Assembly (NCBI RefSeq): GCF_020921035.1
Contig: NC_063156.1
Coordinates: 28,630,283-28,694,282 of the forward strand
Source: Rhodamnia argentea
Lineage: Eukaryota; Streptophyta; Magnoliopsida; Myrtales; Myrtaceae
Length of the DNA stretch: 64,000 nucleotides
Reading direction: 5' to 3'
Notes under the pieces: generated by a model
Database searches by the model: none
The model's input: only the letters and a program-made list of their open reading frames with translations
Told to the model about the DNA's origin: nothing
Program-made: the position numbers and the translations under genes
Shown: in pieces, positions 1 to 64,000 of the stretch
How the letters are laid out: the number at the start of each line of letters is the position of its first letter
Position numbering within the stretch: position 1 is the stretch's first letter

Positions 1-2414
1 ATATGAGTCACAAATTTACTCTGTAATGAGCAATTACGTGAGTAAATTCAGGTATAACAAAGAGAGGTCGGGATGCTGGGACATTGCATATGGTTTCCCG
101 AATATCTTCTGCCTCCCCCTCCAAGATTTGATTATCGCTACCGGTGCCTAGAACAACTGTTTTGTTACTAGCAACGTACGATTCTGGTCCCGGAGAATCG
201 TGAGAGCTACCGAAGGAGCAAAGAATTGGATATGGTAAATTGACGAGGACCTTATCTGTGCCAGGAAGAGAAGAGTTGCTCTTCACGGAGCACGGCTTGC
301 ACCAGGACGATACTCCCCGATGCCTAGCAAGTCCTGCATGAAACAAGATGACACGTATTCAGGAGAGAAACTAGGATATGCATCTACAGAGAGTTGAACC
401 AATTTTTCTGCGGGCGACTTAGACAGCCAAATATATCAGATCAAAGAAATTATAACATGCCTAATATATCAGATCAAGGAAATTATAACTTTCTTGAAGA
501 TTGTGAGGCAGACTCAGCGTATCTCATGTACCAAATATGCCGTCCTTCCTTTGTTATGTGCTTGCAGGTGAACGTAACATGCTTAGAACATTAATAAGCT
601 AAAGGATCAGGACAGTCAGGACAGAGGCTGCACCACAATTGATTATTTCCCTTCCCTGGCAAGACACAATAAGACATATACAAGCCGCCTTAGAAGCAAG
701 AGATCCTTCTTAGAGTATATTGACTCGAAGGATGCATGAAGTCTCCCGCTAGCCCATTCTAATGTAAAGAGAACCTACTGAGAGACATACACTGCAGATC
801 CTCCAATTGAACTTTATCAGAGCAATCCCACTTTGTTTCAAATGTTACCAGTGAATTGAAAGAGACTTCAGTTCCACAATACAAGAAAACAGGGCTATGG
901 CAATGAAATTATGTAGCGATAAAAATAGCTCCGTCACTATAGATGGCCTATGTCAATGTAGGCCAGGTATTTTGTCACGATTGCAACTAAATTAAAAAAT
1001 TTGTCGCCATTGCTCCACCCTAGTGCGATGATAAATTAGTTCCATTATGTCCAAGCAAACCAAATCCAAACTTCAGCAACAAAAATAAAAATTCAACACC
1101 CTAGGGTGGAGCAATGGATACAAAATATAACTCCATCGCCCTTGTTTTGTGAAAGAGCGACACAGTCCTATTTTTGTCACCTTTCATAAGACTGAGAACT
1201 TATCAAACTAGCAGATTTTGTCGCCACTGCTCCGACCAAGCTTGAAGAGACTTGTTTTTTTCGTCACGTTAGAGTAGAGCAGACCAGTCCTTTAGCAACG
1301 AAAATGGTAATTCATCACCATAGATTATGTGTATGCAACAAAATTGAGATCTCATCGCATTTGGTCTGAGCAACAATGACAAAGTTTTATTGTCGCCTTT
1401 TATAAGATCAAGAACTCAACAAAGGCGACAAAACTATCATTTCATTGCCATTGCTCCTAACAAGCGCGACAAAACCTTTGACCAAAAACTTTTCTTTTTT
1501 TTTTGTCAGACAACAAAACCTATGTTATAGAGCGCTAAAGTAGACCAAACCAGTCCTTTCGCAATGAAACCAGTGATTTGCCGTTATTGTGACGACGTTC
1601 TATTTTCATCGCCTTTGATTTGAGCAAGCACAATAAAATTAGTCTTTTATCGTCTTTGGTCTAAGCAAACGCGACCAAATGAGTTTTTTGTCACCATTGA
1701 TTAGACAAAAACAAGACTAAGGCAATGAAATCCTCATTTCGTCGCATTGGTGCTTAATGTAGAGTTTTTCAGGAGTAGAACTTACGGTTGCTCAATTTTA
1801 ATGTTAACAAAGCTAGATTATTATATTTATATGCATTAGATAGTTTGACAAATTTACTATGTCTATCTTAAATATAGTTTATAAGTTGTCAACTAGAAAT
1901 AAAAGTTCAATTAGGATAGAATGATGTCTATCAAGCCTAAGCATTGAAGAGCTTGACCACGTCATGATAACATGCTCGAGTTGAAGTATATATATCCATA
2001 AATTTAGAATACCTATTAAGGTTATTATAACAAGGAGTACTAGATTTCATAATCGGTAACTAGATCTTATGCTTTGGATGACGGTGGCTAAAACCAGAAC
2101 AACCTAGCCAAAACTTGAATACCCAAAGGACCCACACAAAAACCAACCCAAGACGACTCAAGTAGGGAAACAAAAGCTGTAAGTTGGGGAATCTGCGAAA
2201 CAAATCAATCATCAGAGCTCCCTATACAACACATAAGACACCAAAAGTCTGTAATATTGGAAATTGTTGATTAGCTCCAACAGTTGTCTACTTGCATGCA
2301 TTGTTTTTGCCAATAAGGAGCATTAAAAGTTTGCCACTTTTGCAATTGAAAGTATCTTACTCAACTATGCAAATACGAGCCAAGCAATGGAGTTTGGACA
2401 TTGATGTAGATTAC
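1..2414. other. AT-rich left flank, probably last intron or 3' flank of gene 1
   Basis: No exon could be supported here. A 112-codon open frame on the minus strand (8-346) has no recognisable domain and may be chance or an exon of a neighbouring gene. The last exon of the minus-strand gene at 2415-5198 should lie to the left of 2414, because its fourth exon ends at a clear donor, but I did not find a convincing continuation. Most of 875-1778 is a degenerate CACTA-type element. Confidence 0.4.
875..1778. mobile_element. Degenerate non-autonomous CACTA (En/Spm) element
   Basis: The left end reads cacaatacaagaaaaca, close to the plant CACTA terminus CACTACAAGAAAA. The right end, tttttcaggagtag (1765-1778), is a worn inverted version of it. 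Between them are many short repeats of the type gcgacaaaa and ttttgtcgcc in both orientations, which is how CACTA subterminal repeats look. No transposase frame is visible, so it is a non-autonomous relic. I could not see a clean 3-bp TSD, so the outer ends are uncertain by a few bases. Confidence 0.55.
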
Positions 2415-5198
2415 CTGGCAGGCCTTATTTTTGGCTCTAGTTTCTGCTGTACTAGGGATATCATGATTTGGTTTTGAAAATCTCTTCTCTCGCCGCTCGC
2501 ATGAGCCCCAACCATCAGAAAATCGACCACCCCTAGTAAAAGGATCAGATGCAACCGCAGGTGAGATTTTTAACAGTAGTGAAGCAGCCTGAAATAGTTG
2601 ACTGAATCATGCCTTCATGACAGAATCATCCAAAAGACACAACATACTGCATGTATGCTCTGATGACGAATTCAGCACGCTGTACATTCCTGTTCTCATC
2701 AAATTCAATAGTCTTATCTCTGATTTCGTAAGAAAGATTGAAGTAGAATGATATTTTTCTCCAACCTGTAACATGAAATGCTTCTCATCACATCTATCAT
2801 ACCATATTAAAACTAAAATATCTGATAGACTACCCGACTTCTTTATAAATGGGTTCCCGGAAATCATTGTGTAGTCAGTCTTCTCCAGAATCTGCCCGGT
2901 CAAACAAAAAGATTCACATGTAAAAATGTGAAACCAGATCTAATTATTTGCAAAAATAACACAGACATCGAGCAGTCAAGGAGCAACAACCAACATCCTT
3001 GGATCCCAGATGACTATATCTAAACAATGCAAGTTGGCCAGTTTAGGCATCACACTTTAACCAAGAAGTGACTGAGTAAGAAGGTAGACCCTAAAGGCGA
3101 AAAAAAAAAACTAGCTATGCTCATAATGGCTAGTAGGAAGATGCTGGAAAAGAAAATTCTTCGAGCAATCTCTATAGCCTTTTTCAGAATCTCCGACTTG
3201 GTGCTTTCTCATCAACCGCTAATTCTCCTAATTTTTATCAATATTTATCTTCTGGAGAAATTCGACGACTTAATACTTTGAAAAACCTTTATCATTTCGT
3301 CATGACCACGAAAATGCACCTTTCTGCAACATAGTTTCTACACATGGGCCAAACAATACCAACTCTTTCTATAAGTAATAGAGATGGTTTTCTTCCTTTC
3401 TAGATTCTATTTCCTGCGTATCACAAAAGTTTCACATAAGGTCAGCATCTTCTAAGAGATAATGCAGGGGTCTTAGCTGGAAAGGTTCTTGATTCATCAT
3501 CACTGCGAATGACTCAGCAGCAAAAACGATAACACCACCATTTACATCAATATTAAGAAAGCCTTTCCTGCTAAGTGCAATGTAGAGCATTGCCACCCTT
3601 ACTGCTATCTTATTAAAAAGATAACCTTAAGCTTAACCAACATTTGTGATCTCAAAAGTTGCCAGATGTGCCTCTCCATGTCATATCTCCTACTGGGTGC
3701 TGTGAGGTAAATTCCCATCAAGTTGTCCATCCTTCAGTATATTGTTTACCAAAGCTGCTTGCTCTTTGGTATCTATTGGTCTCTAATTTTTACCATACTT
3801 AATTTTAACCTCTTCCCTCACTAAATTGCATTTCATCTACTCCACCATTTACTTACTTAGACTACACATATGTTATACTGTACTTCCAGATAGGATATTG
3901 CAGAAAATCCACCAGATTTTACCTAGTACCTTGTCTAGGAAATGACTAAATCCAAGATCCTGCGCAGGCTTATACTGACCCAGCGAGTGTTTGGCTTGCC
4001 TTGAATAGGACTAGACTACTAAAGAAATTTAATTTGACAAGAGAAAATCAAGTTCTTTGGGGGAAAAAAGAAACAGAAAAACTGAACCGAGGGATCAGTG
4101 CCAGCAATCTGACAATGGCAGCTGTTGTTGGACCATGGCCGCTGCTGCACCACCATGATAATTGTCCTTAATGGAAATTTTTTTCTAACTCTACTTATTC
4201 TCAACCAGGTCATTATCTAGTGGTTATTATCTAGTAACAGTATTATCAGCTAAAAGCCTAAAAGCATACCAAGAATCAACACTTCCTCGGTATTTCAGGA
4301 ATGTATTTTCTTCTACTTCTACCACCGCATAATACAGTTCTCATCCTAAAACTGCAAAACATGACGCTGATAATTATTCAGAGAATCCAAAGCAACAGGA
4401 CAGCCAACACAAAGAGTCACTATACTGACATGTTTTCTCCATAAATCTCCCCTAGAAATTTCTACTCTACAACGATAACAGCTTGAACTTGATGGAACAC
4501 GCAAGTTCACAGGAATATCCAGTAAATTAAATTCCTATCACACAATAACGCAAGGACTTTGTACATGCAGGTTTCCTACAGGACAGAGCATAAGAAAATC
4601 CAAATCCAAAGCTAAAAGCATCAAACAATACCGCCATGGCAGCATTCTGATACTCCTTGAACAGCGAAACCGTAGGAAACTTCCCATTCAAGCAATGCCT
4701 CATGACCTCCTTCTCCTCGCTCTGCACATAGTACCCCGGCGAGCTCATTGCCGACCTCGAGATCTCCGGCGACAAGTACGCCTCTGGCGACGAACGCATC
4801 GGCGTCGTCGGCGTCCGCTGTGCACTCCTCACCAGCGGCAGGGGACTGGCCTCGCTCGCTTCGTAGCCCCAAGACCTGGCGATCTTCTGCGGAGGCGGCA
4901 GTGGCCTGTAACCGCTGTCCACCGGCTCCTGGACGACCTCTCCGTCCCTGAGAACCCTGGAATCCGAGTCCGCGCGAGGCGAGTGGTGTGCTCGCTTGTT
5001 GCATTTGGCGGAAAATGTGAGAGCCGGAGGAGAGTGGTAGGAGACAGGAGTGGGGGATTGGTGAGTGGAGTGCTTGATCGGGAGCAGCTTGCGAGGTTTG
5101 GAGGAGAGAGAGGCGGCCGCGGAGTCCATTAACGCCCACAACGTCGCGTCGTCGAGGTCCTTGTCGTCGATGGAGTAAGAAGCGACTTCCGAGGTCAT
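2415..5198 (-). CDS. Conserved plant protein of unknown function (3' end not found)
   Basis: Four exons are supported on the minus strand: 5198-4632, 2891-2834, 2765-2648 and 2532-2415, all with GT-AG borders and matching phases, giving 287 codons. The start chosen is M of MTSEVASYS at 5198; the frame is open a further 68 codons upstream to 5402, but that part is low-complexity and looks like leader. The protein begins with a short acidic helix (DDKDLDDATLWALMDSAA), continues through a proline/serine-rich stretch, then enters a conserved C-terminal domain from about residue 165: SLFKEYQNAAMAILEKTDY, then GWRKISFYFNLSYEIRDK, then GRFSDGWGSCERREKRF and HDIPSTAETRAKNKACQ. I recall this layout from uncharacterised plant proteins. 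The end is missing: exon 4 stops at a good donor and the next exon (expected to begin near DLLG) was not seen. A Mutator-like element sits about 250 bp upstream of the start. Confidence 0.75.
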
Positions 5199-5446
5199 TA
5201 CGGAGATGCAGTGGAGGTGGGGAAGAAGAAGAAGACAGGATGGTGAAGTGAGGCTAGGGTTTCGAGAAGAGATTGTTGGTGTTTGGCATCGATCGCCTCT
5301 CTGGTTCCGGCTATGGTATTGGCTCGGGAGCGAGGCAGAGGACGAGAAAGCAGTCGCGCCGTTTGAATTTGAACCGCTTTGAAGAAACGGCATCGTTTTC
5401 ACTCTCAGTACGACTCACGTATGTTTGGGAAGGATAATAACATAAA

Positions 5447-5885
5447 GGGAAAAAGACACCAAAAACCTTAAACTATGCTCGATGTGACATATTTACCCCA
5501 AATTTTTCTTTGTGACACAAAAAATCCTAAACTTGTATGCATGTAACACATTTACCCCAAGCTTGTGCTGGTGTGACACATTTACCCCAAACTTTTTATT
5601 GTGACATTAAAAACTCCAAACTTATAGGCATGTGACACATTTATCCCAAATTTTGAGGTAAATGTGTCACATTGATATAAGTTTAAAATTTTTGATGTCA
5701 CAAAAAAATATTTTGAGGTAAATATGTCACACGGGTATAAGTTTAGGGTTTTCGATGTCACAAGAAAAAGTTTAGGGTAAATGTGTCACGTTAGTAAAAG
5801 TTTTGGGTTTTTGGTGTCACAAAAAAAATTTTGAGGTAAATGTGTCACAGTTGACATAGTTCAGGGTTTTTGGTGGTTTTTTCCC
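5447..5885. mobile_element. Mutator-like foldback MITE with perfect 9-bp TSD
   Basis: A 439-bp element with long inverted halves. The left end (from 5447, gggaaaaagacaccaaaaac) matches the inverted right end (to 5885), and both arms contain repeats of the phrase gtgacacatttacccc. It is flanked on both sides by taacataaa (5438-5446 and 5886-5894), a perfect 9-bp target duplication, which is the size expected of Mutator-like transposons. It lies in the promoter region of the minus-strand gene starting at 5198. It encodes nothing. Confidence 0.85.
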
Positions 5886-5894
5886 TAACATAAA

Positions 5895-8075
5895 TAATTT
5901 ATGAATTTTATTCTAATGTACAATGTGATCTATAAATTTTAAATTTACTCAATATGGTGTTTGAACTTTAGCTCAATATATAATACCATCACCGAACTAG
6001 GGGTGCGCAAAAAAGCTGGCAACTACCCGGAACCGGAGTTTCGTAATGGAACCGATGATTTCTAAGGGAATCGGTGAACACCGGTCTGGTTCCCATTTTC
6101 AGATTCTAAGTGTAGAATCGCCCACCTATCCACCTGGACCCGGATTGGATCGGTTATATATAACGTATATTACTTAGTTTGTATTGTTTTTAAATGAAAA
6201 ATCTTAATCCCAATTTTGAAACTCACTCACCTCATCTCAAATTTTCTCTTATTTCGGTCTTGACTCTCTCATCTTAGACTTTCAATGTCTCGCTCACGGT
6301 CACGTCTTTGGCCGTTCATAACCTCCATCTCTCCCTCTCAGTCTCCTCCTTTTGTTTAGTGAGACCTATTTCATGTACCCATCGGAGAATTAGAGTAGAC
6401 CAGAGGTCTAGTTCTCGGATGGATCCATGAAACCAATGAGCAGATTCCGATTTCAACTTTTCGGAACCGGCCCTTAATGAACGATTCTCGATTTTAGGGT
6501 GATGCTCACTCTTATTTTCAATATGGTCCATGAATTGTTGATGCATGTTCAATTTAATCCATGAACTATATTTAATATTTAATATTATATATTTATTAAT
6601 TCAAGTTCACGAATAAGAAAAAGCCAAAAACATTCTTTTACTTCGACCAATGAAAGGCGAAAACGGCACCGCTAGCCGCCACAAGGCTGGCTGAAGGAAC
6701 CGGTTAATTGCCCCCCGCAAACTATAAGGTGCACATGTTGTCCAAGTCGTGATGAACTACTTTAGTAATTACAACTACAAGACAGTATTTAATAGGATTT
6801 ATCTACATGAATGACTGGATTTAGTGGGACTTATGAGATATGATTGGATTGTACTTTGATGAATTAATTAGCTATTGTGCTTTGATTAGCTATTGAAATC
6901 AATTACTATGCATATGAATTTTGAAATAAAAATAGAGTACGCAGGCGGTGTTCTTACGAAAAATTTCAGTTAAAATCGTATGTATATTTTTCCAACATGC
7001 AAGCAATTTGACCAGAAAAAGAAAGAAAATAAATAAAAACCAAAGGCAAACCTCCCGGGCCATATGTGAGGCGAACCTTGCTAGAGACCGACGAGGATCA
7101 TCGCCCCCCCCCCCGGCTGTAGCAAAGAAAAAAAGGAAATGAGAAAAACTAAAAAAATAATAATTTAATTGTCTATCGTGAAAATCCCCTTGATTGATTT
7201 GAATATTTAGTCGGCCTGTAAGGTTAGACTCTTATTTGAAATTGTCAATATCACTTCATGCTCTTATTCGCTTTAGGTCCTTATTTGAAATTTTCTTTTT
7301 TATATATAATATTCATCTCTTTGTACCTTAAGCTGTGCAATGATCGATTTTATCAATCCGGTTCGATTCCTGAATGGGTCCAAGAATTAACGAGCAATTT
7401 TCAATTTATGAAACTGATAATTCATGGGAAGTTCTCAATTTCAAAGTAGGAATCGGTTCACTCTAAAACAAATCACTCCTACCTCGGAGCTCGACCTTCG
7501 TGCCAACCCCATATGATGACGGAAGAAACTAGGTTTTGATTACTTGACGACGACGGCGAAGAGCATAGTAGATATTTCTGTTATTTCTAATTTTATTCCC
7601 CATGTAATTTCGGTAAGTTAAAATAGAATATCCATTTCTTCGACAAAAAAAAAAAGAAAAGAATATCCATTTCATTCTTATTCCTGCGCATCTGTGAACG
7701 TCACGGGGCGTGAATTCTGCTCTCTTGTCAGCGGACGGGCTTCATCTCGGACGTAGCCCGTCCAGACAGGCCCATTGAATAACTCGTGTTCGAGCTCTTT
7801 TGACCCGAAGCCAGCGTCTTGTCGACCCGACATCGAACCGGCATTGGCCAACCGTAAGAGGCAGCTTCTTTTCTTCGTACCTTCCGAAGTCTGGCGGCAT
7901 CCTCCGTCCTGCCCTGCAGGGTGCGGAATGGTCCGACTCTAAAGGAGGAGGGAAAAGTAATTCAACAAGTGCCTGAAGCTGCTGTTTTTTCGCTGTATTC
8001 TTGTTCAGTTCGGTCGTCTGGCATTGTCTGATTTTTGCGAGTGTCGAGGTCGGTCAGGGAGAGCGAGAGAGATTG
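5895..8075. other. Intergenic, AT-rich, with ALG10 promoter at right
   Basis: No gene is supported. The left part holds a possible hAT-like remnant (5998-6514) and short AT-rich repeats. A run of ten C residues lies near 7105. From about 7690 base composition rises in GC and the sequence looks like the promoter and leader of ALG10, whose start codon is at 8076. Confidence 0.4.
5998..6514. mobile_element. Possible hAT-like MITE remnant
   Basis: The left end taggggtgcgca and the inverted right end taagagtgagca (from 6503-6514) match at 9 of 12 positions, resembling the TAGGGGTG-GCA ends of common plant hAT-like elements. The interior repeats the phrase ggaaccgg/ccggttcc. No matching 8-bp TSD was found, so this is tentative. 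Confidence 0.3.
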
Positions 8076-11000
8076 ATGGGTAGAGTCGCAGTTGCAGTGA
8101 TCGTGAGCTTATGGGTCGTTCCCGTGTCCATTCTTGTGAATCGCGTCGTTCCCGAGCCTTACATGGTAAATAAATCAGGGAGTGATGGAAAAACTTTCTT
8201 CCAATTCTTTAGAGTTGGGCAATTTCTTTGTGTCAGTTGTTTTTGTTAATTGCTTTTGCTTGTCCGAATTGTCGTGCAGGACGAGATATTTCACATACCT
8301 CAGGCTCAGCAGTACTGCAGAGGCAATTTCAGAAGTTGGGATCCCATGATCACCACCCCTCCTGGCTTGTATTTTCTTTTGCTCCTTTTCCTTTTCCTTA
8401 CGGGCATTTTACTTGTTTCTTTTAAGTTCTTTGCTTTTTCAAGATACAAGCATTTGCTAGCTAATGATGGTCGTGCTAGATTTGATTGGTTTGGTATGTT
8501 CATGTCACTGGGTGTAGGAATTAGGATGGACAGCATTTCATACTGGTTGTGCATGTAAGAGGGTTCTCTTTTGCTATCGTTTATGACGGCTATTGAGCTC
8601 AAAGCTGTATTGCGAGGCAAAGGAAGTGAAGAGAAGGCTTTGTTATATGTATGTAGAATTTGAGGGGCTGCAAGGAGATTGCGTTTACCTTTTCTTTATG
8701 TAAATCTAGCGACTGAAACCAAATCATGAATTGACTGGCTCAACGGAGTTATCAAACGAATTCTGGTCCTTTCGAGTAATCATGTGCTGTGATCAGTTTT
8801 TCTTTTCTTTTTTCCCTTCTATAGGAGAAGGCCATAACGTTTATGGCACTGCTTTTTATGTAGTTTGCTTAGGCCTACAATGTTTTCCATTCTCTCACTG
8901 TTTGACAAGATAAAAGCCGAGGGGAAAAATAATAGAATATTATCACTTAGATACCGTTTTAGGGGGAGATGTTGAGTTGCAGAAGTTGACTGGTAATTTC
9001 TTGTTCAGGTACTATCTCTCACTTGCCTATGTTGGGATTTTGTACCCAGGGATGATCTTTACTCGAGCAATCGCATCTTTTCCGGATATTTGCTCACCAG
9101 AAATTCTTCGTTCCGTGAATGGTGTCTTGGCCGTGATATGCAGTGTTCTTGTATACGAGATAATGACATTATTGAGGCCCGGGGTCAATGATAGGAATGC
9201 TACAGCTTGTGCAGTGGTTTTAGCATCATATCCTCTACAGTGGTTCTTCACTTTTCTGTATTACACTGATGCTGCATCCCTTACTTTGGTTCTGGCTACG
9301 TATCTTGCTTGCCTGAAGAAGAGATACTGGATAAGTGCACTAGTGAGTGTGCTTTCCTTAGCTAAACTTTTCGGTAACATACTTTTAATTATCACAGTGC
9401 AGTGTGCTTCGTGTTGGTGAAATAGTTTCAGTGTCAGAAGGAAGTACAGAGTGTGGAGAAGAGCAAAATGAGAAGTTTGATACAATTGATGAACTAATTG
9501 TATGTGCTGTAGGATTATCAGTCATGTAGAGGTCAGATTGAGACATAAAGTTAAAGAAGACTAAATATTCGGCGATGCAGAATAATTGCATGCCGTCTAT
9601 TATATTTATCCACATGAAAGAATTTCATTTGTTATGATGATGTATTCATTCTTTAATTATCTACCAACTCCTGACTAAAGTGAAAAGTATTCACTTCTAT
9701 ATGCCATTCTTTTTGTGCTTTTGTCATTAAGTGGATTCTTATATTTTTAGTTGTTTCCAGATGCTAAAAGATTTTACACCTTGCTTTTTCTGCAATTTTG
9801 AACAACATTATCGAATCATTAAAATCCATATTGAGATGAATCGAGTTCTTTGTCATGCGTTTGAGTGAAAAGAATGTTGCATTGAACTGACTCTTTCAGT
9901 CTTGATGATTATAAGGACTTTGTAGTAATTATTAGAAACTGAAGTCCAAAGATATTTAGTCCTTTGTCTAGTTTTGAGTAACTTTTCTCATAAATATCTT
10001 TTGCAGATGGGCGCATTGTCCGTAATCGTAAGGCAAACAAATATTGTATGGATGCTTTTTGCTGCCTGCACTGGAATCATAGACATTACCCTTCTTTCTG
10101 GAAAGTGTCGTGTAAAAGTAGCTGATATTGATGGTCCAATCAATGTATCAAGTCAGCTAATTCGCAAGAATAGTAATATCAGCTCAAATTTGAGAAGGCG
10201 AAAGAACAATGGTGCCGTGGATACTGGTGAAAATGTTGGACCTACTGCAAATATATTTTCATCTGAGATGCCAGGTTTCCTGAAACAATTGTTATCAATT
10301 TGTTGATGCACATCAGCTCCTGAGAGGCTATGCACATTAGTTGAAATGTTTTTTCCTCTTCCATCTTGATCAGGTTTGCTAGATGAGATTAAGGCCATTT
10401 TGTCAACTTCTTGGCATATGAAGTGGGAGATTTTGGTGCATTTTGTACCCTTTCTCATGATCCTCATGGCCTTTATTGCATTCATCAGGTGGAATGGAAG
10501 CATAGTGCTTGGTATAATTCATTTATCAGTTTTCTTTATTTGACTGTCTTTCCTGATTTTTATTTCCTGTTTTAGGTTATTTGGGGTTCAGTTCTCACCT
10601 TACATCATTATGCTGCAGGTGCAAAAGATGCACACACTGTTTCTCCTCATTTTGCACAGGTTATGTACTTTGGTCTGGTTTCTACACTGGCCATGGCGCC
10701 TGTGCATTTCTCATGGGGTCAAGCTGCAAGAATCTTCCGGTCCTTGTGGAGAAATAAACCTCTAAGTTTTCTTCAAGTTCTTATAGCTATTTGTGCCGGT
10801 TTCCTCTCTGTTCATTTTTTCAGGTCAGATCAGTTAACCATTGTATAAGAAACTGGCTTGCTTATTAAAAGTTAACTATGTTTGAAGTAAAAATCAAGTA
10901 ACTTTTGCTAATGGGCATGCATAAGTGTTTCAATTATAGAAAATCATATGATTTTACAATTGGAAATTCATCTCACAATGTGGAAACAAATTTGTGCAAA

Positions 11001-11564
11001 TGCGTTTGCTTCTTACACCTGATTCATCACTCTGGAAATTTGACCGTGCAGCATAGCTCATCCCTATCTCCTTGCTGATAATCGGCACTATCCGTTCTAT
11101 TTATGGCGGAAGGTCATCAATGCACATTGGTCCATGAGATATCTTCTGGTTCCGCTTTACGCATACTCGTGGCTTTCGATTTTCAGTGTTTTGGGTGAGT
11201 TCACTGCTGATATGCTAGTCTTGATCAGTACACAGCTCTTTTGACTCCACTTTATCTGAATTCATATAGTGAAGTGAAAGGTGGTTTAATCCTTTTTTTG
11301 GCAGGAAGATTTCAAAAAAGGATCTGGATTGTAGCTTATTTTCTAGCTACTGCAGCAATTCTTGTTCCTGCTCCGTTGATCGAGTTCAGATATTACACTG
11401 TGCCATTCTATCTTTTGATGCTGCATTCTAATGTTACTGATAGTCGAAGTTGGTTCCTGATGGGCTTCCTCTATGTAATGACAAATATCTTCACGATGTC
11501 CATGTTTTTATTTCGACCGTTCCAGTGGAATCATGAGCCTGGGATTCAGAGATTTATATGGTAG
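8076..11564 (+). CDS. ALG10: ALG10: Dol-P-Glc:Glc2Man9GlcNAc2-PP-Dol alpha-1,2-glucosyltransferase
   Basis: Eight exons join in phase: 8076-8165, 8280-8368, 9009-9342, 10007-10274, 10374-10511, 10619-10823, 11052-11194 and 11305-11564, giving 508 aa, the usual length for plant ALG10. The protein is an ER multispanning membrane enzyme of glycosyltransferase family 59. In N-glycan precursor assembly it adds the third and last glucose from dolichyl-phosphate glucose, which marks the oligosaccharide for efficient transfer by oligosaccharyltransferase. Recognition rests on the N-terminal membrane helix followed by the family signature [13 protein letters not shown] at the start of exon 2 (residues 31-43), [15 protein letters not shown] at the exon 2-3 join, [12 protein letters not shown] in exon 4, [15 protein letters not shown] in exon 7, and the C-terminal [11 protein letters not shown]. 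The start is the first Met before the helix; an in-frame Met lies 25 codons upstream (8001) but is poorly placed. The gene looks whole. Confidence 0.93.
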
Positions 11565-13093
11565 CCTTTAGAAATAGTAAGGGTCTACAGTATGTGTGCA
11601 CCTCTTGATTATAGATATTTAAGCCTGTCCTTGCACCAAAAACTAATGCAAGAATATCCTCAGCCCTTTTTGTTGTACGGTTGTCTATGAATTTTTTGGA
11701 ATGGAAATGATAACTACATTCCTTAAATGGCGTATTGTACGACTCCATTTATGGCAGTCGATGATGAACCCTTGTTCTACTTCTAACTTTTCAAGTGAGT
11801 GCCGAGCACTAAGCGCAGCAACTTTTTCGAACGGTGTGTTGTCTTGTGGTTTTTCTATGTGTGGGACTCAGAACGTTTAATCAGTTACCATCACGTGTTA
11901 GGATTTTAATATTTGTTAGACCAAACCTTTTATTGCTATTTTGTGTGTTTCTTAACAACATGTGTGGTGCCATGGATTCAAAAAGAGCTGGTTCTTAGCT
12001 CTTCCCATTAGATCCTCTGTTTCCCTGGGACAAGTCAGGACTTTCATTACTTTTGCTTTGCTGATGAGTGAAACTGGCCTAAGGTTACCAATTGATGATC
12101 AAAATATGATTGGACATTTGAATGTTGTGAATTGGCTAATCTACATGTCAAAATAGTGTGTCTTGAAAGTTTCAGGTGTTTCGAGTTAAGGAATAAAGGC
12201 AGAGTGTGTGAGTCTAAATATCTACAAAAAGCCAAAGGTAAAAAGTGAAAGGGAATTTTCTTCAATTATAGTTCGAAATGAGGTTATAGATTATAACTTC
12301 AAATTCCTTTATTTTTTATCTATGAATTTCTTCAAAAGAAAGTAGAGTATTATTTTTTCCAATACTCAATTCATATCAATTTTGTAAGGAAAAAAAAAAA
12401 AGGAATCGTGATGATTAACATTATCTAAATAGATGTATACTCATGGTCTCTGTCTCTGATACTGTGTCATTGACTTTGGACGCTTACTATGCGTCAAGCT
12501 CAACCAGTTCAACTTTGCTACCGAGTAGGCTGGCGAATGATGGCTAACACCACCATGCTTTGCCCTTTGACGTGGTAGAGGAGGTGGACCAAGAGAGTCC
12601 AGGTGATCATTGCTGTCGCTGTCTTCCTCCTCTCGTCCAATCCGAGGGCCCCGGCTTGATCACTGGCCGATGATCTCAATATGCCCGCTGCTTTAGTTGA
12701 TTTGACCTTGCTTCGCGATGCCGGGGTAAAGAACGCAGGTAATTTTTCCAAGCTTTGCATGATTTCATTTCATGAACTTCGTGTTACTTTAAGTGGATGT
12801 ACCACAAAAGAGAAATTAATCTGAGTTTTAGCCTCAGCTGAAATTGTGCGGGCCTTGTTAGGGTTGTAGTGTGTTTGGATGGGAGTGCACCTACCATTCC
12901 TTGAAGGATTTCGGATCTGGCTCCAAAGTTGGCTCATCCACATTGAAGTTCGCTTTTGATGATATCTGATTATTTCTTTGAATTTTTGAGAAATAAGTTT
13001 TGTCTTAAACTCAGTTTTGGCGTTGGTTTGTTGCCTCGGGTACTTTGGTTATGAAATTTTTCTTTTTGGCTATGCTACAGAAGTATGACCTTT
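11565..13093. other. Intergenic, 3' flank of ALG10
   Basis: The ALG10 3' UTR presumably occupies the first few hundred bases. An 80-codon open frame on the minus strand (12518-12760) has mixed composition and a hydrophobic stretch, but I do not recognise it and no splice partners were found. Nothing else is supported. Confidence 0.35.
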
Positions 13094-14920
13094 TTTCTTC
13101 CTTTCGCTAGCCAAGTAGGCAATATTATATAGATAAGAGAGGAGTGTACAAGATAATTCCAAGAACTGTCCAGAAATTACAAAACCAAAGTGAGAGTATC
13201 AGCAGCCTTAAGTGCAAGAACAAAAGGAGGATTGAGGCATCCTTTATATCTACGAGAAAGGTTCCGTCTAGCTAGTTCTTGGGCTGTCATGGTTGCTTAG
13301 CTCGGAGTCGAACTTTCTCTTACAGAGGGCTTCTCTGTCATGAATGTCTGAACATCATTTACAAAAGCTTCCACTGACCAAGGAGACTCTGAGGAATATA
13401 TTCTTTCATGACATGTATGCTATCTCCATCTAAATGAGGCGTTGCCAGCTTCGTGATCTTGCCAGTGGAGATGCAATTTTCGCTGCCCATGCTTCTCCAC
13501 TTTCTATTGTGGTGGTCTGCTCCAAGAAAAATCCTTCTTGATGTCATTTCCTGCAAGTGAGATTGAGCATTTAGTGTACTTCTCTGTGAAAGATCCAATA
13601 AGGAGTTGTATTGAGCTTTTACGTTCTTAATGCATTTATCTAATCTAAAGCAGCCTTTTCATGTTTATGAGATTCCTCCACATCCACAAATAATCTAATA
13701 GTAGGAGTCTAGAGATTTTAAAAGGCTCTATCTCATCATCAGCTAGATCAATACTTGGATCTAGAATTGCCTCTATCCATTCCATTGTCTGTCAGTGTTG
13801 GAGGTTATCGGTTCTAATGCCTTAACAACCACACCGGTGTAGCCACATGACAATAAAAAAGTACATGTTTGCTCTTTTCAAAGAGAGCATTACAAAGGAC
13901 TCTTTAGTTTGTGTTTGCTTGTTGACCAAAGTGAAAGTTTTCTGGCAATGCTAGAACTCCGGCTGTTATCCTCTAAGCATGCATCTGCTACCTTTCTTAA
14001 GATTTGATTTTCCTAATTTGTTTCCACAAGTTCTGTTGCACACCATTTACCTGTCCAAACCGGCAAGAAGTAGCTGTTGCAATTCCAGATTTAACATTGT
14101 AATTACCATCTATGTTTTGGAAGCCAAATTAACTTATCTTCAAGTTTAGTGAAACTTAAGGGGATTCTCATGACACTATCACTTCTTCTTTTAATAGTTT
14201 ATAATAGTTCCACATTCCATCCTCCCCTTCTCTTATTAAATCATTCACCTGGTGAGACTATTTTTTGGTTGGACTCAGAATCCCTCTAAGTTTGGTACCA
14301 AGGGGTCTGTCCAAATGTTTATGTTTACCCATCTCCAACCATAAAGCAAATTCCTCTGCTAAGTGTCTCTCTCCCTTGAATGATGTCCTTCCATACTTCA
14401 GAGTTGTTGGGCATTGTGCAACATGCAAAAACAAGTATCGCTGACAGTATTTTTGTCAGAACAAACTGACACACACAGTCTTTTCTTATCTGTCGCTAGT
14501 TGCCAAACTAGTTTTGATATGAAAGCTTTATTGACATCCTCCATTTTCCTGAAACCGATAAGTTCTTTGGTTGGCATAAACTATAACTATCCCAAGCCCG
14601 TAGGTTAAGATTGGGACTTTGATCTTGCTTATTTCCCCACCAGAATTTTCTCATGATTCCATCCATCTCTTACAGATTTTTAGGGCACCATGTCAGTGGA
14701 AAATATGTGGTTGGGGATTGATTGAAGGGCAGATGACATAAGTGTCACTCTCCTTGCAAAGGAAAGGATTCTCCTTTCCAGGTCTCTGTTTTCTTCCTGA
14801 ACTTATCCAAAGTGGATTAATATTTTCCCCTATGTTACTTGAGGCACTTAATTAGTCCCTCAGTCAGGTGTACTGTGTAGTTGCTGCATTTCGGTTGCAT
14901 TGGATGGTTAGGTTGTGCAT
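13094..14920 (-). mobile_element. 5'-truncated L1-type LINE relic (RT C-terminus, zf-RVT, RNase H)
   Basis: Read on the minus strand from right to left, broken frames give the plant L1 order. First is the end of the reverse transcriptase and its linker, with TWKGRILSFARRVTLMSSAL near 14800, RKFWWGN near 14650 and FRKMEDVNKAFISKLVWQL near 14530. Then comes the linker EVWKDIIQGRETLSRG with FMVGDG near 14350. A zinc-binding RVT segment with CNALFEKSKHVLFYCHV and a following W lies near 13880. An RNase H-like tail with SPWSVEAFVNDVQTF and TAQELARRN lies at 13400-13250. The A-rich 3' end is near 13094. The frame changes several times, so it is dead. A possible target duplication is agaagtatgaccttt (about 13079) against agaagttgatcttt (14921), imperfect. 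Confidence 0.7.
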
Positions 14921-16757
14921 AGAAGTTGATCTTTGGTTCTTTAAAGGGATTAGTTATTGGCTAGTTATGTGTTTCATTCTGTCCCCCATTTCCTTCTCAG
15001 AGCATAGTAACTAGGTCACAGTTTTTCCTGGAAAAAAGAGAAACTGTTGCCATGAATGACAGGAATTACCTTTCAGATATGTCAGTAATCATGCATGCGT
15101 GAATCAAGCATTCAATAAAATTACATAGTTCAGAAGAACAACTTGGTAAGTGAATTGATGTAGATGAAGGGACGGAGTATAGTGAACCCTTTTGTAAGTA
15201 TTGACCTCATGCGATGCGCCTTTGATTGAAGAAAGGTCATTCAGGGAAATCCCATTGGTTCTTTAACATCATCAGTTCTGCCTTAGATGTCACACATATA
15301 GGTCGAGCTTCTTTTGAACTTTCCCTCGCTCGATACATGATCGTTTGGTGTTGATTATAAATGAAAGTCATCTTTCGTTGTATCAGGAAAGATATCAGCG
15401 GGAATGACATGAGCGGTCTTTCTGTCACTTTGTTGTTCAACTTTAGGTCGTGCTTGAACAAATGCAATCTTAACCAATGCAAATTAGTTAAAGTGAGAAT
15501 GATGCACATCACGTTTATTACAAGCACAATCTAGGATCTGTCGCACATTCCTATTTAGCCATAAGAATCTAACTTTGTCAAGTGAAGTTTCGGAGTGTTC
15601 CAAACAGGTCGTGCGAGACTATTGGTCTTGTGAAAATTACAGCCTTCTTCTTGTTGTATTGTTAGTGCAGTTCTGTGATAAACAAATGCTGCTTCAGATT
15701 AAAGGTTCAAAATGTTTCAGTAGGATTATATTGCTCATGGTTCTTTTCCGCTTTTCAGTTTGTTAGATTCAGATAGCCCAATAATTATGGAGAAAAGTTA
15801 AATGACGGTATTACCAATTTATCTTCCTCTTGAAGTTCAAACCTGCTAGGTCGGGGTGTACAGGAAAGTCTAAGTCTTTTAATCATTGCATTTTTTCTAT
15901 GAGAATGTCAATTGTAATGTCTAAAACTTTCTGATGAAATGTGTCTAACATGACTAGAATGATATCCAGATTCAACATTTCCCGGCCATCTGGGACACAC
16001 GGCTCATTGATTTTCTGATTTATTCACGCCTTGTAGAAGACGTGGTTTATTTCTTGTTACATGTGCATGATCTACTTTGATTTTCTTGGATGAATTTTTC
16101 CAATTGAACAATACAGAGTTGATTTAGTTTATTTCTTTCTCAGAAGACAATGTTGATCAAACAGGACCGCGTCCAAGCTTTATGTCGATGGATCCATACC
16201 TTCTCTTGCATGACATACCTGCAAGATGGTGCTATTCATAGTTTGTTTGCACATGGTAAGTGACAAGGTTGGATGCCATAGTCTAAGATTGAGTTAATGC
16301 TTGCTATTTCTGGCCACTCAGTATTACTCATTTGGGGTGGATTAGTTGCAGCTGTGCACCTTTTGCAAGCAGACAATTGCAGAGTCAGGTTGGAGACTCT
16401 GCTTATCCATGCTGTCCCTCTTCGCTACAACACGGATTTCAGATTTGAAGTTTTCCGCCTTTTTGTCGCTCATGCGATGTGCGTTGATATCGACTCTCTT
16501 CATAGGGTTCATATGAGGGCGTTTCTTCATGATAACTGAGCCTAGGGCATACAGGTTGAGCGCTCCTCTAGGCTTGACTTTGCTATATCCATTCTACACT
16601 CGGATGCAAACGTGAAGTACAATAGCACAGGCGCCCTCGATTTCTCCTGAAACCTTGAATTATCTTGTTAGATTATTCCATGAAAGCTCTTACCGCGGGG
16701 CTTCTTCTTCTTCTTGTTCGCGTAAAGCAGATAAGGCATCAGCTCCTTTTTAATTTA

Positions 16758-17009
16758 GGGTGCGTTTGTTTCATTGGAAATTTCATGAAAATTAATTTCT
16801 AGGAAAATAGTTTTCATTTTTGGTCAGTGGTTTAATGAAAGTGATTTTCATTTTGCTAAAAAGGGAATTTCTTTTTCCCCGATCCAAGCTTGTTGTTCTC
16901 AATTCATGAAAAATGTGTTCCATGGATCGATTAGTTTTCAGTGATTCAAACACTATAAAGTCGAAAAAAAAATTTCGGAAATAGTTTTCTATCAAAACAA
17001 ACGAGTTGT
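16758..17009. mobile_element. Possible short MITE with 13-bp inverted ends
   Basis: The left end gggtgcgtttgtttca and the inverted right end ending acaaactcgtttg-like sequence (16992-17009) share the core cgtttgttt. The 250-bp interior is rich in ttttcatt and aatttc motifs in both orientations, which suggests a foldback. A similar start (ctgtttgtttcacg) occurs at 26323. No TSD was found. Confidence 0.35.
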
Positions 17010-20000
17010 CCGAATACGAATTAAATAAGGGCCAAAACTAAACGAAAATAAAAGAGGCTGTAGTAAGCGCCAGCACCCAGTTTCATCCTCATTCAAATTA
17101 ATTAAACTGTCAGTTTGACTTTTACTTTCTGGAGTCAATGAGCAAAAACTCAATGACTCTTTAAAAAAAAAAAAAAAATGCACGATGAACGTGGTGGTAG
17201 GGAAGCCCTTATGTCAGCCATGGCGTCTGCCACTTGAACAGATTCAGACCACGCAGCAAAATTAAGCAAGAGAAAAAAAAAAGTTGATTAAACAACATTA
17301 ACTGTCAACATCTATGATAAGACCAATGTAATCGAAATTTATGAGGTTAAGGGGACTTATGACCAATCGCAATTGATTGTATCCGACCTATGCTATACAC
17401 AAAATGGAAATTTGAGGGAGCGTACGTGGATTCTTCTATAGCTTTGATCGAGATGGGAGGTGAGAATCCCACTTTGGACGACCAGAGATTAAAACCCAAT
17501 AAACAAAAGCTTCCAGAACACCACCTCCTCCTTGCACATATTTTTAAATTATCCAGTCTTTTTTATTGAGTGCCCCCCCTTCTTTTTTTCTTTTTTTTTA
17601 TTGCCGGGAATTTTCTTACTAAATATAAATTTGTAAAGCGGGCATAACTATATCTCTCTCCCTAACCCATGAACATGATAAAAAATCGATTTTGGTAACT
17701 CCCCAGCCGTTCAGATATGCGTGGGAAGACTTTAAAGTTTAAAATCCTTTGTCACTGTCATCTCTCGAGGTTCTTGGCTGGAAAGATGGACCCATCTAAC
17801 ATAATGTATAAACCCTTTGGGTGAATTCATTGTTTTCGAAAGCTTGGCTTTGTATGAGACTTAGAGATCCAGCACATGATCGTTGCCGAAAGTCAACTCC
17901 GCGATTTATATAGTCTTCCAAGATCATTGGATCAGCTGATGCACACATCTCGCAAATGCTCCACATCAGTGGTTGGGATCCGAGCATCACCCCCATGGGG
18001 GGATACCGCTAACAAATCTCGGGTTTGATTCGGACGACCGATCATCGGGGCTCCCCGAGCTCTCCCGTTCCCGTCTAGGATTTCCTCGAATCGATCCGAG
18101 AGAATGATGATGTTGCGTTCGTGAAAGTCACGTGACACTGCGGACATTTTTTTTCGAGTAATCGACAGCTAGCTTCATCATATAGTCACTCTTTGGTGTA
18201 GGGGTGTCGCAAACTAGGTGCCTCTCTATTGGAATATTTGTCAACCACGTCCATGATTGACCCCTATGCTCCGCGTGTGAGGAACCCATCAATGTCACCA
18301 CTCGAGATGCTTTGCCATCTTCCCCCCCAACTTTAGGGTTTTATTTATACCGATCAAGTTGGTCACGAGATGTCAGAGGAAAACCTAAACCACCAGCAAC
18401 TGTCGAGGACTCTGAGTTGGCCGCAGCCTGTTCTCTCTCCCTTCTTTCCACATATGCATGCGTGATCAATTAACGTCGAGAACTCAACCAACCCTAACTT
18501 TCAAGCCCATTTTTAAAGTCTTTTCACCGCTATCTCAAGAACACCAAGAGCAAGAAGGCACCTCGTCCTACGTGAACCTTTTGTCTTCATGCATCCATCA
18601 AAATCTCGAACTGTTGTTATCTGATGTACTCGACGAACGGAGGAGATGATGCTGGTCCACATCTGAAAGCAGAAAGTTCGGCTCTATCCTCGTATGTCAC
18701 CTGGTTGACTTTTTTTTTGGTTAACTTCCAGGAGTCTTTATAGCTTTTAGATAGTGCCCTAGGGTGGATAACATTAGGGCATTGGGAATATTGAAAAGAA
18801 AACAGAGGATGAAATAAACAAATCGGATCAGATGATGTTGAATTCCCGAGTCAGGACAGGAAAGCGTGGAAATAATGTGATTTTTTGACTATCGCCATCA
18901 AGGCCACAAACTTATCACTCCCTCCACTAATATGCAACCGCACTTACAAGTTGACAATAACCAATATTCTTGCTTTGGACATGATAAGGGAACAGATACT
19001 TTCGTATATTATTAAAATTTAGGTTAGTTGGAATATGCGTATGCCTGACAAGCTTTATTTGTTCTGTCTTAAGTTGACCCAAATGGTTGTGTCTTAAGTT
19101 TAGATCAATGCCATTTTGGTAACCAAAGTTTAAAAAAAAAAAAATTGCTTTTTCAAGATACAAGCGTACCGATATCTAAATCCCTATAAAATCAGTTCTC
19201 TAGAACTCTGGATATTTTTTTTTCTACCTTTTGTTTTCGAATTTTGGAGAGAAAAGGAATTTGCTCTTTTTTTTTAAAATAGGCAAAAAACAAATTATGA
19301 TTTCCGAATCGGCTTAATGAGACACAAAAGAATTCAAACAATTAACGTTTGACCTAGATTTACTCTTAGTGATGCTGTGCTTTTGGCAACGTTATACATG
19401 ATGAACCAACACTTGGTGCGAAAACAACCAAATTAGAGATGACAAGCTTTGTGCAACTCTTTGTGTGTGATGCGACACAGAGAAAGTGTATAAAAAAAAA
19501 AAAAGGGAGATAAATGTTTGCCAACTTGCACATTGACAACTACAATCACATGATTTGTGAACTGCCAAAATTCAAGATTTGAGGACAGCAATGTCGGTCA
19601 ATTCACCATAAATTTGTTCTCATGGAAATTTATATAGGACTAAATTTCATCTATTGATTGTGGTTTTCCTAAGTCCTCACGGGTTACAACAAAATACGTA
19701 TGACCACGACATGTTACGATCACTAATGAAATCGGTATTCTAGTAAAAACAAGAAGCCTAATGGGGTTCATATAGGAATTTCTCGGGCGAGCTATACATG
19801 ACCATCCCCCATCAAGTTAGTCCGGTTTGGCATTGAGGTCACGCCCTTAGAATATGGAAGGTGTATGTTTCCACTCCTACGGCTAGGGGGACACTGGCTA
19901 ATGGAAGATCTGAGTTAGATCACTCCAAGGGTAGTGATGATTATTAGGTTTGATCCACGGACACGCCTAGGCCCTAGAGTGAACCTATACGTCATCGAGG

Positions 20001-20254
20001 TTTATATAAGAAAAGTTATCAGATTTTCATAATGACTCGATCACGCCTAGGCGGGTTTGTACCTTTCCACAGTACAAACAAGGGACCACTGTGCATTAGC
20101 TAATCTCGTGGACACATGCAAATCGCCACATCCACGTGCATCGAGGAAGGCGCCGCTCCTATGTTGGTAAGCATGACCCCCCTTTGTTACACTCGGAGAG
20201 AGGGACATTTGGATTTGAACATAAGATACAAATCGAGTAATCCTAAAATGGTAA

Positions 20255-20390
20255 GGTACACATGTGAGGGTGTTAGGCGAACGAAGCCTCACATCAAGAT
20301 GCGGTATAATGTGAAACTGTCGATATGTCCTAATTGGCCCATAATTTATTAATTTAAGCTTTTGAGTGAAAATAAGTCCGGCGGGATATA
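20255..20390 (+). repeat. Direct repeat, copy 1 of 2 (TRIM-like)
   Basis: This copy and the one at 20684 share an ordered series of phrases: gtacacatgtgagg, then aagcctcacat (aagtctcccat in copy 2), then ctaattggcccataa, then a tail tgaaaataagtc. Such paired short direct repeats, 429 bp apart, with no coding content resemble the ends of terminal-repeat-in-miniature elements. Both copies are worn, so the age is likely considerable. Confidence 0.4.
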
Positions 20391-20683
20391 TTGAGCTTAT
20401 GTTGCGTCATCCCAACAAGTGATATCAAAGCCGATAATAGAGTAGTCGGCCTCCAATGTGAATCAGTCTTTGGTGACTTCATGCTAAATTTGGCTCGATC
20501 AAGGATATTGAGGTACAGTTTGAAGGGCAAATGTTGTTCCTCTCTCCAACATCAACCAAATTAGGTCGGGCTAAGATGAAAATTTGAGTTGAGATAATGT
20601 TAGTGCAGAAGGAATGTTTAGATAAAAAGGGGGAACATGCCCAACACAAAAAAACTCACATTTGAGGGAGAGATTTGTCAAGG

Positions 20684-20818
20684 TGTACATGTGAGGACGT
20701 TCGGCAAAAGAAGTCTCCCATTAGAATGTGGCGCAATGTGGAGTATGCAGTATATTCTAATTGGCTCATAAGTCACTAGTTTAAACTTTTTAATGAAAAT
20801 TGGTTTAATTGGATATGT
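20684..20818 (+). repeat. Direct repeat, copy 2 of 2 (TRIM-like)
   Basis: Partner of the copy at 20255-20390, in the same orientation, with the shared phrases gtacatgtgagg, aagtctcccat, ctaattggctcataa and tgaaaattggtt. The 290 bp between the copies has no open frame of note. Confidence 0.4.
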
Positions 20819-21429
20819 TAACGGATTTGAATTTGAATTTCCTCTCGGGTAATCCCCTTGGATGAAGGTATTTGATTTCTACTGCGTCGATCTAACACTA
20901 CATAAGTAGATAATTTACTTTGGATTTGGTAACCTAAAGGACGTAAAGAGTTGACCTCCATTTTCTTTAGCATAACGCAAGAACCACTCCATATGGCATG
21001 CCAAACCACCCTTGCCAACTCCACAATAATATTTACTTTCCTCTGGCTGTTTTCCTCCATTTGACTCTCTGTATGTTATTGCTGCATGCAACGACCATAT
21101 TCTTATTCCTCTGCAACATCACTTGCCCGAATTGACTAAATGCATTGAGCATCATCTGGTAACAACTCCACAATTGACAATTAGAGATGGCAAACGATTC
21201 ACATGTGTTCGAGTTGTTGACGTTGTGTCCGTCGCCAATGTTTCGAAATGATCGGGACATTGATGAGCAAAATGGGTGGAGGGCCATGAATCAGAAGATA
21301 ATAAGCAGAAGATATGCACATAGTGACTGTGGTTTATGAAAATATGATTTCCCCAAAGCCTAGTCATTACAAAAATACAGGAAGAAGGCGAAAACTTGGG
21401 GACTCAATTCTGTAAACATTTAGCTGTAT

Positions 21430-23626
21430 CTACATTGGTGACCGCCATATTCTTCCTTCCAAGGATATGATGATGATCGAAACGTCGTCGTGGTACCGGC
21501 GGCGATCCCCTTGAGGAATGTCAAGCAACTCATGAAAATCCATACCTGCAAAACAGTAATGTTTCGTTCAGGCTTATGTAATTTGCTATTGATTCGTTAG
21601 CCTGACACGGTAATTAGATCCGTTCGAGTAGGATTCCTCACCGGCTTGCTTGGCGGCTTGGAACAACACTTCTTCGACAAGGTGCTGGGCGGGGTCTCCT
21701 TCGGGGAATGAGGAAAGGAACGAGTCTACTTCGGAAACGGCCTCCTGATTGGTGAAGTACTGGTTGAGCCCGTCCGAGGACAGTATCAAGAATCGGTCTC
21801 TCGGCCCGAGCCTGTGGTGGCTCAGAGATGGCGTGCAAGTGAGATATGGGGAAGTCCCAATGTAGTCGATTCTGAACATCTCCAGGAGAGCATCGTTCCA
21901 CTTCGGCTGTAAGTACAAGGGAACCAAATTTTAAGCTGTCGATCGATTAATCCCAGCGTGGGATCACAATCTTAACACGCGGATAGACGCGAATCAAGGG
22001 GGATATGGTTTCCAAGTCTCCTAAACAAAATGTCCGGATCTATGCATATCGTATAAATTCGGAGAAGCTGCATTTCCCAGTCATTGCACGCCGGAAACTT
22101 TGAATGCATTGAGGACTCGATAATGGAAGTGTACCTGTTTGAGAAACCCGGCGCCGAATGCTCGGGTGACTTTCAGATAACCCTTCACGCGGTCGTTCAC
22201 TACCGCGGAAGCATCGTCCGGATGTTCATTCCTGATTCTGTGCACTTCCTGAAGTACAGAAAGTTATGACACTTGGAATTTCACAACCTTTTCAAGGATC
22301 GCAGAGTCAGACTAAAATTGGCAATGAAGATCGTACCTCTTCCACATATGTGCTGTGATCCTGGGTCAGTTGGAGGGAAATCAGATTGTGCATTTCGTCG
22401 AACTGGTCACCACCGTCACGCGAATCGATCCTATAAGCAGTGCCCTTCGCATCCGATTTACCCTTCCGAGCCAAAATAGCCCGGCTATCCCCGACGTTCA
22501 TCAAGTAAATATCCTCGCCCGTCATCAGCATCGCCAGGACGCAAGACCCCATCAGGGCCAACTCTGGATTCTCCTTCACCATCCTATCCGCTGTCTCCAG
22601 AAACGCTCCCTCCGTCTTCTTCAGTGCCGTCTCGAGCGCGTTCAGCACGTCCGAGTGATCCGCAGCCTTCCCCGAATCCGACCATAGACGAAGGTTTCCT
22701 CTGTCCCCGTCGGCTGGCGTGGCCAGACTCTTCTTCGAGAGCAGCCCTTGGAGTTCTTTGCAGACAGCAGAGTAAAGATTGGAGAGCAAGAAATCGGGGG
22801 CATCAGGGCCATTGAAGCCATCGTAAATCCCCACGAAGACCCAACCATTTTCCTCGGAGACCACCACGTGCATTCTGTCTTCCCCTGCTTTGCCCTGTGC
22901 CCATTCGAGATTTTGATTCTCCACATAAAACTCGCTCTCGCCATTCAAAATTCCACTGCTGCTCGTGCTCTTAACGTTGTAAAAATCCGAACTCCTGCCT
23001 GAAAACATGTAATCGTTCGCTCTCAACACTCGCTTAGCGATCGCTCTTCTCAAGTACTTGGCCAACCTGCGTTTCTTGGAGCCGTACCCGCCGAGAGAGA
23101 AGTCCCTCTGCCACCGATCGCACGACGAACGGTCGACGATCGAGCCCGAGTGGTAGAGACCCTGATCGATAGGGCCGGACGCGGACCTGAGCTCGATGGG
23201 GCCCGACAAGAACCCTTTCTCCATGGGGCCCGACCTCGACCCGCCCCGGGGGACGGGCTGGAGGGGCACGGACGCGAACGAGACGGAGCTCTCGAAGACG
23301 GAGGCTTTCTCGAGCGAGGTCGTCGTGTAGTAGCACGCGTCGGCCAGGGAGGTGGACAGCGGGGAGGAGGCGTTGGCGCTGATGGAGGCGCCGGATATCG
23401 AGCTGAACGTCGTCGACGTCACCGTCGTCTGGGTCGTGCAGTCCTCGGAGTGGAGATCGGAGGAGGATGCCGGGTCTTGGCGGATGTAGCAGAAGGAGTG
23501 GCCGTGGCCCTCGTCGGAGTAGGAGGAGGGGTGGGGGAAGGAGTCCGCCCCGTCGTGGCGGCGGGAGATCTCTCCGGCGCCGGAGTCGGCGAAGCAGCGG
23601 CGGAGCCGGGTGATGCCGTTGCCCAT
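21430..23626 (-). CDS. PLL: Protein phosphatase 2C, POLTERGEIST-LIKE (PLL) clade
   Basis: Four exons in phase on the minus strand: 23626-22337, 22248-22135, 21906-21642 and 21545-21430, giving 594 aa. It is a metal-dependent Ser/Thr phosphatase of the plant POL/PLL group, known for roles in meristem and organ development. Evidence: N-terminal [20 protein letters not shown] near residue 40, a long serine-rich variable region, then PP2C motifs EDRMH (about 249), YDGFNGPDA (about 268), MGSC (about 359), VGDSRA (378), TQDHST (about 421), the exon 2 segment [24 protein letters not shown] (about 510) and YHDDVSII (about 573). The MGNG start carries a glycine at position 2, as in POL/PLL proteins placed at the plasma membrane by N-myristoylation. 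An in-frame Met lies 23 codons upstream (23695). A GA repeat (23757-23776) sits in the leader. The length is a little below most PLLs. Confidence 0.92.
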
Positions 23627-23756
23627 GGCAGGAGAAAGCTGGTGGCTTTTCGGCGGGGGAGGGCTCGTCCTTGGCGGCGGATGCTTCAAGCTCAAGCTGC
23701 CATTGATGCGTGCAGGGTGTCTGAAATGAAACGCTGAAGCAAAATGATCAAATGGA

Positions 23757-23776
23757 AGAGAGAGAGAGAGAGAGAG
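23757..23776. repeat. (GA)n microsatellite in PP2C leader
   Basis: Alternating ag repeats about 130 bp upstream of the PP2C start codon. On the coding strand this is a CT-rich leader, like those of three other genes in the window. Confidence 0.85.
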
Positions 23777-24936
23777 GGAGGAGTTGACTTTTGGAAGGGG
23801 GGTTGGGGTTATTTTTGAGTTGTTATATGATGTTTGAATTTGATTTTTGTTTTGTACTTTAATAATGTTGGGAGTTGACTATGAATGGTCAGTTACTTGA
23901 GTAAAAAGTTTTAGCGTTTTGGCGTGGCAAAAAAAAAAAAAAAAAGGAGAAGGAATAAATACAAAAGTCAAAAGGATGGGAAGTGGAAGTGGAAGTGGAA
24001 GTGGGAGTGGGAGTGGCCACCTTTGCATTCTTCCTAGTAAAAAGCTTGCCTGTTTTTGAAAGGCAAGAAGGAGGACCAGGAAAAGGCTCACCAATTTTTT
24101 TGGGGGGCTCTAAGGCATTTATTCCTCGTTCATGTGTTTGGGGGGCACATGGAAGAAAAATAGAAAGGATTCGGTTCTTTATCCACATTTAGAAAGTAAT
24201 TAGATTCTCATGAAATTGGTGGTACATGACCGAGACCTCTTGTACTGATTAGGACGGTCCATGTTAACAGTTATCCTGATAAAGAAGTAGGGCAAGCTCC
24301 CATCGATTCCTCGCCTCCTCTCGTCTCGTCGTGCGCCTCGTCGTACTTTGAACCAGCTACCAGTGCGCAACTTTGTACTTGAAGAGCTTCCCTCCTCGGC
24401 CAGACACAATCCTTGCATCATCATGTCTGGGCTTGGTGCCTCTCTGATTGGCCCATCCCATCTGTGGGTTCGCCGGATATCGTGCGAATGATCTTCTTTG
24501 ACACCATTGGGTGTCGATTTTGAGCTCAAATGTCCTCCAAATAATGGATGGACACTTCGCGAGGCCATCTTTTCTTTTGAGTAGTTCCCTTCGAGGTAAC
24601 ATCTAGCCGGAGACTAGCTTGCTGCATTCGAACCTGCAATGTTTCTCGGTCGCAGGTTTGTTATGTCGCTTCGTCGTCATCGAATTGGGCTTGTAACTCC
24701 CTGAACGACCACAAAGAACATTTGAAATACGTATTAGGTTGGGATTATCATAAATGGTTACTGTTGTTGTCATTGTTCTCCACTGTGAAATCTACAGTGG
24801 GAGTAAATGGCTGTGAGGAGAAGAAGAACCTGTAATTGACATACAGTTTTAGAGAGCAAAAGCGGTAAAACTAGGAAGTGCTTTGTGAATGAACATCTAA
24901 GAAATAGTGAAGTCGAGAGAGGGAATGGATCGCTTA
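23777..24936. other. PP2C promoter side and unassigned sequence
   Basis: Holds an A-run near 23930, a hexanucleotide repeat at 23979-24016, and a 122-codon minus-strand open frame (24200-24568) that I do not recognise and which lacks visible splice partners. No gene is supported. Confidence 0.35.
23979..24016 (+). repeat. Hexanucleotide microsatellite (GGAAGT / GGGAGT)
   Basis: About six units of ggaagt turning into gggagt, with no coding role visible. Confidence 0.85.
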
Positions 24937-26313
24937 GGCTGCGTATGGTAACGTTTCTATTCCCAGAATAACTTTTAGAACGGAAACATTTTTTTTCTGT
25001 TTATGTTCCCAACAACGATTTTTGGGAACAAAAACGCGTTTGGTAATTGCAAAAAAATCTGTTCCCGGAATAAAAAAAGAACAGAAACACGTTTGGTAAT
25101 CGCATAAAATTTATGTTCCGGAACAAAAAAGAAGAAGAAAAGAAATGCGTTTGGTAATTGCAAAAAAATTGTTCCTAATTTTTTTCATTTAATTGAGGGG
25201 ACTATATATATTAAAATTAAAATGTCTTTATCTCTTTAACTTACTAAATCAAATTAAATCGCATTTGTTCAATTTACTAAATCAAATTGGACCAATATAT
25301 GTATAAGTAATTTATGCACGATTTATCAAATGATGATATGGACGAGATCAACTATAAAAAAAAAAAAAAACCGAAAGAGAAGACGAATTGGAATTAGACA
25401 ACGAGAACATCAAATATGTTTTCTATAGATAGGAAAAATTGCAATTATGAGTTACACGTAAATGTTCGCAAGTAGTTAAAAATATGATTACCTTTAAACG
25501 GGAACCCTAGAAAAATATTAATTACACTTTGAGTGAAATCGGGGACTAAAATGAAAAATATTTGTGCATTTAGGTCCTTTTAGTCCAATTGTGCAATTTT
25601 TCCAAACATGAGGACTGAAATGAGATGCAAGGTATCAAAATCTCATGTCATGACTCTAAAAGTAAAAATTTTGGTTAAAATGATTTAAAATGAATTTTTT
25701 TAGTCAATTTAGGATTATGTTCAATGAAGAGGCATGTGGTCCCAAACTGAATTTTGTTAAATTTAAGAGACCAAAATGAAAAGGGAATTAAAATAAGAAT
25801 ATGGACTATTTTTGCACATTTTTCTAACCACAAATACTATTTTTCCTTATTTTCGGCTGTTTTTATAATTAAAATAAATCTGCAAAATGTCAAATATTAC
25901 AAAAACTATTTTTTGTTCAAAATTGGTTGCTAAGGCTAGGCCAAAGCTTCCAAGGTTAATTTTGTAATTTTATGAATTTTTTCATATTTTAAATTAATTT
26001 GTTAAAATAAAATGATCAAAAATCAAGTGTCAACATCATACAAAAACAAAAGAGAAAAAAGTGTGCTAAAAAATAAAATTGTTCCCAATTGTTTTTAAAA
26101 AATGTTCCAAATGTGTTTCTAAAAAGTGTTCCAGGAACACAAAAACAAGTTTTTCTTGTTTCTTGTTTTTGCTCCAAAAATGTTTCTATTTCTCAAAAGT
26201 ATTCCCGGAACACTTTGGGAACACTTTTTTACCATACGCATTTCCGTTCCCAAAGTGTTCCGAGAACACTTTGAGAACAAAAACACTTTTTTGAAACGTT
26301 ACTATACGAGACC
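24937..26313. mobile_element. hAT-like non-autonomous element with tandem subterminal repeats
   Basis: Inverted ends: 24937-24957 (ggctgcgtatggtaacgttt, then c) and 26293-26313 inverted, 17 of 21 positions equal. Near the left end, phrases cgtttggtaattgc and tgttcc-ggaa recur three times (about 25030-25165), and near the right end gaacacttt-gggaac phrases recur. The middle is AT-rich with no coding frame. A second, inner terminus (accatacgca, 26231-26240) suggests nesting or a duplicated end. I found no 8-bp TSD, so the superfamily is an inference from end sequence and subterminal repeats. Confidence 0.45.
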
Positions 26314-26558
26314 ATTAAACTCTGTTTGTTTCACGAAAAAAAATAATGATTCAAAAAATAACCGATCAATGAAAAATATTTTTTTATTATCGACAAAAAT
26401 TGATGTTTATAACGGTTTTGTGGACAAAAAAAAATTCGTTCATTCATTCTTGTCGACAATACAAGCGATTTTTTTAGGAAAATATGTTCTACTTTATTTA
26501 TTTTCAATTAAAAAAATGAATAGAGTTAGACCTTTTTATTTTGGATATGAGCATTAGG

Positions 26559-27360
26559 AGTCTTAAAACTTGTTACGAAAGTGTAATTGGTAAAACTTAC
26601 AAAAAGTGCAATCAAGCTCTAAAATTTGTCAAACTTGTACAGTCAAGTCTTTCCGTTAACTTCATTTAATTTGGTGAATGGAAAATGTTGACGTGATTTT
26701 TTTTTTTTTGTTATTTCTTTATCTTACATGGCACTAACATGGGTAAAACGACATCATTTTGGTCAAAATTTAATTGTTTTAATGCAAATTTTAGGTTAGT
26801 TATATTAAAAAAAAAAGAAAATTGTAAAAAATAGTACAATAAATGGAAAAAAAAAGTTGGAAGATGTAGACGAGGGTTGCATCACCGTCGGCGGCCCCAC
26901 CATCGCCGAAAAACATCGGCAATGATGGTGAAATGGTCGGTGGGGTCACCAAGCCTTGTCCAAAGGCCACTACTAGGGGCAAACCTCCGCAACTAGCAAG
27001 CCTTGGCTAGACCTGAGTGAGGGCCCACTACTCTCGTCTATTTGGGGGGAGGGCTACGACCCTTGCCAGCAATTTGCAACCCCCACCAACCATTCCCCCA
27101 CCATCGTCGACGAGGTTCACTTGCATCTTCCTCCTTTTTAAATTTTTAATTTTTTAATGCAATTTAAATAAAATTCGTACTAAAAAGTCAATTTTTGATC
27201 AAAACAACATTGTTTTAGCCATGTCAGTGCCAAGTAAGATGAGAAAAAAAAAATTGCATAATTTTTTTTTCGTTAACCAAATTGGACAGAGTTAACGGAA
27301 GGACTTGATTTTTTTACAATTTTAGGATTCAATTGCACATTCGTGACAACTTTTAGAACT
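26559..27360. mobile_element. Large foldback DNA element with GC-rich core
   Basis: The arms are imperfect inverted repeats of about 150 bp: agtcttaaaacttgttacg at the left against inverted agttctaaaagttgtcacg at the right, then aagtctttccgttaac against inverted aagtccttccgttaac further in. The core (about 26870-27125) is GC-rich and contrasts sharply with the AT-rich arms, a layout seen again at 39935-41004 and 41036-41918. No coding frame was recognised. TSD not found. Confidence 0.5.
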
Positions 27361-27775
27361 TTCGTTGAATTTATTCCTTTTTTTTCCCAACTATATATGC
27401 TCTCTCTTTTTTTTTTGGGCCTTTCAGACCCGAAAATTTTCGACGATCGGGCCCATGTGGCCCCGTCACCTGGCGCAATCATTGGAATCAGCCGAATCCA
27501 TGAAGAAAAAATGGGCTTGACCCGACCTAAGTTCAATTAGGTCAAGGCCTAGCCACGGGCCCGATACCTATCAATGGGAGAAAAAAAAAACGGGGATAAA
27601 GGCGGAATTCTATACTTCATGGATAGACAAACTTCTAGAAGGCGAAATGCGACGCTCTTCCCTTATTGCCTCCCTCTACATAAGGCTCACGAACTCCTGA
27701 AAAAAAACAAGGCAATGTGCAATGTCATTAAGGTGCACTTTAGCAGGATTCCGATCTCTAAACATTTAATTTATT

Positions 27776-27882
27776 TAAAAGTTTAGAGATCACATTAAAT
27801 AGATTAAAAATTTAGGGGTAACATTACATGTTGAGTTAAAATTTAGGAGCCACATTGAACAAACTAAAAGTTCGAGGATAAT
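27776..27882 (+). repeat. Short tandem repeat, about 30-bp unit, four worn copies
   Basis: Units begin aaaagtttagag, aaaaatttaggg, aaaatttaggag and aaaagttcgagg and each is followed by a form of acattaaa. No function visible. Confidence 0.5.
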
Positions 27883-27935
27883 ATTCTTAGGCCCCAACAA
27901 CCTAGACTTGTTGGTAACTTGCACTCTGATATCAA

Positions 27936-28053
27936 TGTTGTGTGGTTTTGGGCCTCTCTCATTCTAAAAGCTAGTTTAAAGAATGATATTTTTCCTCACA
28001 CTTATAAACCGACCACTGGCCTCTTTCACAACCAATGTGGGATGACCCTAACA
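27936..28053 (+). repeat. 118-bp direct repeat, left copy (LTR-like, TRIM type)
   Basis: Begins tgttgtgtgg and ends cctaaca. It contains cctctctcattc, ataaaccgaccac and accaatgtgggat, all also present in the copy at 29146-29263, which is exactly the same length and orientation. The TG...CA ends, the size and the absence of coding suggest the long terminal repeats of a miniature retroelement. Divergence between copies is considerable, so the fossil is not recent. Confidence 0.5.
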
Positions 28054-28080
28054 ATTTCCCCCTCACACAAGCCATCGGCT

Positions 28081-29037
28081 GACGAAACCCTCACGTGCAA
28101 GACCTGTGCAACGCCTTGGTGCGTTACCTGCCTCTCCTACTGGCCCCCAAGCATGGTCGAAGCCGTCCAGTGGGAGTGCCCCGACTGCTCCCTGCTCGCT
28201 GGGGCCGAGCCCTAGCTCGCAATCGCGGTGGGGTTGGGGGCCTCCAGCAATCTGTTGGTGGCGATCCACGTGATCGAGACGGATGATTCATTGACCGAGC
28301 TGGAGAAGGCGAAGAGGCAGCAGGAGCTCCTGATTGGCGGCGCGAGGGCCTCCGAGTGAGAGGACAGGAAGGAGAAGGGCAATGGCGTGCTCGACATTCT
28401 CGATGGGAGGTTGAACTGCTCATTTTGCATGCAGTTGCCGGAAAGGCCGGTCCCGACACCTTGTGGACACAACTTCTGCTTGAAGTGTTGTCAGAAATGG
28501 ATTGGGAAGGGGAAGCGCACCTGCGCAAATTGCCGCCATGAAATTCCTGCGAAGATGGCGAGCCAGCCTCGTACTAATTCTGCACTTGTTATAGCCATCA
28601 GAATGGCGAAGAGGGTCAAAATCAAACAATTAGAGTGCCCGGGCCAAGGTCCATCATTTTATCCACAACCAAAGCCGGCCTGACAAGGCATTCAATGCTG
28701 AGAAAGCAAAGAAGGCCGGAAAGGCCAATGCTTGTAGTGGAAAGATCTTCGTTACCGTCCCTCCATATCACTGTGGTCCAATCCTTGCAGATAATGATCC
28801 AGAGAGAAACCAGGGTGTGTTGGTTGGAGAGACTTGGGAAGACAGGATGGAATGGCAGAGAGTGGGGTGTGCACCTTCCTCTTGTTGCAGGGATTGCGGG
28901 GCAGTCGATGCATGGTGCACATTCTGTGGCTCTTTCGGGGGGCTATCAAGACGATGAGGATCATGGCGAGGGGTTCTTCTACACAGGGAGCGGTGGAAGA
29001 GACCTTACTGGCAACAAGAGAACAAATAAGGAACAAT
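28081..29037 (+). pseudogene. VIM: VIM/ORTHRUS (PHD-RING-SRA) gene fragment, broken
   Basis: Plant VIM/ORTHRUS proteins bind methylated CG sites and maintain DNA methylation. Here the order is kept but the frame is not. A PHD-like piece (LTCKTCATPWCVTCLSYWPP then WECPDC) is followed by a RING finger (CSFCMQLPERPVPTPCGHNF, then CCQKWI and CANCRHEIP), the linker [10 protein letters not shown], and the front of the SRA domain ([66 protein letters not shown]). It changes frame several times, lacks a proper N-terminus and the rest of the SRA and the second RING, and stops at what looks like an old exon end followed by a donor (gtaagg). It has no introns inside. It lies between two 118-bp direct repeats. 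A live gene is very unlikely. Confidence 0.82.
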
Positions 29038-29145
29038 GTAAGGATCCACTTCCACAATCAAAGTGGGATATCCTCAACAATCTTCCTCTTAAACATCAGG
29101 CCGCGATAACTTATCTCTCCCGCGTATGACTTTTGAGTTCAGACT

Positions 29146-29263
29146 TGTTGGGTGATCTTGAGCTTCTCTCATTCCAAAAACTAGCTCAAAGGATGAAGCC
29201 TGTCCTCGTACTTGTAAACCGACCACCAGCCCGTTCCATAACCGATATGGGACAATCCCAATA
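29146..29263 (+). repeat. 118-bp direct repeat, right copy (LTR-like, TRIM type)
   Basis: Begins tgttgggtga and ends cccaata, same length and orientation as 27936-28053, with shared phrases cttctctcattcc, gtaaaccgaccac and accgatatgggac. The flanking 5 bases do not match those left of the first copy, so a single intact insertion is not proven. Confidence 0.5.
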
Positions 29264-30922
29264 GCATTAGGCCAAAATTCAAAGACTATTTGTATGATTA
29301 TCCCTCTATTTTTGCTGGACGCAACTACACTTTTCGGGATTGGTGTACTCATGATTAATAGATAAATGACATGAATTTTATGGCAATGTGACACATAAAT
29401 CGATTTTTTAGGGTTTTCTTATGTTGATCATGAACCTTAAATCCTAAGCTAATTTAGAAAAAAAAAAAAAAAGTCGGATTGAAAAAGATACTACAATTTA
29501 TGTTGCTCTTCAAGCTATATGCCCGGATAATTCATTTCAAAGGCTTTTCACTTAGTTTTCTAAGCATCGTTATCAAAAAAGTGCCCTTTATGAAGCCAAA
29601 ATTGGGAAAATTACCTAATCAATCATAAACTTGTTATACATATGTCAATTCGATCCTAAACTTTTCAATTTTGCTAGATTAGTCCTATACCTTTGTGTGA
29701 AATTCCAATGTGATTCTTTCGGCCAATTTTCTTCCAGAAGCGGCTAACATGGCGATCTAGTCATTTCAAGCCTTTCTGCGTGGCACTATGTCATATCGGT
29801 GAGTTCAGAATTTTGCGCAAATATTTATAATTAAATTAACAAAATTAAAAAAGGTTAAAATCGAATTGACATCCGTACAATAGATTTAAGATTGATTGGA
29901 CAATTTTTCCGGCCAAAAGTTGCACTATGACTCAATACCCCTCAACATTATTTATCAATATTGGCCCATACATTTGTGACAGCTAATCTTTTCAAAAATC
30001 AGCCATAACTCATAAGCAGCCACTTTTCCTTTCAATAAACTAAAAAAGAATGCCACGTGTCCGAGAGAGAGGAGAGATGGCAGTTAATACTGTTGAAAGC
30101 GGCAACAATTTGCCGAATGGGAGGAGAGACCGAAAACTCTGAAATTCCTATTCTCGTCGTTCTTTTGCCTTTCTTCATTCCTCTTCTACCTTTGGGCCAT
30201 GTCCCGACCTTCACCCAAATTCCTCTCTCTTTCCCTTCTTCTTTGGTAAGAAGATTTCCCGCGAATAAATGGCCAAGTGCCGCATCTCGCTAAGTTTATT
30301 ATCGTGTCGTGATTTGGCTGATCGGCCAACGATGCCAGCGATCGACCATGTACACGGCGTCGCGAGCACCACAAGAGGTAATGGACGATGCCGTTTTCTG
30401 CCGTTCTTCTTGCTTGTTTCTCTGTTTAATTGTGCGGATTTTACATTGAATGTTGCCTGCTGTTACGCCGAATAACTGAAGCGGTCGTTTATTTGTGCGG
30501 ACGCTGTTACAATGAAATGAATGAACAACAAGTAACTTATTGCTGAAGCTATCCATTCCCGTCATCACATGAGCAGGTTTCATCCAACCCCACATAGTTT
30601 TCCCAAATTCAAAGAAGTTAAGGCATGTTGTTCTGTCCGAAAGGATTTCCACGTGCTTCTCCGAATTCCTCGTCGATTATGCATCTTTCAGGTTCAGCTA
30701 TAAAGATGATTGCAATCCGTTTCTCCTTCATTCGTAGTTTCCCCGATCTGTATTGGGCACCGTATGCTTTGGGAATCGCGTGTATGTAACATGGTCTTGA
30801 GTCCTTATCTCGTGTATTCTCTCCGGTTGATCGATTGCCTGTAACATGATTCAGCCGTCAGGAGCTGAAATCTTCTCTGCGAGACTCTTAAGAGATCCAA
30901 GAGCAGCAACCCCATTATCCCA
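29264..30922. other. Intergenic, with promoter and leader of the DUF4378 gene
   Basis: Contains a Mutator-like MITE at 29604-29911. From about 30040 the sequence becomes less AT-rich and is probably promoter and 5' UTR of the gene starting at 30923; several short upstream ATGs occur there, for example at 30269 and 30846. Nothing else is supported. Confidence 0.4.
29604..29911. mobile_element. Mutator-like MITE, family A (308 bp)
   Basis: Inverted ends of about 60 bp. The left begins gggaaaattacctaatcaat and includes gtcaattcgatcctaaac; the right is its inverted copy with gtccaatcaatc and gtcaattcgat. Flanks are gccaaaatt (29595-29603) and gccaaaagt (29912-29920), 8 of 9 matching, the target size of Mutator-like elements. 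The middle contains ttcggccaattttc, shared with relatives at 53758 and, in part, 39935. Confidence 0.8.
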
Positions 30923-33677
30923 ATGGGGAAGCACGTGCGAAGCAAGAGCGCGCAGCTCCATTTGGAGAATCATCAGCAGGGATGCATGTGGAGTATACTT
31001 CACGGTCTCAAATACCATCAGTGGCATTATGTCAAGAAGAGGCTTCCGCACGTGAGGCAAGGAGGCGGGAGGCATTCGGCAGGTAAAGCAATAGCAATCC
31101 CCGTCCATTTCGATATCAATGATGCTGTTGATATTCGTTGGTAGTCTTAAGATATTTAAGGAGATTCGAGCAGTACCCTTCAAAATGACAGATTAGTAGT
31201 TTCTTATGATTAGTTTGCGTGGGACCTTTCCCCAAGGAGTTGTCTCAATGAACTAATTCACCAGCTGTGATAATTGGGTCGATGTTGCTATACAATTCTT
31301 GCAGAGATTAGATGGAATGACGATAGTTTATAGAAAGATTCGAACAATATCATGACCATCATCCTTTTTGGTTAGGCAATGGAAGTACTGAGAGCAGTAT
31401 GAATGCCCATCATACTGACAGATCACCGGAGTACACCAATGCCGATGGCGAAAGCTCGCAGGTGAGTTCGAATGGATCTCGGTAATTGCATGTCTTGTCT
31501 TCCTCGAAAGCTACTGAAAGATCTGGAAATTTACGGCTGACCAGAAGAAGAGAGAATTCAGTCCGGCAGCCAAGGTCTCCGTGAAAGCCAGGATAAAAGC
31601 GCTGATCTCGGAAGAGAAGTACAGAAGGAAGGGCCGGCACCGCAGGAGCTGCACCTCTCCAGCGCACTTGCAGTTGGTTAAAGCCAGTTCTAATCATCAC
31701 CCAGGCTCAGGCTCCTGTCGTCACGGGTCTTCACATGATCACTTTGACATGCACAGGATGCAACCGATGCAGAAAGGCGAACATAGTCAGGAAAAATCGG
31801 AAAACTATGAGCAAACTCTGCCACAGGATAATGTGCTAATCGAAAGGTGTGATGCCACTTACGATCTTGATCACCGAGCACACAATGGTACAGATGGTTC
31901 TGATTGTCGGCCGGGGATTTTTCCTGACCCTCTGGATAGAAATGACCTGGACAAGGAGTTAGTTCTCAAAGTTTTACAGGACAAGGGATCCTTTTCGGCT
32001 CGGCACTTTGACGGTCAAAATGCGGTTAGCTTAAAAATGGGGTCAAGCAGGTCCGGAACTTCTCCAGTATCAAACCACTCAGGTGAAGATGTCTTGGCGC
32101 CGAGCACATCTAGAAACAAAGAGGAAGAAGAGTGTAGCAAAAGCAAGTTAGGCAGCCTCGGTCAAGACACACGTTTGGTGGAATCCGATGCTTCTGTGTC
32201 CGTCCCCGTCCTGTTTCTAAAGAAGCAAGGCAAGAATCATGTCGTCAGTAGGCGCTTCAAGAATCTGAAAAAGAAACTGAAACATGTAATGAAAGCAAGC
32301 CGAAACGAAAAGCACCGGATAGCCATGGACGGGATCCTTGACAAGATCCCTCAAGACCACGAGCGGTCGATGGAAATCAAGCAGGACGTGATCCGGAAGT
32401 GGAAGGACGTGGTTTCCGAGAGAGATTATACTAGCCCTCCAAGACAAGGCAATCCGCGTGGTATGAAGAGGACGCCGTCCCTCGATGCATCACTCGAGAA
32501 GTATTGTCAGCTGTTTGAGTCAAGTTTCAATAGAGAGGCCAAGCACAGCGGTATCGGGACATCTAGAGTCGGAGGACAAGAGAAGATTTCGCCCCGTGAG
32601 GTATCTACAAGATCGCTGGCGCGCATTTGTTCCTTACCTGAACTCAAATCTTCCTCTTTTAGGACTGAGAACTCTTCGGTATCTTTTTTTACCGGGACTC
32701 CAGTTAGGACTCCCACGGACACTGATGTGAGCAGAGGAAGTAGCTCCGACGCGGCAAGCAATCAGAACTTTAGGTTAGCTTTGGAGAAGTTAGATGTGCA
32801 TGTAGAAAATGAAGTCGATGACGAGAAGGTAGATCATGGTGAAGATTCTTCGGTCAGTAAAGAAGAGAATCAATTAACGCCCGTTGCCAGTTCTCAAGAT
32901 ATGTGCGACTCAACAGCAGGAGAACGTACGTCTATCGACGAGGATGTCATCGAGCTGGTGCCCTCCATTAAACTAGAAGATACAGATTCCAATCAAAGAA
33001 GCCCCGTCCTCGATGGAGTGGAGTCCGATCCTTTGGCCATTTGCTGTCGCGAAACCAGCAGAAGTGACGTGCCGCTGCCGGCAGACAATGATGAAGTTCA
33101 TCTTGCAAATGCGGAAATCTCGAGTAATCAGCTGGACATGGACTTAATGTATGTTCCTGTGGATGTGAAAGACATCGAGCTGTTCAATTATGTCAAAGAT
33201 GTCCTAGGCCTCTCTGGATTCGGTGGCAATGAATCCCTGGGAAGATGGCATTCTGGAGACCAACCGGTCGACCCTTTGGTTTACGAAGAAGTCGAGGGTT
33301 GCTCACTGCCCAACCTCGAGTCTCTGGAGAACAGCGAAGGCGGTCACTTCGATCACTTAATTTTGTTCGATCTCATCAATGAGGTGTTGGTGGATATCTA
33401 CCAGAGATCGTTCGGGTACTATCCAAGCCCTCTGTCGTCTCTCTGCCGAGTGCCTCCAATGCCGGAAGGGTTCCGTGTTCTCGAGGAGGTGTGGGCGAGC
33501 ATAAGCTTCTACACGAGTCTAAGGCCTGAGCTGGATCCGGCGATGGACTATGTGACTGCCAGGGAGCTGGAAAGGCATGACGGGTGGATGAATCTACGGT
33601 TCGATAGCGAGTGCGTGGGGCTCGAGCTCGAGGACTTGATCCTGGATGATCTTCTGGAGGAATTGTTCTGCACTTGA
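30923..33677 (+). CDS. TRM-type protein with C-terminal DUF4378
   Basis: Three exons in phase: 30923-31082, 31376-31461 and 31521-33677, giving 800 aa. The start MGKHVRSKSAQLHLEN is the usual opening of this plant family and is followed by HQQGCMWSILHGL and YHQWHYVKKRLPH. The middle is long, polar and probably disordered, with a basic island RRFKNLKKKLKHVM (about residue 330) and a phospho-site-rich stretch. The C-terminus is DUF4378-like: HFDHLILFDLINEVLVDIYQ, then DYVTARELERHDGWMNLRFD, then VGLELEDLILDDLLEELF at the very end. TRM (TON1 Recruiting Motif) proteins recruit the TON1-PP2A-TRM complex to microtubules and influence cell shape and division plane; I infer the same here. The acceptor of exon 3 (ctgaaag at 31514-31520) was chosen because it keeps phase and avoids the stop just before it. 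Confidence 0.85.
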
Positions 33678-33752
33678 ACACATTCCAAATTACACATTTT
33701 TTCTCTCTTCCTATAAATGTGAAGTTGCTAGCTTAGATCTAACCCGGAAGAG

Positions 33753-36134
33753 TGTCGCGACCTAAAAAATCAATTTTTCAGGCTAATGGATTATCGGGTT
33801 AATTTTGATGACTAACCTAATATGGACTCTCCCAAGCCCTACCAAATCGCAACTTTGGTTAATTAGAATGATTTAGGATTCGGAGTCGCCACTAACCATT
33901 TTGGGTAGGTTGATTAGAGACCTAAATAAAAATAGCGAGATGACTATTCTTATTTCTACGAACCGGAGATTGTGGATTCGGAGACTTGATTACATTAACT
34001 AATCAAAGCTAATGCCCTTTCGGTACCTTAATTTCATGAAATGTCCTAGGTTGATAACTCATGCTTGGTTGAATTCACTTTATGCTCAAATGAGGTGTTT
34101 TTTTTTATGTTTTCGCTTTTTAGATGAATGCATGATATAAATGAGGTGCATGATATCTTTAAATATGGAATGCAAGATTAGGGATATTCGAAAATATGCA
34201 GTAGATATGCAAAATAAATGAAATAATACAAGCATAGATATGCACGAAACAAGAGATATGACAAAAGATAACATGAAGATATGCATGAGATTTTTTTTGT
34301 ATTTTTTTTTAATAAGATGAGATATGCATGAAACCGCATGAGATGACAATGAGCTGATTTTTGTTCCTTTTCTTTTGAATTTTCGGCCAAATTAAGAATA
34401 TCATGATTAGATTCCCTTGATCAAAATTTTCAAGATAAACTTAATGAGATAAAGTTTTTAAGAAACTCTATCTTCCTAAATATTTAATTAGATATAGTTT
34501 CTAGGAAACCACACCTTACTAAATTTTTTAGGAATTCTTTTAAGTCTATCGGGAAATTTGAATCAAACAAGATATCGAATCAATCACAGAATATCAATCC
34601 AATCATATAGTCCATGATAACAATCCAGCTAAGTCAAAACATATCAAGCCCCCATCCTCTTATAATTTTCGAAAAAAGGAACAAAATCTAAAGTTGGCTT
34701 CTCAAAAAGTAACAAACCGGATCTAAATGGCAATAGATCAAGTCGGCTATCTTTCCCGAATTTTTCTAAACCGGAGGATCGTTCCTGAATGGCAACGGGA
34801 AAAATCATTCAAGTTTAAACTCGTTGCCTATTAAGAAAATGTTTTCTTAATTCAGATTTAGTCCTTTTTAGTATTCTGAAAAATATGTCCAATTAATCCC
34901 AAAATTTCGAAAATCATGACAAAATTAGGGTTTTAATGCAAAAAAAAAGACTTTCATGAATTTTCAGAAAACCAATGATTCACGCCCCAAAATCAGCGAG
35001 CAAAACAGCACGAATCCATGCAAAACAGCATTAAAACTGCAGTAATAACTTACCCTAATGCCTCCGTAAAATTCTGCATGGTTAGATATCATAAAACATG
35101 TAAAAGGGGCCTTGATTCGGATAAAACAGCACACCAACAGCGTATAAACAGCATCAAAACAGCATGTCCTAAAAAGTGTAAGGAAGTTACCTTGTATTGC
35201 TGAGCAAAAATTCTGCACCAAGCTATCAGCCGAAACGCTCGAAATCAGCTTTATATTAGGCCTGAACAGCAAAGAAAAATCACCTAGAACAGCAACCAAA
35301 CAATCTCAAAATCTGCGGTAAAATTCTGCGCTGAATTGTAAGTAAACCGAGGCTGGGCAGCACTATTTTGGCACCAAAACAGCAACAAAACAGCGCTGAA
35401 TAATGGCGAAACGGTGCTGGATTAGTATTAAACAGTCCATGACAGCAGGTGGGTTGCGGCGGCGGCAACGAGACAACGTCGAAGACTTGGGGTTTGGCCG
35501 ATGGAATCGAGGACCAACAGAGTACCGCCGAACTCTCTCTCACGTCTTTCTCTGAATATTTTCTGAATTGTGCGTCCTCCCCATAACCCTAGGCATAGAG
35601 ATGTATTTATAGAGAAAACTAGGGTTTTGAGTTGTAGGGTTTATTTAAACCGTTAGATCAAAAGCTCCAATTAGATATCGATCGTTAGATCGAAAATTCT
35701 GATCTTGAGGAGTCCTATCGGACTTAGACTCTTGCAATTTTCGGCCAAATGAATGAGGAGGGAGAAATGAGCTATTTTTCAATGTTTTATGAGCTCGTTT
35801 TGTGATTCCGGACTCACTTTGACCTTAACTAATAAAATGAGTCATTAATTAAGGCCTTTTTGCAATTTTAAGAGCTCAAACGGCCTGTTTTGAGTCCAAA
35901 ATTATAGTAAAAAAAATATGCACCCTCTTTGGTGACTTTCGAATCGATTTTAACTCGGTCGTCCGTTGGAATCATGCTCAATTGACTCAGGCCCTAGTTG
36001 ACATGAAGTACACTTGACTGACGAAAATTAAATATGCAATGCATTGAAAATTTATTTTTTGTGAGAATTATGAATAACTCTCATTTTATGCTTATATGAA
36101 TGATTTTCTAAAAATCAAAATTTAGGTGTCAACA
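33753..36134. mobile_element. Solo LTR of a retrotransposon, 2.38 kb, 5-bp TSD
   Basis: Starts tgtcgcgacc and ends gtgtcaaca, so it has the TG...CA form of LTRs, with short inverted ends (tgtcgcgacctaaa against inverted tgttgacacctaaa). It is flanked by aagag on both sides (33748-33752 and 36135-36139). No protein domain is visible inside, and no second copy lies nearby, so it is best read as a solo LTR left after recombination. The length and the phrase ggagtcgccac suggest a Ty3/Gypsy-type source; family not certain. The perfect TSD suggests moderate age. Confidence 0.75.
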
Positions 36135-36139
36135 AAGAG

Positions 36140-37329
36140 AAAATGTCCAAAGTAATTTCCAACTAGATAGTGACAGTCCGCGAAAAACAGAGTGTACGTA
36201 AGAGAGACGTTTTTCAAATTGATACTGGAAAAATTCGATCTTCTCATGCCTCTGATAAAGTATGATCTGCGTTGATTAAAAGCGAAGTTATCTCCAAGGG
36301 AAACACATGCGGCATTTTGAAGCCAAACATACACAGCATAAGAAAACTTCATAGAAATAAAACATTTGTCGTTCAAGTAAATGAGATTCGCCTTTCTTCT
36401 TCAGCTGTCATATCAGTCAGCGATTATGTAGGAGGGATAGAACCATGATAATTAGAAGGAACCTAGCGAGTGTCCAAGGAATTTGATAGTGGAGATATGC
36501 CCACTTTAGCAAGACTCCTTGATAGAGCTCTTTCTGCAAATTCCTCCTCCAAGTTTGGTTTTTTCATCACTCAAACGCAGCCAGACTCCTCTTCTCCGGT
36601 CCATTCGCAACGAGGATTCCCACAAAACATCTGTGGCTAAACTGGGCTAAACTGAAAAACGACTACTCTGAAAACGAGCCAATGATGACCCTCCATGAAT
36701 TCGCCTTCATTTGCTTGATGATTTAGAGATCATGTTTTCTTTCTTGTCGGATAAGAAAGTCGGTTTTTGTATAATCTAAAATTTGTTTTTTTCAAGAAAG
36801 TTTTTGATAAATTCATTAGTTGTTCGCGGTTTAAAAATAGCGTTTCTATAATGAGGTGACATTAATCGACAACTTCATAGATTGATTGGAATGCGTCGGG
36901 ATAAGGTTGCGCATGATTAACGACAGGTATGTGGCGGATATTTTTTGCCGCTTTTGACGACGGTGAAAAATCTGCCACTGCGAAATCGTCGGAGCCGTCG
37001 AGATTGCGGACATTGCGGGACCGACTTTGATCGAAGGCGCTGGAGAGCTCCGGAAAGCACAGGTCTCGAGAAATCGGCAAAAAGCGACACGATAGAGGAA
37101 GACGAGGGATAGGGACGCCAGGCAACGTGGACTGGGTTGGGGGGAGAGATCCGGACAAGTGGACGGCGGATCTCCCGTTTCGCTCCTCTCCCCACTCCCT
37201 GCGCTATAAATACCGTCGCTGCCCTTTGCTGAGCTTCGTCGTCTCGTCTGGAAGATTCCATAGCTTTGATCGTAAGCGTGCTCAATCTCCGTTTGGTCGT
37301 TTGCTTTGCGAATCTGAGATCTGGAAAAC
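36140..37329. other. Promoter region of the metallothionein gene
   Basis: No gene is supported. The right part (about 36900-37330) is GC-richer and includes the TATA box at 37205. Confidence 0.45.
37205..37212 (+). promoter_or_regulatory. TATA box of the metallothionein gene
   Basis: TATAAATA lies 125 bp before the start codon, preceded by a C-rich stretch. This places the transcription start at about 37235-37245 and gives a leader of around 90 nt. Confidence 0.7.
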
Positions 37330-38102
37330 ATGTCGTCGTGCTGTGGAGGGTGAGTCTCTCTCTCTCTCTCTCTCGGGAACGGATGTAGATGATGCGTTGG
37401 TAGACTTCTGAAATGATGCAAACAGATCTCAAATTTGTGATGGTTGGGTTCTTCTTACACGCTGTCGACGGAAATTCTGGCGCTTTTAGATCGTAGGATT
37501 TCGCCGCTCGAATTCGATGCGAGGCGGATGAACAGAGCAGCTGCTTGCGTGATGATGATTGGGTGGTCCTAGTTAACTATTTATTAGCCATCTAATTAAG
37601 GGAATGGTGATGGTGAAGCAGGTGCAAGATGTATCCGGACATGAGCTACGCCGAGAACAGCAGCAGCGAGACCCTCGTCATGGGCGTCGCTGCGCCTGAG
37701 ACAACGTATGTGCTCCTGATCTTCCTTCTCTGTTCTTTTTCTTAGTTAATCCCATCTTAAGAGGGAGAGACATCAATTTGCGAACTTTTTCTTGCCCGAT
37801 GCAGTGAAAAGATGGAGGGAGGAGAGGTGGGCTTCGCGGGAGCGGAGAACGGGTGCAAGTGCGGGTCCAACTGCACCTGCGACCCCTGCACCTGCGACAC
37901 TGAGATAACGTATGTGCTCCAGATCTTCCTCCTCTGTTCTTTTTCTTAGTTAATCCCATCTTAAGAGGGAGAGACATCAATTTGTGAACTTTTTCTTGCC
38001 CGATGCAGTGAGAAGATGGAGGGAGGAGAGATGGGCGGCGCGGGAGAGGAGAACGGGTGCAAGTGCGACCCCTGCACCTGCGACCCCTGCACCTGCAAAT
38101 GA
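37330..38102 (+). CDS. MT2: Type-2-like metallothionein with duplicated C-terminal exon
   Basis: Four exons in phase: 37330-37349, 37622-37705, 37805-37909 and 38009-38102, giving 100 aa. Plant type-2 metallothioneins are about 80 aa, bind Cu and Zn through two cysteine-rich ends and take part in metal balance and redox defence. The spacer is typical ([20 protein letters not shown]). Two things are odd. The N-terminal domain is only MSSCCGGCK, lacking the usual run of C-x-C pairs, and no missing exon was seen in the 272-bp first intron. The C-terminal domain occurs twice: [20 protein letters not shown] with [10 protein letters not shown] in exon 3, and [20 protein letters not shown] with [10 protein letters not shown] in exon 4. 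The introns before them are both 99 bp and differ at only about three positions. There are 15 cysteines in all. A CT repeat follows exon 1. Confidence 0.88.
37355..37374 (+). repeat. (TC)10 microsatellite at start of metallothionein intron 1
   Basis: Ten tc units directly after the donor gtgag of intron 1. Confidence 0.9.
37706..38102 (+). repeat. Tandem duplication of 204-bp intron+exon unit
   Basis: Unit 1 is 37706-37909 (99-bp intron plus 105-nt exon); unit 2 starts at 37910 with a 99-bp intron and the 94-nt last exon. The introns are about 97 percent identical by eye, while the exons differ more, including loss of the codons for GSNCTC-like spacing in the second copy. The junction is at an exon end, so splicing stays intact. 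Confidence 0.9.
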
Positions 38103-39934
38103 AAGTCTCTGAGCCGCTGCCACCGCGGCCGCCGCCCACCTGGCCCTAATCCCGGAAGCTAGACAAGAAGAAAGAGGGAGAAATAAGAAGCAGCTTTGTG
38201 TTTGTTGTAGTTATCGTGTCGCGACCTCTGTAACTCAGCTGTAAAGGGGAGGTGTATCTTGTTTGTGTAAATGCATAACTAGTGCGTATCTGTCTGTTTT
38301 AGCCGACTTAGTTCCTCTATTCTCTGCTCTTCTGCTTCTCTTCCTCTATTCTCTTCTGCAAATATTTCTCTTGCATAAGATAAACGACCGAGGCAGAGTC
38401 GAAACGCTGTGTAGTGCGCGTCCTCTTTCTGTTCAAGCGTTGCTGCTACATTTTAGGGTGGTGACGGAGAGATTATCACTCCACATCCCCATTGAAGAAG
38501 AGTGTAGAAGGATAGAGTTCACGCCGGCAACGCATTAAACATTCGAAGGGCCTGCCTCTGTCGAGGGTTTATAGGAACTGCAGATGGCTCTGGAATTATG
38601 AAAGAAATAGGACTATAACCTTCAATAAGATGGTCCACACACACTGCTTTGCCATCACCGTCTTCCCATTCCTCGTTTATCTCCTCCGCCTGCAAATTCG
38701 ATGAAAGCTCAAACATCGCGCGCTCAGGTTGTCAGCCATGGTGATGAAGCTCGGAGCTTGTGCCCATGGTAGCACCGGATCATAGCCCGAGCCTCACGAC
38801 TCTGTGAAGATTGATTACGGAGAAAAAGAAAGATAGATTCGTATTCACACATATGAGAATTATATAGGAACAAGAATAATCTTGGATTCCCTTTCGAAAA
38901 AATGGGAATATGTTTCTTTGGAATAATAAGATTATTCCAATACTCGTGAAGAAAGAAACGTAATAAATGCAAAGAAGAGGCATCTTTCACCCACCCAGTA
39001 GCAAAGGGTTTGAACCAAGATTTCTAGATGGATGTGATAGGACATTATTACATCCAACACATAATCTAAATGTGAAAATTTGTCCTCTAAAAAAGGAAAT
39101 ATGGAATGATCGTTGGAGGTTGAAGCGCACGGCTATGGCTGCTCTAAAGCTGAGCTCGAAGCTCGTGGCCATCGTGCAAATCTGGATCAAGCGGCGAGGG
39201 AAGAGAAGGGGTCAACGGGCAGGGAAGGGGATGCTGATGCGGTGTCGGACAGTGATTTGTGGTGGAACTTGGAAGATGGAGGAGGTCCGGTGGGAGACGT
39301 TTTCTTGTGGAAGGGGCAAATTGGTTTTTCTAAAAGCAGGCACCGGCGTGGACTAAAGGGGGATGTCACAAAAAAATTCTAATTGGTAGGTGTAATAAAA
39401 AAATTTACATTGATATTTATGTAATAAATTTAATTCAAATTATTTTTTTGACTCAAAAATTGATAAATTTACTCGAAAGTAAATTTTTTTACCATAAAAA
39501 ATTTGGAACGGATATAATTATGACAAAAGAGTAAAAATTTCAAATTAGTAAATTACTACATATCATTCAATTCAACAATTTAATAGTAAAATTTAACAAA
39601 AAATTAATAATGTAAATTTATCATAAATATATTAATTTGGGGGTGAATTCGTCACAATGTATTAGTTTAAAATTTTTTTGTGGTCAAAACATTAATTTGG
39701 GGTAAATTTTTCATACGTGCATCAACTTACGATTTTTTGTGATAAAAAAGATAAATTTATCAAAAATGTATCATTTTGGATTTTTCGTGATATTAGTTCC
39801 AAACTAAAAGTATTATTCTCGTCCGATGAAAATTGAGGTATAAGGCACGTATGTGGAATTTTCTCTAAAAATTTAAAATTTAGTGAGGGTATAATATAAT
39901 AACATGAAAATTTTTAAATTAGTACGTTTATGTC
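38103..39934. other. Metallothionein 3' flank and AT-rich repeat debris
   Basis: The metallothionein 3' UTR probably ends by about 38300. From 38720 to 39080 the sequence looks like a worn repeat; 39370-39900 is rich in aaatttat and gtgataa phrases similar to the arms of the foldback at 5447. The 89-129-codon open frames at 38967-39382 are not recognised and look like part of a GC-rich repeat core. Confidence 0.35.
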
Positions 39935-41004
39935 GGAAAAAATTATCAAAAGAGTTCTAAATTTATTGCACTTATACCAATTCAGTCATGAGTTTTTTTT
40001 GCTGATTAAGTTCTAAACTCGTTGCTGCTGTTGGCCACTTTGTTTGGCCACTATTTTTCTTGTATAGCTGCATGTATAGGTTATACAGGCTCCGCTTTGT
40101 GTTTTGTTGCCGCTACCTTTTGTAGCTCTTTGTTTTTATGTTTCTACTAACTCGAGTTGCCCACTATGGTAGTGTGCATCGGAGGTTTAGTTTGTAATTA
40201 GCGCTTTTCCAATCTATATATATCTTACTTTTACAAAAAAAAAAAAAAAAAAAAAATTTGGTCTCTAACCAATTTTGACCGGCGGGCTCTGACATGGACA
40301 TTAGTCATCTAGCAATATATTGTTTTTATTTTTTATTCTTTTCTTTTCCTTTTCTATCTTCTTTATTTTCTTCCATGTTTTTTCTCTCGCGGTCCTGAAG
40401 TCCCTCTTCGTCCCCTTGCTACGCCAAAACCACATAACAAAAAAACAAAAAAAACAATAAGCAAAATCGATCGACGAGGTCAGATTGAAGAAACCACAAC
40501 CGGAGATAGAGAGGAGGAAACAGCTCTTTGAGAGAGGTCTAGACTCACACATTGGAGAATTAAGCTTGATTGGCCATGGCGTTCGATTTGAGAGGGCAAA
40601 GATTGAAAGAGTGTGGAAGACGAAGGCAATGGTTATGTGAAGGGAGACGGGTTTGAGGTGACATTGGCCCCGCAACGGCAAGGCTCGGCCTCGCCATGGT
40701 TGCGGGAGGTGGCCGTCGCCGGCCCCTAGCGAGGTGACCTCACCGGCTGGCCAAAGGAAGATGATGGCAAAAAAATAAAGAAGAAAGAAAAAGTAAAAAA
40801 AGCAATAAAGAAAATAAAAAATCGAACAAATATTAAAATAGTATGGTGCAAGCTGGAGTTCACGCTAGTGCCGATCGGTCCAAATTGGTCGGACGAGGCG
40901 AATTGGTGCAATTACAAAAGATTTAGGGTGAATCGAGAAAAAACAGGTTTAGGACCGAATTGGCACAATTACAAAATATTTAGGACTTTTTTTGTAATTT
41001 TTCC
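39935..41004. mobile_element. Mutator-like element, family A relative, with GC-rich core and nested insertion
   Basis: The left end ggaaaaaattatcaaaagag and the right end ggactttttttgtaattttt (then cc) are inverted forms of the family A ends, with ttgcacttataccaattcag at the left mirrored by accgaattggcacaattac at the right. Flanks tttatgtcg and tttatgata share the first six bases, so the TSD is approximate. The core (about 40660-40750) is GC-rich. A poly(A)-tailed segment (40025-40254) is inserted in the left arm. Confidence 0.55.
40025..40254 (+). mobile_element. Poly(A)-tailed retroposed segment, probably LINE 3' end
   Basis: A 200-bp non-coding stretch rich in T and G (ttgttgccgctaccttttgt, gttgcccactatggtagtgt) ends in tatatatatcttacttttac and a run of about 22 A. 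This is the look of the 3' UTR of plant L1-type LINEs. It interrupts the left arm of the surrounding DNA element, so it came later. Confidence 0.5.
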
Positions 41005-41035
41005 TTTATGATAAATTTATCTCAAATTAATTTTG

Positions 41036-41918
41036 AGAAATTTTCAGAAAAGGGCCCCAAGTTGCCTCATTTTCTTAAATAAGAGTCCAAAGTGTACTTT
41101 ATTTCAAATAAGGGGCTAAAGTGTCCTTTTTGCTTCAAAGAAGGGCTTCAGTAAGGGTATTATTGTCTTTCTACGTTCTATGATTTTTTCCCATTTTCCT
41201 TTTCTTTTCTTTTTTCCCCTCACTAGTGGCCGCGAGGGCTCACCTCACCAGCTTCGCAGCTGCCAACAAGGGAGCCCTCGCCAAATTGAGCGAGGGCCTG
41301 CCTCGCAGAGAATCAAAAGATTTAACTATTCCCCTTCTCGAATTGTTAATCTCATGAAAGCTGATGTGATTATCCCACTCCCCATCCACTCTGTCTGCCT
41401 TTTCCTTGTGGGAAGTTAGTGTTTTGCAGCTCCGGGTCTTCTCTCCTTCTTCAGGTCTCAATTGATCATCATCCATGGTGATTTCGAACGCCCTAGAGTG
41501 CTGGGCATGCTCTTGTGGCTCACTTTGTTGGAACTTACCTATACCACGTCGGTGAACGTGGTTCTTATCGACAATAACCTCATTCTGCTTCATTGCCCTT
41601 CGCCCGATCCGGCGAGGGTTCCCCTTGCCGGCGACCGCAAGGCCTGCCCTCGGCTGGGTGAGGCGAGGCGAGCCCTTGCGGCCGCCGACGAGGCTGCTAG
41701 CCCATGGCTGCAGAGGAGGGGAAAGGGAAAAAGGAAAACGAAAAAACAGGGAAAAAAAGAAAATAAATTAGAAAATGTGCAAAGACCACAACACTCCTAG
41801 CCATGCCCTTTTTTAAAACAAAAAGGGCGCTTCATGCCCTTATTTAAAACAATATTCACTTTAGATCATTCTTTGAGAAAATGAAAGAACTTTGGGCCCT
41901 TTTTTGAAATTTCCCTAG
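41036..41918. mobile_element. Mutator-like foldback with GC-rich core and unexplained insert
   Basis: The inverted ends are long: gaaattttcagaaaagggcc with aagttgcctcattttctta at the left, and gaaatttcaaaaaagggccc with aagttctttcattttctca inverted at the right. Flanks ttaattttg and taatttttg are similar 9-mers, so a Mutator-like origin is likely. The core has two GC-rich blocks (about 41225-41315 and 41600-41720) around a more neutral 280-bp segment that may be a captured piece of another sequence. Confidence 0.6.
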
Positions 41919-42082
41919 TAATTTTTGTCCACCAAAAATATTAAATTGGTATATCCTTGAAAAAATTATTTTCTATTCATTTTCGTTAAATTTTAACGTC
42001 AAATTGCTGAGTTAGATGACACGTGAAAATTGACATGTGTACTAATTTGGGCACGCTCTTTTAATATGATGAGAAGAAGAGG

Positions 42083-42304
42083 GGTCACATGTGTAACGGT
42101 TTGAGTTTTTCGTAGTATTAACCTAATTTAACAGAAATTGACATTTTGTAAATTTGTTATAGGTATATTGGAGTTTGGGGGTTTTTGGTGGTCAAGGTCA
42201 CATGTGTATCGGTTTGAGTTTTTCGTGGTATTAATATAATTTAACGGAAATTGACATTGTGTAAATTTGTTACGGGTATATTGGAGTTTGGGGTTTTTGG
42301 TGGT
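42083..42304 (+). repeat. Two tandem copies of a 113-bp unit
   Basis: Copies start at 42083 and 42196, both with ggtcacatgtgta, followed by cggtttgagtttttcgt, tttaac-gaaattgacat and tggagtttgggg, and end with gtttttggtgg. They differ at only a few positions, so the duplication is fairly recent. The motif gtttttggtgg also occurs in the foldback at 5447. Confidence 0.8.
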
Positions 42305-42948
42305 TAAAATTTGATTTGGGGTAAACTTTTGACAAGTGCAATTAGTTTGAGACTTCTTGAGGTCAAAGAATTAATTTTGGATAAATTTATCATATATGTA
42401 TCAATTTGAGATTTTTTCTGGTATTGACATAAAAAAAAAACTTAGTTCATAATTCTCGACACATTAGTCCACATGGGACCTATACAGTTCATAGCTACGC
42501 GTGTTCAAGGTTGAGTTTAAAATACCTCATGTCATGAATAATTAATCGTGTTAATATACCTCATGACATTCGTGTCGACACGCTAGGTATGGATCTATTT
42601 AGATATGTCAGTGTATATTTAAATATATTTTTAAATATGACACGTACAGAAGATTGGTGCTTTGTGTGACAACCAAATCAGTCTTCAACTTTATTAAGCA
42701 CGTATAATATTTACTAAACGCCCTTTTTGGGCAAATTAATGATCTCTGAGCTGCTATTTTCACATATCGTTCCATTCAAAAATTTCCCTTTTTATTCTTT
42801 CTTGGACCAACCTTGGAAAGAACAATTTACTTTCCACTCCGCAATAGCAAAAACAAGATACGAATGTGTATTCCGCTAAACATCTCAATTCGAGATTTCA
42901 ATTCATCTGTTTCTTCTAATCCTTGAAGATAAAGACTAGAAAAGGATT

Positions 42949-43109
42949 ACCCACCCATGGGTGGCTTAGTTGGTTAGGGAGCACTTGCGATTGTGTAATT
43001 AGGCGCACCGGTCCTAGGTTCGATTTCCTAACCGAGCATCCGTGATTTAAGTGGGAGGGCATGACGGTGCGTGCAAGCTGGCTCGGACACCTCGGTTATT
43101 AAAAAAAAA
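42949..43109 (+). mobile_element. tRNA-derived SINE with 18-bp TSD
   Basis: The body has a tRNA-like head: an A box (tggcttagttggttagg) and a B box (ggttcgatttcc) about 40 bp apart, as in RNA polymerase III promoters, then an unrelated tail ending ctcggttatt and a run of A. It is flanked by aaagactagaaaaggatt (42931-42948) and aaagacttgaaaaggatt (43110-43127), one mismatch in 18. Family not named with certainty; it resembles plant SINEs with similar heads. Short A-rich repeats follow on the right. Confidence 0.85.
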
Positions 43110-44628
43110 AAAGACTTGAAAAGGATTTTTACAAAAAAAAAAAAAAGACTGGAAAGGGATAAAAAAGAAAAGAAAAGGGAAAGAGAGAGAGAGAGATAAG
43201 ATTACATTTTTTTTTTGGTTTAACCGTGAAGAAAGTTATCGATATTCTCATGAATCATGTCCTAATAACAATAATTGAATGCGAAGAAGTTGTACTTACA
43301 TTTGGACTTTTATCAAAATAGCTTAAAATCTAGACATAACAACCAATGAGCGATCCGACATTATAATAAATCATTATTTTATATTCTATTCCAAATTGCA
43401 TGAACAAGTATTGGTCATTTCAGAATCGACAATTGAAGCATCCGAGATTGCATTAATCAAGGATACATGACAGGAGGACAACGAAGATAAGTTAAACATA
43501 TATTTTTTAAAACCTAGAACAAATATGGTACATGAAGGAGGGAGCTGATGAGATATTTTTTAGGGAAGGGCGATGTTATTTATAATAATTTGAACAAATA
43601 TTGTGATCGGAGGGTAATCTCATCAGTTGACATACATATTGCATGCTTTAGCCAAAAGGTGTGGAAATAAAGCCATCCATATATTTATCATGGATTCTGT
43701 TAAAAGGTATTCCGAGACACTTGTTGAGGAACCATATATCGAGTACTGCGATTTCCAATTCACAAATTGTACTCCTGATTATTTAAGTTAATAAAAATGA
43801 AATATTCTCGTTAAGTGTGTTTAAGAGGTGGCCCAAGAACATTCGTCAATAAGACCTTATTATTATAAACTTGTATCCTTATTTTTCAATTATATATTTA
43901 CCACAAACTTTTATCCTGTATAAATTAGAATTCATTAACTACTTATATCAATTTATCATTATGTTAATCTATTTAAGCTAATTGTGAATGGTTCTTTCAT
44001 TTGATATAGGAACATTGTGGTCACATTTGATGAGACCGTAGAGTAATTGTGACGTTAATCATTAGAAAGATCCAGTTAGCATCTCCCCGCTCAAATTAGA
44101 TTGAGCGGGAGACTTTTATAGTAACGCCTAAAGGGATAGTTGCACCGGTAACTATTTTCCACTATTGACCCCCGCTGAAACAAATTCCATATAATTGCAA
44201 CCAATTGATAGTTAGATTTTTTTTTTAGAACACGATTTGAAATATTCACATATTAATTACCAAACAAAAGCTTCTATCGTTTATATGCGTTTCAGGGTAA
44301 TTTAAGATTCGCGATAGGCGATATTTTATGTTGCCTTTGCGATATTTTGCTCTGCTCTCGACGCGAAATATTCAGACCTTATGTCATCTCGAAAATTGAT
44401 AATTCCATATCAAAAGGTTGGTTCAAGGCCATAATTAATGTCACTTAATAACACAATGCCTAAAGGACAGAAATGGAAAAAAAAGTAAGAAGGACTCTAG
44501 AGCTTTTTGGGGGGTTGGGGGGGTCAGGTCACCGACATCCACGAATTCACAGAGGCGGCTCCCTCGCCCCGCCCCCGCCCCCGATCGATTCAGTTGCAAC
44601 GTATCTTTCCTTCCCCCGTACTCGCAGA

Positions 44629-44639
44629 TCCAACGGCCC
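44629..44639 (+). promoter_or_regulatory. MSA-like element upstream of MYB3R
   Basis: tccaacggccc matches 10 of 11 positions of the mitosis-specific activator consensus (YCYAACGGYYA), which is itself the binding site of MYB3R proteins. A second AACGG core (ggctaacggcg) lies near 44843. Both are within 1 kb of the MYB3R start codon. Single short sites are weak evidence. Confidence 0.35.
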
Positions 44640-44947
44640 AAAACCATCCACGAGCCTCATCCAGTCATCTGGACCCTCCAAACCCCGTGCGACTTTTCAG
44701 ATTTCGTGCCAAAATGGAGCAAAGAACAACAGAGTGCCGTTTGAGGTTCAAACGTATTTACCCCGGCCAACGTTTTCACGGAGGCGTGAACCGCCGTCAA
44801 CTCTCGATGCCTCGGCTTTGGCGGCTGGTCGACCTGACGGCGGCTAACGGCGGAGTCAGGTGTCGCGCACATATTCGTTAAATACGAAAAAAGGAAGAGA
44901 CCTGGAATGTTACTGTTCCTTGCTTGCGCACATATATTTATATTTCT

Positions 44948-45058
44948 TTCTCTCTCTCTCTCTCTCTTCCTCTCTCTTTTCTCTCTCCTTGTTTCAACGG
45001 GCGAGGATTTTTCGAAACGAAAGCTCTTGTTGCATCTCTCTCTCTCTCTCTCTCTCTA
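44948..45058 (+). repeat. CT-rich microsatellites in MYB3R 5' leader
   Basis: Two tc runs (about 44948-44968 and 45035-45058) in the probable first non-coding exon. Confidence 0.8.
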
Positions 45059-45155
45059 GGAGGAGGAGCTCTCTCTCTCTTCTTTTCAGGCTTGAATTTA
45101 TAGTTCTCTCTGGATGAGCTCGACTTCGATTCCCGCCACTTCTCGTCAAGAAGAG

Positions 45156-45562
45156 GTAAAGTGTTTGACCCTGGCAGATTGCGAAATTTTCGGTTTTTTT
45201 TTTTACTCCTGCCGGGTTAATCGCTCTTGTTCTGCTGCTTTTGCTTAATCGCTCTTCGCGATCGGCTTCGCGGCTGCGGTTCTTGGATGGGGTCTGATTG
45301 GAAATTACGCGACTGGAAACCCTAGAATTGGCCGTTGCTTTGGGTTTTTTTGGCGTTTCCTTTCCGTTGGACTAGTGATTCTGAGATCTGGGTTCTGCCT
45401 TGTTTTCTTCCCCGTTTCTTTCTTGGTTGCCGTGGCGCTTGTGGATTTGGTTTGAGTGTAGAGAGGAGGTCCGCCCCTGTAACAGCTATGGAGGTTTATG
45501 GTGGATATGGATCAGTTCTGGTTGCTGATTGGTTTTGGCTTTGTCTGTGGTTGATGGTGCAG
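45156..45562 (+). other. Probable 5' UTR intron of MYB3R
   Basis: A good donor (aagag|gtaaag at 45155/45156) and acceptor (ggtgcag|gac at 45562/45563) bracket 407 bp of T-rich sequence, with the start codon 17 nt after the acceptor. This is an inference from splice signals and composition. Confidence 0.55.
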
Positions 45563-45579
45563 GACTTTGGGCGTAGGAG

Positions 45580-48500
45580 ATGACTGTGGCAGGAATGGCT
45601 GAGTTGAAAATAGAGGATTGTTGTCTCGAGAACAAACAATTGACTGCCGCCTCCAACTCCTCTTTATCTGAAGGCAGTGCCAGTGCTACTCTCAAATCTC
45701 CTGCAGTGTCCAGCCCGGCAACTACTTCTCCCTCTCACCGGTATGGCTTGCTAAAGAGCAATTGCTGCGGACAGCGACTTTCTTACGCCTTGCTACTCTT
45801 CTGCGTAATTGTCAAGTTGTTCTCTTTGCAGCCCTTTGTTTCCTTGTTTCTTTGCTCTTGTTGCTTTCTATTGTAATTGCATCCCTTCGATGCTGATTTA
45901 ATTGAGGAGATTTACATGCTTGTGTCCTGCTGGTGGAAATCACTACACTGGAGTAATGTTTCTTGTAGGCTAATTTTGAAATTTTATCTTCAGGAGGACG
46001 ACGGGACCTATCAGGCGGGCAAAGGGTGGTTGGACCCCAGAGGAGGTTAAATTTCTGCTACTCAAGTGAATGTTTTGTTCTGCATGGGCTCTTTCTGTTT
46101 GATTGTTGGAACTTTACATCCGAGGTCATTTTATGCCATTATGTTTTCATATGTCAAAGGAGAGAGCTGAGCAGAATTTTTTCTAGTCAAAAGAAGTACG
46201 AAACTAGCATTACCTAGAACCTCTGAAACTCCATCTTGCGAATTGCAGAGCCTGTACCTCATTGTAGAGCATATTTGCTTGTTTCTGTCCAGGGAGTAGC
46301 AGTTTCTAACCATTGTCTACCTTATTCAGGATGAGACATTGAGAAATGCTGTTGCAGTTTATAATGGCAAGAATTGGAAGAAAATAGGTAGCTCTCTTTC
46401 TCCTGACAGACTTTCTCAAAGTTCTGCCTGTGCTTTCAATCATGCCATTCTTGAGACCCAGAATTTACTAAATATCAGTTGCTTTTGGGAGTCCGATTCA
46501 ATTATCCAAGAATAATCTGTGGTCTATTATTTTCTGATACAGCTGAGTCTTGTTCTGTTAAAACGTTAGATTGAATGCATATGTATTCTATGTTAACCAA
46601 TTGAGCGCTATGTCCATTCGAGAAGGAAAATATATTGTTTGCTATTACTCGTGAGGAAGAACACTTCAAATTTCTATAAACACAGCAATAATTCTCAAAT
46701 TCTTAGTTTGACTGGTTTTTTTATGGCTTCATTTTAATAGAATTGGTTTTATAAAGGAAGAGATGGTACGGTTCGTCACCTTTTCGTGGGTTTACAACAC
46801 AAAGATAGAGTTTCCAAATGCTTTCTTTCAGAGAATATCTACATTGAACTGGTGCACACTTGTGCTTTTTGAAAAGAAACAGATAAAATGCCATGTCCAA
46901 ACGGTTAAAGCAGTATAGATGATCATCACTATGTAATATTTTCCCTTGTGTTTGCTGCTATTTATAATCCTTTTGCTTCATTCCGGCATTGGCTCTCTCT
47001 CCTAAATTTATTGAAAATGCTCAAGCTCTCATTTTCTTTCATTGGGTAATGTGAGGAGTCTGTGGACAAGTTAGTTGGTTGCTTGAATTATTCAGATATA
47101 TACCTGTATAAAGTATCTATATGAAATCTGCTTCTTAGAGAGGATGAACAGCTCTTTGACTTATTTGGTGATCTTGTTTGGTTGCAGCTGAGCACTTTCC
47201 TGATAGGTCTGAAGTCCAATGTTTGCACAGGTGGCAGAAAGTTCTTAATCCTGATCTTGTTAAGGGACCTTGGACCCAAGAGGTTGGACTTAGTTTCTTT
47301 CTTTTTGGTTAAATTACTATGTAAACTATTTTATTTAACTCCCGGCTTTATTTTGGCATATAGGAGGATGATAAGATCATTGATTTGGTATCAAGATATG
47401 GTCCCACAAAATGGTCTCTCATAGCAAAGTCTCTGCCTGGTCGTATAGGGAAACAGTGCCGAGAGAGGTAGGTTTCATGATCATGATCTTTATCTGATCG
47501 AGATGGATTGTTATTCTATGGGTGATAATCTGTTGCTATGAGAGCCTTTTACTTCTAATACTGTATGGGTTTCTATCTGCTTTCTGGATTTCGGTTTCTT
47601 TATCTTTTCATGAGATGATATACTTTTCAACTTTTTGCCAGACATCTGTGTAGTTTCTTGACTGTTCTGTAAATTTCAGATAGTGCAATGCCTCTAAATA
47701 GATTCGTAAGGGCAAGTTTTCTGTTTTGTCATCTACTGATAGGGAAATGCCTCTGTAAATTTCAGATGGCACAATCATTTGAATCCAGATATCAAAAAAG
47801 AAGCTTGGACGTTGGAGGAAGAACTATCCCTTATGAATGCCCATCGGGTACATGGGAATAAGTGGGCTGAAATTGCTAAGGTTTTACCTGGAAGGTATGG
47901 CAGTTCTTCACTATATATTATGACTTTAAAAAAATTCTGTTGAAGGGATTAACTATTCTAGACATGCAATAGACCAGTGGGGGAGTAAAAGCACATTGCT
48001 TTATGATTGCTTGAGTCCTACGTCCCGATCTTTTAGCCACTCTTCTGTCTTCTGATTCTTTTGAGGGATTTGAATGATTTGTTTGGTGTTTGTAACTAAA
48101 AATATCAGTTGTTTTTAGCCAATTTTCGGAGTAAATTCAGATTTGCTCTATGATTGCTTAAGTCCTAGGTCCCTGCCTTTCTGTCAATCCTGTGTCTTCT
48201 GGTTTATGATGGTATTGAATAATTTGGTTTGGTACAGGTAAACAGACGGTACCAATTGTTTTTAAAATGTTTTGGATTGTTATTATTCTGGACTGGCTAT
48301 ATGTATCATTGCTCTCTCTTCTTTGATTTGAGTTTTGAAGATGCTGATTTGATCAGTTGACTATGACTAACGGATTTCTTTTTGGGGCCTTGTCCCCCAA
48401 AATGATGGATGAAGAGGCTGTGGGTTACCTATCCCATCAAGTGTTTTTTCTCTTTTTTCATATAATGTCATAAACAGCGTTTCTTCTGCCCTTCTCTTCG

Positions 48501-49842
48501 ACTAATGAAGAATATCTGAGAAGATTTTCTATATCTAATAAGTTCTTGGCTTTTGTTTTGCTTACAATAGCATTAGGAACTTATGAGTATATAAAGTTGA
48601 TGTATTTGTTCAAATTTTTAGCAACAATATCACTGAAAAGGTGCTTCATCCGTTCTATTGTAATTCTGGATATGCATGCTTTATTTCTGCAAAAATTGTC
48701 GAATTTGCTTGAATCTACCTTTAAGCTATATTGGTGAATGATCTCTTTTGTTATGCAGGACTGACAACTCAATAAAGAATCATTGGAATAGTTCCTTGAA
48801 GAAAAAGTTAGACTTCTATTTAGCCACTGGTAATCTCCCACCAGGAGCAAAAAGCGGTTTACAAAATGGCTGCAAGGATGCAAGCAAACCCACTTCAGCT
48901 AAAAGATTACTTGGTGGTAATAAAGGAGTAAAGTTGAACCCTCAAACTTCATTAGGAAATGCCGGCACATGCAAATTAGAAGAAGAGAATCAGGATAAGT
49001 TGGAACTTATGGCTCAGCATCAAGAAGCATGTGGGTCACCAAGTTTTCTTCCTAGTGAATCTGCTAATTCGGGTAGTGCAGAGTTTAAATCTAGAATAGA
49101 TGTTTCCAGCAATTTAGAAGTATTGGCCCAGAGTGAGGATAGTGGAACCTATTGTAAAAGGGATGACAGAGATGTTGGAACAACACCACCAGAGCAAGCT
49201 CTGGTTTATGGTTGTCTGTGCTATGAGCCACCTCCTCTGGAAAGTTGCATCCCTCTTGATTCTGAGATGAATGTTCATCTTCTGAAGCAAACTTGCAACT
49301 CGAGTCCTGCAAGTCCTGTTAATTTTCTCACTCCACCTTGGGAGAGAAATGATTTTTTTTGCTCACAAAGTCCCGAATCTATCCTCAGGCTTGCCGCTGA
49401 GACCTTCCCTAATACTCCATCTATATTGCGGAAGAGAAAAACTCAGGTTGCAAAGCACTTGTTTTCGAATAAAACTACTAAGGTAGATGGGGAGATTGTG
49501 AAACACAAGCTTGATTCTCCTGATGTAGGGAGTAATGGTAGTTTGGATAAGTCCACGTCTCAGAATACAAGTGTCTGTGATAGTCCTTGCCTCAGTAATG
49601 GTGCCAGTGCTACTATGTGCAATGGTGGTGCTTTTAGTGCATCTCCACCATATCGGTTGAGATCCAAACGGACTGCACTTCTCAAGTCTGTGGAGAAGCA
49701 GCTTGATTTCACCTTTGAGGAAATGAAGTTGGATGGCAGTACAAAATCGGTCGATGTACCTATCAAGGAGAATGTTCATAATGCAGAAGATCCTTCTTCG
49801 CACATTACAAAGATGGTTTCGATCCAGGAATTGAAAGTGTGA
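45580..49842 (+). CDS. MYB3R: R1R2R3-MYB transcription factor (MYB3R)
   Basis: Seven coding exons in phase: 45580-45740, 45994-46045, 46330-46387, 47188-47282, 47364-47467, 47766-47894 and 48759-49842, giving 560 aa. Three MYB repeats run from about residue 62 to 218: GGWTPEEDETLRNAV with WKKIAEHFPDRSEVQCLHRW (R1), GPWTQEEDDKIIDLV with WSLIAKSLPGRIGKQCRERW (R2) and EAWTLEEELSLMNAH with [20 protein letters not shown] (R3). The R1 third helix keeps the three-tryptophan pattern. The C-terminal part has the MYB3R motifs ESILRLAAETFPNTPSILRK and YRLRSKRTALLKSVEKQLDF. These factors bind MSA elements of G2/M genes such as cyclin B and act as activators or repressors of mitosis; the size fits the shorter MYB3R3/5-like group better than the long MYB3R1/4 activators. 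The last exon ends with its own stop; a longer form was not seen. Confidence 0.92.
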
Positions 49843-52800
49843 GTAATTAGCGTAATAGCTTCTGTTTAGTTAAGTTTTTTTTTTTTTTACTACTCTAACT
49901 TCTTGCACTCTTTATGTAAATTACACTGTTTCATCTAGATTAGTGCTTCAGAATTCACTGTTCATTTTTGTCTTCTTTTTCAAGAATATATGATTGTGCG
50001 TTGAATTATTTCACTCTTCCGTTCTCAATTCATATTGGAAGTGAGGGTTGTAGTGGTAGTGTTGAGTTCTAGGCTGAATTCTGCTTTAACTTGGAGGCAC
50101 ACTAAACTTTTTTTTAGGGATGTTCGTTATTTGGTTTGATTTGGTCTGGAGGTATTTCCGGCCCAAACAGAACTTACTGGTTTGGATCCCTACCTAAAGC
50201 CTAAACAAAATTGATTTACAAGTACGAAGTTAATACATACTTGAACATGCAATAATAAATTGATATAATATAAACAATTTTATATGAGGAACTACTGAAC
50301 TCGATCACTTGCTGCCGTTGCTCTTCAGTTTTCTGTTGAAGTCTTTCTGCAAAACAGAAAGGAATATATTGACACTTAAATGAAATGAAATTATCAAAAT
50401 ATCGTTTTTCCAAATAAGGAAAGCATAAAAGATCATAGAAAACTCTCTGGTAAATATTATTTGAGATAAAAAATTCTTTACCATGGCCAACTTGAGAAGT
50501 AAGAATCTTTTATTTAATAGCAGAGAGGAGAATCTTAGATAGGAAGAACTTCCTTGGTTAGGCTAAACTACAAGCTTTACTAGTCAAAAGGAAAATAATT
50601 TTGTTTTTTAAACTTGTTGGTTTCCAAAGTTATAAGCCCAATCCAAACTAATAAACCAATAACCAAAAAGTCAAGACTAAAACTATAACAATATATTGTT
50701 AAACCAAACTTATCCGTTTTGTTCGGCTCAGTATATCGGTTTCAGTTTCTCATTAACACCCCAAAGTTATTTAACTGTGTTCACATCTGTTGAAATGTTT
50801 CGTTTTCATTTGTAAAAAATGTTCTCAAGAAGACTAAAAAATGAAAACAGAAACTATTTTGTTGAGAAGATGAAACTGAAAATGCTTTCTGGGATTACAC
50901 AGCCCCTAGATGTTCTTTTTATTTTTGCCTTGGGCTTGTGTGTTTGGCATGCATGAATCTAGTCATTATATAAGTATAAATATGGAAGATTATAACCATT
51001 CCTGAACATCCCATTAATGGTTTTTTCAAGTGATGAAATATTTTTAAGCAAACGGGAAAAGGTATCTGCATATGTTCAGGGAGAACCTATTATGCCCCAT
51101 GGGAAAATGTTAGAACTGTGGTCCAGCTATTTGAGACATTGGGATGTTGTCAGCCATGAACGACCTCTTTAAATTAGTTGACGTGCTGCTTTGGGAATTG
51201 GACTTTCTTTCGTCTTTTATCCACCGTCAGTTTTTTATTTGTAACTTTTTTTGGCTGGGGAAAAAGTTCTAAGCTTATTGAATTTGAATTTTAATCTTAG
51301 ATGAAGTAAGTGTTTATCATAGTTGCAAGCACCTCCTGATTCATCTGCTGCTACTATGATGCATAAATGTGACTTTTGGAAGTGCGAAGAGTATTAAACA
51401 TGTCCAACTGTTGTCTTCTGAGTGGAGTCTGAATGATTTAAGGTTTTATATGAGCATCTTGCGAAAGGACGTGCATGTTACTTATAAATTTGTAATACCA
51501 CGCCAAAAGGAAAAAAGAAGAAAGAGGATTGATCAAAAGGATATGGAAACAAAACCGTTGGCATTTGAGTATTTAAGAGTATTGCAGCATCGGTAATATT
51601 GGGAAATACGTAAATGGCAATCATATGAAGCGGTCAGTTGACACAAAAATGAATGACCTCTTTAGCTCTTAAATAGAGTCGAGTAAATTCACTGATTCTT
51701 AGGCAGTACATCAAGATGGCCAAGGATGCTGTATAAAAAGGTTTTCGTTTTCTCCCCCATTCGTTGCTTCTAGAATAGACATTAATGCTCTGTTTGTTAT
51801 TGACTCACAAGGACTTAAAAGTTTACCTTGTCTGCAATTTCATCAGGGACTAATAGTGGAAGCATTCTCGAAGTTGCTTCAAGTGGTGATAAATGGTAAA
51901 CATCTGCCAGGCGGTTGATGACAAGCGACCATGTGCATTGGAGATCTGGTAATCTTTCTTCAATGCTTCACTTTGTTGTCACAAAGATGGCTTGGCTTGG
52001 GAGATTTGTTCCCATCAGATGCTTACCACGATAGAAGAAACTCAGAAGTAGATGCTCTTTTAAAAATAAACCCACGGTAGAAGATGGGGCAATCCAAGTC
52101 TGTACAGAAATCATTTGATAAATGGAAATTTGGTTGGTATTACATCCAGGGTTATACGATGATTTTTCCTTTTCAATACATTTTTGTTCACCTTCGGCTG
52201 TCAATATCTTACTAACAGATCCATTAGCACAGTGCTTCCCCACTTGTAATTTAAGAAGGCTGTCATCCCTTTTATTGGATTTTATCAGATTCAACTGTAC
52301 CTTTTGCTATGCTTCCAATTGTACATTCTCTACTAGTTCAATGTTACAGCTTCTAATTCGCTCAAGTGTTGAAGTTTGGAAACGTTGGTACAGTCTCATG
52401 GATGATGCTATGTTACTGATCGATTCCTCATGCTTGCTGTTCCAAGTTAACTCAAGTCATTGTTCTCCCAACAGGGTGTTGCTAGGTATCTGCTGTGCAA
52501 ATGTCTGACTTCTGATTTTCTCAAGTAGCACTTGATTAATCCACTTTTTCCCTGAACATCACTCTACTCGGTCACTAGTAGAGTAGGATGATCGTCTTTG
52601 GATGTGGTTCAGACATTTCATTTTTCTGCTTGAATAATAATGCTGGTTTGGTCCTGACCACTGGTGCGAGTGCATGGTCAATTACAAGTGGTAGCTGTTT
52701 TGGTGTCGGTAGCAGTTTCAAATATTTGCTTGATTGGCGAGCCTTTCCTATCTGTGTATTATGTGGACAAGTGCGCACTCGTGCCAGGTTCGTAATATGA

Positions 52801-53757
52801 GTCGCTGTCAATGCACATTTGCTACAATCCTTTGGATATGAGTCGGCCACATCATTTTGGCTGGAGAGAATGGGTTACATCTGTTTTCTTTCAGTTTTCT
52901 TCCCCTAGCATGTCATTATATCTCTGGAAGCACAATAACGACATGGCTGGGGTGACTAGTTTGCCTGAATATGATGATTGAAACAGACATCTCGTATGAG
53001 ATTGTCCCTTTTGCTAGGAAACAACAGTGATTAGGCAGGGAGATTCTTGCTTAAGACCGGCAAATGTGGATCGCATGAACCTTAATTACTGATATAGTGG
53101 TTCTGGTGAAGGCCCACTCTATTAAAGGCTTTGATCGTGTGGTCAAGATTGACCCTATTTGTTTCTTCTCTCTCTCCCTTTCCGTGTTGGTCGGAGGCAT
53201 TGCTGTAGGAAGGATACTTAGGTCGAGGGGAAGTAGGCCTAACACAGATATTCCTGTGCGTGTTAGTGGCAGGTCGGATAACTAAGGGAAGATGACCAGT
53301 TAAAACTGTCGTCTTAAGTTTTGGTATGTGTGCAATTTGATTTTCTAACATTTATGTTATGCAATCAAGTCCTTTTGTTCTAGATTTGTGGGATTCATGC
53401 TTTTCAGGGTAAGAAGGGATAGAGAAATTGCCCCTAACCATTAAAAAAAAAAAAAGAAGAGGAATAGACTTAACCCTCAATTGGTTCCAAGTTTTATTCT
53501 GTCCATTGAAGTCTTACAGCGTTCTCAATTTGTAAACGGCTAGTTTATATGAAGAGAATTACTGCTGTTCTAATTGGGAAACCTATGCTTATTCGAAGTA
53601 GATAGTACATTAAGTTCATAAACAAGTTTGACTGATTATTGCTTAGTGAGATTATAGCTTAGATTATTTTGAATGATGTTAGAGAGATCACTTGATACAG
53701 GCCGTGTAAGGTGCACCTGATCACACTGCTTTAAGGCACGAGATATTGTTTCATTTT
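49843..53757. other. Intergenic, 3' flank of MYB3R
   Basis: Holds a possible MITE at 50116-50762. Open frames at 51369-51596 and 52122-52508 are short, unrecognised and without splice partners. The region is less AT-rich than others, so a non-coding transcript cannot be excluded, but nothing shows one. Confidence 0.35.
50116..50762. mobile_element. Possible hAT-like MITE remnant
   Basis: The left end agggatgttcgttatttgg and the inverted right end ggggtgttaatgagaaac look alike, and the interior repeats ttggtttgg/ccaaac phrases on both arms (aaaccaaacttatccg near 50700). No TSD was found. Confidence 0.3.
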
Positions 53758-54313
53758 GAGATAATTACTCAAAAAAGCCATAAATCTTTTTATTGCATAT
53801 TCAGTCCTAAACTTTTTAATTTGGTTAATTTAATTCTAAACTTTTTGAGAATTTGTCAATGTAGTTCTTTCGGCCAATTTTGGCCTGCTGACGTGAATGC
53901 CTACTATCCTGCGTGGTACAGTTGCTCGCCGACGTTTATAATTTTTGAAATTTTTAAGAAAATTTCTGCATGTTTTTCTTTTTCTTTTTGCCCATTGTGG
54001 CCAAGCCCTCCCCAGCCAAAATGAAAATAAAAAGAAAAGAACAAGGAAATAAAAAAGAACAAAACAATCACAAAGCAGCAAAAAATTCAGATTTTTCTTA
54101 AATTGCGAAAATTGTCTACGTCAATGGCGGTCATGCCATCTAGGACTATCGGAGTCACATTATTGATTTCTAGCCAAAGTTGGTAGGAATGACTATACTG
54201 GTAAATTGTTAAAAGGTTTTAGGACTAAATTGGTCAAATTGAAATGTTTATAATCGATCGGCATTCGTACAATATATTTAGGTTGTTTTTTTTTTTTTTT
54301 TGTAATTTTCCCG
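53758..54313. mobile_element. Mutator-like MITE, family A (556 bp)
   Basis: The left arm (gataattactcaaaaaagcc, then tcagtcctaaacttttt) and inverted right arm (gggaaaattac, then gtacgaatgccgatc) match family A. The phrase ttcggccaattttggcc marks the inner arm. Flanks tttcatttt (53749-53757) and ttgcatttt (54314-54322) match at 8 of 9 positions. Confidence 0.7.
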
Positions 54314-55395
54314 TTGCATTTTCACTAATGTAATTCAAAGATAATTAGGAAAATGGTTAGAAGAGCGGCGTCTTTAAGTCAAAAGTCATATCTACTAATG
54401 ACATAGTGCGTCCGTTCATATAAATTTGTCTTTTTGTAGTAGGAGATGTTGTTTAAGTCTAATAAAGAGGTGTGTTTCCGTGAACTAGTACAAACGAACG
54501 TTCCCCGAAGAGATGCATTTGAAAGGTTACCTTTGACGCCCTTTAGACTTGCTCATTTTACACTAGGGGTCCCCCAAAAAATCAAATTCTTCTCTATTTT
54601 TAAACACTCGAAACACTCGAGTTCGTTTGTTCTTTGTTCAGTACAATCCCTAAATCCATTGGTTTTTCGCACTTGAAGGAAGACGGATCGAAAGATTCAG
54701 GAGTTCATCGGCTTTTCGATTCGAGTACCCCGTTAGAATCCTAAGTGTTTCAAATGTCTTCGGAGTAAAGAGTAGAACATCATCAACAATTGCCCTGAAC
54801 CAGGTTACGTTCTCTCACTTGCTCTTTAATTACGTTGTAGACTTGCAGAACTTACGTAAATATTTTTTTTTATTATTTTCCACCTATGAGATATATAGCA
54901 CCGTGCGAATTTGTGCGGTAAAAAGAAGTTTTTGTATTATTTCTGATTGTGGGTGCTATAACTTTTCTCGATAAGTAAGAACATCTAAAGTTTAATGGAG
55001 CGATCGAACAGAATGTATTGAAACAAATTAGAATTCTTAATCCTCTGCGTTCTTTAGTGGATAAAACTTTTTCGAGAACAAACAACATAAGACATATAAG
55101 GTAATGACGGGTTTCTTGAAAATGGTTTTTTTTTTTGGGCAAATCTCGAAAATGGTTGAAAATGTTGAAAATGATCGCAATATTCAAAATTTTGCTCGCA
55201 TTAACCGTTGCTTTACTTTTTTTTTAAGGAGAAAAAAATCATGTAAACCTAACGACGTGATTCACTAACTGGTGGTCCAAACTTTGTGAATTGGCTACAC
55301 AACTCATTTATTCAAAAGCAAGTTAACAACAATGAATAAAGCAACTGATTGAACACTCGATATGCAAAAGAGAGAGAGAAGTGTTCATTTGATTA
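54314..55395. other. AT-rich intergenic, nothing recognised
   Basis: Short open frames only. A moderately GC-rich stretch at 54470-54770 looks like repeat debris. Confidence 0.35.
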
Positions 55396-55734
55396 GGGAA
55401 ACTTACCTAGCTAGTCATAAATCTATTGTATGGATGTCAATTCAGTTGTAAGTTATTCAATTTTACTAATGTAATTATTAACTTTATGCGAAATTCTTGC
55501 CGACGCGACATCCAGCCATCGCCGACCATCCTACATGGCATGCTAACGTGGATCTTTACTCGAACCGACGTCCTATGTGGATTGCCAAGTCGACGTTTCC
55601 AATATCAATTGGCCAAAAGGATTACATAGGTACTTCGCATAAAGATTAAGGATTGCAATAGCAAAATTATAAAAAGTTTAGGAACGAATTCATATTCGTA
55701 CAGAAGGTATAGGATTGAACTAGTAATTTTCCCC
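55396..55734. mobile_element. Mutator-like MITE, family A (339 bp)
   Basis: The left arm gggaaacttacctagctagt with tcataaatctattgtatgga is mirrored by the inverted right arm ggggaaaattactagttcaa with ttctgtacgaatatgaatt. The arms are about 65 bp. No clear TSD remains. Confidence 0.6.
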
Positions 55735-56609
55735 TTAGATATATCTCCTAGTTGGCTTTCTAAAGTGCGATCCCGGGTTTTGGGTCGCGGGACGTGTGTG
55801 TGCAGAGGTGCAGTGTGTAAGCGAGTACTACATGATACATCAATGCAGACACCACTACAAAATTGTCCAAATTATACCATACATCCTTAACGCCTATCCG
55901 CAAAACAAAAATTAATACAGACGCCTCCCAAAATGGGTCTTTTTTACGCGATATCTTGATCAAAACTTTCTAATGTCCACAAAATTTGGCGCTAATGCCG
56001 CCGTTTCGAAGTAGGCGAAGAACAGCTCAGCTCGATCCCACGGATTTGACTCAATAAACGCATTTAGCAAAGAATTGCCCGAACCTTATCCCAGGCTCAA
56101 GAATTCTTAGAGCAATATGAGTGTGCGCAAGCTTATGCTTCGTGAATACACATGATTAATTTGTGATTAGCCACTAAGGACGCTAATTATGACCTAACGT
56201 TTGGACCTTGCAACAGAAACCCTTGGTCGTCCACCATCACTTACAAGATCCACGTCAGATATTAGCTTTGTCCTAGTCAAAATCACTTAAGAAGCCGGGG
56301 ATTTCATTCCTTAATAAGCAAGCAGACATTTATGACGTACTGCTTGGAATGCTGGATGCCACCAATTATTGCACGCATTTGCTAATAGAATCAGGAGAAT
56401 AAGGCCCTAGTAATGAGACTTCCTAAAAGCCACAAACCAAGTATAGCTGTTACATTCTATAGTTGCAATTTACGACACGGGCAGCAAATCTTAGTTCAGA
56501 AAACAATTCGAAATACCACAAGCTAATAAATATATCACGGTACTTGGCTCGATCTTTAAAAATTAGACGAGGGTTTGATTTTTCTCCTGATTTTAAGAAC
56601 ATTTCTGTC

Positions 56610-56611
<2 letters not shown>

Positions 56612-56641
<30 letters not shown>
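56612..56641 (+). repeat. (CT)n microsatellite in MBD gene leader
   Basis: About fifteen ct units ending 74 bp before the start codon of the MBD gene. Confidence 0.9.
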
Positions 56642-56643
<2 letters not shown>

Positions 56644-56715
56644 ACAGCTCAAATTCTGAGAGTATAGTCTTCTTTGTTCTTGAAAAGAACTTTGGGAGCT
56701 GAAGGCAGAAAACCA

Positions 56716-58948
56716 ATGGCGGATGAAAACAGTCCAATGGAAGTGGAACGAGAAAATCTGGCTAGTCAAATGGAAGTGGAAGGAGAAAATCTTGCTATGG
56801 TGATCGGGGAACAGACACCAAAAAATGCAGAACCTCGATATTATGAAGGGACGATGTTCGGGCTGCCCAAGGAGTGGACGGCAGAAATCAGGCCACGAAA
56901 GGCCTCTTCCAAATACGCTGGTAAAGTGGATCAGGTAATGTTAGGGTTTCTGCTATTCTTCCCTTTGATAACTAAGATCAGCATTTCTTTTGGTGGGTCA
57001 AAGGATACAGTTATGAGATCTTGCATTTTGATAACCCTTAATTGGGTTCTAGATCGCATACATGATTAAGCTTAGCTTGTGTTTTTGGCAATCACGTTGT
57101 AGTTTCTAGTACGGTTATTTGAGATCGTACATGTAATAGGAGTTTACTTTAACGATAATAAACTAACAAAACGGAAAGACACGAGGGCATTGTCGATACT
57201 TGGAGAATAACGGAAAACTTCCGTGCTAATCGGCAGGAAACGGCGAGGCGGCGCTTTTATGATTGCTTTCTTAGTTGATTTCGATTACCTAAAAAGCTCA
57301 TAAGTACGGATCGTTTCTAGAAATCGGAGTACGGCAATAATTAAATGCTTTTAAAACCGCAAGTGCAACAAAACTTGGCTTGCATTTAGGAATCACGTTG
57401 TAGTTCTTGTATGATTTCAAAATTACAAAAGTGGTGCAATAAATAAGGAACTTACACTTTGAAAGTTCTTTAGGTTGTCATGATTGAATGAAGGATAGAG
57501 TTTAAGCTGATTTTCTTGGCATTACTTTGTTTTTTTTATCTCTATAACATTCTGTCTTGGTGTCCCAGATTTCTCCTCTTCTTCTTCTTCTTCATCATTT
57601 TACTTCCGACTCAAATGTTTAGGAAACCTAGCTATGCATAGAGGATGGATTCTTTGTTCAGAATCACTCATTCTGATGAGAATTCACCATCCGTTGCAGA
57701 TTGAAGACAACTTATTGAGACATCAGTTGTGATAATGCAGTTTCAATAACTTACCCCGGAATCTTGTATTTTGACCTAACCCTTGTTTGCTGCTTGATTC
57801 CATCGAAAGAAGAGAAGTCTAAACCTTGTTTGCTGTTTGCTTGATTCAATTGAAAAGTTTAACCCTTGCTTGATGCTGCTTGATTCGACTGAACGAAGAA
57901 AGTGTCGTGTTTCATTTTTCTCTAAAGATGTTTCTTTATAGCTAGCATAATTTTCATTGGTATCAATCTCAAGTAATAGGGGATTACAATGATACGCTAT
58001 CTTTCTTTTGAAGTTCTTCTATGAGCCAGGAACAAAAAGACAATTTCGATCACTCAAAGCGGCGAAGAAGCATCTGGGTCTTGACGTGGCATTAGCTAGT
58101 CGCCAGAGAAAATCGAAGGGATCAAAAGCGGCCAGTCAATCCGAGGTAATTTTTGAATTACAAGAAAACTAAGATTCATCATTTCTTGTAATGTATATAA
58201 GTACATTTCCTTTTTCTTTTTCTTCTTTTAGAATCACTACAGCAATTCATACTTGTAACTGACTTGCAGCCTTTTAATTGTTTTGACTAGAATCTTAATG
58301 AGAAGGACAAGTTTGAATCGAAAGTTGCCGGTCAGTCCGAGGTAATTTTTAAGTCACAAGAAAAATGTGATTCATTATTTCTTGTAATGTATATAAGTAC
58401 AATTTCTTTTTCTTTTTTTATAATCAGCAGGACAATTCATACTTGCGGTTTTTTTTTTGGTCGAAAATACTTGCAATTGACTTGGCACCTTTTAATTATT
58501 TTTTACTAGAATCTTAATGAGAAGGACAAGTTTGAATGGAGAGCGGCTGGTCAGTCCGAGGTAATTTTTGAATTAGAAGATCAATGATCAATTGGTCATT
58601 CTAATGTATAAAAGTACATTTTTCTTTTTCTTTTTTCCTTTTTTAAGAGCCGTGGCACAATTCTTAATGGTGATTGACTTGCAACCATTTCATTATTTTG
58701 ACAAGAATGTTGATGAGAAGGACAAAGTTGGCGCAAGCAGTAAGGTTGCTGAGGAGGGCAAAGATGAAGAGCATTATCAGCATTTTGACAAGATCGCTAA
58801 GAGGGTCCGATGGCAACTCATAAATGGCGAAGAAAATAGTTGGGATTTGTATGTCAAGGTTCCAGATGCTGTGCAGAAGCGATGGATGGACATGTTCCTC
58901 AAGCCCGACAACCATAACCAGGAAACCAATCCACCTGGGACGAAGTAG
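56716..58948 (+). CDS. Plant methyl-CpG-binding-domain (MBD) protein with repeated exons
   Basis: Five exons in phase: 56716-56934, 58014-58145, 58291-58341, 58510-58560 and 58706-58948, giving 231 aa. The MBD spans the join of exons 1 and 2: GLPKEWTAEIRPRKASSKYA, then GKVDQ and FFYEPGTKRQFRSLKAAKKH. Plant MBD proteins bind methylated DNA, or have lost that ability, and link it to silencing. Before the domain is an acidic repeat (MEVERENLASQ / MEVEGENLAM). Exons 3 and 4 are nearly equal 17-residue units (NLNEKDKFESKVAGQSE and NLNEKDKFEWRAAGQSE). The tail (RVRWQLINGEENSWDLYVKV, then KRWMDMF) has a tryptophan pattern I do not recognise by name. The second ATG choice (56716 over 56674) keeps the acidic start and a better context. 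I could not assign a specific MBD number, nor say whether it binds methyl-CpG. Confidence 0.85.
58126..58735 (+). repeat. Tandem repeat of exon+intron unit in MBD gene, about 196-220 bp
   Basis: The block aatcttaatgagaaggacaa...cagtccgag plus the following intron start gtaattttt and the phrase cttgtaatgtatataagtac recurs. Exon 2 tail (about 58126-58145), exon 3 and exon 4 all end in the same way, and exons 3, 4 and 5 all begin in the same way. The 51-nt exons therefore look like a head of exon 5 joined to a tail of exon 2, as expected of a tandem duplication with breakpoints in the introns' neighbours. Confidence 0.85.
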
Positions 58949-61900
58949 ATGATACTACTGTTTGGCATCCGTTAATGGCTGATCAAGTTTGATACCGGAC
59001 TTTCTCGATCTGAAATGATTGCTGAAAAGCGTTCCGTTCCCCTCTTTTTTCTTTTCCTTCTTCTCGATCCGAAAGGCATCCCAAGATAGCGGTAGCTAGT
59101 GTTCTGTGGAGGCTAGGAGTAGCAATAGGAGAGGGATAAGGCAGGCAATGAGGCTTTTTCTTTCCCCACATTCTCTTCTTGTCCCCAAAATGTTTGGCCT
59201 GCAGATTTGTCGGTGAACAGGAGCTCAGAATTGGGAAATATTTTGCCGACATAAGCAAACAAGAATTGGGGAAACCGAACTTTGTATCCACATGTGGCTA
59301 GAGAAGTTACCTTGCTGAACTGCTATATGAAATTCTATGTTAGGAGAGACTTGGGATGTGGACAACGTTTTTGGACACCCTCTTACTTTTCTTGCACTCT
59401 CCAACTCATGTTGCTATTGCCTAAGATTTGTGCTTGGGTTATTCAATATCAATAGTCATTGCTTTTCTTCATTATAAAATAAGTATGTTATGGTCAATGA
59501 CTTCCATGCTGCAAATTAGTAGGGGGTCAAATCAGCAATTATTGAAAATTTCAGCACTTTTTGTGTAACTCTTCCTTTTAAGTATTTCCTTCAAAGATTT
59601 TTCTTATTTCTCTCAAAATTACAATAATGTCGTCGACCACATATAAAACTCCGTATATCATATAACACCGACGTTTAGAAATTTTCTAACTGCTATGGAG
59701 GCCCCATATATCATTCGAAATAAGGATTCCATCTTTATTGTGCTGAAAAAAGGAAGATTCTATAGGATACGGTTTAACAATAATCTGTATTAAATTATAC
59801 ATTCCGATTTTACACAAATGAAAAAATTCACGCCCGTAAAAAGTACAGGTATGCTACTAGTTGTATGTAAGCAGGGGAGAGTAGACCAAAATGAACCCAG
59901 AAAAGATAAACTTGGCCACCTTTTCATAAACACATCCTTGAACACCCAATCTATTGCCTGTTATTATATTCTAGTATGACTGTAAATGAAATTTCTAGGG
60001 CTCTGAAAATAAGAGTGATAAGGTAGGAGTCCCGCGGTCCTTTGAGCAGTAATACTATTCCCAGGCAAATTTACCCATAAAATCCAACATTTGTGTAATA
60101 TTTCGTGCAGGAGGTGGTTTAGATCTCAAGGTGGAATCAGAATCCACTTAAGACGATTATAAAAAATCCTAATGACAGATTAGATAGGAGATATCCCACG
60201 TGGGCTTGACATAGAAAGGGAAATATTAGTATGAAACATGTGTCGCTCCACTTGTTTATCGCCATGTGTCCGAGTGGGGCCCACGTTTCAAATTTTTTCC
60301 TTTCTCCTTGATGACCCTCTCTTCCCTCGCTATTTTCTTCCGCATTTCTTTTTGCCTTAGAGGGCTGTGGATAGCAACGTCACCAACCAGCCATGGACAA
60401 TAGCGTCATCAGTTATCGACTAGCCAAGCTTACGAGCAACGCTGACACCCATCTATGGCTGCCGACATCATCATTCAGCCAAATTCGGTCGGCTCTGTCA
60501 ATGGGGGAGACATGGCGATCGGGCTCAGAGGGAGGGGATGGCCAGATTCGAGCAAGAGATACCGGAGGCGTGCAAGTGAGGGAGAAAAAGAGAGAAGAGC
60601 GCCAAAGAGAGGAGGAAAGAGAGGCTCCATTGTAACAGAAGATAGAGATAAAGAGAAATATCTAACAAGTTGGCCCATTATAGACACGTGACAATTAATA
60701 AGTGATGGCAAGACAGACCTACCTAATATTTTCTCTTCCCGAAACAGTTGGAATTCAAAATAGACTAAACAGGATTACACTCATTTAAACTTGCCTTCAC
60801 AATAGCACAAGCACAAAATGAATCTTGAGCCCTATTCCAAGATTCTTTCCCTGTTATTCTTATAACAAAGCGCAAACAAGGAATTCACAGAAACTTGCAA
60901 AGAGTGTGAACCAGGACTTGTGTGGAGAGATTGCCTTTGTTCTCTGGAAGTTAACATTATCTTCTTCTGCGACCCACGTAAGTATGCTGTATTCAAGCAA
61001 AAAGTCTAGCCACTCATACAACCAAAAAACCCATGCTTGATTAAGATAATCCTTCACCAACCGTATATTCAAACATGGAGATGAATAGATGTATACTTGT
61101 GAGACTAATAGTACTCCAGGTGTACCATGCTCCAGATAATTTAACCGTCGGATTTACTACAAAACAAAACGATCATTAGATCTCCTCCTCTGCAGCAACC
61201 TGAAGAACCCGCTGCAGGCTATTCCCGATCGTTAATGATCTCAAGTTCAAACTTAACCGGTGGTAAGAAAAATCTCTTTCAAGAATTTGCAGTTTCCCAA
61301 AAGACAGAATCTGGGCATATTATCATGAGGGCACCAAAGAAGGAATGCCCTAAAGTCCGAAGAGTGTGTTCAAAAAATTATATATTGGTGAGATGTGATA
61401 TGGGCCGTCTGAATTTGAGGGATTTTGGTTCTTCAGGCAAAGGAGGTTTAGAGTTGAGACTTTCAGACCGGGTATTACATTCCCGTGATGGTGATAGAAG
61501 AGCACTGTCAATGCGAGCCACATGACCGACAGTAGCGTTAATGCTCCTGCTGGACTGTAGCTGAAGCTTACCCTTTAGACAATCAGGCGTTAACTGGACA
61601 TACCTGCACCTACTAAAACAAAGTAAGTACCACCATGTCACAATGACCAAAAACAGAACGCTAACTGCCTAGGCAGGCGAAACTTGGAGATGTTACTCCT
61701 TTAACAAAGTAAGATAGCAGAAACACATCCAACACACCTCGACATCTCGTGCACTCATCTCCCCTCCTCTACGCATGAAACACTTTATTTGATCAAGAAT
61801 AAGCCCATGTAAATGGAAAGGGAAAAAGAGGAGAACTTTAAACCAAATGCTGATCATTTGTGCCTGCCAAGTTCCAATTAACATTTCAATGCAACAATAC

Positions 61901-62050
61901 CATTCTTATGAACAATTCTGTTTACAATACTATACAGAATGGGAAGCAATACAAGAAGGAAGCATCGATAGACTACAGATCCCAGTGATTGGCCTAGAGA
62001 GTGTCCCAGACTTTCAGCGATTCTCCATGCTTGCATACCATGAGCCCTCC
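58949..62050. other. Intergenic between MBD and ENT genes
   Basis: The MBD 3' UTR probably occupies 58949-59350. The rest is AT-rich with a GC-richer patch at 60370-60660; open frames there (60393-60691) overlap on both strands and are not recognised. A 90-codon minus-strand frame at 61378-61650 has balanced composition and a possible acceptor, but no known motif and no partner exon. The ENT 3' UTR lies left of 62051. Confidence 0.35.
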
Positions 62051-64000
62051 TTAAATGACCCAAAACCAAGCAACAACTGAACCTATAGCCAGGCCAATAA
62101 CCAAGAACAAAACAACCACAATTCCTGCTGTTTCTGCATGCTGTAGTTGCACAACTTTGGGAGCCAAAATCATCAACACACTTGTCAAGTACCCGTTGGT
62201 TAGCCCCAACAGGCAAGTCAATATAGTAACAGGAATCTCCGTCCTGAGGAACTCAGGTCCGTGCAAACAGCCATAGAAGAGTGGGAAGAACACCAGTCTC
62301 CCCACGCAACACCAGATCACAATCTTTGCATTCTCAAGAAGATAGAATGCTGTCAAGGATTTCCCAACAAGGTCGAACACATTGTAGCCCGTGATTAGAA
62401 TTATAGCATACCAGTCCTTTAATAGTTCAGAGTGCACGTCCTCGGTGATATATCCTGGGAAAATTGCCAAAGTCACAATGTAAATGAGAATAATCCCTAA
62501 TCCATACCACTTGATTCTCCCAACAGTGTCCCATAGAGTTGAACTGCAAGCAGATTCAATTAAGGAGCCCTTTTCTTCTTTCTCCTCGATCATGGCTTGC
62601 ATCTTCAATTCCTTGTAGTACTTCACGACAGGAAGCCTATGTGCGACATTGTAAAAGACGAGACACACAACCATGATCACAATGCCAACAGCAAAGTAGA
62701 GGTTTGCACTTCTTCTCAAACCACTATCATCTTGGGTGTACGCAGCTTTTGTAATAACCCTTAGGAGGGAAATCAGGACCCCTGCATTGATCGTTGTCCC
62801 AACTTAGGATTCGGTCGGTCCAAATGAAAATTTAAGATTGTACATCTGTAGTGTAGCGTAGATCAGAGATAAAATAATCGCGTGAAAATCTAGTTCTTTG
62901 GGGCCAGATAGCTCAGAAATTGCATCTTTTTTCACAAATTCTGAAGAACCAACATTTCACATTGCACCTCTTAGACCACTAGATTCATAGTCCAAGATTC
63001 AGGGCTTTCCTAGCTACTAGTTTTTTACTTTGCGATGGATGGAGGACTTCATGAAGCATCCAAACAACCATCTAAGTATGATAAAGCCAGAATATCTGCC
63101 ACTTCAAGGAGGCATATACAAGTTAATTGCAACATGCCAGATGGCTGGCAAATGATATTACATAAAGTACTTGCAGCAATCATACTTGAATCTAATCTGG
63201 TTTACCCATCTATCTAGCTCTGACCTCGCAGCTGCGATGCACCAATTTAACTGGAATTATCCCTAAGACTTAATCTCCGAAATTTTACATTAGTTCATGG
63301 AAGAATACCTGTCAATCGATGCTTGATTAAGTCACAAATGAACCAAAAGAATTCGCCCTATGTATATCGCCAATTTACAAGAGAAGCTTACATTTGTAAA
63401 AGCAACATTTGAAAATTGGACCTTGTGATTAGTTTTTCTAATCAGCACAAAAGCCAGAGCTATTGACATATGGTAAACTTGATGAACCACATGATTCTGA
63501 GCAAATTAAAGTAAGCAACACAATCAGCAAAACAAGAAGACATATCTCCATAGTTAAGCAGCTCAGTTAGATAATCCGAAGATCAAATGCTTGCAAAAGC
63601 CAAAACTGAACCATCAGGACATCACTCACCAGAAGCTGCAGTGCCGGCGACGACCGCCTGCATGTATCTCTCCGGCATCTCGCCGGCGGAGCCAATGATT
63701 CCGCCCTGGACGAGCGCGTCCGCCAGGCCGCACAACCCGATTGCGGCGACCGTGACGTAGAAGCCGTCGTACAGCCCGACCCGACCCTTGATGTACGTGA
63801 CGTCCATTACAGGGACCACCAGCAGAGCCACGATGAAGAGCGCGAGCCCCAGGTTGATCCTCACAGCGGCGTCGGACTTGCGGGAGTAGAAGATGACGAC
63901 GAGGAGGGAGGCCAAAGCGACGAGCATGTAGACGACGGCGAAGACGCGGTCGACGCTGGCGTCGGGGTAGAGGTAGGTGAAGTAGTCGACGGCGGTGATG
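62051..64000 (-). CDS. Equilibrative nucleoside transporter (ENT family), 5' part outside window
   Basis: Two exons are visible on the minus strand: from the right edge (64000) to 63630, and 62781 to 62051 with the stop at 62053-62051. They join in phase through GTAASG and VLISLLRVITKAAY. The frame is open at the window edge (ITAVDYFTYLYPD), so the N-terminus, about one to two membrane helices, is missing. At least eight hydrophobic helices are visible, with a hydrophilic loop after helix six (KMQAMIEEKEEKGSLIE). The phrases FPGYITED, GYNVFDLVGKSL and LTNGYLTSVLM are typical of the family. ENTs move nucleosides across plasma membrane or vacuole membrane; the sequence type resembles AtENT1/ENT8, but I cannot tell which. 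The first visible exon is GC-rich, the second not, a usual pattern for the 5' ends of plant genes. Confidence 0.88.
62782..63629 (-). other. Intron of ENT gene, 848 bp
   Basis: Bounded by donor gtgagtg (63629 downward) and acceptor aatgcag (to 62782). AT-rich, with no repeat or open frame worth noting. Confidence 0.8.

Follow-up and report, generated by a model that had tools for sequence, protein, structure and literature searches.

How does a plant metallothionein gene come to carry two consecutive exons for one cysteine-rich module, and what would such a gene make? The question is raised by an apparently type-2-derived metallothionein gene of Rhodamnia argentea, laid out in four exons at positions 37330–38102 on the plus strand of the 64,000-nt window analyzed here (the whole stretch of DNA, on contig C7). 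The exons are of 20, 84, 105 and 94 nt and the introns of 272, 99 and 99 bp, all three with GT–AG boundaries and in phase 2, and the 303-nt coding sequence is an open frame translating into a predicted protein of 100 amino acids with 15 cysteines.

Gene structure and family assignment

Exon 1 (37330–37349) encodes a short MSSCCGG start and is followed by intron 1 (37350–37621, 272 bp), whose three-frame translation contains no Cys-rich stretch, and a hidden N-terminal mini-exon was rejected on this account. A CT run of nine units (37356–37373), the length of which may vary between individuals, stands just behind the donor of this intron. The linker is encoded by exon 2 (37622–37705), which is 84% identical over 87 bp to that of the paralogue on contig C10. 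Upstream of the gene, a TATA-box-like element, GCGCTATAAAT (37201–37211, plus strand), ends 119 bp before the ATG, and the same 11-mer is present in the promoter of the C10 paralogue; the promoter likeness consists of two short matches, the 11-mer (a weak match, E 0.069) and one of 14 bp (E 0.27), and no match was listed in the promoter comparison with the C6 paralogue.

The initial annotation had taken the locus for a metallothionein gene in which an exon was recently duplicated in frame, and this reading is borne out. The Pfam profile of plant metallothioneins, PF01439, matches in two stretches with 67.5 bits against a cut-off of 23, while the type 4 (Ec) profile PF02068 scores 17 bits against a cut-off of 31.8; a sequence search of the PDB with the predicted protein gave no match at E up to 10. 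By the definition given in an excerpt of PMC11151532, a type 2 metallothionein has eight N-terminal and six C-terminal cysteines. The window gene departs from it at both ends, having three N-terminal cysteines (MSSCCGGCK), compared to eight in the C10 paralogue, and twelve C-terminal ones, arranged as two six-Cys clusters, each of which alone would fit. Still, homology and the positions of introns 1 and 2, which are the same as in the C10 and C6 genes, make it a type 2 derivative.

The family search of the genome yielded eight exon matches on contigs C10, C6, C7 and C2, five of them above the cut-off; below it are a single exon match on C6, another on C7, and the C2 match, which we take to resemble a type 3 metallothionein tail. 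Two further weak rows on C3 (E 2.4 and 3.1) were set aside as chance, and none of 14 control genomes searched for the family gave a match. Both the C10 paralogue (8+6 cysteines) and the C6 paralogue (6+6) have three exons, with a single last exon in C6; the N-terminal CC pair is missing from the C6 protein, whose last residues are NC, whereas C10 and the window gene have a final Lys. The C10 gene shares with the window gene the PF01439 family, a similar linker and C-cluster and the placement of the first two introns, and differs from it in having eight N-terminal cysteines rather than three, one C-cluster rather than two clusters of the C-type, and two introns rather than three.

By position, the relative is the C6 gene. 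The protein phosphatase (PP2C) gene of the window, at 22–24 kb, has its best genome-wide paralogue on C6 (59% and 58% in its two pieces, against 43–51% for the other matches), approximately 18 kb from the C6 metallothionein and in the same order and orientation as in the window. Comparison of 16789–38102 of the window with C6:30873000–30920000 revealed a colinear series of an ORF near 16.8 kb (E 3e-7), PP2C and metallothionein, which points to a syntenic relationship, probably stemming from an old block duplication. The C7/C6 block seems not to be fully kept, as no match to the DUF4378 gene of the window was obtained on C6 at E 1e-5. Synteny with C10 was considered and discarded: over 69.9 kb only a metallothionein exon and a repeat-like ORF (5585–5785) matched, and the latter also matches C6 several times. 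By sequence, on the other hand, the window metallothionein is closer to C10 than to the syntenic C6 gene, so that position and sequence disagree.

Over 40 codons compared with C10, dN is 0.135 and dS 0.321, a ratio below 1. The exons taken separately give an odd contrast, on few sites: exon 2 (37622–37705, 22 codons) differs from C10 exon 2 by ten nonsynonymous and no synonymous changes, and the C-cluster exon (18 codons) by two nonsynonymous and six synonymous ones.

The cysteine layout is thus 3+6+6 (15) in the window gene and 8+6 (14) in C10, that is, six cysteines gained by duplication and five fewer at the N-terminus. The initial statement on six cysteines added by the copy holds but needs this complement, as the total is 15 rather than 20. 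The stretch absent from exon 1, which nonetheless has one extra TCG codon, amounts to 48 nt, and in C10 it is flanked by two copies of a 10-bp direct repeat, GCTGCGGAGG. When the codons of C10 exon 1 were shuffled 2000 times, a repeat of at least 10 bp turned up in 252 of the shuffles; repeats of this kind are thus no rarity in a frame rich in cysteines, and a deletion via this pair is plausible, not proved. Since the N-cluster is fuller and the last exon single in both C10 and C6, the short N-cluster and the double last exon are best read as both derived in the window gene. The N-cluster loss could also mean a decaying function.

The 204-bp tandem duplication

The duplicated region is captured by Tandem Repeats Finder (TRF) as a 204-bp unit in 2.0 copies with 93% matches and a score of 698, the highest of the nine rows scoring at least 100 in the window. 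In the register of the alignment, the first copy is at 37696–37899 and the second at 37900–38103 (both on the plus strand), the ungapped match stopping at 38067; it comprises 168 nt with 95% identity, or nine differences counted on the alignment. A second two-copy tandem duplication, with a 113-bp unit and 91% matches, is found at 42083–42304.

Intron 2 (37706–37804) and intron 3 (37910–38008) were initially annotated as 99 bp each with about three differences, correct in all respects, the differences being three of 99 sites (intron positions 12, 22 and 76). Within its own genome (347 Mb, 74 contigs) the intron sequence is found in these two places only, with 100% and 97% identity, in a search that passes over simple repeats and very common words. 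Exon 3 (37805–37909) and exon 4 (38009–38102, ending with the stop codon) both carry the previously described EKMEGGE..NGCKC module, which indeed repeats in frame, with six cysteines per exon in translation. An antisense open frame of 153 amino acids runs on the minus strand over the duplicated exons and introns (37678–38139); it probably just reflects the GC-richness of the coding strand.

The unit takes in the end of exon 2, all of intron 2 and almost the whole of the old last exon. The repeat match starts within exon 2, crosses both introns and extends into exons 3 and 4; the final ten bases of exon 2 (CTGAGACAAC) and those of exon 3 (CTGAGATAAC) differ at one position. Exon 3 is therefore more than a copy of exon 4: it is a chimera, in which the body of a last exon without its stop is joined to a copied tail of exon 2 and followed by a copy of the intron 2 donor. 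With the exon 2 tail and the donor copied and the stop left out, a terminal exon would have become an internal one, in frame. As was noted initially, the 105-nt exon is of whole-codon length and its skipping preserves the frame: it is in phase 2 at both ends, and the form without it (exons 1-2-4) retains nine cysteines.

The Cys clusters of exons 3 and 4 differ in length, in addition to substitutions. Removing 18 nt encoding GSNCTC from the exon 3 cluster produces the exact start of the exon 4 cluster, and beyond this match the exon 4 cluster has one additional DPCTC unit. Exon 3 ends in ..CTC-D ahead of the copied exon 2 tail, so that a second DPCTC unit may contain the junction. A possible history is that the duplication cut the old last exon after the second D and that exon 4 lost GSNCTC later.

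Divergence of the copies and alternative histories

The exons had been described as differing from each other more than the introns do. The raw counts agree (5/59 over the first 59 aligned nt of exons 3 and 4, against 3/99 in the introns), but the difference is not significant (Fisher p = 0.15; over all alignable codons 5/75, p = 0.29). The further claim that this is the reverse of ordinary constraint finds no statistical support, as the exon changes, four nonsynonymous and one synonymous, correspond to dN 0.069 and dS 0.074. Positive selection on the two exons was considered and is unproved, with p = 0.15 for the above counts and p = 0.45 for nonsynonymous sites against intron and synonymous sites; drift alone would suffice to give the observed divergence. 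With dN about equal to dS, the open frame is no sign of selection in copies as young as these.

The explanation we favor, and consider probable, is that a type 2 metallothionein has been rebuilt by a loss in exon 1 and the 204-bp duplication, and that the gene is spliced in four exons and encodes a 100-aa, 3+6+6 protein binding d10 metals. A loss of 48 nt in exon 1, at the site of the 10-bp repeat of C10 and by slippage or unequal exchange, would have removed most of the N-cluster. The tandem duplication would have started some 10 nt before the end of exon 2, taken in intron 2 and ended shortly before the old stop codon, and the copy, devoid of the stop and supplied with a donor and the exon 2 tail, would have made the terminal exon an internal one, in phase 2 on either side. 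The gene would then be transcribed from the TATA promoter and, once its four exons are spliced, yield the predicted protein, in which d10 metals would be bound by two clusters of the C-terminal type instead of a pair of N- and C-clusters. The order and direction of these events are our inference, as are splicing, translation and metal binding; the layout of exons in DNA, the open frame, the GT–AG sites, the duplication itself and the shorter exon 1 are observed directly.

The strongest rival, which we hold to be unlikely, accepts the duplication in DNA and assumes that exon 3 is mostly skipped, or that the gene is little used, with a nine-cysteine protein or a fading gene as the outcome and no effect of the extra module. 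Such a reading accords with the frame-preserving removal of exon 3, with dN about equal to dS between the copies and with the N-cluster already lost. Speaking against the favored four-exon splicing, both donors, of introns 2 and 3, read AAC|GTATGT and thus lack the G that is usual as the last exon base. However, introns 2 and 3 share the donor and acceptor contexts, and therefore the sequence gives skipping no preference; moreover, the frame of exon 3 is open and all six of its cysteines are retained. A precedent for skipping is provided by the earthworm metallothionein clone Lr6F14, for which an excerpt of PMC12783039 reports duplications of the fourth exon that are absent from the final transcript; there too a late exon is duplicated, while the copies in the window are in frame and are known from DNA alone.

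The divergence of the introns (Jukes–Cantor 0.031, 95% interval of the proportion 0.6–8.6%) suggests an age of the duplication of some 2–10 My, if the rate is assumed to lie between 7e-9 and 1.5e-9 substitutions per site and year. Gene conversion would give the copies a younger look, and one could imagine an old duplication kept alike by conversion and retained because two modules are useful. The near-identical introns combined with Cys clusters of unequal length form a pattern that patchy conversion would leave; yet exon and intron divergence do not differ significantly, and a young duplication is the more economical account of the same pattern, which makes the conversion history improbable. 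Finally, the haplotype merging known to produce false tandem duplications in assemblies makes it conceivable that two alleles or two tandem genes were stitched together, but this is very improbable for a unit of just 204 bp within one gene, with its intron absent elsewhere in the assembly, and a plain false duplication seems unlikely because the copies differ at nine of 168 sites and end differently, one in a stop codon and the other in a splice donor. For the initial suggestion that copy number could tune metal capacity, the assembly displays one allele, with two copies.

Relation to other metallothioneins

Exon duplication in metallothioneins is already in print for animals, as far as the excerpts of the respective publications go. 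The oyster gene CgMT2 of Crassostrea gigas is described as a metallothionein gene marked by exon duplication and said to seem active (excerpt of PMC4101491); it is an animal gene with no known kinship to that of the window, for which the chimeric exon end and the reduced N-cluster are noted, the comparison with CgMT2 being one by description. For the three-domain metallothionein of the mollusc Biomphalaria glabrata, exon-specific duplication has been suggested for the first two domains, and in the same excerpt exon duplication alone does not account for the structure (PMC5578137); in the window gene the flanking introns still match at 97%. No plant metallothionein with a duplicated exon was found in titles and abstract openings of the open-licence literature, among the matches listed. 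In plants, the type 4 (Ec) proteins have three Cys-rich regions each (excerpt of PMC11151532), as does the window gene, a likeness of layout only. Oat type 2 genes have one intron, and some oat metallothioneins have atypical numbers and distributions of cysteines (both from an excerpt of PMC10603854).

In paper mulberry type 2 metallothioneins, mutations of N-cluster or of C-cluster cysteines had similar effects in yeast (excerpt of PMC11151532), so the exchange of one cluster for the other might be close to neutral. A bolder reading, which we rate as rather unlikely, is a swap of cluster types: an eight-cysteine N-cluster would have been mostly deleted and the number of thiols refilled with a second C-cluster by a donor-copying duplication, leaving a 3+6+6 layout unlike types 1–4 and maybe differing in the number of modules between individuals.

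The case is small and cleanly testable, and would not change the field. It presents a one-step route from a terminal to an internal coding exon, by copying of the preceding donor site, and, as a plant example young enough for the introns to be 97% identical, it would show how such an event happened. The gene would also permit a test of whether an extra cluster leads to more metal binding, to a changed metal preference, or to compensation for a lost cluster.
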